From Nautilus pompilius (Eukaryota; Mollusca; Cephalopoda; Nautilida; Nautilidae): a stretch of DNA of 64,000 nucleotides. This document shows positions 1 through 64,000 of the stretch, in pieces. How positions within the stretch are numbered: the first letter of the stretch is position 1; every line of letters starts with the position of its first letter. Position numbers and translations under genes: made by a program. The stretch lies in the NCBI GenBank assembly GCA_018389105.1, contig JACATO010000304.1:2418001-2482000 (forward strand). Reading direction: 5' to 3'. The notes beneath the pieces were generated by a model. It worked only from the letters and a program-made list of their open reading frames with translations. It did not search any database and was not told where the DNA came from.

Positions 1-53
1 TTATTGAAGAATTTCTTATTTTAATGCTGTAACCTTTGTTCTTTTTTAGAATG

Positions 54-56
<3 letters not shown>

Positions 57-97
<41 letters not shown>
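57..97. repeat. (TA)n microsatellite
   Basis: An uninterrupted run of about 20 TA units. No function is implied. Confidence 0.97.
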
Positions 98-99
<2 letters not shown>

Positions 100-3095
100 T
101 AGGGATGTTTAATTGAAACCTAAATACATACCATTATGGCTTCATTTTAATATCCTTATTTGCTGTTATTTTATGTTTACTGGTTTTAAATATGTACGTT
201 TGAAAAAAAAATTTTTGTCAGTGTTTAGATAGGTGTCATTCCATCTTAATTTATTAGGTAGAGAAAAACGGGGAAGTTTTAGATGGAGGTAGCGGAGGGT
301 ACATATTTATTTATGAAGAATGTGAAATGAGATAAGGCCAGGTAATAAGAGGAAAAGCAGAAATAAACTAAAAACAGTAACAAAAAACATAGAAAAACTT
401 GAAACCAAAAAAAAGTTTATGGTAAATAAATATTTCTGAAAAGGGCCTTCAAAAATGTAATATGGAGCAAATACATTTCATATTTAAATAGATAGAAAAA
501 GAGACATCTGGAAATGGAAAGAAAATTTGTGTAGAGAGTAGAAATGTTTATTAACTGTATTGAAAGATGCCATGTAGTAGTTTGCTCAGATATCTATCTA
601 TCTATCTATCTATAGTCAGATGTCATTATTCTCTTGACCTTGAGTATAGTATGTTATGGTTCTTGTAATGCCATAAAACTGTTTTTGTTTGATTGTTAAG
701 ACATAATAGCTTGTAAAAAGTACATCAGAGACTATGATTCAGCAATACATTGAGATGAGTAACAAATTTATTACTAATAATTCTTAATAAGTGATTCATG
801 TAGTTATTTAAAAAAAAAAGATTGTTTCCCAAATTTTTTTTAATTATTAAAAGAAAAGCTAAAGTAAAGCAATATTTTTTTTTCCACTTGTGACAACCTC
901 TACAACTGCTGACCAAAAGTTTTGATTGCACAAACTTCTGTTAGATTTTAGTTATTTATTTCTTTAGTGTGTGTTTGGTATGTTGCAGTCACTTTAATTA
1001 TTGAGTAACAAAAATGAAAATGTGAATTTAAGAAATGCCCTTAAAAAATGAACACCACAATTGAATTTTACACATTTTCAAGAAATACTATGAAGACCTT
1101 TTTTTTTTTTAACATAAAATTTAAAAGGTTAGAGATTTTTTAAACTATCTTAATACCACCTAGTTTGCATTTTTATCCTGATATCCATCAAATATGTTTT
1201 ACTTAACACAGGTTGAGCCATATGAGATGTAACATAGTAACTAGTACTTCTAGGCTGAGGTCTAGGTATCAGTAAGGTAAAAAAAAAAGATGTGATAGAC
1301 AATGGGTTAATATTTATGAAATTAAAAAGCAAACCTGTATGTTTTTTTGTAATTTTAGCATTGACTATTTTCAAAGTGAGAAAACCACATAAATTGTTAA
1401 AAATTGCACTATTTCATTGAATTAAATTTCTTATTTCTTTATTATTAATTTTTAAAAATTATAATTGTTTTAAATACCAGTATGGTAAAATCTCATACCC
1501 ACTCTGAAGCATAAAGGTAACAGTTAGAAAATAAATTTGGTTACCTTTTAAAAGAAAATGGTAGTGTTAATTTATTTATAAAACATACCTGGGAATAACT
1601 AGTGTGGGCAACTATACTCCCTTATCAGATGGAGATACTGCAACTGTTATTTGACTATAATCTTTTTTCTTATGTCAGTTTTTAAATCTGACTCATTTAT
1701 CACTTGCAACATATCTGGCTATTAAAGAAAAAGAGTTGGTATGTATTTGTTTGTTTAATTTGGTTTAGAATACACTCATGTTAAGACACTTATTTGAAAT
1801 AAATTTTTTCCAATATCACTAGTAAGTTTCTCTTGTTTTTAAATTTTTGGTTACATTAATGAGTACGTGTGATTTAATTTAGTTAATAGAAGAAAACAGG
1901 GAAATATGGTGCAGTATGCTTTTTTCTTTCTTTTATGTAATAAGTCTGAAAAATCTTAAGATATAATTTCTCAATATTTTAAGTATTATTTTAAGAAGTT
2001 AGGTGCTTATTGGAAACTAAAGATAAAACAGAACAATCGATTTTCCATATTTTTAATTTAGTTTCAATGTTTTCTCAGTTTTAATTAATTTGAAATCCCT
2101 AAATGATGCCCCTCAAATATTTAATTACTTATATTGTTATAGTACAAAGCAAATTTTGTTGCAAGCAGAGTCTTGGTAGTAACATTGGTCAAGTAAAATG
2201 AGTAGATTAGTTTTTAAAATAATTACTGCAGTTTGATTTATTATACGTTTCTGCTTAAAAAAGCATGTAAAGCACCAGAGTATGGGAACTTGTTAATTCT
2301 TTGCTCAATTGTCTTTCCAGAATGAGTCCCAGATTTAATTGTTCTGAAGGATCTAAATATTTAAATTCTGGAAAATTTATGTCAAATATTTTAAAAACAT
2401 TTGGTAACAATTCCTTTCTTGCAGATATATCTGGAATATGGTTAAACTAAATTATGTAATAGTAACTTTTTTTACATTTTATTAACTGCTTTTAACAGCT
2501 GGAATACATTGGTCTTCACATTGAAGATACTAATAAGTGCTTTAAAATCATAATTGTTTTATTAACAGTAGGTTGCCCTAAATTTAAAAAAAATTTTTTG
2601 AGGTAGTCATATTGGTTAATTATTTAACTCTTGACACTAGTATATTAGAAAGCTTTTGGTTGTTTTTAAATAAGATCTTTCTAGTATTACTGTGTTAATT
2701 TTTCTTTTTTTTTGTCATCTTAAATTAGAGATCACAAACTGATGAAAATAAATTATTAAATATTATGGATGCACTATATGTAGTAGATTGGGCACTTAGC
2801 ACCTGGCTGGGTAAAACATTTCAGACCACCTAGGACCAAATCAAGATCCAATTTCACAGAGTTTGTTTGGCTAATGCACTGCATTGAATATAATTGCTTA
2901 TATAGTTTGTTTTTACAGGTAATGGTTGTATTTTTATCCACATTTTGTTAGTCATAATTTGTATTGTTTACCAATTGTGAAAAATATGCAGACCTTAGGG
3001 AAAGATGTAGCAAGTTTACAAGAATATAAATTGCTCTTCTAAATTGTTTTTGTTTGTTTTAAAGGATAGGTAAAAGTTGATGAACTGTATTTTTG
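98..3095. other. AT-rich non-coding sequence
   Basis: No convincing exon or transposon is visible. A short (TATC)n tract lies at about 591-613. Open frames here are under 80 codons, low in complexity and without splice context. If the receptor exon at 30.45 kb belongs to a plus-strand gene, this stretch is probably upstream intron, since no first exon is recognisable. Confidence 0.6.
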
Positions 3096-4750
3096 AGTAG
3101 TGATATACCAGTTTATGAAAATGGCTGATTACTTAGCTGAGATAATTAGGCAGAATTTTTTGCCTGCTCTTTCCTACTGGGATACAGTACCATCACAAAC
3201 ATGAAAGTAAATAAGTCTAGAAACATCATGTGACCAATTTTATTCAGTTGGCCGAAATCTTAAAAATTATTTGCTAATAAAATTAGAGAGTAAAAACATC
3301 CTGAATAATTTCTCAGTTATTACCACATTCTGCCAGCATACTGTTTTTATGAAAGAAGAAAAGAAACAAAATTACATACAGATGCATAAACTTAGAAAAA
3401 TATTTAAAAGATGGTTGAAATCAGAGATGATCATTGATAGAGTTCCTATATTTCGCCATTATCATTAGAATATTCTCTTTCAGTATGTGAAGTTACATCA
3501 GTATTTTTTCTTTTTTTACAAAAATAGATCTGATATTTAGTTTTGATTATAGAATATGCATGCATTTGCATATTCCAATATAGGTAACCAGTATCACATT
3601 AAACTCTTATTTTCATGATAAAGAAAGTTTCTTCACTGTTCTTTTTTTCTAATTCATTTTTAGTAATATTATCTTTGACAGATCAGGAATTGCTAATTCA
3701 TGTGCACCTCCATTTTTCATAGACTGAATGAATGGCTTGTTAGCACTGGTAGACATTGTGTGTGTGTGTGTGTATATATGATTCAACAAGAAACTGCCTC
3801 AATCCAGAAAGTGATGAAAAGTTGATGTTTCTGCATTATAATTTAAGAGGTTTTGACTTTAAATACTAGGTTATGCTTTTTGACAGACTTTCATCATTTT
3901 CAATTTTGAATCTGTGTTTGTAGACCAGTAGTACTTTCAGTATTTTTGCTTTCACATAATCACACATTAATCTGATTCTGGAAATGGTTATATTGATTAG
4001 TTTAGCATAGAAATTTTTTAACTTTCTATTTCAAGTAGGAAATTTTCATTATATTTTTGATAGCCTTTAGAATTTCCATAAATATGTTGAATTTTGAATC
4101 AATGTTTATAGAAAGAACACTATTGCTCTTAATATTTTTGCTTTTAAATATATTTATTCATATATTAATTTGGAATTGGATATATAACCTCTATTGACCA
4201 GTTAACATTAAACTTTTGAAGATTTCAATTTCCACTACAAAATAATTTTTTTGATAAACTTATTTGCATAAATATGTTGAATTTTGAATTGTACTTTTAG
4301 ACAGTATTACTTCGTTTTTACCTTCCTCTAGTTATGTGAAGATGCATTAATCCTGGGAAAGAGGGATGTCTGAGGAGAGGAGGCTATTTATTGCCAAAAG
4401 ATATTTATCTAAAAAAATATTGCCCTGCATAAAAAAAGGAAAGTATGTTAAAATGTATATAGGAGATTGTATGTGGGAGGTAGGGATTAAATGAATGTGT
4501 ATGGGATTTGCCATTTTTGTCTTTCTCCTGATTGTTGATGCCCCTCATTTTGTGTTAATCTGGAAATCGATCTGTTGATAAAACTTTTGTGTAATATGGA
4601 AAACACCAACAGTAGTGGTATTCAAGTTCTTTCTGACTAAATTTTCCATTTGCTGTTATGAAGCCTAATAATAATTGGCTGATTGATTTATCATCAAAAT
4701 GGTTGAATAGGCTATACTGATTATCTGCTGTTTAATTGGTTTACCCTTTA
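3096..4750 (+). mobile_element. hAT-family deletion derivative, copy 1
   Basis: This aligns by eye, in the same orientation, with 35.84-40.16 kb, and in inverse orientation with both ends of the transposase-bearing copy at 48.43-52.30 kb. Shared landmarks are the segment after the TG repeat (AAGAAACTGC, then GTTGATGTTTCTGCATTATA), the stretch with GATTAGTTTAGCA, and the 3' part with GAAGCCTAATAAT. It lacks the transposase region. A (TG)n tract sits at 3,757-3,772. Copy 1 is continuous where copy 2 carries the Tc1 insertion, so it serves as the empty-site reference. Its terminal repeats are too worn to fix the ends, so both boundaries are approximate. The 65-codon frame at 3,271 is element sequence, not a gene. 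Confidence 0.75.
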
Positions 4751-4764
4751 TTTTATAGCCAACA

Positions 4765-6250
4765 CTAGTATTTAATGTGATAATAATTCTAAAATGTCAT
4801 TTTGGAAAATTGTATATTGTATGACTTCTAGTTGCTAACAGTTTACAGAGAAAGTGTAGAAATATTTATTGATGTTTTACCCAAAGAAACTGACTTAATT
4901 CTTTTTTTTTTTAAACTGGCTGTTATAAGCAGGAGAGTTTACAATTATATATTGTAAATAGGGTTATAACATTGAAGGTTTCAGCTTTCGTAAATAGATT
5001 TAATCTACAATAGTATTTCAAATTGGAAGTAAAAGAGTTATCAAGTCTAAAAGGGATCATACTGTGAAAAAAAAAAAAGACAACCATTTAGGAAAAGAAT
5101 ATGATTTTCATAGTAATTCATGTTGAAAAATGAAAATTAGTTTGGATAAAACCTTTTATGAAACATTTTTTCATTTGAGATTATATACAGGCATTGTTAA
5201 TATTGCTCTGTATTGTAGTCATTACAAAGGAGGGAGGCAAGACACATCACATCTACCAATTCCTTCAGGTATATTGACACGCGTTAATCTACCTGGTTCT
5301 TTTTTGGGGGGGGGGTGTGGTGCAATTTTTGGGGCTTGTGTGTATGGGAGCTGGGTCGGTTCCACGACCGGCCGCCTCAGCTGTTTATAATTGAGGTCTT
5401 ATTTCGACCTGTATTATTTTTTAGTATTAGTTCTTAGTCTACACTGACTAAATGTTGCTGTTGTTTTCTTAACACTTTTAAAGACTTTTTGTTTTAGTTA
5501 AGTTTAAACATTAACAAGTATTTCTTTATTTGCAGGATTGTTTACATAAGTTAAATAGTCCAACTACTACAGCTGCATATAGTTAGTTCTAGTGAATTAA
5601 AAAAAAAAGTTCCTTGGTGATTTGTCTTAAAAACATCAAAATAGTAATAATGTTCAATACCTTTAATGATTTTGCCTCAAACATCTATAAATTAGATTGG
5701 GTAATTCCAATTTCTATACACACTTTGAATAATTTTTAGATGCAAGTTTGTGAAGCATCTTGCAGAATTGGCATTGGATGGATGATGCATTGTCCAAACA
5801 TGCACATGTATAAAATAAAAATAGTTTTGAAAAGTTTTTTTTTTAAATTTATGCAACCAGAAACCACTTTTCCTTTAGCAAAGTGCTCATTTTTATGGCT
5901 TTAATTTAAATAAATAAATATGAAAAGCTGAAAAGGAGTTGACTGTTATGTAATACTTTTTCTTAATCAGTTGTTGATCTGAGGCTTGCTGTTTATAACC
6001 TTGTAGCTAATACATAATTAGTAAAGAGCAAGCCTTGTAATACACTGGTTCCTAAAAGTTAAACAACAAACAAACAAAAATATTTCATATTTCCAAAATG
6101 GTTGGTTTTATTCATCAAATGATGGAGAATTTTCTTTTCATATACAAAAACTTTTATCTAAGAAACTTAAAAATTGCAAATAAATTTAGTGGAGAAATGG
6201 GAAACAACCAACCAAATCAGGAAATAAAGAATTCTGAAAGTAAATGAAAA
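4765..6250. other. AT-rich spacer with one LINE-tail fragment
   Basis: Nothing gene-like is seen apart from the LINE 3'-end fragment listed at 5,280-5,410. Homopolymer A and T runs are frequent. Confidence 0.6.
5280..5410 (-). mobile_element. LINE 3'-end fragment (Tx1-like family)
   Basis: The segment from GTGTGGTGCAATTTTTGGGG to the GAGGTCTTATTTC stretch is clearly related to 15.87-15.98 kb, the 3' untranslated end of LINE copy C. The shared landmarks are an AGCTGG/AGCTAG step, TCGGTTCC and an AGCT-TTTA-GAGGT tail. It keeps more CpG than its surroundings and carries a 10-base G run. The first half of the motif also appears at 42.03-42.08 kb. The 86-codon plus frame here is incidental. Confidence 0.55.
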
Positions 6251-6269
6251 TGAAGAGTGGTCAATTATA

Positions 6270-7060
6270 GATTTGGTACCCTCCTGACAGCAATATGGGA
6301 TTTATAGCAACTTTGATATCAATGAGAGCAGTGGAAACTAAAGTCTTTTGTGTTATTTAAAGTTTGCAGTTCTTGGAGAAAGCAGCATGTCTTTCTAAAG
6401 TATTTCATATATTCTCAATTAGGAGAACATGCTGGCCATATCATACAGTAATAGTTTGGTGTTGAAGATATTGCTTAATTACACATGCCCAATGTCGATG
6501 AGCATTCTCATCCATTTAAATGAAATCTTAAATTGCACTTGCATATGGTCTGGCATACAGATTTAGAATCTTATCTCCTTATGCCTCATTGCAATCTGGG
6601 TGTCTCCCTGAAATATGTTTTCTCCAGATGAGAAGATGCCACAAGTGAAATTGAAGGCTAAATCTTGACACATTAATAAAGAGAACATGGCTCCAGTTAA
6701 GTGGTGTCCAAGTGACATCTTCATGGCATCAGTTCAGCTGCCTCTATTTATGTTGGTGGGCCAAGATGAATATTTACTATGGCTTATACCAACCACCAGT
6801 GGCTGCTGAGGGATCAAAAAGCAAGTTGAATGTAGTGGTGAAATTTTTCTTTATTGGGCCAAATGTGACAATGATTATCTGCTGGAGTTGTGAATCATGG
6901 TTGACCTTGACATAGTCTGTGAACAATATTTCCATGCACTTGAAATTGTTCAAAGCTGAGGGGAAAAAACTCTGTTTACATTTAGCTGTTTTGCCACCTG
7001 GTTCTGTGAATGTCCACCTTGTTCTTTTAATATTTTTTTATGGTGTTAAGTACTTTTATT
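6270..7060 (-). pseudogene. Tc1-like transposase remnant
   Basis: Read on the minus strand, the right side gives a helix-turn-helix start like that of Tc1 transposases (QNQVAKQLNVNR at about 6.97-7.01 kb). Further along is a degenerate block resembling the first catalytic strand, and at 6.38-6.44 kb a run comparable to the WPACSPDLNPIE region. Several stops and frameshifts break it, so no product is expected. The terminal repeats could not be located. It abuts the 3' end of LINE copy A. Family assignment rests on the order of motifs; a related mariner-type family is possible. Confidence 0.6.
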
Positions 7061-7164
7061 ATACTTTGAAAGATAACTTATTTGCAAATTATAAGGTGGA
7101 TGTGATCTAGTTAAATTGGTACCAACTTTGGCCATCATAACCTTGCAAAAGTTTTTTTTTTTTA

Positions 7165-10100
7165 AATTCTACTATGAGATAGCTGGCCAACCAACTTCTT
7201 CCCTTTTAGGCAGAAGAGGTATGATTTATCCGAGTGCTTGCTTACCTCAGAAACAGCGTTTTCTCTCTCTCTCTATGTCCCTATAAGCTAGAAGAAAAAT
7301 ATCTTCAAACTTCTCAGGTGTCAGAGAAACTTTGATAGTTCTTATATAGTTGTTTTTGGCATTTTGTTAGTAAATATGTTAATGTTTACTTTGACTAAAT
7401 CAGACATTTAGCTTGATAAGAGAAGTGTAAGTCTGTACCTAAACATGCAGAATTATTTTATTGTGGATGCAAATGTGCATAATATATTGTTGATTAGCCA
7501 GTGATCAGAAAAGTTGCTTTGGTTAATGGTACTGAAGTTCTGGAGTGCACATTTGGTTGCAACATTTGTAAATGTTGCTTTAAAATCAATTCGGTTAAAG
7601 TGGATTTTAAATTCCTTGTGACTGTTATGAATTATCTGCTAAGCTGAAATGTGTCAAGCATTGGATTAGGTCTCAGGTGCCAGTTCCTGCAGACAAAGAA
7701 AGACAGCATGAGTGACTATCATCTGCATACTCACAATGCAGGAATTTTGGTGATTTACTAGTTGAACTTGTTTTTTTATTCTATTTAGGAGGACCTTGTA
7801 CATTATCTTCCAATGGATATGTGAATTATAGTTGTCATTCCATCAGTTTTGGGTATTTTTCTATTAGTTATGGCTGGTAAAGGATCAGAGTTTATGTACT
7901 GTTGCTGTGATACCTTTGTAAATTGTTTAGTGTGGTCTTTAAAATGAAGTAACGTTCCAATAAGGGTTAGTTTACTCTCTCTCCATGCTTCTATGGTATC
8001 TTTATGAAATTTAAGTTGTTACACTTTTGGTAGGCAGCCAGCAAGTAGGCTGTGTAGGGTCACTATTCTATGATCATTATTGTAGGCATGTTCTACTTAC
8101 CATTTGCAACCTATCACTATTTATAGTAGCTATTACTGTTTGGATTTCTTGAGCACACATTTAGCTCTTTGTGTTCACTATGTTTAATCCTCCTATGTCC
8201 TGGGTAAAGTGGATCATATTTTAATTTACCAAATGGTTGGGGACAACTAGGTTGTTTATTATTCTTTTCTTACCTGCTAAAGTAAGATTATAGATTTGCC
8301 AGCCTTTAGCTTCTGCTTTAAATTCTCAATTGGTTTTTGCTAGTTGTCCTTATCTATGCTTATATTCTCAGCTAAGAGAAAATAGATATTCAGATTTTTT
8401 TTTTTTCATATTCCATCTAATACTGTACTGTCAGGTTAAGTTAGTGTTTTATAACTACACACTTTCTGTCTTGGAAATGTTAATATGGGCACCAGATGCA
8501 GCCTTGTGAACTCTGAGCATGGAAAAAAAAGAACTATTAATGCTGCCAGAGTCATGTACTGTTACTGTGATGTTGTCAACTTACTGAAGTACTCTTACTT
8601 TTTATTTATCATTTATTCTATTCCCTAGTATTTTCTCCTCTTTCTGAATCATTTATGACAGCACTGTCATATTCTTCTGTAAGGTTTAAAGTATGCAGAT
8701 GCATATTTATTCTGATTATTTATCTAACTTTTTATGTAGAATAGTTTTATACACTTTATTAGAGTCTTCACCAAAGTTTAGAGCTTTAAATGTCTTAATA
8801 ACTATAATCTACCCTATCAAATTCCTTTGACTGGTCTGGTGCCAAGAAGGTCTGGGGGGAGGTATCTGTATTTATATTGTGTGGGATTTCAGTGATCAGT
8901 TGGAGTGAGTCCTATATGTGGACCATCCTTGAACTGAGCAGGTTTGGTCCTGATTTAGCTTATTTTTAGCTGTATAAGTGGATATCTTTTTTCCTGCAGA
9001 CTTCAAATTGATTTATCTAAGGATAGCCATTAAAATTTCTTTAATGAAAAAAAAAAAAAAAATGGCAAACAGTTATTTTCTGAAATAAACTGTGAAATTG
9101 TTTATTTGAAACAGACTACAAAAATTACCACTTGGAACATTTGTTGATTGGGTGAGCAATTTACCATTAATGTGCTTACTGAAGCATGTGATATTATCCA
9201 ATCAATAACAATCATGCTCTCACCAATTACATTCTATTTATCTTTTTCAGTTTTAATTACGTGTATAAATACCCGTAACAAATCCTCAACCTTATCTAAA
9301 AATGCCTCCTGTAAAGTATGCGAGTTGTACACAGCAGCTTTTAAGCTGGAACTTGTTAAGTTTGCTTAAGAAAATGGTGGTAATGTGGCTGCACCGGAAA
9401 TCTGCTGTCAGTGAGAAATATGTTAGGGACTTGCGTAAAGTGAAAGATCTGTTGTGGACCATGATGAAAACCAATAAGGTAAAGTTTGGTGGATTAACAT
9501 TGAGGATAAGTTGGAGGATTATTGCATGCTAACACCACACTCCTCATGTCATGGACTTAATACTGTACAGCTAAGGCCGAAGACCATACAAATTGCAAAT
9601 GCTAATTGCTATCTTCACATTTCTTTACATTCCTCTTGATCTTTTTTTCGCTGGTGTACAGTATTCACTATGATGGTTTTCCAAAGATATATACCATATC
9701 CAAGTAGAGAATAGCTGAGCATGTTGACCTTTGTTGGCCTAGCTGTGAACCCAAAATGTCAGACAACTTGAAACAAAGTTGAATATCAACTTGTGCTATT
9801 AAAAAGAAATAAAGAAATTGTGAGTTGAATTTCTGAATTTGAGCATGCTGTAATATTTCATAATGAAATAAAAGTGTCAAAGATAGATAAAACTGACACA
9901 TTTGTTTTTTTTTTTAATAGGCAATTCAACACAGCTCAAATGACTCATTGTCTTGACTGGTTGAAAGTTTGGCTAACAACCACACTAGTCTTGCTGTATA
10001 CTCTAAATTGACTTATCTATGAATAAAGGAAAGACAAATGGGAGAATTAACCAATTTGTCTTATGTTCCACATTGACTTATAATAAAAAAAAAGTGTTAG

Positions 10101-11110
10101 CATTTCCATTAGTTTCACTAGTTTATTTTTTATGGCTCTAGTTATTATTTCTTAATTGTAGTTTAGCAATCTAATTGCTCTCTAATTATCCAGGCTTTGT
10201 GATAATGCTGCTGCATTGGATAAAAGAGAGTTCTTGTTTCATATGCCTAGTTACATCTGTGTGGTCTTCCAACAAGTATAAAAATCATATAAAATTATGG
10301 CATAAAGTCAACACTTCCTGGGGTTTTATCATCATTATGTTTCCTGTTGAAAGTTATTTTTTGGATATTTAGATGGATTTCGCAAAGCTCAGCTTTCTAT
10401 ACTGCTGGTCCTGAATGATCAGATGTGTTTTTTTGCCAGTGAGTAGTTCTTGATAATACTGAGCTTCCACCAAGAGTACATCCTCTATCTCTTTGATAGC
10501 ATCACTGTCTTTAGTTTTTTAGGTTATACATCATTTTAGAGAGCTTTTCTCTTGTCTCTACAGAAGGCTTTGCTACATCATTTATTCTCTATGGCCTATT
10601 GCTTTGATCTAACCCAAGCTCCTGCTTTTCTAGTATGTGTACCTCCTAGTTTAGTTTTAATGGCATTGATCTTCTCTGTTAGTTACACCAAAGATATATT
10701 ATTGAATTCTGATTTTAAATCAGAGATTAGGCAGTGCTCTCTTGCCTGCACAAATGCATTTTACATATGCTAATATTCTATGCTGATTTCTCCAGCTTCC
10801 TTTTACTTATATTCCACAATAATAGAGGGTCTTTAAATCTAGTTTTTTGTGTCCTCTGATACTTAAAGAAGTTGATTTCTTTTAGCAGAATGGTGGTGTT
10901 CATTTTAACTAACTAGTCCTCTTATTGTCTTTCCTAACCTATGGCTCATTTTAGCTGGGTAATGATCACCTGGAGGAGCTGGTTAAGTTTTTTTGCTAAG
11001 GTACACTCTGTCCTGGTAGCTACACTGTACCTATTTGAATAATGGAGGTACAATTTAACCTCAGCATATTTAATTCTAATGACTTCTTTTAGGTCAGGTG
11101 CTGTGCACAT
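7165..11110 (-). mobile_element. L1/Tx1-like LINE, copy A (5'-truncated, interrupted)
   Basis: First of three head-to-tail minus-strand copies. It aligns by eye with copy C: 7.17-7.3 kb with 16.0-16.1 kb (ACTATGAGATAG start), 8.88-8.96 kb with 17.81-17.87 kb (the reverse-transcriptase stretch with GATCAGTTGGAG), and 10.43-11.08 kb with 18.21-19.1 kb (ACAGAAGGCTTTGCTACATC; CTACACTGTACCTATTTGAATA). On the minus strand the order is endonuclease end, reverse transcriptase, 3' tail. ORF1 and most of the endonuclease are missing. About 1 kb of foreign DNA (roughly 9,030-10,090) interrupts it. A 12-base A tract follows its 3' end on the minus strand at 7,153-7,164. All frames are broken. Confidence 0.75.
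9299..9535 (+). pseudogene. pogo/Tigger-type transposase N-terminus (fragment)
   Basis: The frame opens MPPVKYAS and later reads VSEKYVRDLRKVKDLLWT, the Brinker/pogo-type helix-turn-helix start seen in some Tigger-like transposases. Between them the expected AAFKLELVKFA and an AA-rich segment sit in other frames, so at least two frameshifts have occurred. The DDE catalytic domain is absent. It lies in the roughly 1-kb insert that splits LINE copy A. An upstream segment (9.06-9.3 kb) could be the element's leader; its ends were not found. Confidence 0.65.
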
Positions 11111-11459
11111 TTTTTTTTTTGTAGCTGCAATTTTCTTGCTGACTCCTTTTTAAAAAATGCTTTTGCTGATTGTGATAACTTGCCAGGTATACATGGTATG
11201 AGGGCATATATACTTTACTCTTGTCCAGCAGTGGAATGAAAAAGGGAGAAGCTCAAGAAAATCATGTCTCTCCAAAGCAAAAGCTCCTAAACCCCAAAGC
11301 CTGTGGGAGCAGAAAGAAGCAAGTTGGATCCAAACCCTGACTGTCTCATGGCAGAATGGGTGGACTGGTTGATCATATTACAGGACATGTACCCTATAGT
11401 CTGTATCCTCCATCATTCCCAGAAGAGTCTCAGCATAGGCCTGTGATTGCTAATTTTCC

Positions 11460-14400
11460 AGAGTGTTGGCTGGAAATAAATAGAAGGCTTGGTTGCTAGT
11501 TATATTTAAAAGCTTTCACAGTCTTTCAGGAATTGTTCAACAGCACAAAAACAACCTTTGTGGGATCCTTGAATGACACACCACATACCTTTACTCACAT
11601 AACTGTTTTTTTTAACTTATTTTTCTCCATAGGAAGTACTTGGTGGATGATTTTCCAGTAAATGTATAAAGAAATATTTGTTTCTAAATGAAAGTCTTAT
11701 GCATCTTTCCATTATTCCTAGCAATGCTTAGAAGCTAGGTCCATTGCTAAGTTGAGGTACAGGTATTGTGAAATTCTCTGAGTTTTATATGGTGGTTAAT
11801 AGTTCCTAATAAGGATTATTTTGCTCTTATTCCATACTGCTAAACTCTTTATAGTATTATTAAGATTTTTATTTATTATTTGGTAGATTTGAGGTTTTCT
11901 GCATAGGAGAACTATACTGTTATCCAGATTAAATGCTTTAGTATTTGCTATGTGAAGAGCATTTGCCCTTTTCCCTATATTACATTAGGTCTTATTGCCT
12001 TTAATATAGCTTTTACTTTCCATGATTTTGTCTTTCTCTGTTCTCTATGTTTAAATCTTCCATGTCCTAGGGAAGTTTGAATAAAACGTCTTTCGTCACT
12101 TTCTATGAAAGTGCACACTTATTCTGACACTCTTATCACTTTGCTTCTATACCATAACTGTGGTAACTATGATATTATGGTTTCTTTACTTACATAGCTA
12201 AAGTAATGGGCTCACCAACCCTGTAGATTATTTAATCATCAATTGGTTTTTGCCAATTGTCCTTATCTACATTCATGTTTCTACCTAGGGAGGAAACTAA
12301 ACCAAGAATTTTTATCTTTTTTTAACCCACTTAATTCCATGGCTTTTAGGAGTGGTGTTGATTTCTCTGGAGATATTCCAGTCCTACTCATCTATCTTGG
12401 AATGATTGATTCAGGCACTCGATGTGCTCTTGTAGACCTTGAGTGCAGAAAAAAATAGCCTTCTTGCTCTGCTACCCTTATTGTATAATTGTGGTTTCAT
12501 CAGCTTACTTTACTATTTTAGTTTTTATTAGTTATCTGAATCTATACAATTTTATTCTCAAATCATGTAAGACAACATTTTTGCTGCCAGTACATAAAGT
12601 ATAGTACTTAGAGAGCGTCCCTATTGTGTTTTTCTTGTGGGTTAAAAGTAAGCCAATGCAAAGCTGTTCTAACTAATTTTTTCTGGATATCTATGTAACA
12701 TAGTTTAATCTGTCAGATGAAGTTTTCCCCAAAGTTGTACTATTTTAGTTTCCTGAACAGAAAACTATTGTCCTATCAGAAGCTTTCTTTAGGTTGGTTA
12801 ACAGCTAGCAGAACTGCTTCAGAGTTTTTTTTATATCTACCTGATGCAGTATTTCTTTGTTAGTTGTTGAGAGTCTAAAATTGATCAGCCTTGATCTCAA
12901 TAGCTTTGGTCTACATTTATGATCTTACTTATGACTTTAGCTAGACTATTTGCTAATGCCTTTGCCATTATTTTGTTTGTAGTTTAGGAGACTAGTAGGT
13001 CTCTAGTTATTCAGCCAGTCTCGATCACCTTATGCAGAAGGGTGACCATGGTGCTACACCAGCTAAGTGAGAGAACTCTATATTTCAATGTACACTTCAG
13101 CTGCTGTTGTCAGATTGCCAGCTATGGGAGCTAGCTAAACTTTTTATAGAACTCTGGCATAATATAGTCATTTCTTGGGAACTTTTAATTCCCTAATGGC
13201 ATCTTTGATTTTATCATTGTTTAGTGGTCCTTCACACTAGTGTGTCCAGTTCACTTTCTGAATTTTCCAAAAGAGTGTCTGTCCTAAGTATGAAAACAAG
13301 TCTCTACACTGCTTAACAACTCTGTAATACAGAGTTTCCATTCTAATGATATTGTTAATGTTTGTGTTGATCTAATGGTCTTTAGTTTTTAGGCTAGTCA
13401 TTATTTTACTTACTGACCTAGCTTTTTCTATATCTACAGATGGCTTTACAACATCCTTCCTTTCTGATAGGCTGTGCCCTGGTCCTAATTTTAGTGCCTT
13501 CTGCTTCTCTATTTCTATTAGCTGGTTTTTAATGGCATAAATCATATCTGAATTAGGGAAGAATGAAGGCCACATTCTTTAACTTGCCTAACACTTTTGA
13601 TTTTATAGTATTTTATGCTGATCTGCTTTGGGTTTTGTTTATCCAAGTCCCACATTCTATTAAATTGGGAAGCCTACTTTGATGCAACACTTCACATATT
13701 CTTGCTTGTGAGAACTTTGTTGCTCAACTTCCAGCTGCATGGGCCTCTTGGCTCTTACCTGATCATTACAACTAATCTTAACTACAAAATGATCACTTCA
13801 GGAGATAGTTTTGTGGACTACATCCTGGAGGATGGTACTAGGTTTAGTGCTGGTGTACACTCATCATCACATAGATACCATCTGCATATCACAACTCTAG
13901 TTCCTCTTCTAAGATAAGTTTTAAGTGATTGAAGAACTCTTTATGCTCCCTTGGAATGCTGGAAATGTAGATCAAGGCTACAAGTACCTTTGTTTGGTAA
14001 GTTAACTTTATGCTGGTTATGATTATTTTTCCATTGTTATCACTGTAAGAGTGGATAAAACTATTTTAAATTTAGGCAAAAAAGTAGCTACACCTCATTG
14101 TCATCCAGACTAAAAAAGCTTCTTCCATTTCCACTGGGCAAATTTAGTGCCTACTTCTACATAACTTTTGAGATCTACTTCCTGCAAGCAGGATTCTTTT
14201 TATTTTTTCAAATTGTGTAAGAAAACATGTAAATATGATTTATGGGGAATCTTGTATACATCAAAGCTGAAAAATGGCTCTTATGGGGATTTATCAAAAG
14301 TCTGTGTTTAAAAATATAATGTCAAAAGGTAAAACTCCAATGTAAAACCTACTTCCATGACCTTACCAAGTTTGTTTCCTGGTGACTTAGTTTCTGCATC

Positions 14401-15720
14401 TTTCTGGACTCACTCCCTTGAAGTTTTTGGAGAATCCTCTTCCTATATTGACTTAGTAATTACTGTAAAAGAAAGTCCCTGGGAATCTGATCTGTCTCCT
14501 TTTTTCCTTCCTTTTCACTGTCTTTTCCTTGATGCCACTTTGCACTTCTTTAATGAAAACACCATTACCACTACCAACTTTGTCTGTCATGCTTGCTCCT
14601 TCTGTCTCTTCTGACTCACCTCAGTTTAGATGCTGCTAAAGGTTACACTGCCTACTTCATCTCTGACCTTGACTAGCTTCAATTTTACATTAAAGGCTGC
14701 TTTGATAGGGTGGGACCATAGCTACATTTCATCTGTCTCTCTGCAGCTTCAACCACCAAACAGGTGACACCTAAACCTTATGCTCTGGACAGAATGGAAC
14801 TTGGCCAGGTTGGTCCTTGTACACTATATTTATGTGTCGCATCCTGCCAGCCACCATTTCCGTATGTCAGGCTTGCTGTTGAGCATCATCTCTGTGCTGT
14901 GGGCCATTGCTGGCACTTCGTCAGGTGTTTGGAGATGTGGACTCCATGCCTTCACTCATGTAAGTGGGTTTGAACCATAAAGATCAAACCCAACCCTATT
15001 AATCTCATGTCCTCCATGGAACTTTGGCCACAGTGTTGATTTTACAAATGATCTCCACTGATCTTCTTAATTTGGTCAGAACTGCATCTATCAGTTTGTT
15101 CCACTTGCAACGACAATTAAAATGCCATCCCTTAACTCTGAAATGCTTCTTACTTGACCATAGTTCAGAAAATGCAACCTGTCTTATCTGATCATTGCTT
15201 GAATCCCCAAAACTTGCATTCCTGTTTTGAAAATTGGCTTGCTAGTTCCCTGATGGTGATCTAGTCTCATAGTCAGATTGGACGCCAAACCTTCATTTGT
15301 AGCTTCTCAAGAAGCTAGCAAACTTAATACCATGATTTTTGTCATCTGATTCTGATGTAGCAATGATTTCAGAATGTTTGCCTTTATGTTTTAGTGTACT
15401 TGCATTTGTATTCTGAGGGTGCAGCTGCACCTCTTTGGCCCCAATACAGTCAGAATTACTTTTGGGTTAAGGACCCCCCCCCCCCCCCCCACAAACCACC
15501 ACCACTTCATGTGGGAACTAAGTCTCCAGTGGCAAATTCTTTCAAAGGATTGCCTGCCTGGCCTGGAATCTTTTGACAAGTAGGTGGACACAGCTTTTCT
15601 ATTTCCTTCAGGTACCAAGATTGATGCAGTGAATGAAAATGAGCTCCCAAACTGATCATTATTTGCCAACTCTTTCATCTAGAGGGTTACTGTAGATGCC
15701 CCCCCTCTCCAACAACTACT
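11460..15720 (-). mobile_element. L1/Tx1-like LINE, copy B
   Basis: On the minus strand the parts run ORF1-like (14.3-15.7 kb), endonuclease (13.6-14.2 kb), linker, then reverse transcriptase. The linker frame at 13,372-13,575 (AIKNQLIEIEKQKA, then ARSVSKIMTSLKTKDH) resembles the endonuclease-RT linker of L1-clade proteins. RT landmarks are ALANSLAKVISKIINVDQ (about 12.9 kb), KASDRTIVF in place of KAFDRV (about 12.77 kb), and ADETTII at about 12.50 kb where ADDTTII is expected, with the preceding Tyr codon now TAA. A 17-base C run (15,474-15,490) lies in the ORF1-like part. Many stops: inactive. The Tx1 subgroup call rests on the KALANRL..VI..DQ style of RT motif. Confidence 0.8.
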
Positions 15721-15837
15721 GCAATGATAAAGAACTAACTTCTGTATGCATTGGTGTCTAAGTTTCTTATGGATGAAAATTTGCTTTGATCTTTGCCAAA
15801 GAAGACTAAGAAGTGATAGTGATATTTTCTTTTTAAA

Positions 15838-18800
15838 ATTTTTTTTTGCACCTAACTTTATTAAGTGTAGCTAGGAAGTTCTAACTGTGGTGTAGTTTTA
15901 TGGGTATGTTGTGTAGCTAGATCGGTTCCGAGTTCAGCCATTGTAGCTTTTTACAAGTGAGGTTTGTCCTCTAATTGTAAAGGTTTGATGTAAAACTATG
16001 AGATAGATGGCCACCCAATTTCTTCCTTTAGGTAGGAAAGGTACGAACAGTTTTCTCTCTCTGTTGTCCCTATGAGCAAAAAAGTAGAGGCATAATAAAT
16101 TTACAAACAAGCATTCCTCTTGGGTTATGACTTTTATAATGGATGGGTATACACATGAAATTCAGACTATTGCTGAAAAAGGTGTTTTTTTTTTTTAACA
16201 GATTCATTGTTTTTCTGGATGAAGTCATCAAAGAACACATATAAATGTGTAGGTCCTGAACATTTAGGTGGCCAAGTGTTGATCAACCAGCTCTCAGAAA
16301 TGGTTCTTTTGTTATTCTCACTGGAGTTATTGATTGCATACCATTTTGTAAGCTAAGCCTTACGTAGTTTTGGAAATTGATTTTAGTTGGTGTGGATTTA
16401 CCATCTTCTAAAGCCTTATGACTACTTCAGGCAACTGCTGTATAGTGAAGATCAGGTGATTTGAAAAAGTGTGTGTGTGGAGGATAAAACCAACAATATG
16501 TCTTTACAGATTAAATCTGTGCTGGTGACTCTTTATGTAGAAAATACTATGTTTAACTGTGCCTTCCTGATTTTCAGAGAGGCATTTTGGAGAATTTATT
16601 AGTTTAATTTTGAACTTGTTTTCTTTTGTAGGAAATACCTGGTGGACAATTTTCCAGTGAATGTCAGAAGAAAAATTCTTTAAGTAACAGTTTTTTGTAT
16701 TTTTCTACAAATTTTACTATTAAAGTGGTCCACACAGTTATGCCCTCCCTGCCATACTTCTTTGTAGCAGAGTCTAGTCCTTAGCTGGAGAGGGGAGATC
16801 AGGTTGTTTTGTGAGATTTTCGCATTAGGTTTTATGTTTTTGCTAAGTTTAACATTGTTCCAAAGCAGGATTAGTTTGCTCTTGTAGACAAATATCCCAT
16901 TATCTGTATTAAATTAAATGCTCTAGCTTTTTTGGGGTGAATAATATTTCCCTTTTTTCTTTTTTTGGTACTATACTATGCCTTTATACATCTAGTTTAG
17001 TTTTAAATCTTTTTGAGCTGCTATTTTGCTGTCTATGTTTATGTTTAAACCTACTATGTTCTGGAGAAGGTGAACTGTTTGTTTATTTACAAGATGTTTG
17101 TGCCCCTGCCATGCAAAATGGAAGATTGCAACCTGTTAAGTATTCCTAGCGCTTTGCTTCTATACTATAGTTGGGGAGTAACATTGCTAATGATTACTGT
17201 TTCCTTGCCTACATAGCAAAGGTTATGGGGCTTGCCAGCTTTTTCATTTCTGTCTCATATTTTTATTTGATTTTTCTTAATTGTCCTTATCTTTGTTTAT
17301 AGTTCTTTAGGTGAAAAACTAAACTCAGAATTTTTATTTTCTCCTTAACTCATCTAATTTCATGACTTGTGGATGAGTGTTGGATTTTCTGAAGTGAACC
17401 CAGACACACTCCTGTCTTGGGGTGGTCTTTTCAGCTTATGTTATTATTTTCATGTCTATTTTGTTTTTATTTGTTATTGATATTCCTGCGATTTTTCTCT
17501 TTCTGGATTGTGCAGGGTGCAGTCTCTGCTACAAATATATAGAGTATGGTGCTAAGAGGACATGCCTGTCATATCCCTCACCCTCAGATGGGTTTAAAGT
17601 AAGGCCAACACAAAGCTGTCTGGGTAATCTTTTTTTGGATGTCAGTATAGTGTATTTTGATTCATCAGATGAACTCTCTTCAAAAGTTATATTGTTTTAT
17701 TGTTTAAACAGAAAGCCTCAGTTAACCTTATCATAAACTTTAGACTATTCAATGGGTAGAAATATTGCTTTGAGGTTTTCATGTCTACTTTGTATAGTAT
17801 TTCTCTGATCAGTTGGAGCAAGTCCATAACAGATCAGCCTCAAAACGAGCAGGTTTGATCTATATTTATAATCTTCTTCATGACTTTAGCTAGCATATTT
17901 GCTAATAATACCTTAGTGATTAGTTTGTAATTGTAATTTAGGAGGCTGATAGGTCTCCAATTCTCCAGAGATTTTCAGTCTCCTTTCTTATATAGTATTA
18001 GGTTGACTATGGCACTCCACTGGCAAAGTGAAAGGACCATTTGTTTGAGGACACTATTTGCTACCGATGGTAGATCAGTAGCTAGTTGGTGTCCAAACTT
18101 TTAAAGTTGTTGCTTTTTGGGGATTTGTTATTAGTTAATACTTGAATTATATCTTTTAGTTCTTCCATGTTTAGGTGTCCTTCAAAGAGTTTAGCATTTA
18201 AGGGTCTAGTTTCCATTCTGAATTTGCAAAAAGAGTGTAACTCTTGCCAGTATTAAGCTTCTAATAATGTCTTCTATGTTGGTGACAATGCATTTGTATT
18301 CAGTCTTTATGCTAGTCATAAGTTTATTTATTGACCCAGCCCTTTCTGATTCACAGAAGGCTTTGCTACATCTTTCTTTTTGATGGACTGGGCTCTGGCC
18401 CTAATTCTTGTTGCTTTAACTTTTTTTTCTGTTTCTATTAAATGTTTTTAGATGGTTTAAATTTTCTCTAAATTAGAGGAGCCTAAGTCACTTGTTTAAG
18501 TTCTAACTCTTTCGCTACTATAGATCCAGCATTGTGGCCTGACTGTTAAGCTGTAGCAGACCATACGTTGTGGTCAGGATAACATCATTGAAAACTGCGA
18601 TATGCTTAGCATTGCGGTCTGCCAAACTTCTTGTAAAATGGCTACTTTGATTTGTTACTAGAAATTTTTACAGTGTATGACATAGAAAAATACTATTATA
18701 TACTGTACATTGAAAAAATTTAGTAGCAAAACAGTTAATGTAATCTTTTAAAACCTATTTACACTTGCTTTTGATCTGACAATAGTCTATGCTGATTTGT

Positions 18801-21790
18801 TTAATCTTTTGTTTACCTTTGTCCCACCAGTCTGATACACTGGAAAACCTACTTTTTTGCATTCTCCCATTGGTCCAGTAGCTTTCTCTGTAATCTGACT
18901 CAGTCATCAATACCATATTATTCAGTTTCCAGCTATCTGTCTTACCTTGTTAAAACTGACTGACTGCCAAATTTTCGCTCCATGAAACAGCCTCAGAGAC
19001 TGCCTTTTAGGTTGGTGCTAGATTTAGTGCTAATATATGCATTTTTTTTTTCTACTTGCTATACTATACCTATTTGAATAGTGTGTGCATGATCTAATCT
19101 GAAGGTATTTAGTCATAAAGGCATCTGCTGAGTCAAACTACAACCACAAGGTTTATAGCTGTGCCAATCCACATAGATGCCCTCTGTGTTTTGTAGTTGG
19201 TCCTTACCTATGTAACTTTTGGTCTGAGATTCGTTTAAAGTCACCAATCACATAGGTATTGTCTGCAGGGTACTGTTTCTTCTAAAATAGTTTTAAGATG
19301 ATTGTACATTTTCTCATTATGTTGGGTGATATCAACACCTTTGTTTGGTTTGCTAACTTTATGCTAGTGAATATCCAATGTTATCTGTAAGAGTGTGGAA
19401 AAGTATACAGTTGTACCCCGGTATTTGTGGGGGTTACGATCCTAGAGCACCCGCGAAGAGTGAAAAACCGTGAATATTGGACGTGGTCCATAAAAATGCC
19501 TATAAATGCCTATAAACATCAAAATATAACGTAAAATATAATTTAAAAAAAATATAAGTAAATATATAATAATAATTTAATAAAAAATACAACACTCAGC
19601 AACACTCGAGATAGCTACATGGTAAACTGGGATGATGCTGGGCTGCATCTGCCTGAGACAGCGCCTCGTGGGCAGCAGCCAATCAGCAGCAAGGAGAAAT
19701 GAATAACGCTCTCGGATTGGCTACTTTCAAACCTCCAACCAATAGCATTTATTATATGATATTTTGCTGAATTTATGTTAGTATTTATATTACAAAATTA
19801 GTAAATTATATTGTTATTAATAATTTAGTGTTAAAAAGTGTGAAAAAATATATATTGCCATGAAAAAGCCATAAAAAATCACGGAAGATATTTGAAATTC
19901 TGTAAATGTGCAGGGGTTTCCACGAACAATTATTAATTAGGTTCTAAGGAAAATTCCGTGAATAACCGGGGCTGCGAATGCCGAACGGCGATTACGCGGG
20001 GGTCAGCTGTAGTTGAAATTTGAGTGAACAAGGATTGCTACACATTGTTGGCCAGAGGCTTTTTATTTTCTGCTGGTGTTAGTGCTTGCTTTGAAGTAAT
20101 ATTTAGGGGTATTTCCTGCAGGTAGTTTATACCTTTCTTGTTCTAAATTGTAGAAGAAAATATAAAAAGATGATTTGGTCTTTCTGACATTGAGAGATAG
20201 TAAATTTCTTACTTTATCCATTATTCCAAGTTTTTTTTATCCTTGGACATTTGTGTATAGTAAAAAAAAAAGCCAAAAGTATCTACCAGGAAGAGAAGTC
20301 TTTAATCAAGGTGTCTACTTATATGACCTTACTGGACTTATCCCCTGTTTTGACTTCCTTGTCATCAGGTGACCTGGTTTTTGCAGCTTTCAGAAATGCA
20401 GGTGATTGAATGTCCTCTTCCACCTCATTACCTGATATTACTGGTTCAGGCTATTCCTGTTTCTTAACCTGTTCAGTTTCTTTGGAGCAAAGATTGGGGA
20501 ATCCAGCATGTTTCCCTTCTTCCCTTTAGTATTCTCTTTGTAGTCTACCTTAGAAGATTAGGCCACTGCCATCTTTGCATTTTTGTTCTGCTGCTTCCAT
20601 TACTTACGACTTCCCTCAGCCTGTTTGTTGCCGGAGGATGTGTTTCTAGCTGCTTTGCATTTGACCTTGACTGGCCGTGGTTTGTCTTCTGCCAGCTGCC
20701 ATGGCACTGGGAGTTCCCTGCCATAGCCTCATCTACCTAACAGGACTCTACTATATGTTCACAATTTCTACACTGTGAGCAGTTGGTAGGGAAACTTTCC
20801 TGGTTGATCCCTGTAGTTATGATGACTCAGTCGGTTTTTCCATCTACTGTTCTTGTGATTCATCTTGGGATAAGCTTTGTGATTATCACCTTTACTGTTG
20901 CATTGTCCTGGAAGGAACAGGAGAGCAGACAGTGTATCAAACTTACCTACCATGGTCTTTCCTTATTTTCTCAATAGTCTTATTTATCTCAAATGGGATT
21001 CTTTTAAGTGTTTTTGTGGTGGAGTTGTTTTTGAAAATGATCTGCATTGTTCCTCTGGTCTTGCCAGAACTGAGTCCACCAAAGATGTTCCCTGGCAGCA
21101 AAGATCACTTTTTTTTTAAAATGTTTACTGAGGTCCTGCTCATTTGTTCATAGTTTAAAAGAAGTTACCAATTTTTTCCATTCTGACTGCTTGTATTGGC
21201 AGAAACCTCTGTATCCCTCTGCAGAGCGGGCTTGCTGATTTCCTGGTGTCAAATGACGCATTGAATCAAAGACACTGACTATTGTATCTGTATCTGGTGG
21301 TGATGATGTTGCAACCAACCTCTGTTTGTAGTTCCGCATGAAACCAACAAACCTGATTTTTTCCTCTCCCATCTTCCTTTTTGGATGCAAACACATGCTC
21401 AAGTCTTTTGCTTTTACATTTTGCATTACTTGCTTCTAAGCCCTGATGCTGTAGTTGCATCTTTGTAGCAGATTATGCTACTACAGTCAGATTCTTCAGG
21501 GTCAGGACCTCTACAGTGGACTTTTCCTAATAGGGTGGGAATATTTTATCCTATAACCATACAGCCCTCCTGAAGAATTTTCTGCCTGACTTGAGAAATT
21601 TTCAGAATCTCTGGATGAGTAGGTGGACACAGTTGCTGCTCCTCTTTCAGATGCCAGTATGACATGTTATGCTTCAAATCTACTGGTTTAGCTAACTTTA
21701 TCACATACCTGGACAGTGAGATGAGCTTCCAGATTAGGTAGCATTTGCTGGCTTTTTTGCCCAGAAGGCTACAGTTTTCAGGCTACCCTC
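15838..21790 (-). mobile_element. L1/Tx1-like LINE, copy C (longest; MITE inserted)
   Basis: The most complete copy. The 3' end has a minus-strand AATAAA signal (about 15,860) and an A tract (about 15,840-15,848). Reverse transcriptase spans about 16.7-18.5 kb and the endonuclease about 18.8-20.2 kb, including a YVIGDFKR-like stretch near 19.23 kb that matches the IGDFN region of L1 endonucleases. ORF1-like remnants run from 20.2 to 21.79 kb; near 20.76 kb a CRNC..HI..SC stretch may be a worn zinc knuckle, and the frame at 21,148-21,426 is 92 codons long. A Tigger-type MITE at 19,408-20,009 splits the endonuclease. Frames are broken throughout. Confidence 0.8.
19408..20009 (+). mobile_element. 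Tigger-type MITE, copy 1 (602 bp)
   Basis: The ends read CAGTTGTACCCC and GGGGGTCAGCTG, flanked on both sides by TA, the usual Tc1/mariner target duplication. The sequence is close by eye to the reverse complement of 49,940-50,517. No transposase is encoded. The middle holds three CCAAT-type motifs within about 90 bp (GCCAATCAGCAGC, GGATTGGCTAC, CCAACCAATAGC), conserved in both copies. It sits in the LINE endonuclease region, so it is younger than LINE copy C. Confidence 0.88.
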
Positions 21791-21799
21791 TTCTATAAC

Positions 21800-24700
21800 C
21801 ACACATTGTTGGGAAAAAAATGAAGAAAGAAAAAAATGATTTGGTTTACTTCCATTAATGCCTTGAAATAACAGAAAGCTTTCAAATGAGGGTGCACAAG
21901 CTCTCTATTTTTGCATGTCTTTATACCAGGGATAATTTACATGTTCTTCTAGAACTCATTTACATATTTCTTTGATAAAAGTTTTGTTAATGTGAAAAAT
22001 AATTTGTGTTGAACATTTGGTGAATTAAACTGTAGCCATTCTGGAATTTTTTTTGTTGTTGCTCAACTATGGAAAAGCAGTGTAATTGACATGAGTTTAG
22101 ATCTTCATGAATTTCATTTGGATTTTTTAGATTTTCATTTAATGAATTGAGATGGTGCCACCAGAAGTTATTTCTTTCTTTAAAGCTGAGGAAATCTGTA
22201 AATCTGTTTTATTAAATTATAGACAAAGGGAATATTATTTATATAAACTAATCTAATACTTACCAATAACAAGTTCATCCAGCTACCAAAACTCATAACT
22301 TTCAAATGATTTTATTTTTTATTATTAAAAGTTATTTTTCAAATGGCTGGAATGTAGAAGCCATATTGGAATAATATGGGCAAGTAGTAATATAAGTTTT
22401 AACAAAGAATACTTTTGGACTGTGATTTGAGGTTAAATACAAAATTTTTTGCTCTATGATTTTGATCATTTAAAAAGCTTTAGGGTGAACCCAACAACGT
22501 ACTTTATTTATATCAACATTTATGTATCATTTAAATTTGATTTGTTTACATGCCAAAACACTGACAGACTTTTGGTCATTGCAAGTCTTTGGTTACACTA
22601 TGCCTACAGCTGTGCTTAGCTCAGTTGGCTACTTTTGACACATCTGTTTAGCTAGCAGCAGCTGAGCTTCAAATTCTCAGGCCTTGACTGATATACCTAT
22701 TCAGTAACAAAATTGATTTTTTTATGAATATGTATAAGTTTAAAAAAGTATATGCTAAATTCTTTGACCTAGAGTAAATGTTTCTTCTCATGTTTAAATA
22801 CTGAGATAGCTTTGTGAAGTTTATTTATGCTTCAAGAAAAAATTTAAAAGAAAACAACATGAAATGTCCAAAAATTTGTATGTTTTTCTTTTTTCAAAGT
22901 ATATTTAGTGTTATGTCACTTGGAATAGGTGTGGGTGGGGTAGAAAATATATTTAAAAGTTTTTAAGTAAAAAAAAAAAATTAAAGTGAAAGAAATTATT
23001 TTTATACAAATTTTAACCAGTATTTTACCCTCTTCCCTTCCTTAGTATTTGTCATCATGACAACATTAAATCTTATCTGTTAATTAAAATACAATTAGCT
23101 ACTGTCTTGATTCTTTGAAAAAATATCTAGACTTTCCCAGTTTGATTACAGTAGTTAAGAAAATTATATTATCTTTAATTATGTTTGCTGGTGTTTTTTG
23201 TTTTTTTAAAATAAAACTTTGATAAAATTATAGAGAGGATTTTTCTATTGCATTTAATGAATAGTTATTACAAATGTTCATATCCAGAGAACTCTGTTGG
23301 GCAGAGAAATTATGACAAAACCAGTCTCTAAATAGTTGCTCATGAGATGCAGTGATGGGAGGAATTTCAGCCCAAGGTTTAAGTGGAAGAAAATGTGTAT
23401 GCACTTGCACGCTCACACCCACTTTTCAAATAAACAATTTTTAGAAGAAAAAATATAATTTTTCTTTTGTGTTAATCTTTCTGAAACAGATTTAGAAAAT
23501 TATAGATTATTGTTAGAGAACAAACATGATTTCTCCATTTTCTAGTACCCTTAATGATTAATAGAAGCAGTTATCATTAACAATCTGTCTTTTTTAGTTT
23601 ATAACAATGCTTATAAAGCTTTAATTTTGTTTATGGATGCTATTCCTCCATGTAAAAAGCAGTGGAAAATCCATGGTTGCTTGCTAATTTCTGCAAGATA
23701 CCCTGCCAACTTTCTAATGTACTCAAGTTGTATTTCAGGATAGTTATATCCTCATTGCATGAAGCTTCTAGTTTACTGTTGACATAACCATTTAAAATCT
23801 CATAAAGTGCTTTTCTGAAAGTGCAGTTCATTTAGCAAGTTTGGATCCTTTCCTATAAACAGATTCAACCCTCAACAATTTGGACCATTTGAAATTGTCA
23901 GAGTTGGTGGCTGGATACCATTTTCTCTACTGCCATCATTTCAGCTAATGGTAATCTAGCTTTCATTTTAAGTTACAATAGACCAGTGTCATTGAAGTGT
24001 CTACAATCATGACACCATTGCTTTGTATCCAATGAAACTAGCTTGTCTTATTTATGAAACACTGCAAATTTGTATTTACAAACAATTTCAGTAGCGAGAG
24101 AAAGACAAAAGTGAAAATATGTTGTCATGGATCTTTAAAATCTTGAGATCTGAAGCAACCAGTATAAGATTGAAGTATACAGGTGTTCATCTTGTGTAAT
24201 TTCTGTTTTCTTACCAAGAAACATCTGGACACTAATAAAGCCATGAAAAATATTGGTTTCTGAAATATACTTAACTGTTTTATAGAAAAAATGTTCATGT
24301 GCCTTCATTAATAAGTGTATAATATTGAATGGATTTGCATATCAATAGTTTTTAATCTTAAATTTAAACTTTTGTTACTTTTTTCCAAAAGTTTTCCAAA
24401 CAATATTTAATTTCTTTTTCTGGAGGTGGTTAATTAGTGGTGAAGAAAACAGAATAAAACAAAACAAAAAAACAGTCTAAGCAGATTTTCCAAAAAAATG
24501 AACTTTTTATGGTTAAAATTATAAGAATTCGATAGTTTAAGTGTTGGCTCTTAGCAGCAGATTAAGTGATGATGTTATGTAGGGATTACAGTACAAGAAG
24601 CAGTTAAACCAGCCCTGCTATTTCTTTGGCAAGATTTTCTCATGGCTGCACATTCTGCTTCCTGAAGAATAAAGATTGAGAGAGAGCAGACTGGCTGGCA

Positions 24701-27700
24701 TCTTAGATTCATTACAATTTATATGAAAAAATTAATTGGAGAGATTTAATTTTAATCAAAACTTTAAAAATCAAAATAAATGGTGGTTAATACCTTTAAA
24801 AAGTAAAAAAAAAAAAAAAAAAGATTCTAAAGAAAAATCCATTGTAAATAAAATAACTTTCTTTCACTTTAAAAAAAAAAAGTTCAAATGCATGAAGTAC
24901 ACGTATATGTACTTTTAAAAGAGCAAGCAAGAAAATGTAATCTATGTGCCTGTTGTTATCTGTATGACTTACTACAGGTACATGTATTTTGGATATTTGT
25001 ACTTTGATTCTTTTAAAGCTGGTAATAGTTTGAAGATTTTCTGCTGTTTAAGGTGTTTTAAGGAAGAGAAAGTAAGTATAAACAAATAGAATGTCGAAGT
25101 GCTTTTTAATGACGAGACACAAAAGAGACAAGTGAAAGCTATTTATACAATAAAAACGAGACAGAATTGCAAAGAGCCAGATGGAGATAAAACAGAACCA
25201 AGCTGACAGAAATATATTCATAAATAATTTCAAATAAATTTTATTTATAAGTTCCTCTAGTGATATGTTGATTTTATTAATGACTAAGTTTTTTATTTAT
25301 GAAATGCATTAGTTTAGACTGTCTATAGATTCGTAACGTAGCTTACCTGTCAGTCAATCACTAAGGTACTGTAGAAATACAAGATCAGTAGCTACCAACT
25401 CATATTTGCAATTATCCTTTGATGAAGATGAAAAGGCATGGACATAGTTCTGTATCTGCTTATTCATTATCTCCTTTTCCTCCATTTTTGGTGGATTTGG
25501 CAATTTTTGTTAATGTTGACTGAAGCTGGAGAATTAAGCTGAAATATTTTCAAAATGTGTGTAGCTAACTCGCACACTTTTTTGAAAATTATTATCTGAA
25601 CAAAAGCAGCTATTTTATTTCATATGTTTGGGCAGTCCAGAAGTTGACCTTTAAGAGAATGAAGCAAGCAACAATTATCTTGCTCTTTTTGGAGAAATTT
25701 CTGTAGTATACTATATAGTACCTCTATTTCTATGAGCAAGTTATCAAATTCAGTAAATTTGTGCTAAAATGATGTTCAGAAATGAAGTCTTTAAAATTTC
25801 AAGGCTGATTAATTTAGAAATTTTTAGATATATCCTAAAAGCTTAAAACCTGTAGAGGTTTATTTTTGCTGAAGCTAGATGGCCATAAAAGATATCATTT
25901 TGATGAACCTATTGGTGCAGAGTAATGTTACCAATATCAAACTTATTCATTCAGTAAAGTGGACATAACGAGATGGTCATTAGTAATCAAGGTAACTGTA
26001 AATGGCAACTTACATTTGTCTAGAGATATATACATATACACAACATGCACATAGAGATAATGTGCTGATAGTTTTGAAAGTTAAAAAATATAGTTTTTTG
26101 TTATTTTATTTGTTTTATTTTTTTTCATGTCTGTTTTACTATATTTTACATTTTTACTCAATAATTCATGTCATTTTCTGAATGAAATAAGGTTGTTAAA
26201 TAGGTTAGTTCCATAATTGGACTGCAGTACCTATGCGGATTGATTTATGTGATGAATTACGTGAAGTAGTTGCATTCATATAACTCTAGTCTTTGCTTTG
26301 GTATCTTGGAACAATTTGTCAATTCACAATTTTTCAAATGAATGTAGTAAAGTCAATTTGTCAACTGTTACTATGTAAAAATAGGCTATATGAGGTTGTT
26401 AATAAATGTAATTTGATAAAGAAAAAATAGCATAACTTTTGGTAGAGGACTGCTTTAGTTAGTTGTATGGTATTTTATTATTATCTAATATAATGTGTGT
26501 TATGTCTGCTGCTGTGGAATCACTGCCATATTGTTACTTCAAGATCTATCTAGGGAGCAGCATAATCAGTATAAAAACTGCAACAAAAGTATCGAAAAGG
26601 TTATTTTAGAAATGGAGCAGCTAATAATGAAAAAATGACATTTTCTTATTTCTATTCATTTAAAATCTACTCTCTACAAGAAAACAAAAGCAAGATTCTT
26701 GGATGAGCTGACCATCTATAAATTATAAAGGATGTAAAATGTAGTTTTAACCTTACTACACTCATCATTTTATAGAAACATTTGTGAGAGAGATACAAAA
26801 AAAATGCTTCTTTTAGCTGTGTTAAACTTATTAAGGAAGAAATTTTGCCGGAAAGTTCGGCTTGTCTTTCAAAATAACCAAATCTTTTTTAAAGATCTAC
26901 CACCTGCAGCAGTAACAGTACATATTCAGTGAAAATAGAACATTAAAAAATATTTACATACATATGAGAAGACTTCCCTGCTAATTTTCACAAACAATTC
27001 AAACAAAAATCACCTGGTAGTGGAAGCAGAGAGCTAAATATTTTTTGAAATAGTCAAGGGGCTCACTTTGGTAAAAGCTGTTTTGTATAAATTTTAAAGA
27101 CTGCACTTCCCTCTTGCAGTTCAAAGTTCAAGTTGGATGTTCCCCCTTGCAGAAAGTGATACCACTAGCCAGATGCAGGGGAGGGGGGGAGGATTTGTGA
27201 CACTGGAAGCAGTGTTTGGTGCACTCCCAGCTTTGACCAGTCTAACAAATGGCTTGCTTGTACCTGAAGGAAATGTAGATACTGGTGGACTAGTGAAGGA
27301 GAAACTATGTTCTATGTAGCCAGTTTGCCAAGCTGAGTCAAGGAACCAATGGATAACAGAATTGTGCTCTCAGCCACAGCAGGCTGTTATTAGGAACTTT
27401 TTTTTTTTTTTTTAATCTTTTTGTGGTGCTTGCGTGTGGGTGCATGTGAAAGTTCGTGTATGTGCGTGTATCTCCGAGGAGAAGGGAGTGGAGGTGGGTG
27501 GCTGAAGCCAGGTGTGGCGCAAGTTCAGTTCATCTGCCACAGTCAAGGTAGAATTAAACTTTTTTATGTAAAAATATTGAAATTCTATAGACTTTGCAAA
27601 AAACATATTTGATTTTTTATTTTGTAAGATTAATTAAAATAATACTGATAAATATTTGTCCTTGGAGTCACTTTTTATTTTGTGTGAGCTATACTAACAT

Positions 27701-30451
27701 TTCTCAGTACAAGATAATTATTCATTTGCATTCTATTCTTAAAAGTCCATTAACATGCACTAATGGTGAAAAATAATGCATCTAAAGTAAATGGTGATTA
27801 TGCATAACATTAATGAAGTTTTAGTTAATTATAAAAACAAAATTATATTTGGTAGACTAATGGTTTGAATTTAGTGTCTCATTCATTTCTTGCTTTTGTT
27901 TTACAATGTAATGATTCAGAAAAATGTAAATTATTTAGACCAATGACTGTTTCTTTAATTATGTCAAATGAAGATAAAAAAAGGGGGGGGATGTCAAGAA
28001 TGGTGATGCAAAGGAAAACAAATCATTTTTATTGCTTCTGCTGTTGCTGATATTATTTCATCATCATGTTTTTGACATTATTTTGTGTGTTTGTGTATAG
28101 CAGTCAAATTAAATATGTAAACAGCAGTTTTATGATAGTCTAAAATTTAACTGGAAAGACCACTAAAAATCATTTAAAAATACACTTTGCTGGTTTTATT
28201 TTATATACATTGGAAGATATTGCTATTTACAGAAACAAGAAAATGTAGACTTAATAGGGGTTATTGTGAATTTAGTAAATTCAGAAAAAAAAAGAAAAGC
28301 ATTAACTATAAAGATATAGATTTTTATTTATTAATTTAAAATATGAAATAGTGCATTAGGAAACTCCTTATGGTTTCTGTTTTTATTGCATAATTTTTGA
28401 GAATTTAATTTCAAATACAGTAAACTAGTCTGCACAAGATATTCAGGTACATTTTTAGTAAAAAAGTGCTGTGGAATATTTTATGGATTATTTTTCTATG
28501 CAAATCCCACTTCTGAATGTTCTTGTAAAAAAAAAAAAAAATACAACTTTCAGATTGATAAATAGGTAGATTGAACCATATTGTGGGCCATGCTTAGAAT
28601 TAGACAAAGTGAATTTTTATGAAAATTAGCAAAATAGTGTTTTATTAATGTTAGAAATTATATTTTAGATTGACATTTTCATTAACAATTATGAAGATAA
28701 ATGAGGATATTCTAGGTATATTATTAGTCAAATTAAGTTCTTTAATAACAAACTAGTGTACTATTATAATGTTATAAATTACATTTTAATTTTAAATTTT
28801 ATTTATAGCAGTTCTATTGTCAATATTAATGAGAATCTGCAGATTCATAAATTTTCCTGAAAATAGTGTTGTATGCAGAATTTTTCATGTGATAGATGTT
28901 TGAAATAAGTAAAAAATGATGGCATAGACAGTTTTATTGTTATCTATTGAACTTTTGTAAAAATGTTTAAAATCTGCATTCTTTAATATAGGTTTGCTGA
29001 AACAAAGTATTGCATTGTGTTTTCATAAAATGATAAAAAGATTCATGACTGAAAATGAAAATTTCAATTTTTGGTATAGTTTTAAATATGCAAGCCACCT
29101 TTAAAGAAAAATAAACTATTAGTTCTAGCTAACTTCAGAATGTGTTTATGCTTTTATTTTTAAAATTTATATTAAAATTTTTAATTAGTTTATATCTTTT
29201 CACTTTTTATCAGCTTGCTATGTAGATATCTTCCGGATACTCTGGTTTTCCCACATCTAAAAATAAGGAGTTTTAGTATGGCCTCTTCACAGCCTGCCAA
29301 ATCGTCTTGCACATGACTTTCACTGGTGCACAGAGATCAGGCAAGAGAGTGTAGATGGTGAGACAAGAGCCATCATTACTATCAGTAATTCATGCATGAG
29401 TTCTCTCAAAGGAACATCTTTGGCAGCACCACGTTCTTGCAAAGGACAATGGCAACAATTAATTTGAATTTTTAAAAAAATCATTTGCTGAAATTTAACA
29501 TTCTAGTGTTTGGAATGCTGGAAAGAAGAGAGAGATTCCCATAAGATTAAAGTTTAAATAATTAAATTATTTTTCTTGTGTTGTAATTCGACCATGAAGT
29601 TTTTAACATTAAAAATCTTCCAACTATGGAGTTTATCATTAATGAGAGAAGTAGTCTAAAAAAGACAGACAGACAAAAAAAAAAACAAAAACTATATAGA
29701 ACTATTATTGGATAGTCAGTTTATTTTCTTTGGAATAGTGACTGCTTTCCATTTAAAACCTGTTCTGAAACTTTAAGAAGTCTCTCAGTCTAGTAGATCT
29801 AATAGTTATGAAATGTTTTATTTTCTCTGCAGATCTTTGTTTATTTTTCACTTTATGATTAACACAGGTTCATTGATGGCTTCTGTTTATTTAATTTAAA
29901 GATGTGAAGTCTGCATCAAGGCTATTCTTTAAAAAAAAAAAATCATGGTCCAAATTTTTAGCTTACATATGCATGTGTGCATTATATACTTTGTTTTTGT
30001 TGTTTTTTCTAAACTTTAAACTGAAGAAAAGATGGGGGTAATTGCATTTTTTGAAGGCAATACAAGCAGTAATAAACTGTTAGTGTATTTAAGCCAAAAT
30101 AAAGCATGTCTCTCTTTTTCATCATTTGAATTGCACTATTTATAATTAAAGTTTGGAGTGGTGTGACATTTGATTGTGTGGTTGTTGGTAAACCTGATTT
30201 CTAAATAGTAGTTTTAATACAGACTTTAATAATTTTTTTTAAGCTTGGGTGAACTACAAATATAAACAAATTTTTTTTTTTTATAGACATCCAGTAAAAT
30301 ACTGTGTATGGAGTGTAGGTGGGTAGTTATTTCACCTTGAAATTTGTTCCTTTTTGGTGACTTCATTTGTTTAACTGTAAGATTAAAAACAAATTTCTAT
30401 ATTTTTCTGATTGTGTCTTGCTTTATTATTTGTTCATTTATTTTTTGTTAG
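21800..30451. other. AT-rich non-coding stretch, probably upstream intron
   Basis: No transposon or exon is recognised with confidence. Two points stand out. At 23,640-23,831 (-) there is a 63-codon frame of protein-like composition without splice context. At 27.1-27.55 kb there is a block richer in G and C than its surroundings, with a T run and a TG-rich segment. The stretch ends at the acceptor of the receptor exon, with a T-rich tract before the AG. Confidence 0.55.
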
Positions 30452-30563
30452 GTCTGCTCTGTGTGTGTGACCTATGTAAAGACAGCAATCACACATGTGA
30501 GACGAAGGGAGTTTGCTTTGCACTGATTGCAATTCACAAAAACAAAGAGCAGCTTTCCTATAG
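30452..30563 (+). CDS. Type I TGF-beta/activin receptor ectodomain exon (partial)
   Basis: This exon encodes the N-terminal part of the three-finger ligand-binding domain of a type I receptor serine/threonine kinase, which at the cell surface binds activin- or TGF-beta-type ligands with a type II receptor. The residues LLCVCDLC, SNHTCETKG and VCF give the spacing C-x-C-x2-C-x6-C-x5-C-F, the same as TGFBR1 and close to ACVR1B/ACVR1C. The acceptor is a T-rich tract ending TTAG. The donor is AG|GTAAGT. The exon enters after one base of a codon, as I recall for vertebrate TGFBR1 exon 2, and leaves after two. It is oddly short: I recall the vertebrate ectodomain being in one exon of about 246 bp, whereas here it stops before the later cysteines (the CC..CN region), which were not found downstream. 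An unusual gene structure, a diverged paralogue or a broken copy are all possible. Confidence 0.8.
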
Positions 30564-33500
30564 GTAAGTTGTTTCCAATAGTAACCAATAAACAGAATTT
30601 CTTGAAACAAAATAATTATTAACAGTGCAGAAATTCTGGCTACTTGTTTGCTGAGCAAGAAAAACCCCAAACATGAAAGGTAATTGTGTATTGTTTAGGA
30701 GAAGATTGTAAAATCAATAATACAAACTCTTGTTATCCTTGAAAGTGGAATAAATTTGTACTACTGTTTGAATTTTTTTTGAAAAAACACAAAATAAAGG
30801 AGTAATAAACACTAAACTTTAAATGGTAAGAATAAGATAATACAGCAAATTTAGCCATTTCATTGATGTAGTCTGTTATGCGATAGGTAGTTTTAGGAAA
30901 GCTATTGATATAGAAATTTCTTTTATTTTCATTTTTTCTTTAACTTTTTTTGAGTTATTTAGCAAAAGGTGCCCTTGGGTTTTTGTATTTGCTTTTTGTT
31001 TTTTTTTTGTTAATCCAAACTTGCTTTGTACTTGCTTTAATTGCTAAAGAAATATATTGTATGCTATTGATTAAATGATACCTTGCTTTCATCTTGTCAG
31101 AAGTCAATGTTGATCCAAAATGAAATTGTAGGAGTGTTAATATATTGGCTTCTTGTCACTGTTGTCACACTCACCTATACAAGAAAGAAATATTTAGAAA
31201 AAATACTTTTTAAAGGAAAATACTCATTAATTTTGTTATAATTGGATTATGGAAACCTAAACACACCTGACAACTTTTCCTATTTGGGTAGAATCATTAA
31301 GAACATTTATCACTTTCATAATTACAATTCTAGCTTAAAAAATTATGACATGGATAATTTTTGTTAAAAGAATTAAAACATAAGTTGTCAGCAGTAAATG
31401 CACTAAACAGAATTGTTAAAGTTTCGTTTATTTCTTTGAAAATTGGTTAAATTTGTAATAAGTAATTGATAAACCTTCAATATTTATTATTACTTCTCAT
31501 AATTCCTTGTGTAAAGGACATTCAAAGGAAACTCAACTGAAGTAGAATTGCCATGATCATATCTGGCTCTGTTTCATTTGAATGCCCTTAGAATATTTAC
31601 CATCAATTATTCTTTGGGTATTGCAGTGACATTACACTTTACAAAGAGTTTAGAGCTCTGATATAACTATTGCTATTGGTTTTCAGCTTTATATCCTTTG
31701 GAATAGTATGATTGTTTGCAGTCAGGTAATATAAAATCACAGAGTAATTTAGCTGTATGTAATGTTATTTCCAGAGTTTCAAGAGAAATAGTCTATGCAT
31801 TTACATTGTGATTGATCCTTCTAGATCTGGACAAATGTCATTACATTGAGAATGTATGTAGCCATAACTAATATAAAAAAGCAACTAGTTGCATCCCATT
31901 GCCACCAAGTTTAATGTCAAAGTTATTGAATCTGTTGCAAATTTTACTTTAGATAATGTGGAAGTTATATTAACTAAAGTTTTGATAAAATGCAGCTTTT
32001 CATTTATCAGTTTCTGATTGTATGAAAGGAACTTTCAGATGGATGCTCCCATATTGAAAGATTGCCCAGTGTTGCTGACTAGTAGGTAGAGGGAGGGTAA
32101 GTAAGTAGTGTGTATTGAATGTAGAAAAGGCTCAACTGCTGATGAAAGAAGAATATTTGTATAAGCATGAGAAAATGATTTCATTCTGGAACATGGCATG
32201 TGCTGACTATTTCTCTTTTATTAATGGTAAAATATTGAAGCAGCATGAATATTTCTCTTTAAAAAAGTTAAAATATACTTTGTTTGAAATACTAAAAACT
32301 GCACCCTTGACTAAGTTGCAGATAAGTTATTTCAGATAATAAAATTTAAAAGAAAGAGATGTAAGCCATTAAATGAATTATTTTATCAGTTCTGTGTATT
32401 TTAATTTAGAAGAGAAAAAATGCTTTCTTTGTATGTTTAAATAAGAAATATAAGCTTACCTAGTACTTTTTATTAATAAATATTTTGGTATTTATTTATG
32501 AATGCCTTTTATTTACAGAAAAAGTTTGATTAATAATAGTTTTTCTCAGAAATATGTTTTCACTGTTCTTAAAATTGCTTGATTAGGATTTGTAGTTCTT
32601 TGAAAGACTCTAAACATAAGTCATCTCCATTCTGCTGTCATTAGAAGAAAAAAGTAGATCACTATGAAATGATTATCATACGTAGATGAATTTAGATTCC
32701 TGAATAAAATAAGGCTGAATGGGTTAATGTTTTTTCTAAACAATAACTAGCATTGTCATGCATTGTAAAATTTTCTAGTATTATCATATCTGGCTACATA
32801 GAAGAAAAGTTAAATAAATCATATTTTTAAATTAAGACCTACTTGCTGCTATTTTTTTACCTTGTGAATAATTTATAGAAAATAATTAAATAAACTTCCT
32901 CCTTGATATTTGCAAACTTTATATATGTACTTCAAAACAATACTTGCTATTTTTCTTCTATTAATTATAATATTTCCTTGTTTTGTTAATTTATTTAATA
33001 AAAACTAGTATATAGATTAGTAACTGGATTAGAGATAGATGTCATTTTATCTCAGAGTGTTCCTTATTTAAGAAGAAAACAAAATCAAATAAATGGGCTT
33101 AGAATTTAGCTTCAAGCTTTAGGACTGCAACAATTGCTTTTTTTCTTTTTTTCACATTTAAAAGTTAACTATGGATCCTTTCATATGCATGGTTCCAGTG
33201 GATCTCATACTTTTAAATTCTAAATGTATTTTGGTCAGATCAGTAAAAAATCTTTTCAAACTACTATCTCTTTGAATGATTGCTGTTATGAGCAAACTGG
33301 AAATGGCATTTCAGAAACCTGTTTGGTAAAAATTATAAATGTATCGTGAAAACAGATCTAGTAATCAATGAAATCTTATTGGCTTCTGATAACACAAACA
33401 GCATTTACTGCATAGTTTTGGCTGATATGTTGAATACTTTTGTTTTTTATAAGCTAAAAGGGAAATAACTTAATATTTGGGAAATCATCTTAGGATTATA

Positions 33501-35838
33501 AGCCTAACTTAAAACCATCTCTTGTAGTAAATTACAGTACAATATAAATTTTTTTTTATTTTCACAGAAATTCACTTGGATATATTGCCATCAGCAGTGC
33601 ACATCAGTCCTCTTTATTATATAAATCTTCTGGTATGCTAGCAAAGAATTATTTTAGAAGAATTTGCATATACTGACTGCTTTACAAGTTATGACCTGAA
33701 GAAAAGAAGAATGTGTAGTTAACTATGTGATCTGGTGTAACTGCTGGTAGCCTGACTGGGCCTTTTATTGATATTCTTTTCTTTCTAATTTTCTCAGAAC
33801 AAGGTAATAAGTTTTTGACTTAAGTTGTATGGATTCTGTATATACTTCTAGTCCTTTGAGGTGTGTGTTGCATGTGCATTAAAACCTGAATGCCACTTGA
33901 GTTTTTAAAGTTTGTAAACTGCTAATTGTAGAGTGTCAGCAGTTCTTAAGAGGTTAATGCAGCCAGGCTTTAAGTTAATCCATTTATGAGGTTTTATAAT
34001 TTTGCTCCTCTCTTATTTAAATATAAGATTTGAGAAGATATAATTATTATAGATCATGAGTTTTCCAGTTTTTGTTTGTTTGTTTGCTTTTTTTTAAAGA
34101 CTTTTTGATGAAGGGATTTTACTTTCATATCTACGCAAGTAATCATAATCTTTTCAGAACAATCACAAATTTTCCAAAATCTGACTTGATCTTATAAAAT
34201 GTCTTCTACTTAGTAAATGTATTTAATGCATTTATTTTGGCAACAGTGGATAGTTTACTGGACTGCTAAGGTTGAAGGCCTGAGTTTGGCTTGGTATACC
34301 TCCCTAGTGGTTTCTTCTCGCTCTACAAGAGATAGCCATATGAGTTTCATCCCACATATAAAAATGACTAGCTTTAGTAGAGACTTTTAGTAGGTTTATT
34401 AGGTTGGCTGAAAGCAATGCATACCGAGCACTTTCATGTTGTCCATAATTTCTGGTCTCCTTTACATTTTTTTCCTGTCTGACCATTGTAATTAGTTGAC
34501 CCTGAAATATGAATGATCATGGCAGTTTTTAGAAGAAACCTGATATATTCAAATCAAAACACTTATCAAGCACTTTTCTAAGTTGGGTTTGAGAATTTCT
34601 AAACGAGAAATAACAAGTACATTTCTGTACCTGTGCTACTAAAACTGATGAAAAGTTATCTGAAATATGCTAATCTCTGTAAGATGAACTGATTGCGTTT
34701 TCCAGACTGGCAATAGTGTCTTTTGACATGTCATGGACTTTGTTTTCTGTCTTTCCTAATCTCATACAAGGATTGTTCTATTGTTTTTTTTCTAGAAGAA
34801 ATTCAAGTACAGTGATCAGAAAACAAGACTGTGCTTGGTTTCAGATATGGCAGATAACTTTTTTTGTCGTTTTTCGCCAGGTTACTTAGCAAATAAAGTA
34901 ATCACATTTGCTCCAAAGTCATTATGTACCATTGAATGACACCTGTGGGGAAACTTTTCTTATCTATCAGTGTGAAGAAAGTTGTTTCAGATTCCATGCA
35001 ACTCAACCCTAATGTTGTAATGCTGCATGTAACTATAGTTAACTAGGTCAGGAATATTGTATGCATTCAGCTGAGATTATTACTTGATGTTTATTCATAT
35101 CATGTCACTTATTCAAGCAAAACACAAGGGAAAAAACTGTGAATGACATATGCTGTCAGCATTATGTTATTGATACTTATTTCTTTGGTGTTCCCATATT
35201 AGGAATGCTATGATTCAATAAACCCCTTCTCCTTGGATAAATAATTTTTAATGGATGGTAAGCAACTGTTTGCTATTCAAGTAGTCAAAGTTATTTTACT
35301 TGATTATCAAAATTTAAAAATAAATTGTTGTGCAGTAGTATTGGGGAAAATTAAACAATATTAATTTTTAAAAACTGTTCAATTCCTCTTGATTCATTAA
35401 AAAAAACAAAGCAAAAATGTTTGTTGTATCTACTACTCATTTATATACTAATGAAAATCATCATAATGGGCATGCTGTAGCATGCATTATGTTGAGTTTG
35501 ATTTGTTTAAAATGTAATGATCACTTTCTGCATTATTATTGATTTGTAACAGTCGCTAACAAACTTGGCATACTGAATCACAACTATTATATTTTGTGAA
35601 GCATTACTGTTTAATTCACATGCTGCTTATCTCTTACCCACATACAAAATGGTTTTAAGATTAATTTCATGAAAGTTGCTTCTTTATAAATGGAAATATA
35701 ACAATTATTCATTAGTGTTAAGATGGAGAATTCCCTTTTGATTTACACACAATCCATAGGAATTGGCATGTTCGTTTTAGTTATTACAAATTTTTAGAAG
35801 AGGCGCTCTATGGAATCTGTACTAATCTTCTGTCTGCT
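30564..35838. other. Non-coding stretch, probably downstream intron
   Basis: It begins with a consensus donor GTAAGT. I looked for the rest of the receptor ectodomain (a double cysteine followed by CN) and for kinase motifs and found none. No transposon is recognised either. A frame at 32,115-32,339 (+) is low in complexity and not credible. Confidence 0.55.
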
Positions 35839-37089
35839 CATTAGGATATACTGATTATCAAAATGATTGATTACTGATAAATCATCTGTGATAATCATCT
35901 GAAAGGTAAAATCCATAACAGAATTTTAGGCCTGCTTCTATTGATAAGCCATAGAGTACCATCATCAGCAGGAAAATAAACAGGTCTAAAGAAATTGCCC
36001 TTCCCACTGTATGTACATGAAGCTACTTGTGTTCCAAATCTATTTGATAATGAAAATTAAAGAGTAAAAGCACCCTGAACAATTACTCAGTTCATGTAAA
36101 CTTTGAGAAATTGTGATGTATTGCAAAAAAAACACAAAATAAATAAACAAAGACAATTTAAAAAATATTTAAAAGATATATGAAATCATAGATGATCATT
36201 GCAGAGACTTCCTTTTATTGCACATCTTTATTACTAGAATATTTTCTTGCAGTGTCTGTAGTTATATATATATATCAGTGGTATTTTGTTCAGATCTAAA
36301 CATTTTTAAAATTATGAAATTTGCATCAGCTTTGTGCATTTCAATGTAAGAAATATAGAAAGTCTCTACTATTTTTTCCTAATTCATTCTTATTGATATT
36401 CTCTGTGATGAGTGACCAGGAATTGCTAATGCAAGTAATTTATATGCACTGGTAGATGTATGTATATATGATCCAATAAGAAACTGCTTCAGCCCAGAAA
36501 GTAGTGGAAAGTTGATGTTTCTGCATTATAATTTAAGAGGTTTTGATTTTAAATACTAAATTATACTTTCGACAGACTTTCATAACCATTTGCAACTTTA
36601 AATCCTGTTTCCAGACCAGTAGTCTTTTGACTTTTATGTAGTCAAGTATTAATCTACAGTGGCAGAACTATAAATGGATTTGGAGAAAAATTTTCAGATG
36701 TTCATAACTTTTGTTAAAATGACTAATAACAGAACATTTATATATTAGACAAAAGGTAATTTATCAGTGTTTCAGATGCTTTTTAAGCCTCACCATAAAT
36801 ATATATATGAAAAAATTTTGATTCTCAACAAAATTAATTTATGGCAGCAAAAATTATAAGCACAAAAATTACAGATCATGGCATGACATTAAGAGGACAT
36901 TGAATTGATAATCTTGTTGCAATAGTCAACTAATTTTACCCCCATAATTCTTTGATATTTTCATACAATCCACTCATTTTCACCAGCTTTGAAACTCTAA
37001 TCCCTCTATGTATTGTATGTCACGTTCTCTATTTGATTTAAATCCAGAGATTGTGGGGGCCATTCAAGAAAAGGATTTTTTTGTGGTTT

Positions 37090-37800
37090 GGAACTAATGC
37101 TTAACGATATTCGCAGTGTGAATAGGTGCATTATTTTGCTGGAAGATCCGTGTCAAGGGCAGATTCTCATCAGCATATGGTTCAAGGACATTTCTTAAGA
37201 TGTATGAATATCCATTGCTGTTCAAAGTTCCCTCGATTTTGCAAATTGAACCAATCCCATGTCTGGAGAAACAACCCCAAATCATAATGCTCTAACCACC
37301 ACCTTGAACAGTTGGAAAAATACATTTCTGATCAAACTCTTCGCCGATTCTGCACTGGACGTATTGCACACCATCATAACCAAACAAACTGAACTTGGAT
37401 TCATCTGACCAGATGACTTTGGACCACATTTCTTGAGTCCAGCCGATGTGCTCCCGTTGCAAACTTGAGATGGTGCAAGTGGTTCTTTTGGGGAAACAAA
37501 AGGCTTTTTCCTGGTGATCCTCCCATTTAGTCCAAACTCATTTAGTCAATTCCTGACAGTCTGCACACTGATCCCTCCATCTTTCCACTGCTGAATTTCC
37601 CCAAGGATGTCCACAGTCATTTTCATACATTCGGCTTCAGATAGCCTGTGGATGCACTGGTCCAATCCTTGGGTAGTTTTTCTTGGCTGGCTGGAATGCG
37701 GATTGCTATACAGTTCAGTGGCTTGGAAGAGATTCCAGGCTTCTCCGCAGGCTGTTTTGTTGCTTCCAATTTCCTTGGAGATTTGGAAATAAGGAAATTT
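37090..37800 (-). pseudogene. Tc1 transposase remnant
   Basis: One frame is open on the minus strand from before WSDESKFSLFGYDG to IHTANIVKH, broken by a single TAG at 37,292-37,294 between the GGG and SIMIWG residues. The first catalytic aspartate (SDESKF) is present. The second, normally in FQQDNAP, is Asn here (FQQNNAP), which would inactivate a DD34E enzyme. Frameshifts scramble the N-terminal part (37.45-37.8 kb), and the region with the final acidic residue (37.0-37.09 kb) is out of frame. The element is dead but retains a long stretch of recognisable protein. Confidence 0.85.
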
Positions 37801-38093
37801 CAGCTTTCGAAGCTAAACAATTCTTGAATGAGTAGTTGGAGAAAGCCTAGATGTCCTACCCATTATAAGAAAATAATAATTAATTATATATTAGCCGTAC
37901 AAGTGATAAATATCACCAGGCTTATAAAATTCTACTATTGTATCAAATTATCTAACTATTCAATATCCACTTATAATTTTGGCTGTTATAAAAAAATGAT
38001 ATCTTTGTCATTTTGTAAATAAGATCTTGTTCATGTAAATTCATGCTAGAATTTGAAAGCATTGAAACTTGATAAATTGCCTTTTGTTTGATA

Positions 38094-39482
38094 CAGTTAA
38101 ACCTTGGTTATCCGAACAAGATGGGCGGGGAGTATTTTGTTCGGATAACTGATCTGATTGTAAAGAAAGGAAGCCATACTGAACATAATTACGTAAAAAA
38201 AGCATGTTTACAGAGTTTTCATTTCATTCAGTCGATAAAATGTGTACAAACACTGGATATTGCTTAGAAATTCATGATATTTTCTCAAATAAAATCATGT
38301 TATGTGTTGTTTAAATTGCGAAAATATGGAGCTGAAAATTCAAGGAAACATGATGTAATTACAAAAAAATACCTTTACATACGTGCACAGGAAGTTCACT
38401 GAGTTTGTTGAAGATGCTAAGTTCATGTAATTCATTGAGGTAAAGGTTGACTTTTTTTTTGTGAAGAAAATATCCAGTTGCTGTTGCTTGAGGTGCATCT
38501 GTTTCTTTGTTTTTGCCAGCGATAACATTTGATGAAGATGCATCAACTTAACGGCATCGTCTTCGCCTTGTGCTTCATACCACTCCATGAAAGGTTGCAA
38601 ACCGTCGAAGGCTTTGTTAATGGGGACTGGAGGAGGTGTCAGTATCTGATTTCCCTTATCATCCACTAGAGTGTCACTTTGGTTGATAAATTTCTCATTC
38701 GCCAGTCTTGCTTTCTTGATGTCGGACACTTTTGCTTTTCCAATTTTGTACTCTTGCGCAGTCTTTGATGCCTTTTCACCACGATCCAGGCGCTGTAAAA
38801 TCTCGCTTTTTTGTTCGATTGTCAGTGTTCGCTTTCTCTTCACAGACATGGTAACAGCAACAAACTCGATCACTTGTGATAGATACATACTCGGAACAAA
38901 GTCGCAGAGCAGTGCTGAGCCACCTGCTGCCCGCAGGCTTGTCACCCATGGCAGGCACTCCCTGTTGCCTCACAGGCCTCTGCGGTAACTCACAATGACA
39001 CCACCTCCCCACCCCCCCGCTCGGGGGATTTCTGTTGCTCTGCTGCCCTAATGGAAGCATGGACAATACACACTGGTGACAGGAGCTGGAACTTGAACTG
39101 TTATCGCAGAAGGACTGATGCAATCGAGCCGGCAGCTAAAAGAATCCGACCTCGACGCCTGCCGGGAGCAGGGACTTCGGCCGGATGCACACCAGCCAGC
39201 TTGGCTCTAGGCCAACTTGGGCCCCAACACTATAATAAACATATGTAGACACATTTTTTTTAATATTCATTATGTAAACAGGTAATGCAAGGTATTTAAA
39301 CCTCAATGAATGACGATGTTAAAACAAAGATTGAAAGAAATAAATCGATTTATTAAACAATAATAATTATAGCATGTTTCTAATCTTCTCGAGTTCGGAT
39401 AACACACAGTATGCTTAATTAAATATTCACAGGACCTTGAGATCTTGTTTGGATAATTGATGTTCGGATAACCGATGCACTG
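38094..39482 (-). mobile_element. Tigger/pogo-type element, internally deleted (1.39 kb)
   Basis: The termini CAGTTAAACCTTGGTTATCC and, inverted, CAGTGCATCGGTTATCC form the terminal repeat. The left flank is TA; the right is TT. It encodes a short DNA-binding protein (38,340-38,849) but no DDE domain. It lies in the right terminal repeat of the Tc1 and is the innermost layer of the nest. It keeps more CpG than its neighbours, in line with a younger age. Confidence 0.85.
38340..38849 (-). CDS. Tigger-derived DNA-binding protein lacking DDE domain
   Basis: The start is taken at the ATG of MSVKRKRTLT (38,847-38,849), giving 169 residues; the open frame runs 32 codons further upstream, probably leader. 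Residues 1-45 form a CENP-B/pogo helix-turn-helix (TIEQKSEILQRLDRGEKAS, then YKIGKAKVSDIKK). Residues from about 75 on match the C-terminal tail of Tigger transposases (NKAFDGLQPFMEWYEAQGE, then MHLHQMLSLA). The catalytic domain between them has gone, yet the two ends are in one frame. Such a protein could bind the element's ends without cutting, but expression is not shown. The last 35 or so residues look like read-through past the normal end. Confidence 0.7.
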   Translation of the reverse strand: MSVKRKRTLTIEQKSEILQRLDRGEKASKTAQEYKIGKAKVSDIKKARLANEKFINQSDTLVDDKGNQILTPPPVPINKAFDGLQPFMEWYEAQGEDDAVKLMHLHQMLSLAKTKKQMHLKQQQLDIFFTKKKSTFTSMNYMNLASSTNSVNFLCTYVKVFFCNYIMFP

Positions 39483-40797
39483 TTATTGGTATTTTAGCAA
39501 AAGTTATGAACATCTGTACATTTTTCTCCAAATCTGCTTATAATTTTTGCTGCCACTGCAGGTTTGGAAATGGCTATATTGATTAGTTTAACACAGAAAT
39601 CTTTAAGCTTTCTATTTCAAGTAGGATATTTCATTGTTTTGACAACTTTTAGAAATTCATACGTGTTCTATTTTAATCAGTGTTTATAGAACACTATTGC
39701 TTTTAATTTTTAAGTCTTGTGAATGTGTTGCATTGACTTGCATTTTAGACCAGTATTACATTTCTTTTTGTTTTGACCTTCACCTAGTTGTGTGCAATAG
39801 TGTTAGAGGGAGAGATGTCTGAGAGGGGAATTGTTCCCCAAACAAGATATTGCCTTTATAACCTCCCCTCCATAAAATTTATATAGGCTATAGATGTGTG
39901 GGGAAGATGGTTACTGAATGAATGCCTAAGGGATTTACCATCTTTGCCACTGCCTTCCCTGTCAACTTCAAGTCTGATCAGTTCTTCCAGTTATGGGTTC
40001 ATTTGGATAAACTGGTTTTATTGATAAACTTGTTTTAATATGGAAAACACAGAGGAGCAGTATTTCAGCTCTTTCAGAATAAATTTTTCATTTGTTATGA
40101 AGCCTAATAATTGGAAATGACTGGTTACTTGATTATCTGTCAATTAATCAGCACATCCCTACTGCTAATAGTTAAGAAAACATTCCCACAATGTAGTGCT
40201 GCAAAAACTGCGCCATGTATAAACATGAACAATCGACTTTTGTCTTTTTAATTATTAGCATTATTACAGTTGTAGTCAAGGATCTGTCTCATAAACTTTT
40301 GCATGGTTTCAGTGGGCATATTTTAAACTGCATTTTGCAAGTTTATGAACATTTATCAGCTTTAATAGCATTATTTTATGGTAATATCTTAGTTAACAGC
40401 AAATAAAAACTTGAAGTATTCTATACTTATCTCATTTTGACTTAAAAAGATGTGTTCTGGCCAGATCTAACTTGTATAATTGTGGTCTATCTTTTCCTTT
40501 TTTTCTAAATAATTTTATTTACATTCTGCATTGCTCATGTAGAAATGAATAATTATTCTAGTATATTAGTATTCTATAAAAATTTTTAATGTTATAAGTA
40601 ATAAATAACCTTTACTCATAATTTTATATCATGCATTTTTAAAAAAAAAACATTTTTAATTATTTTGCACACAATTCATAACTGACCATGAAATTTGACA
40701 GATCTTTTTTTGTGTGGACATTTTTTATACATTTAGTGACATCATAATGGTAAAGAGTAGTTGCTACATTCTTAAAGTCAGATGATCTTCAGTTTTA

Positions 40798-41720
40798 TGT
40801 GTGGTCACCCCTGGCATGTGCTACAACATTTCACCTATGTCTCATACCATTCAGCAGATACTTGGTACAGTCTAGTGTCATTTAGTATGTTTCATTTTTC
40901 TGTCACGGCTTGACATTCCTAGAATTGTCTCAGGAACTTGTGGTTACTGTCCAATTTGCCTAGAGAGCTAATCCCATCCCTGTTAATTGACTTTAGGTTG
41001 GGAAGGGATGAGCAGGCCATTGAAGACATTGATACTTTGCTCTTGAAGTTGGTTTATTATTATTCTTGCATAATGAACCTATTCATTATTATCCATGAAA
41101 GTGAATTTATTACTCTGACTTTGTATAAATGGTATAACAAGTCTACTGACCCATCCAGATTGTGCTGACTTATAACAGTTTTATCAAAGAGAATTAGTTC
41201 ATATTTGTAGCCATGTGACATAGCACCCCAGACTAGAACATTACCACCTCAAAATGAGTTCTTTCTAACATGTTGTAGGTCTACATTATGTTAGGTTTGT
41301 AGTGATTCATCTTGCCACAATATGTGTATAATATTGATAATATAGAAATCTTATTAACTAAGTATGTGGTTTGTATGTGTGAATTGAAGACTGGTTGTAT
41401 GGAAAATCTGACATAAATACATACAAGCAGATGTGGACACCAATCCAATCAGAATTTGTATATGTGCACTTTGGCCAGGTGTGTCAGTACAGGCCTGCAT
41501 TTTGTTGGTATCCAAATGTAAATGACCATCAGCAAATAAGGGTTGTATTTACTTTCATCAGAAAAGAGAACCTGACTCCATTGTGTCAAAGTCCAGTGCA
41601 AATAAATGCAAGTTGACTTCATTCTTGTCTTATTGCATCCTAGTGCTGGTGTGCGGAAAGGTTGTGTAAAACAATGTTTAGATTTAAATTAGCAAGAGTA
41701 GCCAATTTAATATAGTTTGG
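40798..41720 (-). pseudogene. Tc1-like transposase remnant (second family)
   Basis: On the minus strand, LFSDESKY near 41.56 kb is the first catalytic block. Then come FWSGV and SHGYKYELILFDKTVISQ (41.1-41.25 kb), a worn LQWPAHPFPT block comparable to WPARSPDLNP (40.98-41.0 kb), and an end reading ARGDHT at 40.80 kb. This order is that of Tc1-like proteins ending ARGGHTRY. Frameshifts and stops are frequent, and the asparagine-rich second-D block is not readable. Terminal repeats were not located. The family differs from the 36.7-kb Tc1. Confidence 0.72.
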
Positions 41721-42236
41721 TTGATGAACCTTTCACAATATAATGGTCATTGTGATGGTTAAGTACTGTTGTGGTGCTTCTTGCAAGGCATTTTGTGAAC
41801 TGAACCAGTTTCCTTGTACTTTTGCCAAAGTTAGCTGATAAAACTGTTACACCAGGTTCACACCCACCACTGTGTCTACTGGTTTGTAGATACTCATTGG
41901 TAAGTTGTTGTCATTGTACCACATTCTTTGTCTTTTGGCTTCATTATGTCAACATTGTGTCAGGTTTTCTAACCATTTTGACCACTATTATGCAAATTTG
42001 GAATCATCTGATAGTGGTATGACTTTTGCAGATGTAACTTTTGGGGGAGGAGGGGTGTGGTGCAATTGTTGGGGTATGTGTGTGAAGTTGCAAGTGTAAC
42101 TTAGCCAGATATGAAAAGTCACATGCAACACATGAAGTAATGGAATTATCAGATGACACAAACCTGTGTTGATAAAGCATTGAGGGATCATATTACTGAC
42201 ATCAAGGATGGCTAAGGTGACTGTAAATACTTGCAT

Positions 42237-42395
42237 AAATCCCATACAAACCACCCCTACATTGTTTTGTTCAGTAAGTGTATATAGTATTCACCTCTCT
42301 TTCATTGACTGATCATATGACTGACACCTCTGTTGGCCACACAAATTCTATACAAACCATCCCTATATTGTTTTGTTCAGTCTGTATGTATTCAG
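42237..42395. repeat. Imperfect direct repeat, about 103-bp period
   Basis: Two copies of a roughly 50-bp unit containing CATACAAACCACCCCTACAT and TATACAAACCATCCCTATAT, each followed by TGTTTTGTTCAG, start about 103 bp apart. A short CA tract follows at about 42,401. Confidence 0.7.
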
Positions 42396-42399
42396 AGCA

Positions 42400-42992
42400 C
42401 ACACACACACTAATGTATTATATTGAGCATTTTCTTTTTAAGTGTCTAATATGAAAACTGGAAATTTAAATGGCATTGAGATTTTAAGTTGTATCTGCAC
42501 TTAGTGTGTTCCATGCATCCTTTATGTATATGATTGCATACATATTGTCTTTGGATGCAGATGTCACCAGATGATGCCACTGTTATTAATAAGGTAATTA
42601 AAGAAAGACAAAATAACAAAAAGAAAAATGTTTTCACTATCAACTAACAGTGAAATGAATTAAAGAAAACTTAATTTGCAGCACATAAAACAAAAAGTAA
42701 TTAGTGTGCTTTTTGTAAAATACAGCATAAGATTTTCTGTGTAAAAAAACCAAAAAAAAAACAACTGTGCTTGTGTGTCTTAGTTATCAGATTATGGCTA
42801 TAACAATAGTCTTGCTATATAAAGTTACAAAAATAAAAGCAATTATACCTAATTTTCAAAGAAAAAATGAAGTTAGAATATTTTAATGGTTTAGTATGAA
42901 ATTACTTTTAATTTACCTGATAATGCTGTAATTTCTTGTGTTTCCAGTTATTGACTCCCTTTTCCAAAATACTGGATCTGCCCCCGGTTGCA

Positions 42993-43023
<31 letters not shown>

Positions 43024-46000
43024 ACATTGTAATAGATTTTTTGCTAGCCTGATTATGAGATAGTACTTACTCGAGTCTAATAAAGAAATAGCAGCACTGA
43101 GCATCTTCTAGAATTGGGAATGTAACAACAATCATCTACATAGAGAAATAGGAAAAAAATATTTTTAATTTAATGGCATAGAAAACTAACATAAAAGTGC
43201 ACTGTAAAAAATGTTGAAAGGACTAATTTATTTATAAATGAAAAGGTGGCAGAAATTTTAAAGTTAAGAACAAAAGAAACTAAGGTGGTGATGAACATAA
43301 GGAACAAAAAAATTACAAAAAACTTACAAACCTAGGATGTTTCTAAAATTACTTGTTTATTTTCATCCACAATAACACCTCCAATATACCAAAAAAGAAG
43401 AAAAGATTGCAATGTGCTATAAAAGCACAAGTTAATAATATTAAATTGAGGAAAATTATGTTAATTTTTTTCCAGGGCTGGAGAGAAAATTTAAAATAAT
43501 AAAGGAACAGGAAGGATGATTTATTAAAGGATTTGGCTAACAATCTTTAAGTCATTCATTAGAAATTTGTGACCAGGATTGAGTTTCAGATGGTTTAAAA
43601 GAGCAGGATTTTTTTTTTGATTTTTTTACTTGGGCAGATGTGTACTATATCATTTCCTTATACACCAGGTGGTCTACATAATGTATGCGGTCCCATGGGA
43701 TTGACACACCAAAGGATAAAAAATTTTATCCTTGAAAGAAGTGTTAAAATTTGTTAAACAGATTTTTAAATGTTAAGTAGGAAATTTTAAAATACTTTTA
43801 TAAATTTTGTTTTTAGTTGTATAGTGTAGAAATCAAGATATTGGATAACTATATAAACCACCTTTTTAGTACTGTGTACATAAAATTTTGTATTTCACAG
43901 TTTACATTGAACCTTGCAGATACAGGACTGATTTCCAGAAATGGGAAATCCATTGTCTCTTAACATTTCAGAGTGAAAGTTATCATATGAAAAACAAATC
44001 TTATAGGCTTTAAATATTAACAAAAGTACAAAAACTAGTTTATAAAGCTTAAAGATAAAGTTTTCCCACTTCATAATTAACCCAATAGTTGTATGTTTTA
44101 AAATGGAAATATACACACCATCTGTAGATGTAGATGCTGAGAAAGGAAAATAGGCCATTTCCTAACTTTAAAGAATAAATAAAGTAGGACATTGTGTGTT
44201 TAGCCCGCATAAGAAATTCTAAGCAATTTCTCAAGACTGGAATACAAAGTGTCAGCCACATATTTACAGTATAGATAAGGGAGCTGGGCAGAATATGAAT
44301 TTCTTCCTTAATAGAACAAAGAAAAATGATAGCTAAAATGAGACTAAAAAAAGAACTTATGGCAACTCCATCTAGCTGGATATACAGTTTTCTATTAAAA
44401 AACCAATATCAGTGGTAGCTATGGTAAGTAACTTTCATGATACTATCTCAGTTATTGGTTAAGTAATTAACTGTAGCACAATTTTTTAATGCAAATCTGT
44501 AGTTTGTTGCAATAGAGAATTAGTAAATAAAGAGTTAAATTCATAGCTGTGCATAATTTTGTTTTGAAATTTAAAATGGTGAATTAAAGACAAAATGAGA
44601 AATCTTTAATAGTATATTGGTTGACAAGGATGGGCTGTCAAATTCCAACCATAAAAGAAGCTAACTACTACTTATGGGTCTCTTTAGACATTATAGGATG
44701 ATGGATAGGATTGCTTTTCAAAGAAAAATAAATTGCAGACATTTTCTTTCGTTTATTATATTAACTTGTGCTTCTGTAGCACATGCGTTCTTTTTCTTAT
44801 ATTTTTTCACTTCAGAATAGAAGCTCTGAGGACTAAACCCTGACTTTGGAACAGGGAAAAATTATGAAATGTAGGTTTATTAGTTAGTTTACTACTTTTA
44901 ATAAGGTGAAGGAAAAGGCTTCAAAGGCTTCTGATCTTTTCGATTCAAGCATAAAGTTATTTAATTTTTTTTTCAAATTGGTTAAAGTTTTAAAATGTAT
45001 TACTTTTTAAAATGTCTGTGCTATGTTAGCATTTAAGAATTTCTGCTTTTTTAAAAAAAAATAATGATTTGTGGCAAGAAAAAGTGAGACAAAATGAAGC
45101 AAAGCTGAAACTTCCAAAAACAAAACTGATTGACAGTGAATCCTCTGTGTAAAATAAAACGAGTGAATCCAAATGGTGAGTGGCTTTGTGGAACAGGAAA
45201 GCCTAAAGACATGCTTCAGCTAAAAATATTTAAACTAATAATGCTAGTGTCAAGGGAACAACAAACTCATAAGTACTTCATTGATTTTTTTTTTAAATAG
45301 TACTCATTGAATATGGCTATTTTTCTACTTTGGTAATAGCATTTCTCCAAAAAAAAGTTGCATCCTTTTTAAAAAGAATGTAAAGCACACAATTTGTTTT
45401 GTGAGATAAAAATTTGGAGCCAGAGGAAACTGATACTACAAATTGTAGAATCTGTTTTTATTTGATTCTAAGATACATTTTTTTATATTAAAAAGAAGAA
45501 AACCTGACATTAGATAGTTATCTCAACTAAATGTACATAGTTACAACAAAAGGGTTTGCTAGAATAAAAACAATTTACTTAACAGTGGCTTATGTGCTTT
45601 CATTAACAGTAATTTCTGAATCATATGCTGCTTATTACTGTTTGATTGTCATAACAAATCACCCTCTGATTTGTCTACATGATTTGATATGTATCACACT
45701 TTAAATGCTTTCCCATCACTTCAGACTTAACAGCTTTCTAAGTATTTTAATCCATTTTGCTAACTTGCTTGGTGATGGCACTCTTAATATTTTTTTTTGT
45801 TGGTGTGGGCTCATATCCGACACCATTTATCCACTCTTGTGTATTCTCTCTTGTTCTTTGAATGGCTTCTTGAAATGGTCATTAAAGAGTGAAACTGTGA
45901 AATCAATCTTAATGTCTTGTAAAGACTTTTTCATTGGTAAGATGCCTTTAGAATGCATCAAGCATTAGCATAGAATTTTGAATTAAAAAGGGCTTTGAGG

Positions 46001-47280
46001 CAATGATACCAAACTTGCCATACATTTTTTGTTCTTTAGTATAGTTTTTTTAAGCTGCCATATGTTTATGCAGATAAACTTTTTGAATGTTTCTGCATAT
46101 TTATTGCAAGTGTCTATTAATCATAACAGAGTAATCCCATAAATATGTTTCTTTAGCAGGCTATAGGAAGCCCATACCCCATACATTCAGGACTACTTTG
46201 GCAGGATCAGTACTTGCTCCCATATATATATATATATATCTTCTTAAAGGTTTAAAAAAAAAATGAAAAGATTAATAGCATGTGATCCTTTCTGTGATTT
46301 CATTTTTCAAAGGCATATTGAAGAACTCCGATGTTTGATCCACATTACTTATTGAAACTGACAAACCTTTTCTCAAAACTTTTGGCAGACATTATGGTGA
46401 AGTCATTTTGCTTTAAAAAATTTTGTGCATGATCCTTTTGTGAAATGCTACATGTGCATTATTTTGCAAGCACTGGTAACATTTTGACACTAACTGCTTT
46501 ACTGACCATACATAGATGACAAATAGATGAAGAAAGTTCGTTTAAATTTAGGGTATCATTGACTTTTCAGCCCACTGAAGTCTTCACAGGTAGAAGAACA
46601 TTGTGATAAATCTTTCTTGCACCACTTTTGAATAATCACAAGCTGTTTAACAAAAAAATCTTTTGTATAGTGAAAACATTTATTGCCACAATAAAGTTTT
46701 ACCAATTAACTAAGAACTTGCATGTTGCATCTATAGTTTAGAATGGTAAACTGCCTTTACCTGCTATTCACTTATAACAGATTCTTACATTTTATTTATT
46801 TATTTATTTATTTATTTTAAAGTATTGTAGGGAGCTGGTAACAATGACTTCATTTTCTTTTGGGATACAGGTTCTATGGCAACACTTTCTGCTTTGATCT
46901 ACAGTACTGGTGAATGTAAGATATTCAAAATTTAGAGGAGTTAATTTTTAAAATAAAATTATCCATCTTAGAATTAAATGTGTGATTAGCCAGTTTCCAT
47001 GGAAGCTACAATGCAAAAGACCTGCAGTTGATATAATTGGTTTTGTGAATCTAGTTTTTGAAAAGATAAAATAAGATACTAATTATTTCAAAAAGTGCAA
47101 TTTTTTATTGTAAAAATATTTTCTAATATAGTAAACTAGTATTATATTAAATATAAAACAGTTTTTTTTTTTTGTCCTGTTTTTATCTATTAGAATCTAA
47201 ACAGAAACATGCTCCTCTATTTGGGAATTAGCATGCAATGAAAATATACTTACTTTAGTTTATATTATGTACACCTGTGG
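42400..47280. other. AT-rich non-coding stretch
   Basis: No gene is supported. Minus-strand reading of 45.7-46.6 kb gives short broken protein-like pieces that may be a very old transposase, but no family could be named. A (TA)n tract lies at about 46,223-46,240 and a (TTTA)n tract at about 46,790-46,818. Confidence 0.5.
42993..43020. repeat. (AT)n microsatellite
   Basis: A clean run of 14 AT units. Confidence 0.95.
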
Positions 47281-47284
47281 ACAT

Positions 47285-48249
47285 TACAGTATGTTAGTTT
47301 GTTGTGAAAAAAGCTAATAAAGACAAGACTCTCTTTTCCTTCCTGAATCAAAAGATTGTTTCGTATCAAATTGATGGGATGTTGACAGGTTTCAAATGGC
47401 TCCATGGGCGTTTAATTGGATTTATTCCAGGTTCTTGGTATATAGAAAGAATCAAGGCATTTGTCCATTTTTTTCTAGACTCTGGTCACATGAGATGTGG
47501 AGCCATGTTGTGCACATCCTCCTGAAGAATGTGGGCATCATATCCCATTCTGCTTTGTTGGTGCAATAGTAGGAAATATTTCTTAAATGGAAATGTACCT
47601 GGAAGAATTGAAATGCTTTTCAACAAACACCAATTCGGTCTTTCTATGAAGCCATATTGAAGTCTAAACCAGGCTTTTTTTTTTTTTTTTTTTTTTTGTA
47701 CTTCGCCATGGACACTTGGATTGAAGGTCTTCGATAAATGGTCTTCAAACCCAGGTCTCCAGATCTGAATTGCTGAAACTTGGACTAATGGAGAAGAGAA
47801 CACATTACCACTAGTATTGAGAGAATTTTGTCAGATGTATCTTTTCACCAGACTGAAGTATTTCATTCCTATGGGAATGAAGGGGTTTACACACACTCTA
47901 ACCAAGTAAGAAAAGATGATTTTGGACTATTCAGTGGCATAATTCTGCTACTTGAATGGTTGGTGTCAGTAAGATAATCTTGACAGTGAGTGGCTATTGT
48001 GAGATGGCGTGTAGTGTCACTTTGCTGTAGCATTGGCATTCACCTTGGTGTACTTTTCAATAATAATGTTGTTGGTCTTGGCCATACTCTGAACAAGAGC
48101 TCAGGTAAACAGAAATATTGTGGGATTTTCCTGTTTTTCACATGATGATAATGCAGACTGGTTAACCACCTACTTGGATGTGAAATATGTAACTTTCAGT
48201 CAGATGCAGTTCTTTATTTGGGTGGATAAATTAATTTGGCAGGGCACTG
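47285..48249 (-). mobile_element. Tc1-like remnant with fish-type terminus
   Basis: The right end, read inversely, is CAGTGCCCTGCCAAATTAAT next to TA, recalling the CAGTGCCTTGC ends of common fish Tc1 elements. Minus-strand pieces at 47.3-47.8 kb include MAPHLM and EPGINPIKRPW, which may be worn forms of the second-D and DLNPIE blocks. A 23-T run (47,675-47,697) interrupts the coding part and makes a poly-lysine stretch in the 105-codon frame. The left end is uncertain. Confidence 0.55.
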
Positions 48250-49299
48250 TATATATATATTAACCATTTTTATTGAATTAATAATGTTGCTAGTTAAGGT
48301 TAAAGGAAACTAAATTTTTATTATTTTATTAGCACTCTATTGAGAGTGTTAAAGTATGGGGAACAATTTTGTCAATAAAATATTTCTTTAATATTTTAAA
48401 ATAGTATTTTAAATATCTCATTGTTTTACATTATTTTTCACTAATTTGGCCAAATCATCCAGTTATTAGGCTTCATAACAGCAAATGAAAAATTTTGTTA
48501 GAAAAAACTTAAACATTACTGCTTTTTTTGTTTTACAAATTTCCACAGATATTATCTACTAATCAGTTTATCCAGATTAACACAATGCCAATCAGTGTGA
48601 AGTTGGTTTAGGACAGGATGGTAAATCCCATGGACGTTTCATTCACCACCGCTCCTAAATGTGTATGGCCTATCTACATTTTAGCACAAATTTGTTTTGT
48701 AAAGGGGATACCTTGTTTTGTTTTTTTTCAGTTGGGGGCAATTACCCCCTTAGATCTCCCCTCTTCTTCTCCCTCAGCCAACCCAGGATCAATGTCCTTG
48801 CACATAGCTTGGTAAAGACCGAAACAACAAACAAGTAATAATGTCTAAAAACAATTAAATTTCAACTTATTTATGAAACTTAAGTTTATCAAACAATGGG
48901 GAAAAAATTCATAGTGGAAATTAGAATCTTACAGTTTAATGTTAAATAACTAAATGAATTTAAAAACCAAATTATTAGAAGCAATAGTGTTCTACAAACA
49001 TTTAAAATTCTACACTTTTATGAAATTTCTAAAAGTCAACAAAAATAAAGATTTCTATGTTAAACTAATCAATATAGCCATTTCCAAACCTAGATTAATT
49101 TTTGACTATGTGAAAACCAAAGTACTGAAACTAGTACTGGTTGGTAAATGCAGATTTAAAGTCAAAAAAGCTTATGGATTATAATGCAGAAACATCAACT
49201 TTTTACTAGTTTCTGGATTGAGGAAGTTTCTTGTTGGCTCAGGTATACAAACATCGTCCACCAGTGTTAACAAGCTAGAAGATGGAGATGCACCCATGT

Positions 49300-51400
49300 C
49301 ATCTTTTTTTATCCCTTCAAAGCAGTTTCCTTTTCACCACATCAAAGGATCTTCATGCTCAAGTATTAGGGCAAGTTAAGATATTCCTTTGTTTCTTCCT
49401 ATATAACAGAAATGTGCTTTCTCTTTTTGTTTCTGTTATAGTTCTTGAAGATCTGCCATTTCCATTCCTATAGAAGAAATGGTATCCTTTTTCTTTTCCT
49501 TTTGCTATTTCTTCATAGCAGTCCAAAGTCCAGGAAGTGTCACTATTAATTCAAGAGATGAAATTTGTGCTATGACTGGATCATCAAGACTTGTATCAGA
49601 GTCTATGATTGCATTTCTCCTGGAGCTTTGCCTAATCTCTTTATCTTTCATTTAAAACAATTTTTCTATCAACCAGTGCCTTATTGCCTATATTAATGTC
49701 TGAACTTCAGTCTGAAACGAGGGTCTAAGCATGTGGAAATAGTGAGTTTCTTATTTTCCAAATGCATGTAAATGTTATTTAGTTATTTTCAGCTGATACC
49801 CATTTGTCAAGATTCCTTCAAAAGTAGTATAAGTGGTAGCTTTGTCTAGGAAGGGTTTTATAGTGATCTCTTCAAAGGGCTTTAAAAATCAAGCAAGTTT
49901 TCAGCTAGGTCCCATTGATACAAAGTTAGATTTGGAATACAGTTGACCCCCGCATAATCGCGGTTCGGCATTCGCAGCCCCAGTTATTCGCGGAATTTTC
50001 CTTAGAACCTAAGTAATAATTGTTCGTTGAAACCCCCGCATATTCGCGAAATTGCAAATATCTTCTGTGATTTTTATGGCTTTTTTCGTGGCAATATATA
50101 TTTTTCACACTTTTTAACGCTAAATTATTAATAACAATATAATTTACTAATTTTGTAATATAAATACTAACGTAAATTCAGCAAAATATCAGTATAAAAT
50201 AAATGCTATTGGCTGGAGGTTTGAAAGTAGCCAATCCAAGAGCGTTCATTTCTCCTCGCTGCTGATTGGCTGCTGCCCACGAGGCGGTGTCTCAGGCAGA
50301 TGCAGCCCAGCATCATCCCAGTTTACCACGTGTAGCTATCTCGGGTGCTTCTCTGAATGTTGTTTTTTATTAAATTATTATTATATATTTTTTATTATAT
50401 TTTATGTTATCTTTTGACATTTATAGGCATTTTTATGGACCACGTCCAATATTCGCGGATTTTCACTCTTCATGGGTGCTCTAGGAACGTAACCCCCGCG
50501 AATACCGGGAACAACTGTATTATGGCCTACTGCATATGCCAGGGTTGGGTGTCTTTGTTCAGTATTATGTTTTAGCATGCAATATGAACTATTCCATCTG
50601 GTGGATTTGTGGATCTTCAGTTGTTTTTTGAAGATCACTTAGCTTTAGTGAAAAGCAGGAGAATGATGGAAATGACCAACTATTTCTTGCTTAGTATGAA
50701 AAATATCCTTTACTGCTCACTAAATATGGTATCATTAATGCATAGTTGTAAAGTATGGTAATCCAGTTTTAATAAGTCCAGCAACCATGTTAGTTAGCTT
50801 CAACTTTCTTCAGACCAAATAAAATCTGTTCGCTCATGTTGTCAGCTGTATCTGGTTTTGGCTCCATGCCTCTCAAAATCAGATGTTGGCCAATAACCTG
50901 GTCATACTAAGAAATGGTGTTCCAGCAATAGTAGCTGTTCAAATGTTTGTCATGAATGTTATGCTTGCTTTTTCCTCATGTAGTATCTTTTTGGAGTTTT
51001 TGGAAAACATCTATATTTGGTATCACTGTCTGATTAAAAAAATTTATGATGTGGTAAGTGATTGAACAGCTTTATAAATGGAAAGAATTAGCAGAGAGAG
51101 TAAGGTTGTAAGTCAGCAGTAATCACCTATTCTTTGGTATATGGCTGCAGCTTGACAATATCTGCTTTTACAACTTTTTCTTGTTAAGGGATTCCTCCAC
51201 AGTCATCTGTTTAATATAACCTTTCTGCTGAAGTATATTTTGCATTGTATTTGGTGGCATATTTCTCCTTTTGAATAATTTATCATATTGATAGTTGTAA
51301 AAATCTCAGCATTTGTTCTGAGCTTTTGAAAACATTTTTTACTTTAAGATTTTTATGTCTGAGCATTTATCTCTTATGGACAATATGTCAGTGGTCAGTC
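49300..51400 (-). pseudogene. hAT transposase remnant
   Basis: On the minus strand KSTRWNSSYCMLKHNTEQR (about 50.57-50.62 kb) matches the STRWNST..ML block of hAT transposases. After the MITE the reading continues with LYQWDLAENLL and, further on, STCLDPRFRLKF (about 49.71-49.74 kb), matching the LDPRFK block. Upstream (50.6-51.4 kb) the reading is weaker, with pieces such as ADNMSEQILFGLKKVEAN. Stops and frameshifts are common. hAT enzymes cut and paste DNA using an RNase H-like fold; this one is inactive. The C-terminal dimerisation part was not identified. Confidence 0.75.
49940..50517 (-). mobile_element. Tigger-type MITE, copy 2 (578 bp)
   Basis: The ends CAGTTGACCCCCGC and GGGAACAACTG are flanked by TA on both sides. 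It is the inverse-orientation counterpart of 19,408-20,009, with the same three CCAAT-type motifs in the middle. It interrupts the hAT transposase just after the STRWNSS block. It still holds several CpG sites (TTCGCGG, CCGCG), suggesting a rather recent insertion. Confidence 0.9.
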
Positions 51401-52304
51401 AGCCTGCTACATTTCTAATTCCTAATTCCTCAGCTAAACAGAATCTTAAAAAACTGACCAGTCCATTAAAAAACAACAACCAACCACACTATAGATTCTA
51501 TGACACCCATGATTAATTAAGTATTGTAACAAAGCCAGCTACTGTTATCAACTCCAGCTACAGTAAAAACAATAATGCTTACCCTTCCCAGGCAGGAGCC
51601 ATTTTGTTCTTATCAAAGTACACTCCCTACAATTATCCCTTATACTGCATATGGTACCTGTGTTAGATATTGTTAACTATGAGAGAAACAGGATCACAAC
51701 TGTGGCTTGTTAATATTATTAAGAAAGAATAATCAGGCAAAAAAAAAATGGAGATATGATGAAAATCAGACTTCAATGTTAAGCTGATTGCTTATATTGG
51801 AATATAAAAACATGCATAATTCATAATTTAAAGGTGTTTTAGATCTGTAAAAAAATAATTGCTGATATATAACTTCAGATACTGAAAAATAATATTCTAA
51901 TAAAGCAGCACAATAAAAGGAACTCTGCTATGATCATCCTTAATTTAAAACAGCTTTTAAATAATTTTCAGAGTCTCTATTTCTATTTGTATTTCTTCTT
52001 TCATCAAAGCAACAATATATTGCAATGTATCACAATTTCTTAAATTTTTGTAAATTAAGCTATTACTCAGGGTGTTTTTTTACTCTAATTTTCTTTTGAA
52101 AATACATTTTTATTGTTAAGATTTTGGGCAATTGAATAAAATTTGGCAAGTGTCCCATTGGGAAACTGGGCAACTTTTTAAAACTTATTTATTTTCTGGC
52201 TTCCCAATAGGAGAGGAGGCCCAAAGTTATGATATGAATTTTATTAATTGACTGACTATTCGTTAGTCATCCATTTTGATAATTGAAGCACCCCTAATTT
52301 TTCA

Positions 52305-54065
52305 TCCAGATAATTAACACCATTGTTGTTATTTAGCCTGAAAATTTTATGTATGATTGCTTAGTGTGTGTATTTGTTTGCTGTTTTATATATAAGAATG
52401 GTTAGTAGTTCTTATGATAAATAATTTCTTCATTTTGTGATTTTTATTACTGAAACAAAATTCTCGTTAAATTTTAAAGAAGTTATGGCATCTGAATGCT
52501 TTCTGTACATAGTCAAAGGATACAGTAAAACTAAATTTTCTTTGTAAATGTCAGCATTATAGTAATTTTTTTTATTGTAGTTGAGTATTTTGGTTAGTTT
52601 ATTTGTAATCTTGCAGCTACCAGTTTATACACTTCAGAGTTGTGTTCCCTATTAGGAGCACTATCTGGACAGAGAAAGATGGATGTAACAACAGAAACCA
52701 TGGCCAGCACAGGGCCTGGCATACTCCAGCTTCAACTATCCTGATGAAATTCCCTACTAGAACTCTTCATATTTAATTGTGAGAGGAAACCAGAGTGGCT
52801 GGTGATGAGTGGTCTACCACTGGAGTTAGGTTTTACAATCATTATTTCTTTAATTTACAATTTAAAGTCTGCAATTTATGTTGAATACAATTTTTAAACT
52901 AGGGAAATATATCTTGGTGATGATTAAAAGATCTGATATTAAAAGATGCTCTTCAATATTTGAAACCATACATCTTACTATGGCTGCACAGCTAAGACAT
53001 TTAATTAGCAATAAGCATTTGTTTACCTTTTCATTTTTGTAATTTTAAAATCATATTTGTTATAACCACAATACTGAAATATTAGCCTGAAAACAAGTAT
53101 TGGAAATAAAATCTTATTGACTGATTACTGAAATATAATCCTTTATACTACTATTTGTTGGAATCTTGAAAATCCTTATCTTTGTGGATCCCTTTTGCTT
53201 AATATTACTTAGTTAAAATTGGACTTGTAATAGCATTAAACTAGATTGCTAGTCAGAATAGTTGCTTGTGTATGGTGTCTATTTATTTAACTTTTTCACT
53301 GTTTAATTTGTAAAAAGAAAGCAATTTAAAAATTACGACATAATTTTGACCCTTTGTGTACCACATCAGTTTTTACCTTATTATACAACATGGTGTACTA
53401 AAATCATAGCATTTTGTTGAACTGGCTGTATATTTGTCACTGCACTTGTAATGCAAAATATGGGGTTGAGGAAAGTTATATTAATGAGGAAGGTACTATG
53501 CTTCATAGCTCCTATGACTCAGAGATAATACAGATTTAAAGGGTAAACAACCCAGAAATTCAGGCTGCTCTTAGCTGTCCTTTCTTTAGTGCTTTGTGTT
53601 TGGCTCTTTTCTTTTTTTTTTTAATTATAACAGAAAACACGAAGAAAAAAACCAACCCAAAAATGTGCAAATAACAGTAAATGAAGACCTATCTGAGCAG
53701 AAATTGAACTTTTAAAAATTTAAATAAAATCTAGTGTTATTCAAAATCTGCAATTTAAAACATCTGAAGTACAAGAGAGGGAGGGGATATGGGGAGGAGA
53801 ATGGAAAAAAAAAATTATAATGGCAGGATGGTTTCTGACTATTTTAGTTAGGTTTAAGGTATCTGATGAATAAGGTTTTAATTTGAAATCTAAATACCAC
53901 TTAGCTAAAATCTTGATGTTATTCATACTGAACCTGTGTCCAGTCTTTTTCTTTGAACCTAAAAAAAAAAAAAATTAATTTAAATTTCGATACTATAGTA
54001 ACAAAAATTGATAATTTTTTTAAAATGAAAACTTATGGTCTGAAAGGATTTTAGCCAAAATTAGT
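52305..54065. other. AT-rich non-coding stretch
   Basis: No gene is supported. A segment at 52,616-52,800 follows a T-rich tract and CTTGCAG and is open for about 53 codons in one frame, but it matches no family known to me and lacks a clear donor. Confidence 0.5.
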
Positions 54066-54069
54066 TTAC

Positions 54070-55085
54070 ATTGAGACTGCAAGCCGGCTACCCAATCCTA
54101 CTCCCTCTCTCTCTGGAGGGAGGGGGAGGAAGGATTGTCCCAATGCTCTGACCAGTAGAAAGGTGTTTTCTCACTCAGAAACTTGGAGTCGAAAGAATTT
54201 AGTTAAACAAAAGCATATATTTATCTTATTTACTTGTAGCTCCTTTCCTCACAGCATGCATACCTGAAAATATAAGCTTTGTCGATGTAGCGCTCATGAG
54301 AAGTTACTTATTTTAAAATCGTCCATTAGTGAGGGTGGCTGGAGGCCGATCTTCCGCACGTGTGGTCGGTCATCAGGGGGGACAGCGAGTTCACTTCACT
54401 TCAGCAGTTGGCAAAGCGAGCAGCCAAACGGAATGGTGGACCACTACAGTCAGTAACTTACACCAGGCATCATCACCAACAACCCCAGAAAAACTGTAGA
54501 TAGAAGCCATAAAAGAAACAATCAGTTCACCCCCCCTAACACCGGCCCTTTTACCCCTTCAGTAAGCCCCAACTTTTCAACTAAATATTCGCATGTACTC
54601 GTTGCTCGCTTCAATAATGGGATGGCCAACACACACACACCACACACACACAATGAACTTCAGCATCGCACATCCGCTGGACCACACGATCTCCGGATTG
54701 GTCCTCTTCCTATCGATTGAGGGAGCCCCGCCTAACCTGCGAGATAAAAAACACTGCAGTGACAACCCTTACCCCCCTTCCTTTCCCCACAAATTTACAT
54801 AATTTTTACCATCTATAAACTTTACGAAATAAAAAAACGCATCAGCTTTAATAAGGTTCTACAATTCAAAAACAAGAGAAAAAAAAAATTGCTGACAAAC
54901 CGAGCTTCAAATAAAAAACAGCCAACTGGTGGGGGGGGGCGGCAAACCCTCCCCCCCCCTGACGGGCAGACACCGCTTCACCATCCACTCTTCACGAGCC
55001 AGCAGCATTCCTTCGAAGCCTCGTTAATTTCTACAAAAAAAGGCTAGAAAAGGGTTGGTTCCCCACCTGGCCAAAATAAGCGACT
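54070..55085. promoter_or_regulatory. CpG-rich block, possible promoter island
   Basis: By hand count there are 33 CpG dinucleotides in this 1.0 kb, against very few in equal lengths on either side. The base content is only moderately GC. It contains CCGCACGTG near 54.36 kb, a CA-rich run near 54.63 kb, and G and C runs at 54.93-54.96 kb. Retained CpG suggests unmethylated DNA, as at vertebrate promoters. Alternatives are a young CpG-rich insertion, such as a solo terminal repeat, or an older TE fragment. No TATA box or start site could be fixed. Confidence 0.5.
54264..54297 (-). CDS. Candidate first coding exon leaving the CpG block
   Basis: On the minus strand an ATG at 54,295-54,297 opens 11 codons (MSATSTKLIFS) that run straight into CAG|GTATGC, a reasonable splice donor. 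The CpG-rich block lies directly upstream. No family is recognised from so few residues, and no second exon was found. This is a suggestion from position and splice signal only; chance is a serious alternative. Confidence 0.2.
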
Positions 55086-55089
55086 AACT

Positions 55090-58000
55090 CAAAATTTACA
55101 TTATTTATTATGTAGTACTATTTACATACATTATATATAAAATGTATATATATATTGACTTTAAAAAAAAAGAAATAGTAATGCACAGCCTTTTGCCAGC
55201 TACATTAACTTATCCGAGATCAACATTCTCAAAGCTTAATCCTCACATAGGCAGACAGTATGTTATTTGCTTATAGATAAGCTCGAGGGCTTTTCCAATG
55301 TAACAATAATAACAGCTCATGCATGCATTTCAAAAAATAAACAGAGCTTTTTATACTGTGGATTGTTCTTTAATTTTGGACAACTGTTCCTTTTTAGCAT
55401 TAGAATTAAAGCATACCCTTAGAGAAAATTATGTAAATAGTTTAGAAGTATTATTATTTTTTTAATGTAATTTTTGAACACCTTAAAAAAGGTACAGTTA
55501 GATAAATAGCTTGTTTAGATATTGTATGCATCATAGGTGCTTGATAAAGAAGTTTATTTGTTTGGATCTCTTATTGATTTTTTTTTTTCTTTTACACCAA
55601 CTTGCATTTAAAAATCAAAGATTCATTGTCAGTTACTGCAAAAATCATCAGATGATAGCTCAGTAATACATTTTATTAAACTAAGAATGATGGTCCTGTC
55701 AAATTTTAGCTAGCGGAGGATGAAAAAATTCAAATGATTAAAATGTATGAAATCTTTATGGTTGATGTGCAAGATTTTAACATAACAAATTACACAATAC
55801 TGGCATAATTGTATTACATTATTACAGGGCTAAGATTGATCACAAATTTCTAAACTTACGCATGTACTTCAGTGATGATTGACTTGTAACCACATAAATT
55901 GGTTCTGCATGATTTTAGATGATTCCAAAATTTGCCAGGAAATATTGTTCTATTGCTTACAAAATTTGAACAGTGAATAAAGATCATTAGACATACTAGA
56001 CTTAGCTGTGTTAAATTTGCATGGTCCGTGGTTCATGAGCAAATTTGCTATTAGTAGACCAGTGAGTTATAATATTTAAAGCTGATCTGACCAATATATT
56101 AAAATTGTTTATTTTGGGCCAAAGCTTAGCACTTGGTGCATTCAGATTGTTGGTGTCTTATGTTATGATGTAATATGCTGGGCTTTATTTTAGTAATTAT
56201 ATTTCAGATTGTGGTTGGCCACATTTATTATTCTGTCTACTCAAGCAAGCTTATTGGCATTAGGTTTTAACTACATCTTTAGTTTTTGTTGTTGTTGTTG
56301 CCCATGACAATCTCAAATTTGTTTCGTAGTATAGCTATGTATATATTTAATTCTTTTTCTGGGATAGTTTAGTTTGCAAATTGCAAATCCTAACTCTTGT
56401 GAAATCTATCTCTTACTCATGTCCAGTCACAAGAAATAACTTGGGAATCTCATATAATTACTGTTTTAATACTGCTTGTGATTGACTGACTCATTTAAAG
56501 TCTAGTCAAATAACACCACATTTACATTTAATTGTTTTCACTATTTTTTGGTACAAATTTGAAGAGTGAAATAATGTTTTTCACACCCAATTTAAGAGTA
56601 TTTAATAGAAAAGAAATTGTTCAACAAGACCTGTACTTTATCCCTACCTATATCACCACAGGCAATCTTATTTAAAATAAAAAGAAGAATATATTTAATT
56701 TTCATGAATAAAATGTAAAGATACAAATATGTGCATGTGTACACATTAGGAAACCATTTGCCTGAGTGGTTCTTTCTCTTGTAGGCTTTGGTAACATTGC
56801 TGGATTTTAACATTACGTACTTGATGATAATTAAAATTAAAATTATTATTCACTTTTCAATAAGGTCAAAATTTTCTTTGTGTCTGGATCATGATTTTCA
56901 TAATTTTTACCACAAAGTTACACTTATTTATGTTATAAAAAATCAGTGAATTATTCTCTCAAATCCATTGTTTAATTAATATGGATGAAGAACAAATTGT
57001 TTTAAAAAAACTAGAAAATATCACATTTTCAAGTTGTTTGTACCTGCAAATATCTAAGAACAAATCATATTTGGTTAAATTTTTGGGGGAGTTCTCAGGT
57101 GCTGATTAAACAATTTTTAAAACTACTCTCACTTAGTGCTTGTATGGCACTTAGTCACATGTTCATATTCTGGTTGAAGAGGACCTGCATATTGATCTAA
57201 GCTCTCCATAAATAAAAAATTTTTATATTAGTAGAAGCTAAGTAAATGACTATAAAATGAGTGTGCAAAATTGCAATGATACCAATCTAAAAATGATTAT
57301 AGAGAAATCAACATTGGCAGAAAAAGTTTTATTGGTGTGTGACCACCATTGACTCTAATATGAGCTTGTAACTCTTGGGTGACTTAAATGAGGTCTCTCC
57401 ATGAACTAGACAATCCAACATTACTTTGTTAGTGCCCTAGAAATGATGCAACAATGAACTTTCTACTGAGAAGAAACAGCAGTCTGTGTCATTCTTCCTT
57501 GAATCATATCTGTAGCTTGAGCCACTTCATTTGATGTTAAATAGTATCTAGACATTTCTAAACTACCTTGCACCACATGGGTGAAATAAATGATTTGCTC
57601 ATGGTTTCCCAAAGTTGCTCAGTTCCAGAGAAGATTACTCTAATATTACATGCTGTACATGCAACATATTTGGGTTTGTTTCTTCAATATGAAAGTATTT
57701 TTCAACCATAATATGAACACCTGTGATCATCCTACAAGGAATGAAACTTGGAAATGTTTGATGCTTATTATTTTTGTGGGTATAGAAGCAAACTTAAGAA
57801 TGGTCATTATTATACTCTACAATTGCATAGTATGAAAAAAAAAACACCATCTTTTTATATTCATATTGTCACAGATAGTATAATGCGGTACAAAGCCATT
57901 TGAAATAATTTCTGTCAGAGATAGAATATTTAAAAATGGAGATTTACTAATTTATTGTTCCTATAATTTTGGAGATATTGCCTTGCATACATTAAAAAAT

Positions 58001-58144
58001 AAACTGGGAATTTTATACAACTACATTACTTTCTTTGGAGGTCACTGTCAGGTTAGACAGATTTAAGATCAAATATTTTTACTAATCACATAGATAAAAC
58101 TTTGTGCCAAATATCAACAAAATTGGAGACTCTCCCACCTGGTA
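55090..58144. other. AT-rich non-coding stretch
   Basis: No gene is supported. A segment at 56,410-56,580 recurs at 61,435-61,600. The region 57.3-57.75 kb has a mixed composition like old transposon coding sequence, but no family can be named. Confidence 0.5.
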
Positions 58145-58451
58145 ACACTGGTCAACAAAATTAAATGTATTATACTCATTATGAATGCAAACCAACTTTT
58201 TTAGACTAATTTTTCATGCTGATTTCAAAATTTCACTCCATTTGTATGCAGCACGATGTATCAGTTTTTCAGTATATACATGCAAATATTTACATATTTG
58301 TATATATGAAATCATTAACATAATAAATAAGGACATATTATTTTTAGAAAGTAAATGTGTTTATTGAGTTAAAAATCATCACTATCATTCTACAAAGAGT
58401 GAATACACAAAAAATTGGTCAGACAAAACAGACAAAGTTAGAACAACAGAG

Positions 58452-60113
58452 TTAGAAACATTGTGATTTGGATTTCCTGCGGTGTTCCTGATCTGGTTGA
58501 TCACGGTAAAGTGTCCACCAGTAGTCAGCCAGCATACTGTCATTCCAGAAGCCTTGGTACCGTTTCTCCATAGCGCTAATGTCCTGGTGAAATCTTTCAC
58601 CATGTTCATCAGACACTGCTCCAAGGTTATCTGCGAAGAAATCCAGATGGGAGTCCAAGAAGCGAACTTTCAGTGACATGCGACAACCCATTGCTGAGTA
58701 ACATTTCAGAAGATTCTTGATGCCATCCTTGTAATCCATTGCCTTCTTGTTGCCCAAGAAATTCTCACAGATCCAATTGAAAGCATTCCAGGCAGGCAGT
58801 TCCAGTTCATCCAGTGTTGTCTTGAAGTTGACATCTTTGAGTACTTCTCTAATTTGGGGTCCGACAAAGATACCCTCTTTCAACTTCGCCTGTGTAATTT
58901 TGGGAAACTTTTCTACAATATACTCAAACCCTCTGGCATTTCTCTTCCCTAGTGTCTTTACAAACTGTTTCATCATTCCAGGCTTTATGTGCAAAGGAGG
59001 CAATAAGACATTACATGGATCTACAAGAGGTGTATTCTTGACACTAGACAATCCTGGTTGGTATGATGTTCTTGTCTGCCAGTTTGATTCCAAATAATGT
59101 CTGTCAGTTGCCCGACTATTCCATAGACACAAGAAACAACAGTATTTTGTGAAACCTGACTGCATTTCCATTAACATTCCATTGACTTTTAAATCTCCAC
59201 ATATTTTCCATGAGTATCTTTCATAGGCAATGGTATGAAGTAAAAGTTCCATATTCTCATATGATTCGTGAAGATGAACGGAGTGTGCAATAGGAATGGA
59301 GGGCTTCAAATTACCATTATGGAGAAGTACAGCTTTTAAACTTCGTTTTGAAGAGTCAATAAACAAACGCCACTCTGCAGGATCATGATTTTGTGATAAA
59401 CATTCAAAAAATCCATTGATGTTACTGCAAAAGCAAAGCAGGCTTTCAACAGAAAAACACGTTTGTAGAACCACATTTCTCTGCCAAAAATAAGTTATAC
59501 GAACACCGTGCTCTAGCAGATATTTCTCCTTCAGTCTTGATGCCAACAGTTCTGCTTTATCTTTTGAGAGGGATAGGTCTCTGACAAGGTCATTCAGTTC
59601 AGCTTGGGAAAATTTCTGAGGTTCAAAGCTATCATCATCAACCACGTAATCTTCAGCAGCACTATCATGACAGTCAGCATCATCATCTGATGTTTCAATA
59701 CCATCATCTGGTGGAACTGGAATTGGCAGACTTCCATTGTGAGGCACAGGTCTCATTGCAGAATCCAAATTGGGATACACAATTTTGTGTTTATCCTTCA
59801 TAGAAAATCCTGTGACATTTACTTTGCAAAAATAACAGTCATTAAAATGGTCTTTCGGCTCCCTCCATATCATTGGAATGGCAAAAGGCATGGACTTCTT
59901 CCTCTTATTGAACCAGTCACGTAAGCCATTTGAGCAAGCTGAGCAGATAAAATGTGGTGCCCATAACTTGTCCTGATCTCCAAGAGGACAGTCAAAGTAT
60001 AGCTTATAAATCATCTTGATCTCTGGTGTTATTGTACGTTTTTGAGCTTTCACAATAAATTGTCCACAGACACAACAAAACGCATCAGGAGGATTTCTAC
60101 ACTGTCTTGACAT
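58452..60113 (-). CDS. Putative transposase, 553 aa, RNase H-like (unassigned family)
   Basis: The start is set at ATG 60,111-60,113 (MSRQCRNPPD) because CTTGTTTTACAG, a good splice acceptor, lies just upstream; the 34 earlier codons are then intron or leader. Residues 13-16 (CCVC) and 57-60 (CSAC) form a possible zinc site, with another CxxC at 93-96. Residues 130-165 are rich in Asp and Glu. A plausible catalytic set is D253 (LFIDSSKRSLKAVLL), D307 (ICGDLKVNG, followed by CCFLC at 325-329 and H339) and E503 or E506 (SDEHGERFHQD). Residues 371-390 (LPPLHIKPGMMKQFVKTLGK) and the tail (DYWWTLYRD, then basic KSKSQCF) are, from memory, typical of a group of uncharacterised proteins repeated in many arthropod and other invertebrate genomes. 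The frame is unbroken. The catalytic assignment is inference. Confidence 0.75.
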   Translation of the reverse strand: MSRQCRNPPDAFCCVCGQFIVKAQKRTITPEIKMIYKLYFDCPLGDQDKLWAPHFICSACSNGLRDWFNKRKKSMPFAIPMIWREPKDHFNDCYFCKVNVTGFSMKDKHKIVYPNLDSAMRPVPHNGSLPIPVPPDDGIETSDDDADCHDSAAEDYVVDDDSFEPQKFSQAELNDLVRDLSLSKDKAELLASRLKEKYLLEHGVRITYFWQRNVVLQTCFSVESLLCFCSNINGFFECLSQNHDPAEWRLFIDSSKRSLKAVLLHNGNLKPSIPIAHSVHLHESYENMELLLHTIAYERYSWKICGDLKVNGMLMEMQSGFTKYCCFLCLWNSRATDRHYLESNWQTRTSYQPGLSSVKNTPLVDPCNVLLPPLHIKPGMMKQFVKTLGKRNARGFEYIVEKFPKITQAKLKEGIFVGPQIREVLKDVNFKTTLDELELPAWNAFNWICENFLGNKKAMDYKDGIKNLLKCYSAMGCRMSLKVRFLDSHLDFFADNLGAVSDEHGERFHQDISAMEKRYQGFWNDSMLADYWWTLYRDQPDQEHRRKSKSQCF

Positions 60114-60170
60114 TGCTAACACTGTAAAACAAGTAAGGAAATAGATACAAACGGTTATACTTATATTGAA

Positions 60171-60290
60171 TTTGAGATGATGAAATATTTCATCAGACCA
60201 ATTATGACTGGACAATTTGAGATGTTGAAATACCTATTTCATCAGACAAAACTTGATTGGTTAATTTAAGATGATGAAATATTGCATCTG
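60171..60290. repeat. Three tandem units of about 46 bp with a palindromic core
   Basis: The units begin TTTGAGATGATGAAATATTT, TTTGAGATGTTGAAATACCT and TTTAAGATGATGAAATATTG (about 60,171, 60,217 and 60,264). Unit 1 contains the palindrome GATGAAATATTTCATC, and unit 2 a near copy ending ATTTCATCAGAC. They lie between the gene and the right end of the element, where transposase-binding or promoter sequences would be expected. Confidence 0.75.
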
Positions 60291-60523
60291 AACTGTGCAG
60301 CAATGAATAATGTAGTTTATTTTAACGGTATGTAAATGAAATACATGCATACAAGTCATTAATTGGAATATCTATATAATACATGAGCTAAAACCAAAAA
60401 AACTTTCTCATCTTGAAAACTGTATGTGATGTCAAAACTAATTGTATATTTGAAATCAGCATTAAAAACCACACTAAGTACACCTTGACATATGCTCGAT
60501 GAAAAATACTTGTTGACCAGTGT

Positions 60524-62633
60524 ATAATTATTCCAAAGCACAGTTTATTTTTTATGAATTTACCCAATGGCATGTCTTGTTTGGTTATCAACATAGCAAC
60601 AGTTGACAACTGTTTTATGTTCTAGTTGCATTGTAAATTTAATGGTTAGGCATATACTGTTTACATGAAATAACACCTTACTAAGATAAATTACTGAATG
60701 TGGTTGTGCTACATATCATGTTGATGTAAGGGAAAGCTGCCGAGTTCTTATTTAGCTGTTGTTTGAGACTTATAAATCTCTTGCCATTTCATTTTTTTTT
60801 TTCAAATTTTCCTTAAAGCTAGTGCTCTTCACATAATAAAGTTGTTAATGTGATTTATTATTATTCTAGATGGAAGCAGGAAGGGCATCAATTCATATTT
60901 TGTTTATATTGAGAAATGATGAGTATGCATTACTGCTTTGGTACTTTTTACCCTTACAAGTGAAGCTAGAATGCCACAAGTATAAATCCTATCTGTCGGT
61001 TGATAAGTTATTTGTGTAAAGGGTTTATTTATGAGAAAATGCAGTCTTGTGTGTATTGCTGAGCGAGGTGCTATTAAAAGTATCCAGATACTAGGCCGTT
61101 TTGAAGCTTATTGATATTCACTCATTGAAGCATAAAGTTCCTGAGTCAGAATGCAAGTGATGGTTGCTATTCAACTAAAACTTCTGTTCTACTTACAAAA
61201 CATAAGTTTAAAAGATAAAAAAAAAAAGCATAATTATGGGAGTGGCTATATTTTTAGTTTAGTTCATTTTGAGACAAAAGGACATAACATGTTTTGGCAA
61301 TTATTGAACTAATAGTATTAAATATTGTACATTCTTTTGCTTTATTTTTATGTTCTTTCAAATATTTTAAAAATACGTGGTGACCATGTAATGGAGATAT
61401 TTTGAGGCCTTTGGCTTCTCTAGTCTCTCATCTCTTACACGTGTTCCAGTCACAACAAATAACTAGCATACATCTCTTATGTGTAGAAAAGACATAGTGA
61501 CTTCACTTTGTGATTGTATGGTCAAAATGATAAGGTGTTGCCATTCTTTTGGTACAATTTTGAAGACTAAACCAAATTGCTCCTACTTTGTATAAAAAGG
61601 ACTATACACTAAGATTTCTACTTTAGACCTAAGTATTGCTAAAGATTTCTTTATTGTTCATTTAAGTGAAGTACAAACATTACTTGTTTGTAAGAAAACA
61701 ATACTTAGTTCTCTGCCTTGGACAGATAATCTCAAATCACAATATTTAAAAAATGAGCTAATATTTCTGATACATTTAATGATGGCATTTGTCATTATGT
61801 AGGAATAATTCATATTTCATGTTGTTTTTAATTTTGTTTTCTGCTCAGAGGCTCATTAAAATTGTAATTTTTAAATTGGATTCTATGGCATAGCTAGATT
61901 TTTGTTTAGATTACTTCAAATATAGAAACAAATTAGTGCTAGAGAAAACTGATAAATTCTTCAGCTGTGAAATATTAAACACTTGAATATAAATTCTTGT
62001 TATTTTAAGTAAATGAAATTGAAGTGAAGAATACAGCAGGTGTTTGAAATCCATTGATATTAAGTGACATTTGATGAAACATTTTGCATCAGTGATGCAT
62101 TACAAGTAATGCTTGATCACATATGATAATTCAGAAACAGATGTTCTTTGGAAGGGCATTTTTGGGTTAAAAAATCTAATTTTATTGATAGAAAGGATGC
62201 TTAGACATGCTTTGGTATGATGAATATGATTAATTCTTATGTTAAATTGTAGTTTTTTAAATGTCAGCCATATTTTTTTCTGTGACTTAGACTTTATTTT
62301 TGAGGGATCAAGTCTTGGCAATGTGATACTTGCCATTATATCAGTATTTGTGACAACAGATTTGAAAAAAGTTATTTACATAATTTACTTTCAAGGATTT
62401 TGCTACTGCTGCATTTGTCCATCAGAATAAAGTTTTAAATACCATTGGTAATTTTGCATAAAATCTACTTTAGCAGAATTCTCATTAATCAAGTTTCTCA
62501 AATCTATTGGGGGGGGGGACCTCATCAGCTTAGAATCTGAAATATAGTTTTTATTCACAGAATTTTGATTCTTTTTCCTTCCATGAAACGAATACTGGAT
62601 AATTTATAGAATTCCGTATGCCAACTATAACTA
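60524..62633. other. AT-rich non-coding stretch
   Basis: No gene is supported. At 61,435-61,600 it shares a segment (CCAGTCACAACAAATAACT, later TTTTGGTACAATTTTGAAGA) with 56,410-56,580. A 9-base G run lies near 62,510. Confidence 0.55.
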
Positions 62634-62821
62634 CAGTAGAAGCTCTGTTATCCGGTACCTTTTGGACCTGGTCATTGCTGGAAAACTAAATATTCCAGTT
62701 AGTTGAGAAGTTATATGTATAGCCTTTGATACTAACCTAACTTTTAAAAGACAAAGCAATTATATATAGTGGTAAATAAAATGTACTGTAATATGGTAAT
62801 GTAATAGGTAGAACTAAACAC

Positions 62822-62885
62822 ATTTACATTTTTTACATTTTACTCATTTAGCAGATGCTCTTATCCAGATTGACTTGTAGTAGGT
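62822..62885. repeat. Fish-type short interspersed repeat fragment
   Basis: The segment with ACTCATTTAGCAGATGCTCT and TATCCAGATTGACTTGTAG resembles a repeat common in teleost genomes (CATTTAGCAGACGCT, then TATCCAGAGCGACTTAC, from memory). Its class is not certain to me. It is the best single hint to the host lineage. Confidence 0.55.
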
Positions 62886-63127
62886 GCATTCTTTCTAAAG
62901 AGTTGAGCAAAGATATAAGTGACAGATTATAAAGTGTTGACAGTGCTGCAGAAATAATGTGCCATAAAATACAAGACAATGAGTACTCATCAATGATAAA
63001 GACGTTTTAAAAAATCAGAGCACTTCGCAGTAATGTTTTTATTCTTTGGGTGTGGGTAACGATCCAAAGAATTTTGTATCTCCACTTCCTTTGGGTCATC
63101 TGGCTCCACTGTCCTAATGACACTGGG

Positions 63128-64000
<873 letters not shown>

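Follow-up and report, generated by a model that had tools for sequence, protein, structure and literature searches.

Chapaev families outside Chapaev3 produce 4-bp target duplications, Mirage elements 2-bp and Transib elements 5-bp duplications, and the source study for Chapaev3 transposons is reportedly that of Kapitonov and Jurka from 2008. Chapaev3 has been placed within Chapaev, as one of its sublineages, in a CMCT clade that also takes in Transib and RAG1, and EnSpm elements are described in the same account as having CAC..GTG ends and 3-bp duplications too (PMC12730594). Chapaev transposons are characterized by invariable CAC..GTG termini and 3- to 4-bp duplications, and all Chapaev3 elements examined in the study concerned carry TWA duplications between A and T; most Chapaev3 elements are described there as having a single open frame, Merrow, Garfield and Conan are counted among the Chapaev3 families, and a silkworm family of 2,289 bp is reported to encode a 556-aa transposase with C(2)C, LH and H(4)H motifs (PMC4079192). 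An N-terminal 'Chapa' zinc finger is attributed to Chapaev3 in PMC4411706, and the residues given for mouse RAG1 are D600, D708, C727, C730, H937, H942 and E962 (PMC4914335).

The element analysed here lies in a window of 64,000 nucleotides (the whole stretch of DNA under study) and had originally been predicted to be an unassigned, poorly described DNA transposon. In size, in its CAC..GTG ends, in its A[TWA]T target and in the order of its C(2)C, LH and H(4)H motifs it agrees with what has been published on Chapaev3, and we therefore regard it as very probably a Chapaev3 cut-and-paste DNA transposon (Chapaev, CMC megafamily, a distant relation of Transib and RAG1), matched by published description rather than by reference sequences. 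The 'unassigned' label is thereby given up, the family being a new one of an already known Chapaev3 kind. The broader claim, namely that this is a DNA transposon whose transposase is of the D/D/E type and whose ends are CMC-type, is supported, and the hint at the CACTA/Mirage/Chapaev group that had been taken from the ends proved right.

Element structure and copy number

The element occupies positions 58146-60522 of the window on the minus strand (2377 bp), its ends being set by comparison of 39 two-ended copies and by their 3-bp target duplications. The terminal inverted repeats are 13 bp long and perfect, with CACTGGTCAACAA at 58146-58158 (plus strand) and its reverse complement at 60510-60522 (minus strand). 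The 14-bp inverted ends of the original prediction are indeed perfect in this copy (58145-58158 and 60510-60523), but their outermost A and T are excluded because these bases belong to the 3-bp target duplication in other copies. Further inside, a 29-nt subterminal arm at 58201-58229 (plus strand) forms an imperfect inverted repeat with its partner at 60449-60477 (minus strand), the two being 83% complementary. The transposase gene (58452-60113, minus strand) is, as had been predicted, one unbroken open frame, running from an ATG at 60113 through 553 codons to a stop codon ending at 58452, and the AATAAA polyadenylation signal, likewise foreseen, lies beyond the stop on the same strand (58365-58360). 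A 29-nt unit is repeated imperfectly three times ahead of the transposase start (60169-60291), at spacings of 45 and 49 nt; these repeats are possible candidates for a regulatory or transposase-binding role. Directly upstream of the ATG lies an acceptor-like site, TTTTACAG (60114-60130, minus strand), so that an intron in the 5' UTR is possible.

The element is one of many copies of a repeat family in its genome. When the 728-Mb genome to which the window belongs was searched at the DNA level, there were 1203 first-look candidates, of which the 40 scored were 92-100% identical to the 2.38-kb element, and a protein search returned 8179 candidates, of which 78 were scored. Exact matches in this genome number 738 for the first 22 bp of the element and 592 for its last 21 bp together with the T that follows, as against 0 for each reversed control. 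For sequence comparison, 39 copies retrieved with their flanks by the DNA search were aligned with the window copy, giving 40 aligned copies; 30 loci from the protein search comprised 19 already in the set, the window itself and 10 new ones, and 14 more diverged or longer matches were added, 2 of which were already present. Residue counts thus refer to 62 distinct copies, window included. Among the 39 two-ended copies (one of the 40, L025, is without a left end), CAC forms the start in 36 and GTG the finish in 37, the window copy having both. Open frames of 545-565 codons starting from MSRQC were found in 11 of the 62 distinct copies, the window copy being one of them, and hence it is not the lone open gene among dead elements that it had been taken for.

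A degenerate search pattern for the motif EQGERFHQD had 694 exact matches in the genome in several nucleotide versions (reversed control, 0; the first listed are C2:584592, C5:187939 and C14:936859 in G000), and several more families with transposases akin to that of the window element seem to be present in this genome. Elsewhere in the window, a 201-aa frame (38340-38945, minus strand) matches the CENP-B N-terminal DNA-binding domain (Pfam PF04218, E = 5.5e-07); it may represent the beginning of a gene of the pogo/Tigger or Jerky type.

Target sites, empty sites and spread of the family

Exact 3-bp duplications flank 28 of the 39 two-ended copies (14 TAA, 13 TTA and 1 TGA), with a preceding A in 27 and a following T in all 28; the aligned target duplications that had been proposed as a check are thus present, and 27 of them are TWA. 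The other 11 two-ended copies, window among them, have no exact duplication. At the places of the target duplication, as located by comparison of two-ended copies, the window copy has TAA on the left (58143-58145) and TAT on the right (60523-60525), with G before and A after. In three of the 39 copies (L008, L022 and L029) the left flank reads TTA and the right flank TAA, a mismatch of the middle base only that could stem from recombination between copies rather than from random mutation. The duplication differs at one side in L006, L009, L011, L013, L035, L038 and L039; in L006, L009 and L011 the first one or two bases of the right duplication are apparently missing, as if after trimming or a shorter stagger.

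Empty sites were sought with the joined flanks of 14 copies, which gave 1057 candidates, and the 40 that were scored all showed only the flanks of copy L001. Each of the 40 crosses the junction, and the two whose sequence was inspected carry a single TTA, which confirms the 3-bp duplication for copy L001. These empty copies (G000 C590:176288-176468 and 39 other listed places) are 96-98% identical to the L001 flanks, copy L001 having inserted into another high-copy repeat at the site GACGATTATCGTC. For the window copy, the joined flanks matched only themselves in the genome search for an empty site.

Pairwise K2P distances among the 40 aligned copies range from 0.009 to 0.049 (median 0.030); the minimum of 0.009 is that between L010 and L019, which share a contig. 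Because a single copy, L038, is the nearest neighbour of 35 of the 40, the family appears star-like, as after spread in one burst. Per 1000 columns with at least 30 bases, the 40 aligned copies hold 360, 335 and 336 singletons at the first, second and third codon positions, respectively, and 360 outside the gene; given these equal rates across codon positions, the copies now decay neutrally, with no sign of selection after insertion.

To describe the length distribution, each of the first 100 of the 738 left ends was checked for a partner at most 6 kb away among those of the 592 right ends that were listed. Among the matches listed, 48 left ends were paired, 9 of them at end-to-end distances of 2296-2397 bp and 39 at 1340-1901 bp, the short copies falling at 1340-1375 bp (15 copies), 1554-1571 bp (4), 1650-1800 bp (19) and 1901 bp (one). 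For the unpaired 52 of the 100 listed left ends, a changed, a lost or an unlisted right end could each be the reason. One short copy outside the paired set, whose sequence was inspected, has an internal deletion of ~0.66 kb and a TTA duplication; the candidate short derivatives L085-L087 match the element over all of the 680-683 bases retrieved and are uninformative on length. From these data we infer that most copies are shortened derivatives, moved in trans, which outnumber the full ones. As a tentative and rather doubtful scenario, a Chapaev3 family may have entered the host lineage once, perhaps by the horizontal route that has been reported for Chapaev3, may have multiplied in a burst from one source to several hundred copies, and may then have been overtaken by size-classed shortened derivatives; if this single invasion, burst and takeover were true, one genome would record an invasion from arrival to extinction.

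Transposase motifs and the state of the window copy

The window protein has the three predicted C-x2-C pairs, at residues 13/16, 57/60 and 93/96, which as a pattern are consistent with the Chapa N-terminal zinc finger, and the predicted CCxxC after the second Asp, at residues 325-329 with D307 ahead of it. The original prediction also proposed a D253/D307/E503-or-E506 set. Here D307, the proposed second catalytic Asp (59193-59195; D in 60 of 62 copies), and E506, the proposed catalytic Glu within GERFH (58596-58598; E in 61 of 62), are favoured among the earlier candidates because of their RAG1-like spacing, and D253, the proposed first Asp (59355-59357; D in 58 of 62), is placed by conservation and position only; these three residues, encoded like all those below on the minus strand, make up the best candidate catalytic set. 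E503 and E516 were set aside for E506 on spacing only. The C(2)C motif C326-F-L-C329 (59127-59138; C326 in 60 and C329 in 61 of 62 copies) begins 19 residues after D307, the same distance as from D708 to C727 in RAG1, and is followed by an LH motif, L374-H375 (58989-58994; H375 in 58 of 62 copies, L374 read from the alignment). The proposed H(4)H site comprises residues 484-489 (58647-58664), with R484 in the window copy and H489 in 62 of 62 copies, and H489 precedes E506 by 17 residues, compared with 20 between H942 and E962 in RAG1. A motif built on these spacings was present in 9 of the 11 aligned open copies versus 7 of 20000 shuffles of L038, a weak test in that the motif was chosen post hoc; it is absent from the window copy and from L062, which has a deletion there.

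A second H-x4-H, formed by H504 (60 of 62 copies) and H509 (58 of 62), is also present, and the choice of H484/H489 as the H(4)H site thus rests on spacing; from H504/H509 the next Glu, E516, is reached after 7 residues, versus 20 in RAG1. Where H504 would stand, the genome sites matching the EQGERFHQD pattern carry Q, as the pattern itself demands; all that these matches tell on H504 is that Q at this place looks common in apparently related genes.

A Pfam search of the transposase copies gave no family at gathering score; the rows below threshold were zf-AD, for 4 of the 11 members (best E = 0.053), and Barstar, YolD and HAD_2, each for a single one of the 11. A PDB search returned only two chance-level rows (FtsA, E = 1.2-1.3), relatives of the transposase were absent from viral contigs, plasmids and prokaryote genomes, and a literature search with three peptide motifs found no paper. 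A single-sequence structure model of the window protein had a mean pLDDT of 35 and was unusable for fold assignment.

According to the mechanism that we propose, a transposase of ~554 aa, its N-terminal Cys pairs probably binding zinc, would recognise the CACTGGTCAACAA ends and perhaps the subterminal repeats as well. Its putative RNase H-like core, with D253, D307 and E506 as catalytic residues and C326/C329 with H484/H489 as zinc site, would excise the element and join it to an A-TWA-T target with a stagger of 3 bp, and repair of the staggered target would double the TWA.

At position 484, H is found in 59 of the 62 distinct copies, 2 have gaps and the window copy alone has R. The claim that the window copy is intact stands as far as its open gene and perfect ends are concerned, but is made doubtful by this private H-to-R difference and by the lack of an exact duplication. 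If H484-x4-H489 is the H(4)H motif, R484 removes a probable zinc ligand, and the window copy, its gene open, would probably be inactive. It might instead still be a working element, if the protein tolerates R484 or if the H(4)H site is in truth H504-x4-H509, in keeping with its open frame and perfect ends and with the conservation of H504 and H509. We consider this unlikely: R484 is private to the window copy, its flanks form no exact target duplication, its mean K2P to the other copies (0.033) is above that of 27 of the 39 others, the copies show neutral decay, and the gap from H509 to E516 is far from that in RAG1. Probable inactivity of the window copy is thus the reading that we retain.

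Placement among described families

As EnSpm shares both the CAC..GTG ends and the 3-bp duplication, these two features do not separate it from Chapaev3, and the finer assignment depends mainly on the target site. The element could belong elsewhere in the CMC clade, to EnSpm/CACTA, Mirage, Transib or a branch still to be described, its A[TWA]T target being then a coincidence; across this clade, ends are mostly 5'-CA..TG-3' and duplications measure 2 to 5 bp, and the Chapaev3 placement is by published description. Against this, TWA between A and T, a length of ~2.3 kb and a protein of ~555 aa jointly match reported Chapaev3, and we give such a chance resemblance little credence. A domesticated host gene of transposase origin is scarcely credible, because the unbroken frame at the window locus, which would fit it, is outweighed by the high copy number, which refutes this reading for the family, and by the inverted ends, the singleton rates, which in the 40 aligned copies do not differ between codon positions, and the private difference of the window copy in a conserved site.

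The Chapaev3 assignment removes a candidate 'new superfamily' on target-site, end and motif evidence for a named group, shows that a gene without any Pfam match is placeable from its insertion sites, and brings to Chapaev3 a further family, marked by a clear burst and by numerous shortened derivatives, together with a prediction on the zinc site that is open to test.

Compared with Chapaev3 as described, the element is alike in its CAC..GTG ends, TWA between A and T, length of ~2.3 kb, single open frame, ~555-aa transposase with C(2)C, LH and H(4)H, and nonautonomous derivatives; it is unlike in that R replaces the first His of the proposed H(4)H site in the window copy and in that the paired short derivatives here span 1.34-1.90 kb, whereas MITEs are described in PMC4079192. 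Other Chapaev, Mirage and EnSpm/CACTA elements, according to the published accounts, resemble it in their CAC..GTG-type ends, in the 3-bp duplications of EnSpm and in having both C(2)C and H(3-4)H in the stretch from the second Asp to the Glu, but the TWA between A and T is reported in those accounts for Chapaev3. With Transib and RAG1 the element shares the residue order D, D, C(2)C, H, H(4)H, E, whereas the two Asp residues are 108 apart in RAG1 (D600-D708) and 54 apart here (D253-D307), and the target duplication is 3 bp here as against the 5 bp of Transib.
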